Of a stretch of 20,410 nt of DNA, positions 1-20,410 are shown piece by piece. Below the pieces are notes generated by a model. That model saw nothing but the letters and a program-made list of their open reading frames with translations, made no database searches and had not been told where the DNA came from. Each line of letters starts with the position of its first letter. Within the stretch, counting starts at the first letter, position 1. The stretch lies in IMG/VR virus record IMGVR_UViG_3300035130_000040, positions 1 through 20,410 of that record; one strand, given 5' to 3'. The translations under genes and the position numbers were made by a program. Origin of the DNA: a virus.

Positions 1-11
1 CATTTACCCAT
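1..11 (-). CDS. Possible start of the next gene, cut by the window edge
   Basis: The glycosyltransferase stop TGA is followed on the minus strand by an overlapping ATG (TGATG, first base at 11) that opens a frame reading Met-Gly-Lys before the window ends. A second ATG in another frame sits at bases 3-1. TGATG and TAATG junctions are common in this window, so the overlapping ATG is slightly preferred. Nothing can be said about the product. Confidence 0.3.
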
Positions 12-1168
12 CAGGCAACCTTTACGCGGTCTAAGACCATTTCCCCTATTTGCTGCAATACCGGCAAAGCGTATTTCGCCATCACCCAGTCAATGTCGTA
101 TTCCTGCGCCCGTGCAATGGCCTGCGCTTTGCGGGCGGGGTTATCGCGTTCTTGCAAAGCATACCCCAACGCCTCAATGATAGACAGAATACCGGGCTTT
201 TGGACGCTGGCATTTTGCCATGACCATTCCGGTTCCCCTTCCAACAGCCAGCCACTAAAGCACAATTCCGGGCCGGTAGTGAAGTTATTCAGAATCACCG
301 GACAGCCTACTCGCTGAAACTCCAATGCCGGCAATCCAAAACCCTCGCCTCGGCTGGGCAGGATCAACACATCACTGGCGGCAGCAATCATCGCCAGATG
401 TTTCGCCGGAATGCCATTGGCATACCGGTAGGCATCAGGGAATTGCACAGTGTTTTTATCAATGCCCAGTGTATCCATAATCTTGGGAATGTCCACGCCG
501 CCGGCATTGTTCACCGGCAAGTTCCCTGTCGGTGTCGTATGCAGATACAAGCGGGCGGTCGGATGTTCTTGACTGAATACCTGCCATGCCATCAGTAATT
601 CGGGCAACCCCTTTCGTGAGGGAATACTGTCATTCACTCCCACAAATGATACGAAATAGGTATCTTGTGGGATATTCAACTCATGACGCGCCCGCGCTTT
701 ATCCTGCGGATGCCATACCTGCGGGTCTACCCCGTGCGGAATGTACAACGGCTCAAAACCCGCTTTCTTTAGTTCCTGCACGCCGTATTGCGACATGGCA
801 ATCGGTCGGATAGCCGAATGTAGATGGTCTTTTACTTTCGGCGCAATAGGCAAGGTATCCACTGGTGTAATCGGAAACCAGGGCGTGCGTTTCATCACGT
901 CCTTGTTCATACCCCATACATCCACCAATGTAATCACGGCATGGGCGCGGGATTGAACGGTATGCGCTTCAATGATGTCACTGCCCAACGGGTCTAATCC
1001 GCCGGGGAGGACATGCACATTGCCAATCTGACGCGGGCGGCGTTTGCCATTCGCCAGTTCAAAGACGACGACATGATGACCTGCCGCCTGAATGCGCGGT
1101 ACAAACAATTGCGCCTGATTGGAATACCCACTGAAACTGCTGTAATTACTTGTCCAGAGGATTCGCAT
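11..1168 (-). CDS. GT-B glycosyltransferase (GT4-like)
   Basis: Predicted 385-residue retaining glycosyltransferase that would move a sugar from a nucleotide-sugar donor to an unknown acceptor. The N-terminus is a Rossmann start (MRILW) followed by a glycine-containing SGYSNQ loop typical of the GT-B N-domain. The C-domain carries the donor-site E-x7-E signature, E275 and E283, inside SRGEGFGLPALEF, followed by a GCPVI strand. The length is normal for a single-domain GT4 enzyme, and no signal peptide or membrane segment is seen. It is the last complete gene of the capsid operon, three bases after the preceding stop. The ATG has no clear Shine-Dalgarno, so translation is probably coupled. Its position suggests sugar transfer to a virion protein or host surface glycan, which is inference. 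The family call is strong; substrate and role are unknown. Confidence 0.88.
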   Translation of the reverse strand: MRILWTSNYSSFSGYSNQAQLFVPRIQAAGHHVVVFELANGKRRPRQIGNVHVLPGGLDPLGSDIIEAHTVQSRAHAVITLVDVWGMNKDVMKRTPWFPITPVDTLPIAPKVKDHLHSAIRPIAMSQYGVQELKKAGFEPLYIPHGVDPQVWHPQDKARARHELNIPQDTYFVSFVGVNDSIPSRKGLPELLMAWQVFSQEHPTARLYLHTTPTGNLPVNNAGGVDIPKIMDTLGIDKNTVQFPDAYRYANGIPAKHLAMIAAASDVLILPSRGEGFGLPALEFQRVGCPVILNNFTTGPELCFSGWLLEGEPEWSWQNASVQKPGILSIIEALGYALQERDNPARKAQAIARAQEYDIDWVMAKYALPVLQQIGEMVLDRVKVA

Positions 1169-1171
1169 GGG

Positions 1172-1531
1172 TTAGGCTTTCGTGATAATGTGAATCGCTG
1201 CGCCGTCCTGGGCAATACTGCTTTTGACCTTGACATAATGATAGGGTTTCAACGGCTCCAACACCGTTCCCGAAATGGCAAATCCACCACTAACCGGGCC
1301 GACACTGACCGCTGAACCGTCACTGCCCAATAGGTCTACATACGTTCCCCCGTCCGCGTCGGGAAGGTGCGACACCTGAAACGTAATTGTACCATTGACC
1401 CACCCTGACGATACATGAACACCAATCATCTCATGGTCAGAAATGGGGATTTCCTGGGAGAGCGTACCGTTGGTGTTGATTGTGCCATCAATAATGCTCG
1501 GCGTATGACCGGCAATATGTACATTTGGCAT
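1172..1531 (-). CDS. Small beta-rich protein, probably a virion component
   Basis: 119 residues, no recognised family. The sequence is rich in G, S, T and V with alternating polar and hydrophobic stretches (for example GTITFQVSHLPDAD and GGFAISGTV), which suggests an all-beta fold. There is no signal peptide, membrane segment or Cys motif. The ATG is preceded by AAAGGA about seven bases upstream, a fair ribosome site. It lies between the capsid-side genes and the glycosyltransferase and follows a stable UUCG hairpin. By position it could be a head decoration, connector or tail-tube accessory protein, but the sequence does not decide this. Confidence 0.7.
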   Translation of the reverse strand: MPNVHIAGHTPSIIDGTINTNGTLSQEIPISDHEMIGVHVSSGWVNGTITFQVSHLPDADGGTYVDLLGSDGSAVSVGPVSGGFAISGTVLEPLKPYHYVKVKSSIAQDGAAIHIITKA

Positions 1532-1551
1532 AACTTGTCCTTTACCCTACC

Positions 1552-1571
1552 GGGAGCGCCGAAGCGCCCCC
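1552..1571 (-). other. Stable UUCG-tetraloop hairpin between virion genes
   Basis: In the minus-strand RNA an 8-bp stem (GGGGGCGC with GCGCUCCC, one G-U pair) is closed by a UUCG tetraloop. It lies between the stop of the gene at 1588-2025 and the ribosome site of the next gene. No U-run follows, so it is not a typical intrinsic terminator. An mRNA-stabilising, processing or partial-attenuation role fits better, which is inference. Confidence 0.65.
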
Positions 1572-1587
1572 AGTTAGATGCTACTTG

Positions 1588-2025
1588 TTAATACAGCACG
1601 TCCTCAAGCAACACTTCCAATTGGAACGCACCGTCAACGGTTGTAGCGGAGATGGCATCACTACCCACCTTCACCCACTTTACCGCCAAGCGCTGTCCCG
1701 CTGTGAATGTGTAGTTGTCTTTGCGTGCATCCTGTGTCACGTAGCCGCGTTGCTGGCCCGAATGAATGTAGCTGTCCGAACCAAACACCGGACACAATGA
1801 CCCGTCAATCATCGGTTGGAACGATAGTGTCCCCGTTGTCAAGGCAGCATTAAGCGCCCCTGAGAACCCGATGATGCTTCCCCCACGGCTCATGTAGTAG
1901 TCCTCAGCCGTGCCATTGGCGGCGTTCAACGTCCCTGCCGCTGTGTTGGTAAAGTTTTCCTCCACAAAAGGAAGACTATGATAGGCTTTGCTGGAACCGA
2001 TGTGCGTTTGCGAAATGTTACCCAT
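1588..2025 (-). CDS. Beta-rich hypothetical protein directly downstream of the capsid gene
   Basis: 145 residues, no recognised family. The protein starts MGNISQTHIG and has Gly/Thr-rich mid-sections (TAAGTLNAANGTAEDYYMSR, SGALNAALTTGTLSF) and an acidic C-terminus (LEVLLEDVLY). It looks soluble and beta-rich. The ATG lies 12 bases after the capsid stop and is preceded by a G-rich GGGGGTG that can serve as ribosome site. The position immediately after the major capsid protein suggests a capsid-associated or decoration protein, on context only. Confidence 0.7.
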   Translation of the reverse strand: MGNISQTHIGSSKAYHSLPFVEENFTNTAAGTLNAANGTAEDYYMSRGGSIIGFSGALNAALTTGTLSFQPMIDGSLCPVFGSDSYIHSGQQRGYVTQDARKDNYTFTAGQRLAVKWVKVGSDAISATTVDGAFQLEVLLEDVLY

Positions 2026-2037
2026 TCACGCACCCCC

Positions 2038-4278
2038 TTAACTAACGCCGATATTATACAGCAGCGAAGCGCACGTATTATCCCGATTCTTAAACGCAAT
2101 CCGAACCGTCATGGTCATCTGGTAGCTATCGTAATACGGCAGGAAGTCGATACTGCTGGTGATATTGCGCCGATAGCCGACTTTCCAGGATGGCTTATGC
2201 ACAATCAACAGTGACCCTTTGGTGTTGTTGCTGGTTGTGGAATGGACATACCCAGAGGTATTGGACAGTCCAAACTCCTGTGATGGGAATACAGGTGACC
2301 CGTCAATGGTTGGAACCATGCCGGTGTTGACCGTGCTGCCTTCCCCGTTATTCATGTACACCAACAATTCGTCAATGCCCAACAGTTTACCGTAGGTTTG
2401 CACGTCCACGAAGTACACCAGGTCATTCGGGCGCATAGCGTAAGCGTTTGCCAGCTTAAACCGAGCCGTCCGAATCTTGGACAATGTGGGTGAAGCACCA
2501 CCGGCATCCACTGTCAAGTCTGACCCGTTGACCAGGGGCAGCGCCCGCAGACCGTCAAAAGCCAGAAACTTATCGGTAGACGTAGGTGAACTACCGTAGT
2601 AGCTGATGTTCGTTGCGCCGGTCTCATCGTCGCCATTCAATAGTACGTTATCTATGGCATCTTGTACCGTCCGCATACCCTGCGCGCGAAGCTGCGGGAT
2701 AAATTGGATAATACTATCTTCCATGATTTCGGCACTGAAGCCCACCCGCAGCGCCAGTTTCTTGGCGGTCAGGGTGACTTTCCCAACAGCTAATGTGCTA
2801 TCCGGTATCGGACTGTTGCTATCCGCCAGCGTCAGTTGAGTTTCGGCAGTGGTTTCCGGCACGAGGTACACGGTAGGATCGGTGGACTCAATTGGCAGTT
2901 CATACGACGCGCTGGGCATTTCTACCATTTGGAAGGACGCAGCAATCATGTTTTCAACGCGCATCCGCTCCCACAGGTCGCTTGACCAGAGAGTGGGAAC
3001 CCAATCGGAGTCGTTGCTGGCGTTGTTGAGTTCGTTGGCTTTAATAGCCATCAACCGTTTGCCATCATCTTCCGCCAATTTCATCGCGCCCTTGATGTAC
3101 TCGTTTTGCGCCCGGTCGGTCAGTTCCCGATAAAACGCAGTACCCAACCCCGTTCCCACACCGTTTTTAATGGCGTAGGCATGACGAATCATGTGCAAAT
3201 AGCCCATATCACGCGGTGACAGGTCAGCATACTTGGTACGCATTTCAATGCGGGGATTAAAGTTTGCTTTCGCTTCCGGCTTTCCACCCGCAGGCAGTTG
3301 TCCCTTCGCAGGCGCAGCTTTCATGTGTTTCATGAGTTCCGCTGCAAACGCTTTCGCGTCTACCACCGGTGCTTGCCCGTTTCGTTTGACCGGCTGCTTT
3401 TTCTTCATTGGGTAGTCCTCTTCGTCGTCGGCCTTGATTTCCTCATCGTCCATCTCGGCTTTGGCGATGTCCTCTTCGTCTGGGGTATCCAGACCATCTT
3501 GTTTCATTTCCTCTTCAGGGTCGCCGTCGGCCATCATGCCGTCTGCCGGTTCTTCCGGCGCGGTTTCCAGTTCCTTGATGACTTCCAGGATTGGTGCGGT
3601 ATCCACACCAGCACCCTCAAGAGCAGCTATCAACGTGGCATAATCCATGTTGACATCCTCCTGTTTACTTGTTTTGTCGATAGAGTCTTGCTCACACGCT
3701 TTCGCGGTGTCCGCCGCTCCCTTGACCCCTTCAGGCGTTGCCTCTTTAGGTTCGGATTGCGTTTCTCCGTTGAGCGCGTTTGTTGCTGATTTTAAGGCCG
3801 CTACCGTCGTGCGGTGCGGTTCGGCGGGGTCAGGTGTTAAACTGCCCTCCACAATCGGCCAGCGTAAAATCTGACCGTTGGGAGTCACGTCCGCCCAATG
3901 CGGAACTGTACCTGACGACCACCCCAATAATCCTTTTAAGACTTGCTGATATACTTTTTGTGCAGCTTGCTTTACGGTCTCGGTGGCATGGTCAAGGTGC
4001 AAGTGCCCCTCTGCCCATAACCCTTTGGCATCCTTGATTATGCGGTCAATCCGCCCGACTTCCGTTCCGCCAATCTCGTCGCTGAGTTCGTGATGGTACA
4101 AAATAGGGCGGTCGGTGTAGCGACCCAATTCAAACTCGGTATGCGGGGTAAAATATTCGCCTTGCAAGTCCCGCTTGTTGGGGTTGCCCCACACCACCAG
4201 ATACCCGCCGATGCGCCCGTCGCCAAGCGCTTTGATACTCCCGGCGGTGAAATAGGTTTTTTCGGCTGTCAGTTCCAT
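2038..4278 (-). CDS. HK97-type prohead protease fused to scaffold and major capsid protein
   Basis: 746 residues with three segments. Residues about 15-165 match the HK97 prohead protease (peptidase U35) pattern: GYLVVWGN start, DRPILYHHE with H62/H63, and GWSSGT with S121/S122 as catalytic candidates. Residues about 211-345 are highly acidic, then Lys/Pro/Ala-rich, as in a scaffold or delta domain. Residues about 346-746 resemble an HK97-fold capsid, with the MRTKYADLSPRD entry, an E-loop-like stretch, NVLLNGDDETGA and a beta-rich C-terminus. In HK97 protease and capsid are separate genes; here one frame covers both. The enzyme would cleave the scaffold inside the procapsid. The ATG directly follows the preceding stop (TAAATG) with a weak ribosome site. 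An internal ATG at 3648 with a perfect AGGAGG may give a separate scaffold-capsid product. Confidence 0.9.
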   Translation of the reverse strand: MELTAEKTYFTAGSIKALGDGRIGGYLVVWGNPNKRDLQGEYFTPHTEFELGRYTDRPILYHHELSDEIGGTEVGRIDRIIKDAKGLWAEGHLHLDHATETVKQAAQKVYQQVLKGLLGWSSGTVPHWADVTPNGQILRWPIVEGSLTPDPAEPHRTTVAALKSATNALNGETQSEPKEATPEGVKGAADTAKACEQDSIDKTSKQEDVNMDYATLIAALEGAGVDTAPILEVIKELETAPEEPADGMMADGDPEEEMKQDGLDTPDEEDIAKAEMDDEEIKADDEEDYPMKKKQPVKRNGQAPVVDAKAFAAELMKHMKAAPAKGQLPAGGKPEAKANFNPRIEMRTKYADLSPRDMGYLHMIRHAYAIKNGVGTGLGTAFYRELTDRAQNEYIKGAMKLAEDDGKRLMAIKANELNNASNDSDWVPTLWSSDLWERMRVENMIAASFQMVEMPSASYELPIESTDPTVYLVPETTAETQLTLADSNSPIPDSTLAVGKVTLTAKKLALRVGFSAEIMEDSIIQFIPQLRAQGMRTVQDAIDNVLLNGDDETGATNISYYGSSPTSTDKFLAFDGLRALPLVNGSDLTVDAGGASPTLSKIRTARFKLANAYAMRPNDLVYFVDVQTYGKLLGIDELLVYMNNGEGSTVNTGMVPTIDGSPVFPSQEFGLSNTSGYVHSTTSNNTKGSLLIVHKPSWKVGYRRNITSSIDFLPYYDSYQMTMTVRIAFKNRDNTCASLLYNIGVS
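3646..3662 (-). promoter_or_regulatory. Internal ribosome-binding site and in-frame start within the protease-capsid ORF
   Basis: AGGAGG (3662-3657) sits eight bases upstream of an in-frame ATG (3648-3646, codon 211), the best Shine-Dalgarno in this operon and stronger than that of the ORF's own start. Initiation here would give a 536-residue scaffold plus capsid without the protease. The position matches the domain border: the protease ends near residue 165 and a low-complexity linker runs to 210. It recalls the nested scaffold start of lambda C/Nu3. Confidence 0.75.
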
Positions 4279-4779
4279 TTACAATTCACTTTCTAACACG
4301 GCAAACAGCGCATCATAGCCCACCTGTACAATCGTATCTTCCCCGCGTTCCATATCCACCTGAAGCGGTGTCCAGTTGCCTTGATGGTAGGGGTGTTGTT
4401 GGGTCTGCGGATCGCCTATAACATCCGGCGCATAGGTGACATTTGTCCCCACTGACACCGTAACTTCTGTTGGTGTGGTGTTTTCTACATCACTGGTAAT
4501 TGACTGACCTAAACGCCCAGACCGCCGGTAAGGGATTTCACCCCCGGCAATCATGGCAAAGACTTTCCCTTGCTGCTTTTGCGATTGGAACTTGCTTTGA
4601 AAGGTATTGCCCTGTACACCGGTGCGCGTATATTGCACCGGCAAGGGTGCGTGTGACTGGGGTGGGTATTCACTCACCTGCCCCTCTGCTGCCACGCCCA
4701 TTTTGACCCCGGCCTGACGTAACGCCTTCTCTAACGTTTCCGGTTTGAACAGATCATACAACGGATCAAAGATGCTCAT
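4279..4779 (-). CDS. HK97 gp10-like head-tail connector/tail completion protein
   Basis: 166 residues from the ATG at 4779. This start overlaps the portal stop as ATGA and has GAGG nine bases upstream; an ATG nine codons earlier lacks such support. The middle of the protein has the family signature of HK97 gp10-like proteins: a YRRSGRLGQSI stretch, a beta strand (TEVTVSVGTN) and VTYAPDVIGDPQTQQHPYHQ, where members usually read 'VGTNVPYAPYVE.G'. The C-terminus ends in a helix-like QVGYDALFAVLESEL. Such proteins act at the head-tail interface during assembly, and its place between portal and capsid genes fits that role. The family call is moderately sure because the N-terminal 60 residues are not recognisable. 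Confidence 0.7.
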   Translation of the reverse strand: MSIFDPLYDLFKPETLEKALRQAGVKMGVAAEGQVSEYPPQSHAPLPVQYTRTGVQGNTFQSKFQSQKQQGKVFAMIAGGEIPYRRSGRLGQSITSDVENTTPTEVTVSVGTNVTYAPDVIGDPQTQQHPYHQGNWTPLQVDMERGEDTIVQVGYDALFAVLESEL

Positions 4780-7154
4780 ACTTTCGGCCTCGCAAAACAC
4801 CGGCAACGTGGATGTGCCGGAGGTTTGTATAACTTACCAGTTCTGGGATGTCGCCACCCCTCACGGAAGTTTCCAACCACCCCATGCAATGGCCCGCAAA
4901 TCTCACACACCAATTGATCGCGTACCGTCTGCCAGATACCTTCCGTTACACCCGCCTGCTCCCACCGGTTAAACGCGCCTTCGGCATAGGCGCGGGTCGT
5001 TTCGGTCTGGGCGATGTTTTCAGCGCGGGCAGCATCATGGAATAGCTTTTCCAGTTCCTTTTTAAGCGCCGATAACGGTTGCCCACTGGACATCCACGCG
5101 GCAAAGGTTTTCCGTACCTGTTCACGGGTGGTGTCGTCCAATCGTTTAATCAGGTTAAACACATACGACTGGACAAAATCATAGGCTTGTTTATCCAGCA
5201 GTGACCAATCCACTTCTACTGGCGCGGCTTTATTCGGGTTGGGAATATCCCGTTGCAACGCCTCACTCCCCGCTGCCATGCCCGCCAACACCAACTTGGC
5301 TAATGTGCCGGGTTTCTCTGGTGTACCGACCCACTCATCAACCAACCCTTGCCGATTGGCACTCAGGGCGCTATCCAGTTGTTCCTCGTCGTAGTGTTCC
5401 CCAACTTGCGCCTCAATCTGGTTCCACGCTTGCGCCATGTAATCGGTTATCCAGGCGTTACCAATCGCCTCTAATAGTTGGTCGTATCGCTGCCAATACT
5501 GGTCATACTGTTCAGGTATAGCGGCTTCCGGCTCGTCAACGGGCTTTTTTTTTAGCATCCGCTGCGCCATTGTAAACACGGTGCGGATGCTGGCGTAATC
5601 CAAATCAGGCGTTAACTGCGCCCGCACATACCGTTCCACATCCTGCGGTAAGGTATACGTCTGGAATTTCTGGGCTTTGCTGGCTCCCCGATTAAGCGCT
5701 TTCTTTTCCCACGCCCTCAACTCTTTTTCGGAATTTTCCTGCGGTGCGGGTAAGGCTTTGGGTGTTTCCGGTTGGGTTAACCGGGCCGGTTCGGGGTTCG
5801 GCGTAATTCCACGCTCTAACTGAGCCGCTTCAAACGGTGGCGCAATGGTACTCCCAAAGGGCGGGTAGGTTTGCGCCGGTTGCATTTCGCCAATTTTGTC
5901 GGCGGTCACTTGCACAACACTTGTTGGGATATAAAACACATTGCCATTCTCCAATGGTTTCTGCCCGATTTCCTCCCGGTATTCATTCAGTGAAATACCG
6001 CCACTGGTCAATTTGCTATTGGCAACCTGTATCTTTTCCAGGGCGTTCTCCGTAAGCGCCATAATCGCCGTTGCATCAAACGCAACTTCATTCTGGTTGC
6101 CCTCGTCAAAATACGGCAGAATGTCCTGTGTCCAATCCCGCGCCATTTCTTCGGCTTCCGGGATAATGGTTTCTTCATACAGGGATCGCCGCTGTTCTGG
6201 GGCGCTCTGGTACTGGGCATCATCCCAAGCCCCCGCAATGGACAACGGCACACCGAAGGCGGCGCAGATTTCCCGACGTACCGACTCGCGTAATTCCACG
6301 TCGTCAATACTGGGGGCCTTCTGGATTTCCTTCACTTCCTTAATGACTTTGGGACTGATAGCCGGTTTTCCCGCATTCTTTGGTCCGCCAAAATTTTTCT
6401 TCCACAAATCAATCAGACGTTGTCCTTCGTCCTTACTCAGATCCCGTTCTGGTAGCAAGAGCAATCCCGGTCGTGCGTCATTGTCATACCAGGACTTGGT
6501 AACGCGGGTGATGTCTTTATCCAGTCCCACTTCCAATAAACACGTTTCAAATCGGGATAGACCGCGCAAGTCATCAAACGGATTGTCGGTCTTAAAGAAC
6601 ACCACCTGGTCGGGGGTTAATAACTTCAGCCGCCCGCCATAAGTTGGCGTGTACATATACTGGCTGATGTATCCCTGAGTGGTATCCACGTCCACACTCA
6701 GGTTGTTCAACCATTGGATCTCTCGGTAATATCCGTAATCATTTTTGGTCGGATAAAAAAACGTCTCGCCCCAAATCAACTTTGACCACTCGTGTTTACG
6801 AATAGGTCGGGACTTGCCCCACTGCATGGCATAGGTAAGGGGGTGGTCATCCAGCCGCTTTTTGGTCTGCTTATCCTGCACAAACCAGTCCAAACGATTT
6901 AATGAAGCCGCCCGAATTTCCACACACCGCGCCGCCCACACCGAAACAATGCTGGCATAGGCATACCCTTCCGGGGAACTTGTAATCGGTACGTTGCTAT
7001 AGGCGTTGACCAGTTCCCCAAACAGCGGTGATGAAATCGACTTAACCGCTTTTAGATTGCCCCGCGAATCGACGGTGTACGCAATCGGTAATTGCTCTGG
7101 CTTGGGGGGCGGTGTGCCGGTAATACTCGCTTTAATGCGGCTCAATACACTCAT
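4776..7154 (-). CDS. Portal protein fused to a Mu gpF/SPP1 gp7-like minor head domain
   Basis: 792 residues. Residues about 30-420 match an HK97-family portal, the dodecameric DNA gate of the head: YAYASIVSVWAARCVEIRAA, then DQVVFFKTDNPFDDLRGLSR and FGVPLSIAGAWDDAQY. A Pro-rich linker follows (about 425-480). Residues about 650-792 match the Mu gpF-like head morphogenesis domain: TRAYAEGAFNRW, then C750-x2-C753, H757, and PPAHPRCRC with H781, C784 and C786. Portal and MuF proteins are separate in Mu and SPP1, though such fusions occur in other phages. The ATG lies three bases after the large terminase stop and the 3' end overlaps the gp10-like gene by ATGA. The C-terminal Cys/His set could bind a metal, which is inference. 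Confidence 0.9.
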   Translation of the reverse strand: MSVLSRIKASITGTPPPKPEQLPIAYTVDSRGNLKAVKSISSPLFGELVNAYSNVPITSSPEGYAYASIVSVWAARCVEIRAASLNRLDWFVQDKQTKKRLDDHPLTYAMQWGKSRPIRKHEWSKLIWGETFFYPTKNDYGYYREIQWLNNLSVDVDTTQGYISQYMYTPTYGGRLKLLTPDQVVFFKTDNPFDDLRGLSRFETCLLEVGLDKDITRVTKSWYDNDARPGLLLLPERDLSKDEGQRLIDLWKKNFGGPKNAGKPAISPKVIKEVKEIQKAPSIDDVELRESVRREICAAFGVPLSIAGAWDDAQYQSAPEQRRSLYEETIIPEAEEMARDWTQDILPYFDEGNQNEVAFDATAIMALTENALEKIQVANSKLTSGGISLNEYREEIGQKPLENGNVFYIPTSVVQVTADKIGEMQPAQTYPPFGSTIAPPFEAAQLERGITPNPEPARLTQPETPKALPAPQENSEKELRAWEKKALNRGASKAQKFQTYTLPQDVERYVRAQLTPDLDYASIRTVFTMAQRMLKKKPVDEPEAAIPEQYDQYWQRYDQLLEAIGNAWITDYMAQAWNQIEAQVGEHYDEEQLDSALSANRQGLVDEWVGTPEKPGTLAKLVLAGMAAGSEALQRDIPNPNKAAPVEVDWSLLDKQAYDFVQSYVFNLIKRLDDTTREQVRKTFAAWMSSGQPLSALKKELEKLFHDAARAENIAQTETTRAYAEGAFNRWEQAGVTEGIWQTVRDQLVCEICGPLHGVVGNFREGWRHPRTGKLYKPPAHPRCRCFARPKV

Positions 7155-7157
7155 GCT

Positions 7158-8675
7158 TTACCAATCTAAAATAATAAAATCGCCCAGAGGCATGGAAGCG
7201 CCATACCACGCCTGGATAACCGGGTCTGCATAATCGGTAGACCGCCCGGTACGTTTCTTAATGTCCTCTTTGCTTTCCACGATGATTTTGCCCCCACGCC
7301 GCTTATAATGTGGAGCGCGTAAATCCTGCCGAAGTTTACGATTCGGGGGCAAGCAAATCGCCTCATTACTGGTTGGGTCAAGAGCCTCTCGGAATGTCCA
7401 CCACCATAATGAGCGTTGGTTAGCAAAGAAATACTTACCGGACTTGTCGGTAACATTTCCGGCGCTTTCCCCGGCATTCATCGGGATAACCTCATGAGTC
7501 TTTTTGAGGACATCATGAACACTTGCCCCGATTCCCAGAGTGTCCAAGTAAACCGGTACATCCGCACCATGCAACGCCTGGATAATCAATTCCGCCCCGC
7601 TATCCCCATCGTAACTACCGGCATAGCCTTCCACCTCGAAGTAACTACCATACAACCATGCCAGTCCAAATTCGTCCGTGCCACCCCGTTTGGGGTCTGC
7701 GCCCAACGCTGCCAACGCCAAATCGGGGTTTCCCTGTTCACGCCAACGCTTTTCCGCTTCCAATATCCATTCAGTAGGGATAACTTGCCAGTCGTCATCT
7801 TTGCGGCCAACTGTCATGTCACCCGTCAGGAGTTGAGTACGTAACGGTTCGGGTAAGGTGTTTAACTGATCGCGGTAATTGGTTCGCATCAGCACCGGGT
7901 TATCTTCTACCCGTGCATGAAAGAAAGTACGCGATTGCGGGGTGAATGTCATGTCATCAATGACCACTGACTCACCGGTTTCAACTTCCACGTCCTTATC
8001 ATCTTGCCGGATGAAATACCGTATTTCCCCGTCCTCTGCCGGATGGGTATGGTCAGGATTAATCCAGGGCGCGAAGTATTCAATAAGCCATTCCCCGCGT
8101 TCATCGGGTGGATTGAAGGTTAAGACTACTTGGGTATGTTGGGATTCATCTTCGGTACGTAACCAGCCCATGAGCATCCGCACAACCAATTCATCAAATT
8201 CACTCGCCTCATCAATACCGATGAAATCGCGCCCGCGTCCCCGATATTTGCGCACATCCTTAATCCGCTCGGCAGAGGTTGCCATGCAAAAGCCGCCGCC
8301 GGGTAATTCCCACCGTCGCTTTTCACCGCGCACAAACGAAGCCTGACCGTCCAGGATGGAATCACCCCGCTCAATCAAGTCTTGCAAATCGGGGTTATTC
8401 AGACGATAGATAGCGCTGCGTTTGAATTGAGTGAACGCCTTACCCAATAACAGGTCAGTCTTGCCACCCCCCGCTGCGCCCCCATACCCGATAACATCGG
8501 CGGTGCAATGGTAGGCTTGTTCTTGTGGGCTATTCGGAAAGGGTTGCCAGAGGGGTATAGAATCCCTGTTTTCATTGAACGATTGAATCAGCGCGTCCAT
8601 CTCTTCGAGTTCGCGCTGCGTTAAGTAACTCTGCAAGTCGTTCAGTTCGTTCTTTGTCGGTAAGGATAGTGACAC
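7158..8675 (-). CDS. terL: Terminase large subunit (packaging ATPase and nuclease)
   Basis: 505 residues from a GTG. The ATPase domain shows Walker A GYGGAAGGGKTD (residues 63-74, K72), Walker B FIGIDEASEF (D155, E156) and a coupling motif LTFNPP (185-190). The nuclease domain has the RNase H-like acidic residues: D327 in GADPKRGGTDEF, D378 in VYLDTLGIG, and D481/D484 in STDYADP. All motifs are intact, so the enzyme should translocate and cut DNA through the portal encoded next. The GTG start overlaps the small terminase gene by 104 bases and has only a weak ribosome site. An ATG at 8600 (residue 26, preceded by GAAGAG) would shorten the protein without touching a motif. Function is secure, start is not. 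Confidence 0.95.
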   Translation of the reverse strand: MSLSLPTKNELNDLQSYLTQRELEEMDALIQSFNENRDSIPLWQPFPNSPQEQAYHCTADVIGYGGAAGGGKTDLLLGKAFTQFKRSAIYRLNNPDLQDLIERGDSILDGQASFVRGEKRRWELPGGGFCMATSAERIKDVRKYRGRGRDFIGIDEASEFDELVVRMLMGWLRTEDESQHTQVVLTFNPPDERGEWLIEYFAPWINPDHTHPAEDGEIRYFIRQDDKDVEVETGESVVIDDMTFTPQSRTFFHARVEDNPVLMRTNYRDQLNTLPEPLRTQLLTGDMTVGRKDDDWQVIPTEWILEAEKRWREQGNPDLALAALGADPKRGGTDEFGLAWLYGSYFEVEGYAGSYDGDSGAELIIQALHGADVPVYLDTLGIGASVHDVLKKTHEVIPMNAGESAGNVTDKSGKYFFANQRSLWWWTFREALDPTSNEAICLPPNRKLRQDLRAPHYKRRGGKIIVESKEDIKKRTGRSTDYADPVIQAWYGASMPLGDFIILDW

Positions 8676-9012
8676 GCTCGGTTGCTTTACCTTCCAATAG
8701 TTGCAACTTGTCTACAAAAATACCAAATGCCGTTGCTAATTCTTTGAAATCCGCGTCCGGTCGGGCATTGGGCAATTCAAAAATAATGGCTTGTAACTCA
8801 TCCCGGATCGCCTCTTTTAAATCAAAATTTTTGATTAGCACAGTTTTGTGCGGTGCAGGATTATATTCACGCCTGGCCCAACGAGACAGCGTTTGATGTT
8901 TAATACCCAACTGACGCGCTGTTCGCACGATTGCGCCTTTGGTGTCAGGGTATCCAGCAGCTTCCAACATTGCAATCGCCTGGGCGCGAAACTCATCACT
9001 GTAGCGAGCCAT
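8572..9012 (-). CDS. terS: Probable terminase small subunit (HTH DNA-binding)
   Basis: 146 residues. The N-terminus (about 5-55) is a helix-turn-helix of the kind seen in terminase small subunits and IS3-type transposase orfA proteins: FRAQAIAMLEAAGYPDTKGA followed by VRTARQLGIKHQTLSRWARR. The rest is helical and charged, ending ERLAELLNAARTRRDGRADS, compatible with oligomerisation. It would recognise the packaging site and load DNA on the large subunit encoded immediately downstream and overlapping it. The ATG overlaps the preceding stop as TAATG. No transposase catalytic gene is nearby, which favours the terminase role. The assignment rests on HTH plus position. Confidence 0.78.
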   Translation of the reverse strand: MARYSDEFRAQAIAMLEAAGYPDTKGAIVRTARQLGIKHQTLSRWARREYNPAPHKTVLIKNFDLKEAIRDELQAIIFELPNARPDADFKELATAFGIFVDKLQLLEGKATERVTILTDKERTERLAELLNAARTRRDGRADSIVQ

Positions 9013-9356
9013 TACGTCACCACCGCCAAATCGGTAATACTAAACCGCACGCCGTGATTTTGGGTTAACGTCCCTAAATCGCTGGCGTAGGTGTAGGTTA
9101 CTTTCAACTGCCGTTCACTGCCGGTTAACCCCACCCCACTAAACACAAGGTCATCACCGGATAACACAATATCATTTGCCGTAGACAGACTACCAATAGA
9201 CACCCCAGACCGGCTATTCACCACATTCCCATAAGCATCTGTCAACGTCCAATTAGCCACGCTCGGCGTGACCGCTGCGCCGTCCTCATCTTCCCAGGAC
9301 ACGTTAAACACGGCTACACCCTCTTCCATTACCGCACCTAGATGGGTTAAGCTCAC
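9012..9356 (-). CDS. Beta-sandwich-like virion protein, function unknown
   Basis: 114 residues from a GTG that overlaps the preceding stop (GTGA). The sequence looks like one immunoglobulin-like or BppU-type domain: AVFNVSWEDEDGAAVTPS, then NWTLTDAYGNVVNSRS, with alternating strands to VRFSITDLAVV. No signal peptide or membrane segment. Such small domains are common in fibre and baseplate adaptors, and the gene is in a row of other fibre-like genes. The function is not recognised, and the virion role is inferred from context. Confidence 0.7.
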   Translation of the reverse strand: MSLTHLGAVMEEGVAVFNVSWEDEDGAAVTPSVANWTLTDAYGNVVNSRSGVSIGSLSTANDIVLSGDDLVFSGVGLTGSERQLKVTYTYASDLGTLTQNHGVRFSITDLAVVT

Positions 9357-9607
9357 GTTCCATCCTCCAATACAATGACCGGCTCTGGCTGGCGCAAGGT
9401 CAATGTGGGTTCTGGCTGGCGTAGGGTAATGGTCGCTGTCACTAACCCCGATGCCAGCGCCAACTCCGCCGCCAGAATGCCCGGATAGAGAAAGGCAATC
9501 TGTTGTCGGTCAGCCTGATCTATCGTGCCATCGGGATTTGGGAACACACCCATCGGCAGCGCATAACCGATAATACTAGCGCGTTTATTACGGGTATCAA
9601 CAGCCAC
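9353..9607 (-). CDS. Small virion-module protein with a tandem TLRQPEP repeat
   Basis: 84 residues from a GTG with GGAG seven bases upstream. The N-terminus (DTRNKRASIIGYALPMGVFP, then NPDGTIDQADRQQ) belongs to a type of short protein often found among structural genes of environmental phages, without known function as far as I know. The C-terminus contains a tandem ten-residue repeat, TLRQPEP-x3 twice, followed by an acidic tail. The gene lies between the fibre-like gene and the small beta domain, overlapping the latter by GTGA. A linker or adaptor role is a guess. Confidence 0.7.
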   Translation of the reverse strand: MAVDTRNKRASIIGYALPMGVFPNPDGTIDQADRQQIAFLYPGILAAELALASGLVTATITLRQPEPTLTLRQPEPVIVLEDGT

Positions 9608-9610
9608 AGA

Positions 9611-11377
9611 TTAACTCCATTCCGGGCGCGTGAACGTTGTCCCATCATCGGACAAAGAAGATGACGTGGCAATCGTTCCATCATCCGCGTCATTGCGAAG
9701 AGTTGTTGTCGTTGCTGTCTGGGTCATCTTGTTGCGGGACAACGCATACAACCAGCGCAATATCTGCGTAATAGTTGCGGCAGCATTCGGCACACTCGCC
9801 AACTCACTAAACGTGTCCACATTCAACACGTCCAACACTTCCGCATTGACCTGCGCCGCGCTGATGTTTTCCAATGCGGCAATCAAGGCTGGAATGGTTG
9901 TGCCGGTATCTTCCAATATGGCATCAATCAATAAATCCAACCGCCCGCCGTTTGTCCAATCCGTTTGCAGTTCGTTGGTATCCGCCAGGATGGTTGTCAA
10001 GGTTCCGGGCAAGGTTGTACCGGTATCGGTTAAAATGGCCGCAATATCCGCCCCATTAAATGGCGTACTATCGGCAAGAATGGCATCCCGTACATTGTTG
10101 GCGGTATGACTTGATCGGCTGCTTACGGTGGCATTCAGGTTGTCCCCAACAATCTTACCCGCCGTCCCAGCGCCATACGCGCCAGGGATTGCGGTAGACC
10201 AGGGATCGCCCGCCGCGCCCGCCGCATTCAAGGCGTTACCGGTACTGCCTGCGCCAAGATGATCGGCTAACGTTTCATCCCATACCGCGTCGGCAATCGC
10301 GCCCGCAGTCGGGTCATTCAAGGCGGCAATCGCGGCCTGGGTCGTGCCGTGTTCAGCATCCTGCGCCGTATCCAGCGCGTCCAGGTTCGTAATCGTACCG
10401 GCGGCTGTGTTGATGTCCCCGGTCACACTTGCCACACTACCCACCACATTTCCGCCAACATTGCCCGTAACGGAACCAACGGCTCCGGTGACGCTACCGA
10501 CACTACCGGATAAATTACCTGTGATATTGCCGGTAATGTTCATGGTTTGGTCGGGTAGATCAATGTTGGTCAGGTGATCGCCGTCTCCACCCGCCTCAGT
10601 TAAATGGTCGCCATCGCCCCCGGCTTCGGTGAGGTTCGTCCCATCGCCAATCCAATCGCGTAACGCTTCCTGGGCTTCGGTCTGGGCGCTATAATCGCCT
10701 GCCCCGCTGCCCCCGTTGGCGTTAATCTCGGTCAATTCGGTGGCGTTGTCCGTTTCAATAGCGGCATCGGAGCGCGCCAGAAGTTGGATGTATGCCAAGA
10801 GTTTTGCAGCAGTGGCGGCGCTGTCTGTACCCCGCATATCGGTATTGGTTGTGGTTGTCCCAACCAACGTTACATTCGCAACAGCATCATTATCCGGGTC
10901 AAAATAGTCTGCTGTCGGTATGGTTCGCGCTTCCATTTCCGCGTTGGTAGGTGGATCATAAGCAGTTAATGCCGCTGCTGCACTGGATTGTACGGTATCG
11001 GTAAAGTCCGCGCCTTCAGCTTGCGTAGCATCCGTTTGCAAATAATCGCTGCCACTCACCAGGCTGTCATACGTGTTGGCAGGCAGTACCATAAAATCCT
11101 GCCAAACCGGGAGCGCCCCGGATTCACTGACCATCACCTTCAACCGCCCCAATGTACCGGTATCGGTGGCATCCAAATCGACATCGTAATAACCTAATTC
11201 GTCATGCGTGGCGGCACTGGCCTCGTTCTTTTGCGCTATGTTGCCGCCATTTTTGGACAGACGAACATCCGCTTGAGAAATGGTCAAACCATCTTCGACG
11301 GTCACACCATCGGTGCTATTTACAAACGGTCCTAGCTTCACGGTTGCTGCTGTCGATTGCTTAAGCCAGAGTGCCAT
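9611..11377 (-). CDS. Phage tail-fibre-like repetitive protein
   Basis: 588 residues, very rich in A, T, G, D and N. Residues 1-110 form a beta-rich head domain (DVDLDATDTGTLGRLKV, then GALPVWQDFMVLPANTYDSL). Residues 249-268 hold a perfect tandem LTEAGGDGDH, and 278-320 a Val/Gly/Ser repeat that suggests an intertwined fibre. A helical and turn region follows with fibre-type segments (AVWDETLADHLGAGSTGNAL, then GDPWSTAIPGAYGAGTAGKI), then repeated DTGTT-P-x5-L units near 451-500. The C-terminal 40 residues (NKMTQTATTTTLRNDADDGT) resemble trimeric fibre termini. It probably forms a trimeric spike or fibre; receptor unknown. It overlaps the upstream lectin-like gene by TAATG. The fibre call rests on composition and recognised repeat style, not on a catalytic motif. 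Confidence 0.78.
   Translation of the reverse strand: MALWLKQSTAATVKLGPFVNSTDGVTVEDGLTISQADVRLSKNGGNIAQKNEASAATHDELGYYDVDLDATDTGTLGRLKVMVSESGALPVWQDFMVLPANTYDSLVSGSDYLQTDATQAEGADFTDTVQSSAAAALTAYDPPTNAEMEARTIPTADYFDPDNDAVANVTLVGTTTTNTDMRGTDSAATAAKLLAYIQLLARSDAAIETDNATELTEINANGGSGAGDYSAQTEAQEALRDWIGDGTNLTEAGGDGDHLTEAGGDGDHLTNIDLPDQTMNITGNITGNLSGSVGSVTGAVGSVTGNVGGNVVGSVASVTGDINTAAGTITNLDALDTAQDAEHGTTQAAIAALNDPTAGAIADAVWDETLADHLGAGSTGNALNAAGAAGDPWSTAIPGAYGAGTAGKIVGDNLNATVSSRSSHTANNVRDAILADSTPFNGADIAAILTDTGTTLPGTLTTILADTNELQTDWTNGGRLDLLIDAILEDTGTTIPALIAALENISAAQVNAEVLDVLNVDTFSELASVPNAAATITQILRWLYALSRNKMTQTATTTTLRNDADDGTIATSSSLSDDGTTFTRPEWS
10418..10546 (-). repeat. Val/Gly short-period repeat coding for fibre shaft
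   Basis: Residues 278-320 of the fibre-like protein consist of about seven imperfect copies of a six- to eight-residue unit built on T/S-G-N/S-V/I/L (for example GNITGNLSGSVGSVTG). The DNA shows matching degenerate repeats. A collagen-free triple beta-helix type shaft is the likely product. Confidence 0.7.
10574..10633 (-). repeat. Tandem 30-base repeat coding LTEAGGDGDH twice
   Basis: Two adjacent 30-base units code for identical ten-residue peptides. The DNA copies differ at several third positions, so the duplication is old or the peptide is under selection. The Gly/Asp pattern could bind calcium, which is speculative. Confidence 0.75.
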
Positions 11378-12165
11378 TAGCCTGCCCTCCTCATCCGGTT
11401 GTAATGCATAGCCATTGGCATGGCGTTACCTGCTGTACTCGCTGCAAATACGATGGGGGTTTCCTCCATCGGTCTCAGCAGCCCAAACGGATCGGCATTC
11501 CACAGGGCGATCTGGTTATCGGACAGTGCTGTGTTAAACAGATAAACCGCCAATAACGTTCCATCAAACCAATCCTGGTTCGCGCCACCCGATACATTAA
11601 ACTTATTACCGTCAAGAACAGCGGTGCTGATAGCTGTTGGTCCCGCATCCAGTATACCATCCAGGTATATGCGCCCGCTGGTTCCGTCACGACTGGACGC
11701 ACCGGTATGAAAGCCGGGAGCGCTAATCGCCGTTGCCCCGGTGACTACGCCCAATGGAAAGGTACGTACATTCCCGGTACTGGTGAGTTCCAAAATGCGG
11801 GGCAGTGACCCATCATCCATAACGATGCCGGACTCGTCACTGGATTTCAGATCGTCATAATAAAACGCGGCCAATGCCGTGTACGTTGCCCCACTTAAAG
11901 GCGCAGTATCCGGCAGGCCGGTTCGTGGAACCCAGACCTTATCTCCGCTGGCGGTGGAACGATACCCAACCCCGGCGGCAGTATGATGCCAGGTCGGAGA
12001 ACCGCCAATCGTAGGAACAACCCACCCATTCTTTTGCCATACGCGCGGCGTACCCGCGCCTTCCCAGTAGGGAGCGAACAACGCCAGATGTTGGGTCAAC
12101 CCGCGCCATTTGGGATCCACCAAATGCGGTTGCCAGTTCCAGGGACGGGGTTTAATCCAGCGCAT
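11377..12165 (-). CDS. LamG/concanavalin-type lectin-like virion protein
   Basis: 262 residues. Residues about 85-230 have the pattern of a laminin-G or jelly-roll domain: TALAAFYYDDL, SGRIYLDGILDAGPT, FNVSGGANQDWFDGTLLAVY, and the terminal strand FNTALSDNQIALWNADP. This last motif is the usual closing signature of phage LamG-like proteins. The N-terminal 80 residues are Trp-rich (WIKPRPWNWQPHLVDPKW) and may form an attachment segment. The C-terminus is short and basic. Such domains bind carbohydrates and are found in tail fibres or appendages. Start and stop both overlap neighbours as TAATG, implying coupled production with the fibre-like protein. Carbohydrate binding is inferred from the fold. 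Confidence 0.75.
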   Translation of the reverse strand: MRWIKPRPWNWQPHLVDPKWRGLTQHLALFAPYWEGAGTPRVWQKNGWVVPTIGGSPTWHHTAAGVGYRSTASGDKVWVPRTGLPDTAPLSGATYTALAAFYYDDLKSSDESGIVMDDGSLPRILELTSTGNVRTFPLGVVTGATAISAPGFHTGASSRDGTSGRIYLDGILDAGPTAISTAVLDGNKFNVSGGANQDWFDGTLLAVYLFNTALSDNQIALWNADPFGLLRPMEETPIVFAASTAGNAMPMAMHYNRMRRAG

Positions 12166-12623
12166 TAGGCGGTTACCACTTTATCACTATACAGCGCATA
12201 CTTAACGGTGTTGCTTGTTGCGGCTAGTTGCTGCCCAGTGTCATTTTTGACCAGAATCTTAAAATGTCCGTTTGGCGGATTCGAAATTTGCACGGTCAAT
12301 ATTCGCGCCGTCGTTGCGGCATCGAATACCAAACTGGCGGCGAGATTGGTCGGGGAAGGATCATTACTGGCATCCCCATAACTGTAGGTTGTACCCCCAT
12401 CAATGGATGGTAGGAAATACAGATCAATGCTCCCCCCTGCATCGCGGGCGCTGCCCTGCGTATCCAAATCCACCTCAACCATAATGTATTTATTGCCGTC
12501 CGTACCGTTATCAATCGCACCACCCAATACCCGACCCCCATCGGCCAACGCATTGAGTTCAGTGGTTAAATAGGACGTGCCACTATCGGGATGATCCCCG
12601 TAGTTAATCGGATTATCAGCCAT
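12165..12623 (-). CDS. Beta-rich virion protein, function unknown
   Basis: 152 residues. A likely single jelly-roll: [20 protein letters not shown], then [20 protein letters not shown] and [20 protein letters not shown], with alternating strands and Asp/Gly turns. The N-terminus ([20 protein letters not shown]) is polar. No signal peptide. It resembles in style the 145-residue protein downstream of the capsid gene, since both describe 'expected value' type beta domains, but identity is low by eye. It overlaps both neighbours as TAATG. Virion placement is inferred from the operon. Confidence 0.68.
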
Positions 12624-13042
12624 TAGAATTGCGCCCTCGCTGCTACCACATCACCCTCTGTCACATCACCCAGCCCCAATTCCACTACACGGCTACACGC
12701 CGGATTTGCCAAATCAACGAAATTGGCAAAGGTGGTGGTCTGATTATCGAATATGCCACTCGCCCCAACCAATTGCGATTTAACACGCGCAGAGTTTTGC
12801 ACCTGAATATCGCCACCCAATTGGGTAATCCGATCAATCGTTGCTTTGTCATCCGCAGATAACGCCTGCCATTCGGTTTCATCAATCGCATTGTACAAAT
12901 CCGCACCGGATACGGTCGCACGCTTATAGGTTCGATCCACCGTATACAGGCTGGTCACAACTTCACTGTCCGACATTCCAGCATACCCCCGTGTCAAGGG
13001 GTCGGTACTCAGTTCAATAACCAATAACGGCATGTTTGCCAT
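12623..13042 (-). CDS. Conserved phage protein of the virion module, function unknown
   Basis: 139 residues from the ATG at 13042, chosen because GAGGT lies seven bases upstream; a longer frame exists but would run through the tRNA-like element. The sequence carries a pattern I have seen in many environmental phage genomes: [17 protein letters not shown], then [20 protein letters not shown], then [16 protein letters not shown] and a C-terminal region with [10 protein letters not shown]. It is mostly helical and soluble. No enzymatic motif is visible. As first gene of the virion operon it may be produced in large amount. Function unknown. Confidence 0.75.
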
Positions 13043-13126
13043 CGTTAACCTCACAAACCACGCGCCCCGGCTGCTCACACCAGGGCGCTCGTTAAGGGGT
13101 ACACAAGCCAGGGGGCGGCTCGTGTG

Positions 13127-13199
13127 TGGCATTGGCGGGAATCGAACCCGACATCCTACCGGCAACACGCCGATAGCCCTGGCCTCCAGGTGCAACGCC
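13127..13199 (-). tRNA. Degenerate tRNA-like element, isotype unclear (possible Thr-TGT)
   Basis: The minus strand reads as a 73-base cloverleaf. The acceptor stem GGCGTTG pairs with CAATGCC (seven pairs, one G-U) with discriminator A; the T-loop TTCGATT sits on four G-C type pairs. CCA is not encoded. The D-arm is reduced to CCTG-GAGGC-CAGG, position 8 is C instead of U, and the anticodon arm can pair seven or eight bases with loop CGTGTTG, which lacks U33. By position the anticodon would be TGT. The acceptor complement at exact distance and the B-box-like GGTTCGATTCC argue for tRNA origin, while the poor D and anticodon arms argue for a decayed or non-canonical molecule, or an attachment-site remnant. 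Confidence 0.45.
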
Positions 13200-13203
13200 G
13201 CAA

Positions 13204-13219
13204 GGAGGCCGAAGCCTCC
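13204..13219 (-). other. UUCG-tetraloop hairpin five bases before the tRNA-like element
   Basis: Minus-strand RNA forms GGAGGC-UUCG-GCCUCC, a perfect six-base stem with an extra-stable tetraloop. No U-run follows. It could mark the 5' leader of the tRNA-like transcript or act as a processing block. Confidence 0.65.
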
Positions 13220-13373
13220 GGGTGTATCCTACCCCGCCAACATCGGACGGCTCAGATACGAAAAGACATGGGGAAAATTTTGGCGGGTATACGCAGAAGT
13301 TGCCTCCTTCTGTGTAGTTATTCCCAAAATCGAAAGTGCATTCCACCCCATGCCCGGAATGCCAATGCAATGC
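13220..13373 (-). other. Gene-free, structured intergenic stretch
   Basis: No convincing gene lies here. In minus-strand RNA there is a hairpin CAGAAG/CTTCTG (13312-13294) whose loop holds GGAGG, and a longer-range perfect eight-base pairing CCCGCCAA with TTGGCGGG (13287-13280 with 13240-13233). No good sigma70 promoter was found after the terminator, although the downstream virion genes need one. The stretch may be an untranslated leader or a small RNA. Confidence 0.4.
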
Positions 13374-13405
13374 AAAACGTCTGCACACCCCGGCGCAGAC
13401 GTTTT
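13374..13405. terminator. Bidirectional intrinsic terminator between replication and virion modules
   Basis: A perfect 11-base inverted repeat (AAAACGTCTGC and GCAGACGTTTT) flanks a ten-base loop. On either strand the RNA forms a GC-containing stem ending in four U residues. On the minus strand it lies 52 bases after the stop of the gene at 13458 and would end that transcript. Confidence 0.85.
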
Positions 13406-13457
13406 AAGAAAGGGAATTCAGATAGAAACTCAACTTACACTATAACCGAAAAACAGA

Positions 13458-13775
13458 TTATTTGTCAAGTTTGAGTTTAGTTAGTGGCTTTCCATCAAGG
13501 TATCTTAACGCTCTCTTCTGGGTTATCCCGGCATAATAGCAGACATAATTCACGATCTGCATTCCCCAATACCCACGTTGCCGCGCCAGATTGTACCCGC
13601 ATTCCACCGCTGCTGTGCAATCATGCTCAAACGCCGCCCCTAAAACGGTAGACGGTTTTGGTGGTGTTTTGAGCGCCGCCACTTCGGTTTGGCGTGCTTT
13701 GGTGGTGGGCTGTGTACCATCGATTTTGGTCTGATTGGTTTTCGATTTAACGGGAATATACGTTCCGATTGCCAT
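13458..13775 (-). CDS. Small hypothetical protein, last gene of its transcript
   Basis: 105 residues from the ATG at 13775, selected because GAGG sits five bases upstream and a TTGCAT/TATACT promoter lies just before it; a longer frame would include the promoter. The N-terminal 45 residues are Lys/Thr/Pro-rich and probably disordered. The C-terminal 60 are more ordered: AAFEHDCTAAVECGYNLARQ, then VNYVCYYAGITQKRALRYLD, the last part resembling a short helix-turn-helix (GITQKRALRYL) and followed by a Lys-rich tail. A DNA-binding role is possible but not established. It has its own promoter and ends at the bidirectional terminator, so it may be expressed independently of the genes upstream. Confidence 0.65.
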   Translation of the reverse strand: MAIGTYIPVKSKTNQTKIDGTQPTTKARQTEVAALKTPPKPSTVLGAAFEHDCTAAVECGYNLARQRGYWGMQIVNYVCYYAGITQKRALRYLDGKPLTKLKLDK

Positions 13776-13801
13776 GTAACCCTCGCATACCGTTTTCCAA
13801 C

Positions 13802-13830
13802 AGTATACACGGTGCGGCGCGAGGATGCAA
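13802..13830 (-). promoter_or_regulatory. Sigma70-type promoter
   Basis: TTGCAT (13830-13825) and TATACT (13807-13802) are separated by exactly 17 bases on the minus strand. Transcription would start near 13795, about 20 bases before the ATG at 13775, leaving room for the GAGG ribosome site. Confidence 0.75.
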
Positions 13831-13852
13831 GGAACGCGCATTCTATCAACGC

Positions 13853-14044
13853 TCAGAATGGAATAGTGACATAGCCAGTCCAAGGCAAATCGTAATCGGG
13901 CGCATATGTCGCACATTCATCTGCGAAGATAGCCATTATTAGATCATCTTCTGAATACAAATCCATAGGGTCAATAGTTGACCCATCAAAAGGATATTCC
14001 TTGTCCGCTATATTTTCTTGCCAGAAATCAGTATCCTCTAGCAT
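13853..14044 (-). CDS. Small acidic protein, function unknown
   Basis: 63 residues, strongly acidic (about 16 Asp/Glu against few basic residues). The ATG is preceded by a near-perfect AGGAGGTAAAT, so it is very likely translated. No known motif; the sequence contains DPMDLYSEDDLIMAIFADE and aromatic residues near the end. Small acidic phage proteins often bind and inhibit host enzymes or mimic DNA, but nothing here proves that. It lies between the DUF1064 gene and the promoter-driven gene at 13458-13775. Confidence 0.75.
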   Translation of the reverse strand: MLEDTDFWQENIADKEYPFDGSTIDPMDLYSEDDLIMAIFADECATYAPDYDLPWTGYVTIPF

Positions 14045-14081
14045 ATTTACCTCCTGACTCTTGGTAGAAGAGCCTTTCCCT

Positions 14082-14504
14082 TCACCGTATCACAATTTCA
14101 AAGCTGCATTCAGGATGCAACGCCCGCGCCAGGTCAAAGCGCAAATAGAAATCCCGGCTCACATGCGGCACGAGGTTGCCCTTTTTAGTACGCTTACCGC
14201 CCTTGACATCCTCCACAATCCATTGACTCCTGCTGATGTCCCAGTATTGGAAGTCGGCGGTGTAGGTGCGTTGGCGGACGGTTTTACCCCACCGCTTGCA
14301 GCGTTTCAGAATAACAAACTCAGGATGAACCGTCAAATCCCGAATGTCCCCCGCCCGTTGCCACAGCGTCAATTCCTGCCAGCGCCGCGCTTCCGCCTGA
14401 CTGTCGAATTGATAGCCGTCCAGTTGCACCTTCCGGTTGTTGACCGGTTTACGCTTCACCGCTGCCAACGCCCGGTACTGCTCTATATCCATGTACTCAG
14501 GCAT
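14082..14504 (-). CDS. DUF1064 family protein, putative PD-(D/E)XK-type nuclease
   Basis: 140 residues from the ATG at 14504, which has GGTGAG six bases upstream; a GTG two codons earlier is less well placed. The family pattern is clear: KVQLDGYQFDSQAEARRWQE (E38), then LTVHPEFVILK, then YTADFQYWD with D84, and WIVEDVKGGKRTKKG with D99 and K101 as an acidic-x-Lys pair. Proteins of this domain are short phage proteins placed in replication or recombination regions and are thought to have a restriction-endonuclease-like fold, possibly resolving branched DNA. The gene overlaps its upstream neighbour by eight bases. Family is confident; nuclease activity is inferred. Confidence 0.82.
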   Translation of the reverse strand: MPEYMDIEQYRALAAVKRKPVNNRKVQLDGYQFDSQAEARRWQELTLWQRAGDIRDLTVHPEFVILKRCKRWGKTVRQRTYTADFQYWDISRSQWIVEDVKGGKRTKKGNLVPHVSRDFYLRFDLARALHPECSFEIVIR

Positions 14505-15102
14505 TGCCACTCACCGCATATACAGCAACGCGCCAGGGTGTACCTTGACTTTCCAACTGCGTAATACCGGCCATCACGGTAGCCCAGATTTCACCCGATT
14601 TCAAATTCATGGTGCTATCACATTCCAGGTGTATACTCATCGCCTGGAAGTCCTCACCCTTCACTGCCACTACCACCCGCGCTTCCGTAACGGATAGCTT
14701 TTCGGAACGCTTAACAATGTCCTCCATCCAATCCAGCGCGATGACCACTTGCTCCGCCCGTGATAACTCCTTGTGCTGGCGGGCAATCCGCCGCGCGTCC
14801 CGGAAATGGGTATACGCCAGTGTGCCATATTCTACCCGGTCATTATGCAGCCATGCCAAGCGCTGTACCGTCTCCGCTGGCAACCCGTCACTCAAGTAAA
14901 ATCGGCGCACATTGACCCATTCATTCAGGGTCTTGTGACTCATCAGGATGTCGTCTGCCAATTCCTTGCAGGTACGGTCGGGAAACCGGTCAAGCGTCTC
15001 GGCTGCCCATTGCCCGATTTGAAATTGCAGTTGGTCAAGCCGCTGGCGCAAGGTGCGTAACACCTCGCAGTATTCGTCGTAACTTTCCGGGCGGTCAGGC
15101 AT
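14497..15102 (-). CDS. Helical HTH-like protein, possible DNA-binding
   Basis: 201 residues from the ATG at 15102, with GAGG nine bases upstream; an earlier in-frame ATG (15132) lacks a site. Residues 45-70 look like a helix-turn-helix (CKELADDILMSHKTLNEWVN). The following region is helical and basic (FRDARRIARQHKELSRAEQV, then ALDWMEDIVKRSEK), reminiscent of replication initiator accessory or ParB-like helical modules. The C-terminal 60 residues are beta-like (ARVVVAVKGEDFQAMSIHLE) with a central ECDS. It overlaps the preceding gene by eight bases. It may help control or organise replication, which is speculative. Confidence 0.72.
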   Translation of the reverse strand: MPDRPESYDEYCEVLRTLRQRLDQLQFQIGQWAAETLDRFPDRTCKELADDILMSHKTLNEWVNVRRFYLSDGLPAETVQRLAWLHNDRVEYGTLAYTHFRDARRIARQHKELSRAEQVVIALDWMEDIVKRSEKLSVTEARVVVAVKGEDFQAMSIHLECDSTMNLKSGEIWATVMAGITQLESQGTPWRVAVYAVSGNA

Positions 15103-15322
15103 CGAATAACCCTCGCTCCAAATACAATTCATGCAATCCTGAATTGTCCTCTATGTATTCCCATTCATCCGGTTCTAAAATGGTTTCCCACCAGTCACCG
15201 CCGTCATTCACTGAAGCCCAAATCAAGTCCTCGCTATAATCGCAAATGTAGGCTCCGATTGCACCGGTATAAATGCCTTTCATCTTGATGGGTTGCCCGG
15301 TATAAATCAGCTTGCTCGTCAT
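15095..15322 (-). CDS. Small acidic hypothetical protein
   Basis: 75 residues. The N-terminus is a small beta domain (KLIYTGQPIKMKGIYTGAIG) and the C-terminus is Trp- and Glu/Asp-rich (DGGDWWETILEPDEWEYIED). AAGGAG lies eight bases before the ATG, so translation is likely. No known family. It stands alone after a 32-base gap and overlaps the HTH-like gene at its 3' end. Confidence 0.7.
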   Translation of the reverse strand: MTSKLIYTGQPIKMKGIYTGAIGAYICDYSEDLIWASVNDGGDWWETILEPDEWEYIEDNSGLHELYLERGLFDA

Positions 15323-15354
15323 GTCTCATGCTCCTTAAATCTGCGGCGCGGATT

Positions 15355-15540
15355 TTACCCGTTCCACCGGTCATACTTGATGTCTGCCAGTACCGCCTTC
15401 GCTTGTCGTCGCAGGTCGCCGGGTAATTGATGCATATAGCCCGTCCGCCACAACCAGGACACCAGCGCCTCCAGGAGTACCATTTTGCGTTCCAATTTAT
15501 CAATACGCTGGATTGCACCCGTTAAGCGTGCATCACACAT
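15355..15540 (-). CDS. Small helical hypothetical protein
   Basis: 61 residues from the ATG at 15540, which has AGAGGA seven bases upstream and overlaps the zinc-motif gene by eight bases. A longer frame to 15645 is open but would run inside the upstream gene. The protein has a predicted amphipathic helix (LTGAIQRIDKLERKMVLLEA) with a coiled-coil pattern and a basic second half (LPGDLRRQAKAVLADIKYDR). No known family. It may self-associate. Confidence 0.65.
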   Translation of the reverse strand: MCDARLTGAIQRIDKLERKMVLLEALVSWLWRTGYMHQLPGDLRRQAKAVLADIKYDRWNG

Positions 15541-15757
15541 GATTATTCCTCTCATTCCATCGGGTGGCGATTTTATTCCATCGCAATAGTTTTTGACGGG
15601 CTTGCCATTCTGGAGTATCGTGATTACGATACCCGTCGTCGTCATCGCTATCGTCTATTGCGTCACAATCCTCAATCGGAACTTCGTCAAATTCACAAAA
15701 CCAATTGCAATCCCAGGGATTATAAATCAATTCACTGCCACAATAAGGACATTTCAT
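15533..15757 (-). CDS. Small CPYC zinc-motif protein, possibly Lar-like
   Basis: 74 residues. It begins MKCPYCGSEL, a zinc-knuckle start (C3, C6), followed by C17 and C21 in a Trp-rich segment, a poly-Asp run (DDSDDDD), and a C-terminus ending KIATRWNERNNHV. The opening and the closing 'WN.R' resemble small zinc-ribbon phage proteins such as the Lar (restriction alleviation) family, but the second Cys pair is not CxxC, so the match is partial. The ATG overlaps the preceding stop (TGATG) with AAAGGATAGG upstream. Zinc binding plausible, antirestriction role only a possibility. Confidence 0.7.
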   Translation of the reverse strand: MKCPYCGSELIYNPWDCNWFCEFDEVPIEDCDAIDDSDDDDGYRNHDTPEWQARQKLLRWNKIATRWNERNNHV

Positions 15758-16350
15758 CAGCCTATCCTTTCACACCGGCTATAGGGGGCATAAATCACTG
15801 CCCCCGTCGCGCCGAATTGTGCTGCATACACTTTCGCCCGCCCATGTTCTACCTGCTGGACAACACCCCGTCCCCATCGGGAGACTTGCACGGTATCCCC
15901 TGGATGCACGTGGCGCTTGCTGTATTGGAATGTCTTCTCCAGATAGTCCCGGAAGTCTACAGGGTACGTATCATCGGAAAGCGGTTCTAACCGGTCGGTG
16001 TCGGGATTGTAGTTGCATGTACCGACCCCGATTACAGCGACGGCTTTCGCCTGTTTGATGACTTCAATAAAGAGTGCCGTGTTGTCTACAGCGTGAACGG
16101 CTTGTTCTCCACTGTCAGCCAGTCGATGTTGCTCAGGTCGTCGGTCGCGCTGTTCTTGCGAAAGAGATACACATTGCGTTGATCGCGCCATTGGAACCGA
16201 GAGCAAAACACGCGCGCGGTTCTTTCCAAGTGGGTCTTTTTGTATGGACTTCCGTTTTGGGTAACAACCCAAATGGTGTCGTTGCTGCTTACGGGCTTGT
16301 GTTGCTGCATAATGTTTTCTCCTCACTAATTTAGAATATTTGGTGTTCAT
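15757..16350 (-). CDS. Protein with KOW/SH3-like C-terminus; start and N-terminal frame in doubt
   Basis: The open frame is 197 codons. From about 16080 down it looks like a real protein: VDNTALFIEVIKQAKAVAV, IGVGTCNYNPDTDRLEPLSD, a charged middle, then HPGDTVQVSRWGRGVVQQVE and a beta-rich end like a KOW or SH3-type barrel. Upstream of 16086 the same frame reads as Arg/Gln/His-rich low-quality sequence and competes with a better protein in another frame (16086-16310). No ATG, GTG or TTG occurs in the convincing part. Either the ATG at 16350 (ATGA overlap with the preceding stop) is used and the region is dual-coded, or a -1 frameshift or a one-base deletion joins the 74-residue protein to this part. 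The C-terminal half is solid; the start is not. Confidence 0.6.
   Translation of the reverse strand: MNTKYSKLVRRKHYAATQARKQQRHHLGCYPKRKSIQKDPLGKNRARVLLSVPMARSTQCVSLSQEQRDRRPEQHRLADSGEQAVHAVDNTALFIEVIKQAKAVAVIGVGTCNYNPDTDRLEPLSDDTYPVDFRDYLEKTFQYSKRHVHPGDTVQVSRWGRGVVQQVEHGRAKVYAAQFGATGAVIYAPYSRCERIG
16086..16310 (-). CDS. Small hypothetical protein, possibly the true N-terminal part of the next frame
   Basis: 74 residues with an excellent ribosome site (GAGGAG eight bases before the ATG). The sequence is natural in composition and beta-rich: SSNDTIWVVTQNGSPYKKTH, then FCSRFQWRDQRNVYLFRKNS, ending NIDWLTVENKPFTL. Codons favour G or C at third position as in neighbouring genes, unlike the overlapping 197-codon frame here. 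It stops (TAG) exactly where the other frame becomes convincing, so the two may be one interrupted or frameshifted gene of about 183 residues. Function unknown. Confidence 0.68.
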   Translation of the reverse strand: MQQHKPVSSNDTIWVVTQNGSPYKKTHLERTARVFCSRFQWRDQRNVYLFRKNSATDDLSNIDWLTVENKPFTL

Positions 16351-16811
16351 TTTTCACCGTCCTCCATACGTGCAAGGACAATATTGATATTATCGCGTAG
16401 TCGCAATAACTCAGCACGGTTAAACAATCCATTTAACTCATCACCTGGACTATTTATAAAACTCATAAACGCAGTCTTGTTACGCAGTTTATGAGCAATG
16501 ATAACAGCAGGAGTGGCGGATTCATCAACATTTGTCCCGGCTGTAAAATGGGTTAACTTCAATAATCCCGGCGCAAACTCTGCCCCGGTAGGTTCTTTTA
16601 TCCCGGTAAGAACAGCCGAATGCGCTTTGTCTTTCCCCTTCAGGTAGATTGTCCCCGGTGGTAATGTCTCATCCACCTCAATGCGGGGAAACTCCGCCCC
16701 GGCAGATTTCGGCGCGGCCTTTTCCAGCGCGTCTAGGCGTTGCTCTAAATTATTGACGGCAATCTGTAGAAGTTGAATTTGTTGTTCTGGGGTCGCTTGT
16801 ATTGTCATCAT
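16347..16811 (-). CDS. Coiled-coil hypothetical protein with a regulated-looking leader
   Basis: 154 residues. There are two successive ATGs (16811, 16808); AAAGG lies five or eight bases upstream. Residues 8-33 form a heptad-type coiled coil (QQIQLLQIAVNNLEQRLDAL). Residues 45-110 are a beta-rich domain (PGTIYLKGKDKAHSAVLTGI, then LLKLTHFTAGTNV), and the C-terminus is helical (FNRAELLRLRDNINIVLARM). No known family; oligomerisation is likely. It is the first gene after an extended -10 promoter and a leader with repeats that can hide its start. The 3' end overlaps the following open frame by ATGA. Confidence 0.75.
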   Translation of the reverse strand: MMTIQATPEQQIQLLQIAVNNLEQRLDALEKAAPKSAGAEFPRIEVDETLPPGTIYLKGKDKAHSAVLTGIKEPTGAEFAPGLLKLTHFTAGTNVDESATPAVIIAHKLRNKTAFMSFINSPGDELNGLFNRAELLRLRDNINIVLARMEDGEK

Positions 16812-16879
16812 GCTAACCTTTCATCTCATTTCATCTCGGCTAACCTTTGGAGGTCGGGGAAAGGGGCGGCGGTTAGCAT
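16810..16879 (-). promoter_or_regulatory. Leader with alternative pairings that could mask the ribosome site
   Basis: In minus-strand RNA, ATGCTAACC (16879-16871) can pair with a proximal GGTTAGC (16845-16839, seven pairs) or with a distal GGTTAGCAT (16818-16810, nine pairs). The distal copy covers part of the AAAGG Shine-Dalgarno and two bases of the ATG at 16811. AAAGGTTAGC occurs twice and GAGATGAAA twice, giving a duplicated ribosome site and a two-codon ATG-AAA-TGA frame at 16834-16826. Confidence 0.5.
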
Positions 16880-16947
16880 ACCACCCCACAGGGAGCGACC
16901 CTGCCCTGTAATTAATTGTACCACGTTTTGCTCCCGGCGACGGTTAG
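16865..16947 (-). repeat. Repeated CTAACCGYCGCC elements around the promoter
   Basis: A 12-base direct repeat with one mismatch occurs at 16947-16936 and 16876-16865 on the minus strand. The first copy covers the expected -35 position of the promoter at 16915, the second lies about 35 bases into the transcript. Such placement is typical of a regulator-binding site, but no regulator is identified. Confidence 0.45.
16915..16923 (-). promoter_or_regulatory. Extended -10 promoter
   Basis: TGG followed by TACAAT (16923-16915) forms a TGn extended -10 element. No good -35 hexamer is present at 16-18 bases, consistent with extended -10 usage or activator dependence. The start would be near 16908, giving a leader of about 97 bases with a small CAGGG/CCCTG hairpin (16903-16889). 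Confidence 0.55.
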
Positions 16948-16959
16948 AAACTCGCAACA

Positions 16960-17625
16960 TTACACGCCTCCGGCGGTCGCAAACATGGGCAACGTATAGG
17001 GTAACGCCAGACGCTTGCGCGCTATCTCTACATATTCCGGTGAAATATCACAGCCGATGTAATGGCGGCCTAAGTTGCGGGCGGCGACGGCGGTTGTACC
17101 TGAGCCGATGAAGGGATCGCAGATGAGGTCGCCACCAAAAGCGCTCACCAGTTTGGTCATGAGTTCTATGGGTTTTTTGGCAGGATGGTTTACGCCATTG
17201 ATTCGGCTCGACGTTGGATAGCTCAACACATCCCGACTGATAGTATTTTGGCTTGATGGTAAGTTCCAACAATAAATCGGATGCCATTTATACAAAATGC
17301 TTTTGCGATTGACCGAGGTTAGCGAAAACGTGACATGCCAAATTAGTGTACGCTCAAGAATAGGTGTATATTGAAAAACCTTTTGCATAAATAAAGGGTC
17401 GGCAGCGCCAAACCAAATCACCGGGCCACTGCTCACGCGCAAGCATTCGGTAAGTATTTCTTGCGGCGGAATGTCTTTGTCCCAGTCCGCCACATTCGCG
17501 CCATAGGGTGGGTCACTGATAACACTATCCACGCTCCCATCCGGCAATCCCCGCAGGAAGTCCAACGCCTCCATGCAGTGTATGACATCCAGGCTGCTGA
17601 GACTGTATTCCGGCAACGCCAACAT
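16960..17625 (-). CDS. DNA adenine-N6 or cytosine-N4 methyltransferase (beta class)
   Basis: 221 residues from the ATG at 17625, which has GGAGG six bases upstream and overlaps the preceding stop (TGATG); twelve earlier codons are open but unsupported. Motif IV DPPYG is at 38-42 and motif I DPFIGSGTTAVAARN at 170-184, so motif IV precedes motif I as in beta-class amino-methyltransferases. HPAKKP at 147-152 is the usual segment before the SAM-binding region. The enzyme transfers methyl from S-adenosylmethionine to an adenine or cytosine amino group. No restriction endonuclease gene is adjacent, so it is probably a solitary phage enzyme that masks host restriction sites or marks phage DNA. Target sequence unknown. 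Confidence 0.92.
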   Translation of the reverse strand: MLALPEYSLSSLDVIHCMEALDFLRGLPDGSVDSVISDPPYGANVADWDKDIPPQEILTECLRVSSGPVIWFGAADPLFMQKVFQYTPILERTLIWHVTFSLTSVNRKSILYKWHPIYCWNLPSSQNTISRDVLSYPTSSRINGVNHPAKKPIELMTKLVSAFGGDLICDPFIGSGTTAVAARNLGRHYIGCDISPEYVEIARKRLALPYTLPMFATAGGV

Positions 17626-17858
17626 CACACACCTCCCCGCCGCAAATACGCCGGTCTGCACTTACGTGGTCGGCCTCGCCTAAGGCGCGTGGTGTCCTGT
17701 CCTTTGCCCATGCAATGCTGATGGGTTTCTGTACGCCCGCACCGGCTGCACACCACATTCACCCGATACCACCACCAGTCGGAGGAATCGTGCCAGACAT
17801 GAAAGGCGGGGGTTTCCCGGTCAACGGTGAATTGGTGGTCGCTATAGGTTTCACACAT
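17625..17858 (-). CDS. Small Cys-rich basic protein with AT-hook-like tail
   Basis: 77 residues from the ATG at 17858, with AGAGG six bases upstream and only ten bases after the methyltransferase-like gene; a longer open frame runs back inside that gene and is rejected. Residues 12-35 are Trp/His-rich (FHVWHDSSDWWWYRVNVV), followed by CSRCGRTETHQHC, a possible zinc site, and a very basic tail RLRRGRPRKCRPAYLRR whose GRP core resembles an AT-hook. It may bind DNA near AT-rich minor groove. Position between two methyltransferase genes suggests a role linked to DNA modification, which is inference. Confidence 0.7.
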   Translation of the reverse strand: MCETYSDHQFTVDRETPAFHVWHDSSDWWWYRVNVVCSRCGRTETHQHCMGKGQDTTRLRRGRPRKCRPAYLRRGGV

Positions 17859-17868
17859 GGTCAGCCTC

Positions 17869-18453
17869 TTATGGATTCGCCTGAAAAAATGCCCGCGCAA
17901 AACCCAGTGGAGTAGCGCTACGCTTTTGCTTACGGGTTGGTGAGGGTGGTATACGCCACATTTTAGACCCTTCATGCGGATATACCGATTGATCGCCACC
18001 AATGAACAAGGGTAGCGGCGCAACAAATAACCCCCATAAGCAGGTGCGTTTGGTATACGGATCGCCATAATCGCACGGGTCAAAATAGAAATTCGGTTGT
18101 CCCAGTGTATCCGGGCGCAGGGAGGGCAAGCGCCCGATAGGATTTTCCAGCGCCCACCAGACCGGTTTCACCTGGTTAATGATGGATAAACAAGCATCGA
18201 CAATTTCCAACCCCTGTTTAGTGCGCCCGTCCTCGTCTTTTTGTTTCCACCATCGCGCCCCGCTGCTGGTGAAGTGGTCGCAGGGCGGCGCGGCTAAAAC
18301 CCCGTGTACCGGTGGCAACTGGTCAGTATTGCCCGCCAGGTCAAGCACATCCCACCCATGCTGTAAGTCCACCTGAATAACCTCATATCCGGCTTCCCGA
18401 TAAGGCCGGGGCCAGTTCCCGGTGTAATCGCATAAACTCAGAATGGTTTTCAC
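17869..18453 (-). CDS. Cytosine-5 DNA methyltransferase-like protein (compact)
   Basis: 194 residues from the GTG at 18453, preferred over an ATG four codons earlier because GGAG lies six bases before it and it forms a GTGA overlap with the small gene upstream. Motif I-like ILSLCDYTGNWPRPYREAGY (4-23) and VIQVDLQHGWD bind SAM; motif IV PPC is at 56-58 (C58 catalytic); ENP at 103-105 corresponds to motif VI ENV. The end RSATPLGFARAFFQANP is a recurrent C-terminus of phage enzymes of this type. At 194 residues it is shorter than typical m5C enzymes (over 300) and shows no clear target-recognition domain, so specificity may be loose, partner-dependent or different. Could also act on another substrate. 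Confidence 0.8.
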   Translation of the reverse strand: MKTILSLCDYTGNWPRPYREAGYEVIQVDLQHGWDVLDLAGNTDQLPPVHGVLAAPPCDHFTSSGARWWKQKDEDGRTKQGLEIVDACLSIINQVKPVWWALENPIGRLPSLRPDTLGQPNFYFDPCDYGDPYTKRTCLWGLFVAPLPLFIGGDQSVYPHEGSKMWRIPPSPTRKQKRSATPLGFARAFFQANP

Positions 18454-18554
18454 AACACACTCCATTCATGCGTCGTCTCCACCCGTCCGTCTGGGCCGGG
18501 GAAGCGCTCTATCAGGCGCGTCTTTTGGATTGTGTACTCGGTTGAGGATGTCAT
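18450..18554 (-). CDS. 34-residue protein between helicase and methyltransferase genes
   Basis: A short frame starts with ATG at 18554 and ends with TGA at 18452-18450. AGGAGG lies seven bases before the ATG, and the helicase stop TAG is embedded in this ribosome site (TAGGAGG). The frame ends with a GTGA overlap onto the methyltransferase-like gene, which supports translation. The product is polar (MTSSTEYTIQKTRL, ending HEWSVL) and unrecognised. It may be a functional micro-protein or a translational coupler for the next gene. Confidence 0.65.
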   Translation of the reverse strand: MTSSTEYTIQKTRLIERFPGPDGRVETTHEWSVL

Positions 18555-18565
18555 CGGTTCGCCTC

Positions 18566-20368
18566 CTAAAAAATAATATCCTGAATATCCCGTCCATTCG
18601 TGCCAGTCATCGGAATGGTCGTCTGTGTGGGGATAGGTGGATGCTCAGGCCAGGGATGAAAGCCAATCCCTCCGCGAAATTGTAACCAGATGCACTTTTC
18701 ATCCGTGTACCGATACCGATGTTTACCCACATACACCATTGCCTTCCCCTCCGGCATGGACTCGTTTAGAGGGTCGTCACGCGAAACCATTTTTTTTGTC
18801 ACGTAATAATGATGGTAGTACAGGGGCAAGACCACATCGGCATTTTCCTCAATCGCACCGCTGCCCTTACCGTCTGTAATACGCGGTATTTTTGTTCCCC
18901 GGTCGTCCATCTTGCGCCCAACTTGCGCCGTGCCAATCAGAATTAACCCGGTTTCCCGCACCAAGTCTTGTAGCTGGTCTGCCACCTCCGAAGTCCGGTC
19001 AAAAATACCGTGCTTGCCTTTGGCCTTTAACCGGCTGATGCTATCAATCACAATCCATTCCGCATGAAGTTTTTCCTGCCAACGTTTCGCCCACTCGCAA
19101 ACTGCACTCACCTCAGGAGCCATGCTGTTGTACACCCGCGCCTGATACTTCCGCAATTGGGCTTTGCGCTTGGCAACAGTCTGCTGTTCGGTAGGCGTTA
19201 ATGTTCCTTCGATGAGTTTATGTACCGGGATGTTGGAAGCATAAGCCAGCATCTTTTGCACCCAGAAAAACGGCGGTGTTTCGGTGGAGACGAATAACCC
19301 CGGCTTTTGCCAGAGCAGCGCCATACCCAACGAAATCGCCAACGTCGTCTTGCCCATGCCCGTAGCACCCAAAATGATATGCTCCCGGTGCGGCATGAAC
19401 GAACCAATGGCATTGTCTAAACTTTGAATACGGGAGAGTAACCCAAGCCGGGTTACTCTCTTGGGATCATACCCGTCCGACAACACTTGAATCGACTGGG
19501 AGACGCTATCGGTTTCCGGCGCTTTCGCCCGCCGGTGCAATTCCGCCAGACTGTCTTTTTGGTAGAGCTTACAAAAATCGGCTAAGTCCTGTCCACCGGT
19601 CAGTTGCAAGTCAATGCGCTTGGCGTTGGGAAATTGGGTTGCCCATGTTTCGGCGGTCTTGTTGCCCTGGTCGTCTGCTTCCAGGCAGATGTACACCGAC
19701 CCCGACCACTTGGCGTTAAAGTCCTTGAGAAGCTCCCCGTCAATGGCTTTCTCGCCATGCCCTTCCTGAGCCACCGCCGGCACACCCCATGATTGGGCAG
19801 CCACCACCGACGGCGCACCATTGCAGAGTACCAGGACATCCGGTTTGGTGGATAACGCCCGTTCCAGTCCGTACCACTGCACCGGAAACCCGGTATCGTG
19901 CTTGAAGCGTGGATCGTTGCCATCCATGAAGCGATACCGATGCCAGCGCGTGCCATTCTTGTCCAACATCCCATACTTCAAGCACGGGCGTTGGTCGTAG
20001 TATGTCCATTCCCATCCGGCCTGGATATACACCGACACGTCCACCCCATGCTCCTGCGCGTAATCGGCTAAGTCCTTGTAGGCGCGTTTGCTGGTAGGTG
20101 TCTCCGCCCCGGCAGATTCGACCGCCCGCGCCTCGGCTGCTTTCCAAGCACTTTGTAACGTCGTCTGGATTTCCCCGTTACTCAGACCAATACCCCGCGC
20201 TGTACTTTCCAACTGCTGTGTCACTGTTCCTCGCTCACACCCGCCGCCCTTGACCAGTCCGAATAAGGCCGCCGCGCTTTTGAACAGTTGCGCGTTGCGG
20301 TTGCCTTCCCTGGCACTGCTCAGGTCGGCTAATTCGCTGCTGATTGCGGTTTCAATATAGCCGGTCAT
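18566..20368 (-). CDS. Replicative primase-helicase (PriCT-like, toprim, DnaB-like)
   Basis: 600 residues. Residues about 10-85 look like a PriCT or primase C-terminal-type helical segment (GNRNAQLFKSAAALFGLV, ending TLQSAWKAAEARA). Residues about 175-265 are a toprim-like domain (DVLVLCNGAPSVVAAQSWGV, then SVYICLEADDQGNKTAE). Residues about 305-560 are a DnaB/RecA-type helicase: Walker A GATGMGKTT (334-342, K340), STETPP, Walker B WIVIDSISRL (D442), and GTAQVGR (Q482, R485). It would unwind the phage replication fork like T7 gp4. The toprim site lacks the usual Glu of EG (N183-G184 instead) although E230 and D232/D233 remain, so primase activity is uncertain. Start overlaps the upstream stop as ATGA. 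Confidence 0.92.
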   Translation of the reverse strand: MTGYIETAISSELADLSSAREGNRNAQLFKSAAALFGLVKGGGCERGTVTQQLESTARGIGLSNGEIQTTLQSAWKAAEARAVESAGAETPTSKRAYKDLADYAQEHGVDVSVYIQAGWEWTYYDQRPCLKYGMLDKNGTRWHRYRFMDGNDPRFKHDTGFPVQWYGLERALSTKPDVLVLCNGAPSVVAAQSWGVPAVAQEGHGEKAIDGELLKDFNAKWSGSVYICLEADDQGNKTAETWATQFPNAKRIDLQLTGGQDLADFCKLYQKDSLAELHRRAKAPETDSVSQSIQVLSDGYDPKRVTRLGLLSRIQSLDNAIGSFMPHREHIILGATGMGKTTLAISLGMALLWQKPGLFVSTETPPFFWVQKMLAYASNIPVHKLIEGTLTPTEQQTVAKRKAQLRKYQARVYNSMAPEVSAVCEWAKRWQEKLHAEWIVIDSISRLKAKGKHGIFDRTSEVADQLQDLVRETGLILIGTAQVGRKMDDRGTKIPRITDGKGSGAIEENADVVLPLYYHHYYVTKKMVSRDDPLNESMPEGKAMVYVGKHRYRYTDEKCIWLQFRGGIGFHPWPEHPPIPTQTTIPMTGTNGRDIQDIIF

Positions 20369-20410
20369 GATGGGTCACTCATCAGGTCAAATACGGATAC
20401 GGGTTGCGTG
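20365..20410 (-). CDS. 3' end of an upstream gene, cut by the window edge
   Basis: One frame is open from the right edge to a TGA at 20367-20365 that overlaps the helicase start as ATGA. It reads TQPVSVFDLMSDPS at the end. Other frames stop earlier. The overlap style matches the rest of the window. Product unknown. Confidence 0.5.
   Translation of the reverse strand, partial: TQPVSVFDLMSDPS

Follow-up and report, generated by a model that had tools for sequence, protein, structure and literature searches.

Candidate nested start at the protease–scaffold border, conserved among phage protease–capsid fusion genes

A fused head gene

The window, that is, the whole 20,410-nt stretch of viral DNA analysed here (IMG/VR record IMGVR_UViG_3300035130_000040), carries on its minus strand a single open reading frame (ORF) in which a head-maturation protease, a scaffold region and a major capsid protein are joined. 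The features of this gene are as follows.

2038–4278, minus strand: fused ORF, 746 aa, comprising head-maturation protease, scaffold region and HK97-fold major capsid protein (ORF and profile matches)
4276–4278, minus strand: full-length ATG, abutting the TAA (4279–4281) of the preceding ORF; weak Shine–Dalgarno (SD) sequence
3814–4242, minus strand: protease domain, approximately residues 13–155 (alignment with relatives; ordered in the structural model)
3649–3813, minus strand: disordered linker, residues 156–210
3657–3662, minus strand: internal SD AGGAGG (motif scan; position conserved in relatives)
3646–3648, minus strand: internal in-frame ATG, codon 211 (sequence and ORF translation)
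3618–3663, minus strand: predicted RNA hairpin, with CAGGAG (SD) paired and the AUG partly so (local fold prediction)
3112–3648, minus strand: helical, charged, putative scaffold (delta-like) region, approximately residues 211–389
2167–3051, minus strand: HK97-fold capsid core, residues 410–704 (profile and structure matches)
2038–3648, minus strand: predicted nested product, a 536-aa scaffold–capsid chain lacking the protease, with the frame and stop of the fusion

The C-terminal half of the fusion is an HK97-fold capsid protein. The window protein matched PF05065 (27.5 bits, cut-off 24.2) and TIGR01554 (37.7 bits, cut-off 27.5), and a Foldseek search with the model recovered the T5, HK97 and GTA capsids at E values of about 1e-13 to 1e-11. 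The protease region yielded no protease match in Pfam or NCBIfam and a weak match to phrog_3244 (E 0.055), and its aligned relatives scored below the cut-off of TIGR01543 (L035, E 1e-8; L025, 2e-4). Alignment with relatives indicates that the approximately 160 N-terminal residues are probably an HK97-type head-maturation protease with putative catalytic residues H63 and S121, both of which are invariant in alignments of 18 and of 22 relatives; W140, S146, T148 and P151 are also invariant in the protease alignment. The NCBIfam family NF045541 likewise describes an HK97-type prohead protease fused to a major capsid protein; the window protein did not match this model at E <= 1, and the relative L035 matched it weakly (24.6 bits, cut-off 525).

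The AlphaFold model of the fusion is of moderate quality overall (mean pLDDT 60) and shows a clear pattern, with residues 13–155 mostly ordered, residues 156–211 disordered (pLDDT <50) and helices from residue 213. Because disorder in the model ends at residue 211 and the helices start at 213, codon 211 was placed at the linker/scaffold border. From their position and helix content we infer that residues 211–389 act as the scaffold.

Profile searches identified a terminase, a portal protein and a possible neck protein upstream of the fusion. The portal gene (4776–7154, minus strand) likewise encodes a fusion, its C-terminal part being a Phage_Mu_F (minor head protein) domain, which brings the head-gene fusions in this phage to two. 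Elsewhere in the window, an ORF at 9611–11377 (minus strand) encodes a predicted structural protein of 588 aa with a repetitive Gly/Ser/Val-rich stretch (SGSVGSVTGAVGSVTGNVGGNVVGSV) and has an SD among the strongest in the window.

An internal ribosome-binding site at the domain border

At the internal site the minus strand reads ...AAACAGGAGGATGTCAACATGGATTATGCC..., and the AGGAGG is separated from the ATG by the 8-nt spacer ATGTCAAC. The original prediction, that a perfect SD with 8-nt spacing precedes an in-frame ATG at codon 211 of 746, proved correct in coordinates, motif, spacing, frame and codon number; the position of this ATG at the protease/scaffold border, also predicted, agrees with the disorder and helix boundaries of the model. 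The third element, a weak site at the ORF's own start, was borne out as well: the calculated SD duplex energy is −2.3 kcal/mol at the full-length ATG versus −10.3 kcal/mol at codon 211, one of the strongest sites when starts across the window were compared. The full-length ATG is probably served by translational coupling to the preceding ORF.

Within the window, AGGAGG followed after 4–11 nt by ATG occurs four times against 0.89 expected, a count reached in 2 of 100 shuffles. Synonymous shuffling of the ORF, which leaves the protein unchanged, preserved AGGAGG at codon 211 in 12% of trials and gave a linker site of equal or better quality somewhere in 23%; such single-ORF tests were mostly not significant individually. 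Taken alone, the window's own site is thus compatible with chance and only mildly unusual, and its significance comes from the fact that relatives carry it.

In the predicted hairpin, a feature absent from the original prediction, CAGGAG pairs with CUCUUG and part of the AUG pairs with CCA. The fold is not strongly unusual in stability (z −1.41; 14 of 200 shuffles were equally stable), and the site folds at −9.9 kcal/mol compared with −5.1 ± 2.4 kcal/mol in synonymous shuffles. Corresponding sites in the family are weakly structured (median −6.7 kcal/mol, versus −14.3 kcal/mol at other ATGs) and slightly less structured than their synonymous shuffles (p = 0.012). With both SD and AUG paired, the window is an outlier against the family trend. 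We hypothesize from the predicted fold that initiation at the internal start may need ribosomes arriving from upstream to open the hairpin.

Conservation of the internal start in fused relatives

To collect relatives, IMG/VR was searched with the protease alignment (58 loci) and, at the DNA level, for the conserved motif SLTPTPAEP, a pattern that is blind to the internal start (120 further stretches). A scan of genome contigs added two relatives, and a metagenome-assembled genome of the Anaerolineae (Chloroflexota) contains one fused relative. Searches of viral contigs gave no confirmed relatives with the fusion or the portal as single-protein queries and no relatives with the capsid-only alignment, and the collections searched held no close homologue of the window. 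Profile classification yielded 88 protease–capsid fusion ORFs, nearly all from uncultivated viruses, and many other cases in which the two proteins are encoded by separate neighbouring genes. The 88 fused ORFs rule out a sequencing or assembly artefact as the source of the fusion. One candidate protease, the 204-aa product of the gene before the capsid gene of Microcystis phage Mvi-JY20, proved unrelated; the annotated prohead protease of this phage is the gene before that.

In the first 21 fused ORFs, SD-preceded in-frame ATGs clustered 40–60 aa beyond the protease domain. Clustering at 70% identity gave a non-redundant set of 57 fused ORFs; in 48 of them an SD with a core of 4 nt or more precedes an in-frame ATG located 10–75 aa beyond the protease domain. 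Synonymous shuffles of the same 57 ORFs, which preserve protein and codon usage, gave 22.0 ± 2.9 (maximum 31), so that the observed number exceeded all 300 shuffles. With SD cores of at least 5 nt, 29 sites were observed versus 9.8 ± 2.2 (maximum 15). Strong SD-ATGs are rare elsewhere in these ORFs. Within the 10–75-aa zone 53 of 94 ATGs have an SD, versus 74 of 776 outside it.

Because a position logo of sites chosen by their SD would be circular, we turned to linkers with exactly one in-frame ATG at +20 to +65, chosen irrespective of SD. An SD was present in 29 of these 32 linkers. G at third codon positions, counted upstream of the ATG, was found in 33 of 64 cases at −13/−10, which fall in the SD, versus 9 of 96 at −22/−19/−16 and 5 of 64 at −4/−1. 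The share of third-position G is thus 9% before the SD and jumps to 52% precisely within it, whereas at other in-frame ATGs it stays at about 30% throughout. Three relatives (L094, L117 and L180) have GTG in place of ATG as the candidate start, again behind an SD.

These data bear on the idea that a charged, Glu/Lys/Gln-rich linker followed by Met mimics an SD through its coding alone. Such coding does go some way towards an SD, as shuffles already yield a site in 22 of the 57 ORFs and 12% of them keep AGGAGG in the window; yet the 48 sites observed lie above every shuffle, the excess is confined to the third codon positions of the SD, and the residues preceding the internal Met differ between relatives. 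We regard coincidence at the protein level as very improbable.

The conservation of the SD in homologous fusions that the original prediction called for is found in 48 of 57, with loss limited to a minority of divergent fusions that have no clear internal SD, such as L019, L125, L155 and L073. Less of its quantitative suggestion survived, namely little full-length and much nested product. The SD strengths in the window fit this ratio, but a 'weak upstream, strong internal' pattern was rejected as a family rule: among 46 ORFs the internal SD was the stronger in 22, and upstream SDs are as strong overall (Wilcoxon p = 0.86). SD strength is for this reason no general guide to the ratio of full-length to nested product. 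The separation of protease from scaffold–capsid by a nested start, the central part of the prediction, is supported by the 57 fused homologues, by the domain border in the model and by the capsid starts of unfused relatives described below. Together, comparison of these genes indicates that one gene probably makes protease-bearing and protease-free capsid proteins from two in-frame starts.

Unfused relatives and the origin of the site

In relatives with unfused genes, the capsid gene opens with an SD-ATG close to where the protease gene stops. In L016 this separate gene starts with MDYKELLAQ, which resembles MDYATLIAAL at the internal start of the window, and in L041 it starts with MAKNELQ, comparable to MAKNAQK at the internal start of L005. 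A quick tree of the protease domain requires 15 changes between fused and separate states, 7 of which are forced by well-supported branches; with few columns, the direction of change is unreadable. Fusion or splitting nevertheless clearly occurred repeatedly, and the simplest reading equates the internal start with the start of the capsid gene itself.

The protease is also found in other arrangements. In L004 (Salinibacter phage 5_2), whose capsid gene stands alone, a homologous protease domain occupies residues 570–710 of an 848-aa protein (3294–5840) and follows a long N-terminal region; this is the same protease in a different fusion. The protease ORF of the unfused L016 and L017 begins with a long N-terminal region, and before the protease domain, at codon 83, a strong SD (AGGAGG) with an in-frame ATG possibly marks another nested start.

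If the internal start descends from that of a separate capsid gene, it might be a relic, a ribosome-binding site left behind when the intervening stop was lost and no longer needed. The capsid start of unfused relatives lies in the same place, and since switching was repeated (at least 7 forced changes) some fusions may be recent. Against this, the SD is kept in fused ORFs whose linkers are unalignable and whose proteases share 30–50% identity, and groups that are exclusively fused, such as L153/L081/L094/L097/L148, all retain it; moreover, a relic site may still be active. A functionless relic therefore seems unlikely to us, and a start that is still in use remains the preferred reading.

Cultivated phages and known systems

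Among 14 cultivated HK97/U35-type fusions, some of them near-identical, 8 carry an SD-ATG at codons 198–223 (shuffles 4.8 ± 1.1, maximum 8), an excess that is only suggestive in these 14 sequences alone. The phages with the site are RcBaka (codon 214), RcKemmy (215), LPPA33 (213), S1, MinM1, B8b, yong2 and Pd_22F (204); of the remaining six, most show an ATG in the same place behind a G-rich stretch. In the Vibrio and Shewanella phages 1.055.O, 1.049.O, 1.083.O and 1/44 (L198, L200, L204 and L202), a standard SD is absent from the border and GGGGA precedes the ATG at codons 195–205; this stretch may represent a degraded site or an alternative signal for initiation. The Rhodobacter phage RcBaka, like the window, has an HK97-type protease fused to the capsid, and the only SD-ATG in its whole ORF is at codon 214; unlike in our reading of the window, the gene is annotated as one 'major capsid and protease fusion protein', with no nested start annotated.

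A close known parallel is lambda C/Nu3, in which protease and scaffold share one frame and a start at the border gives a protease-free scaffold form. The same scan applied to lambda gene C returned as its best site an AGGAGG-ATG at codon 309, which we take to be the revised Nu3 start. As in lambda, the window has an in-frame SD and start at the border and a stop shared by both predicted products, and this arrangement is conserved in relatives. The two differ in that the lambda capsid protein E is encoded by a separate gene, whereas the window capsid is part of both predicted products, and in protease class (S49/ClpP-like in lambda, HK97-type in the window).

Phage HK97 gp4/gp5 resembles the window in protease type, in capsid fold and in having its scaffold as the N-terminal part of the capsid protein; it keeps two separate genes, where the window has one fused gene that retains the second start inside. 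HK97-type proteases cut themselves and the scaffold, as established for HK97, and protease-free capsid chains could accordingly come from a full-length chain alone, by self-cleavage in the linker or scaffold. The invariant His63 and Ser121 fit this alternative, as do the fusions that lack a clear internal SD; it leaves the conserved SD and start codon unexplained, is compatible with nested initiation and competes solely with the need for an internal start. We consider self-cleavage as the sole source quite unlikely, and continue with two starts as the preferred explanation.

Herpesvirus UL26/UL26.5 also produces protease–scaffold and scaffold alone from one frame with a common C terminus, as predicted for the window, but it does so through a nested transcript and not a bacterial ribosome-binding site, and its capsid protein is separate. 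The capsid gene of Gifsy-2, as Effantin and colleagues are said to have reported in 2010, is tripartite, with ClpP-like protease, scaffold and capsid. The same tripartite gene is described for MD8, in a text that mentions no 'internal' start (PMC8508860). Like the window, both have an SD-ATG at the protease/scaffold border (codons 221 and 220, respectively); they differ from it in having an unrelated protease, whose domain contains further SD-ATGs (codons 185/186). Because the amino acids at the border are conserved too, these sites can be read as nested starts only tentatively.

Both ingredients were known before, the protease–capsid fusion from NF045541, MD8, Gifsy-2 and RcBaka and nested protease/scaffold starts from lambda; the window combines the lambda C/Nu3 logic with a tripartite gene. 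A search of the open literature found no paper on an internal start in a protease–capsid fusion or on its conservation.

Proposed role of the nested start

Proheads require many more capsid subunits than proteases, whereas a plain fusion would supply one protease per subunit. The anatomy of the gene, the domain border and the conservation of an SD and start codon at that border are observed here, and the explanation that we hold to be likely is that two starts on one mRNA give protease–scaffold–capsid and scaffold–capsid chains that co-assemble. Initiation at the upstream ATG, probably for the most part by ribosomes that have just finished the preceding gene, would yield the full-length chain, and the internal AGGAGG/ATG at codon 211 would yield the 536-aa chain without protease. 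Mixed assembly would then limit how many proteases, each tied to a capsid subunit, enter the prohead, where they would cut away the scaffold. In this scheme, initiation at codon 211, the product ratio, co-assembly and scaffold cleavage are the parts that we infer.

A broader version, which we put forward tentatively and with somewhat more doubt than belief, is that protease–capsid fusions of tailed phages, whether of HK97 or ClpP type, follow a general design rule, acquired repeatedly, of placing a nested start at the border; an annotated fusion would then as a rule encode two head proteins. In certain phages, that of the window among them, a hairpin might tie protease-free synthesis to translation of the full-length chain.

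Repeated switching between fused and separate states with the capsid start retained suggests a route by which fusions can arise without breaking head assembly. A conserved nested start would be a simple solution to the stoichiometry problem of the fusion, testable in cultivated phages such as RcBaka. In that case a second product would have gone unrecognized in many capsid genes annotated as fusions, with consequences for capsid annotation, proteomics and structural work.

Follow-up and report, generated by a model that had tools for sequence, protein, structure and literature searches.

A conserved, non-decoding tRNA-like element upstream of the terminase gene in a small clade of phages

Location and structure of the element

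What is a tRNA-shaped sequence with an abnormal anticodon arm doing in a gap between phage genes? The question is raised by 73 nt of an IMG/VR virus record, the whole of which (20,410 bases) was analyzed and is referred to here as the window. Open reading frames taken as genes all lie on the minus strand of the window, and include those for capsid, portal, terminase (recognized via relatives), a DUF1064/Holliday-resolvase-like protein, two methyltransferases and a DnaB-like helicase. The original prediction placed the element in a gene-free junction. The gap is indeed free of genes, but it separates two minus-strand genes and carries a match to a sigma-70-like promoter on that same strand. The element and the genes that serve as landmarks are as follows.

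13127..13199, minus strand: tRNA-like cloverleaf, 5' end at 13199 and discriminator A at 13127 (minimum free energy (MFE) and centroid folds, mechanical scan, stem check)
12623..13042, minus strand: downstream gene with no family assigned; its ATG lies about 85 nt past the element and is preceded by GAGG
13458..13796, minus strand: upstream gene with no family assigned; its stop codon is overlapped by the promoter -35
7158..8675, minus strand: terminase large subunit gene (terL), the query used for finding relatives

Reading from 13199 to 13127, on the strand of the flanking phage genes, the element opens with an acceptor stem (GGCGTTG/CAATGCC) in which all seven pairs form, one of them G-U, followed by C at position 8. 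The D stem, CCTG/CAGG, has 4 pairs around a 5 nt loop, GAGGC, with an alternative of 5 pairs around AGG. The anticodon stem, CTATCGGC/GCCGGTAG, is paired at 8 of 8 positions (one G-U) and closes a 5 nt loop, GTGTT, without U33. In the T arm the loop TTCGATT closes a stem paired at 4 of 5 positions; the discriminator, base 73, is A, and CCA is not encoded. The stem check thus bears out the structural description given originally, namely tRNA-like acceptor and T arms within 73 bases and abnormal D and anticodon arms.

When the element is folded alone, the cloverleaf is both the MFE and the centroid structure at -33.9 kcal/mol, while folding the plus strand of the region gave no tRNA-like structure. 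The energy itself is not extreme (z = -2.09, with 5 of 200 shuffles equally good). With longer flanks, and in terms of a secondary-structure model only, keeping the cloverleaf costs at most 3.7 kcal/mol in the window and at most 4.3 kcal/mol in the related contig L005, and its ensemble probability in such a model falls to as little as 0.009 and 0.0014, respectively. An open frame at 12623-13195 (minus strand) begins with a TTG inside the cloverleaf and reads into the next gene; it was taken as chance because that gene has an ATG with a GAGG site at 13042.

Comparison with tRNA and other RNA models

ARAGORN did not call the element as a tRNA in the window. The lack of any covariance-model score had been named beforehand as something that would speak against a tRNA-like element; the Rfam tRNA model (RF00005), run by itself, does return a score (18.1 bits, E 0.0045 for the record), but one under its gathering cut-off of 29. 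The element shares with canonical bacterial and phage tRNAs a four-way cloverleaf of 73 nt, the 7-bp acceptor (7/7 pairs) and a T arm with a TTCRANN loop (TTCGATT, T stem 4/5). It differs in its anticodon arm, where a 5-bp stem and a 7 nt loop containing U33 give way to 8 bp and the 5 nt GTGTT, lacking U33, and also in C8 and a D-loop of 3–5 nt.

Other Rfam families stayed far below their cut-offs. A search of the whole window recovered only the T-arm hairpin, as tmRNA (RF00023, 13.6 bits against 47). On a short stretch tRNA-Sec (RF01852) reached 18 bits against 47, and mascRNA-menRNA (RF01684) gave 16.1 bits over the exact span of the element against 42.5. GOLLD and ROOL had no match across the whole window at E<=1, nor was C4 RNA among the Rfam listings for the window or the short stretch.

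Distribution among related phages

Terminase searches yielded six records at least 69% identical: the window, L002, L003, L004, L005 and L016 (record G012). A cloverleaf is found upstream of terL in four of them, the window, L002 (582-653), L003 (252-316) and L005 (5800-5875). In all four it lies on the terL strand, closest to terL in L005 (about 0.7 kb) and farthest from it in the window (about 4.5 kb), and the first gene downstream of it varies. Contig L004 starts 159 bases ahead of its first listed ORF, and the site of the cloverleaf is not covered. The upstream region of L002 shares two blocks with the window gap at 85–87% identity, and its cloverleaf, downstream of these blocks, has a 9-bp anticodon stem with the loop ATGTC, a D-loop CAGGT, two acceptor mismatches and a G at position 55 of the T-loop. 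In L003 the anticodon arm is short (5 pairs, 4 nt loop), and the element is immediately succeeded by a terminator-like hairpin and ORFs in reverse orientation.

Record G012 carries a 41.1-bit RF00005 match about 6.2 kb upstream of terL, on the opposite strand, which ARAGORN missed. With its 6-bp anticodon stem, anticodon loop GGCGAA and T-loop GACAAAA, this tRNA-family gene is abnormal, and it was excluded from the member count. By eye, the same record (L028:8300-8760, more than 0.4 kb) has what appears to be the 5' half of another tRNA ahead of the 41-bit gene, and at about 8680-8745 a piece resembling a T arm and acceptor inside a long inverted repeat.

Wider searches added no members. Five named phages with related terminases have no cloverleaf, apart from one match within an L117 coding region. 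A search of named phages for similar DNA found none. Relatives of the small terminase subunit (terS) comprised 17 loci, of which three lie in the L002, L005 and L016 contigs and were left out of the rescan; the other 14 held no member, giving two weak matches that look like coding sequence, while ARAGORN reported real tRNAs in L043 and L046. Scans of viral contigs with the flanking genes (12623-13045 and 13458-13796) found no relatives of either, and a scan with a ParB-like gene matched L003 and L004 only. Of the two blocks shared with L002 (A and C below), a pattern scan for C hit the L002 contig only, and one for A hit 64 stretches, with the leader in none besides the L002 contig. Contig L072, in which A-like and C-like motifs are adjacent, was considered as a relative of the leader and rejected as coding sequence. 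Searching bacterial genomes with the terminase gave two contigs of metagenome-assembled genomes at 36–40% identity, which are uninformative on the host. Membership so far stands at four, all in one small clade.

Chance controls

A strict scan for the cloverleaf topology in the window, L002, L003 and L005 (60,870 bases) gave 3 matches, all below -29 kcal/mol. In 168,183,810 shuffled bases the same scan gave 137 matches, 15 of them below -29 kcal/mol, so that 0.05 matches, or 0.005 below that energy, are expected by chance in 60,870 bases; the scan thresholds, however, were fixed once the first candidates were already known. L002 escapes the strict scan and is found by a relaxed one, which in turn does not pick up L003. 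Of three ARAGORN tRNAs in the control set, the strict scan recovered one. Across 87 other loci (846,264 bases) it produced two matches, a real tRNA and a weak one (-20.6), and the relaxed scan produced only the same real tRNA.

Dinucleotide shuffles of the 415 nt gene-free stretch of the window reached E<=-27 in 3 of 72,634 cases under the relaxed scan and E<=-29 in 5 of 108,407 under the strict scan. For the corresponding regions of relatives, comparable scores arose under the relaxed scan in 1 of 42,937 shuffles (L002, E<=-27) and 0 of 135,467 (L005), and under the strict scan in 0 of 155,945 (L003) and 1 of 205,893 (L005). Among the relaxed-scan matches listed, weak ones lie in L007, L009 and L011, the last (613-697, -28.1 against an MFE of -28.6) about 1.1 kb upstream of terL; from their appearance these were judged to be coding sequence.

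A chance fold of GC-rich sequence could appeal to the modest energy z-scores, -2.09 for the element and -0.33 for the L002 cloverleaf with its flanks. The topology controls, in both shuffles and unrelated phages, and the recurrence of the cloverleaf in relatives already disfavour this explanation, which we consider highly improbable.

Conservation of shape and turnover of sequence

The four cloverleaves were compared after aligning them manually by structure and verifying the result on the sequences; a MAFFT alignment was out of register. Direct sequence similarity among them is slight. Because their positions match by way of the shared blocks, the window and L002 can be compared pair by pair. 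All five pairs of the D stem and five of the eight in the anticodon stem are changed on both sides and still paired, making 10 of 13 with pairing kept. The outermost T-stem position pairs in L002 and is mismatched in the window, while the two positions beside it are changed on both sides and paired. Two acceptor pairs are likewise changed on both sides and paired, and two are lost in L002 (U-U). The original prediction was to fall if relatives showed no conservation of the paired positions, and this comparison contradicts such an outcome.

Across the members, the anticodon stem has 8–9 pairs in the window, L002 and L005, and the D-loop is 5 nt with GG in all four (NRGGY in three). G1, C56 and A73 are each present in 4/4, and a C always follows A73, without an encoded CCA. 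The anticodon loops, GTGTT, ATGTC, CATAAGC and TTAC, have nothing useful for decoding in common, and none has U33 in place. We conclude that this is a real, conserved, non-decoding tRNA-like element in an unusual setting.

Former phage tRNA genes that have lost anticodon function and are now drifting would be another source of such sequences. Transfer RNAs are frequent in phages, and the 41-bit gene of G012, with its abnormal anticodon arm beside an apparent 5' tRNA half (by eye), would suit this history. However, the stems of the element are paired, its anticodon stem is longer than that of a normal tRNA, compensatory replacement has occurred between the window and L002, and placement is comparable in four records. 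As far as these sequences go, the window/L002 pattern is the opposite of tRNA decay, where pairing is lost. Decay, which had been offered among the original interpretations, is poorly supported in view of the paired stems, the long anticodon stem and the 10 of 13 changed pairs; we regard it as unlikely, though a serious rival to the function proposed below.

The same prediction had also raised the core of a tRNA-derived attachment site, to which the tRNA-like T arm and 3' acceptor strand would be suited. No integrase occurs in any of the six records, most of which are fragments, and none of 200 genomes sampled from a single phylum, which may not be that of the host, carries the 3' segment of the element at up to 1 mismatch. 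The element also lacks an intact anticodon arm and CCA, unlike a tRNA-Asp-like 3' fragment in L116. An attachment site is thus not supported and is the least probable of the explanations considered. The L116 fragment itself (1501-1562, record G008, a distant relative) corresponds to the 3' part of tRNA-Asp(GUC) at 27.7 bits, with the anticodon arm, T arm and CCA intact and the D arm missing, and reads like an attachment-site remnant; G008 also carries a tRNA-Gly.

The predicted leader region

Candidate regulatory features surround the element in the window.

13439..13468, minus strand: sigma-70-like promoter, TTGACA-18-TATAGT, 11/12 consensus match, 239 nt upstream of the element
13374..13405, minus strand: terminator-like hairpin close to where the predicted leader begins (sequence and folds; absent from the terminator-scan list)
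13333..13366, minus strand: conserved block A, a possible GCATTCC/GGAATGC hairpin, 85% identical to L002 274-307
13214..13260, minus strand: conserved block C, 87% identical to L002 468-513, with a GTATCT..GGATAC hairpin a short way 5' of the element
13204..13219, minus strand: GC-rich hairpin GGAGGC-TTCG-GCCTCC directly 5' of the element (folds), able to compete with its D arm
13062..13088, minus strand: terminator-like hairpin in the interval separating the element from the next gene (terminator scan)

Allowing 0-1 mismatches, the window has no promoter match of this kind besides this one, with 0.45 expected. In L003 a candidate promoter (TTGACA-18-TACACT, 10/12) lies on the strand of the element 45 nt upstream of the cloverleaf. 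At chance expectations of 0.6 (window) and 0.3 (L003) in the scanned stretches, such matches weigh lightly. The same scan found none on the strand of the element in L005 and none in the upstream sequence present in L002, where the contig ends. Putative terminators, as hairpins followed by T runs, occur upstream of the element in L003 and L005 and directly downstream of it in L003 and L002; that in L002 has a 9 nt loop, beyond the limits of the terminator scan.

Blocks A and C are better conserved between the window and L002 than the cloverleaf is. The block C hairpin takes the same fold in both and is supported by the consensus fold, and alignment folding shows few double changes in the consensus hairpins of either block. 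Block A has an alternative in a long-range helix of 13346-13353 with 13266-13273. Between 13266 and 13353 (minus strand) the window can thus form either the local hairpin or the helix GCATGGGG/CCCCATGT, which compete; the counterpart in L002 is GCGCGGGT/GCCCGCGC, with two paired changes seen by eye.

A ~85 nt insert of L002 that is missing from the window holds a second T-arm-like stretch, GGTGG TTCAAGT CCACT (within 376-468). The motif GCGCTATAC occurs in L002 at 377, 460 and 573, flanking this stretch and also just before the cloverleaf; its copies number 4 against 0.13 expected.

These surroundings could be read as those of a cis-acting leader, in which cloverleaf and upstream hairpins would control read-through into the late genes (as attenuator, antiterminator or synthetase-binding site) with no need for excision. 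The candidate promoter and terminator-like hairpins around the element, and its location at the head of the packaging genes, are consistent with such control. A switch of this type is a serious rival, since the upstream GGCCTCC is able to pair with GGAGGCC of the D arm, giving two mutually exclusive folds. The first downstream gene is, however, not constant among relatives, and the sequence right behind the element in L003 holds a terminator-like hairpin and ORFs of opposite orientation. We hold cis-acting control to be unlikely.

That L003 arrangement, a stand-alone unit between candidate promoter and terminator-like hairpin, would suit a decoy, that is, a stable mimic titrating a host enzyme that targets tRNAs (such as an anticodon nuclease used in defence, or a toxin directed at the elbow or the ends of tRNAs). 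The elbow and acceptor are kept and the anticodon is altered so as to be unusable for decoding, as a decoy might require. The loops vary among members, though, and a simple decoy would account neither for the placement ahead of the packaging genes nor for the co-conserved upstream blocks. We rate this possibility as unlikely, but as a serious rival too.

Proposed function and relation to known systems

The interpretation as a tRNA mimic that may bind a tRNA-handling enzyme, the first of those originally put forward, gains support from the position of the element and from the conserved shape with changed letters in relatives. We favour, at a probability of roughly 0.4, a non-decoding tRNA-like module whose processing would define RNA ends around a late leader and release a small tRNA-like RNA. 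A sigma-70-type promoter of its own would drive a structured leader of about 300 nt, placed ahead of the packaging and late genes on the minus strand. The element keeps the features gripped by tRNA-end enzymes (a 7-bp acceptor with G1-C72 and A73, and a T arm with a 7 nt loop), its small D-loop with GG could pair with C56 in an elbow contact, and it has not retained a decoding anticodon. Host RNase P, together with RNase Z and the CCA enzyme, would most likely excise the element. Excision would fix the 3' terminus of the upstream leader RNA, create a fresh 5' terminus on the message downstream, and set free a small, stable RNA of tRNA-like shape.

Processing is favoured because the kept acceptor, T arm and elbow fit the needs of the CCA enzyme and of RNase P and RNase Z, the latter two of which grip the elbow (PMC4810234), and because RNase P has precedents in processing phage C4 RNA and viral tRNA-like structures (PMC11143913). 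In the literature searched, no description of a non-decoding phage cloverleaf ahead of terminase genes was found. More tentatively, and with a better than even chance of being wrong, the element may belong to a class of phage leader RNA not described before. Such a leader would be a conserved, structured non-coding RNA ahead of the packaging genes that ends in a dedicated non-decoding cloverleaf (8-bp anticodon stem, 5 nt D-loop with GG), and would have its RNA ends set by the host enzymes of tRNA maturation, by analogy with MALAT1/mascRNA but in a DNA phage.

The mascRNA and menRNA (RF01684) are tRNA-like RNAs cut from MALAT1 and MENbeta by RNase P, each a tRNA-like module on the 3' side of a non-coding transcript with an abnormal anticodon side. 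These are animal nuclear RNAs, and they are offered as an analogue of how the element may work, with no homology claimed. Phages of the lambda type have tRNA genes or a short leader RNA between the late promoter and the late genes. Such tRNAs decode, whereas the element does not, and the likeness is in placement. The C4 RNA is not known to form a full cloverleaf. The P1/P7 C4 antisense RNA is akin to the proposed module as a phage RNA matured by a tRNA enzyme, RNase P (PMC11143913). GOLLD and ROOL are structured phage non-coding RNAs near tRNAs, with tRNAs sometimes located in the GOLLD linker (PMC12286853); they resemble the element as structured phage non-coding RNAs and are much larger. Plant-virus tRNA-like structures (e.g. 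TYMV) also show viral mimicry of the tRNA elbow and acceptor, although they are pseudoknotted 3' ends of RNA genomes (PMC4810234), whereas the element is a cloverleaf encoded in phage DNA.

Stable non-decoding tRNA-shaped phage RNAs are easily missed, as tRNA finders demand anticodon rules, and shape conservation amid sequence turnover can expose them. If the element is a selected mimic, it offers a compact, testable case of a DNA phage turning the tRNA maturation machinery to non-translation use, at a point that may govern the late genes.

One further repeat lies near a member. In L005 the motif TTATTCTTACAAGGG occurs at 5395-5409, 5684-5698 and 15792-15806, as two exact copies and one with 2 mismatches, against 0.04 expected. 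The repeat is possibly a phage-specific regulatory site, and its second copy precedes the cloverleaf by about 100 nt.
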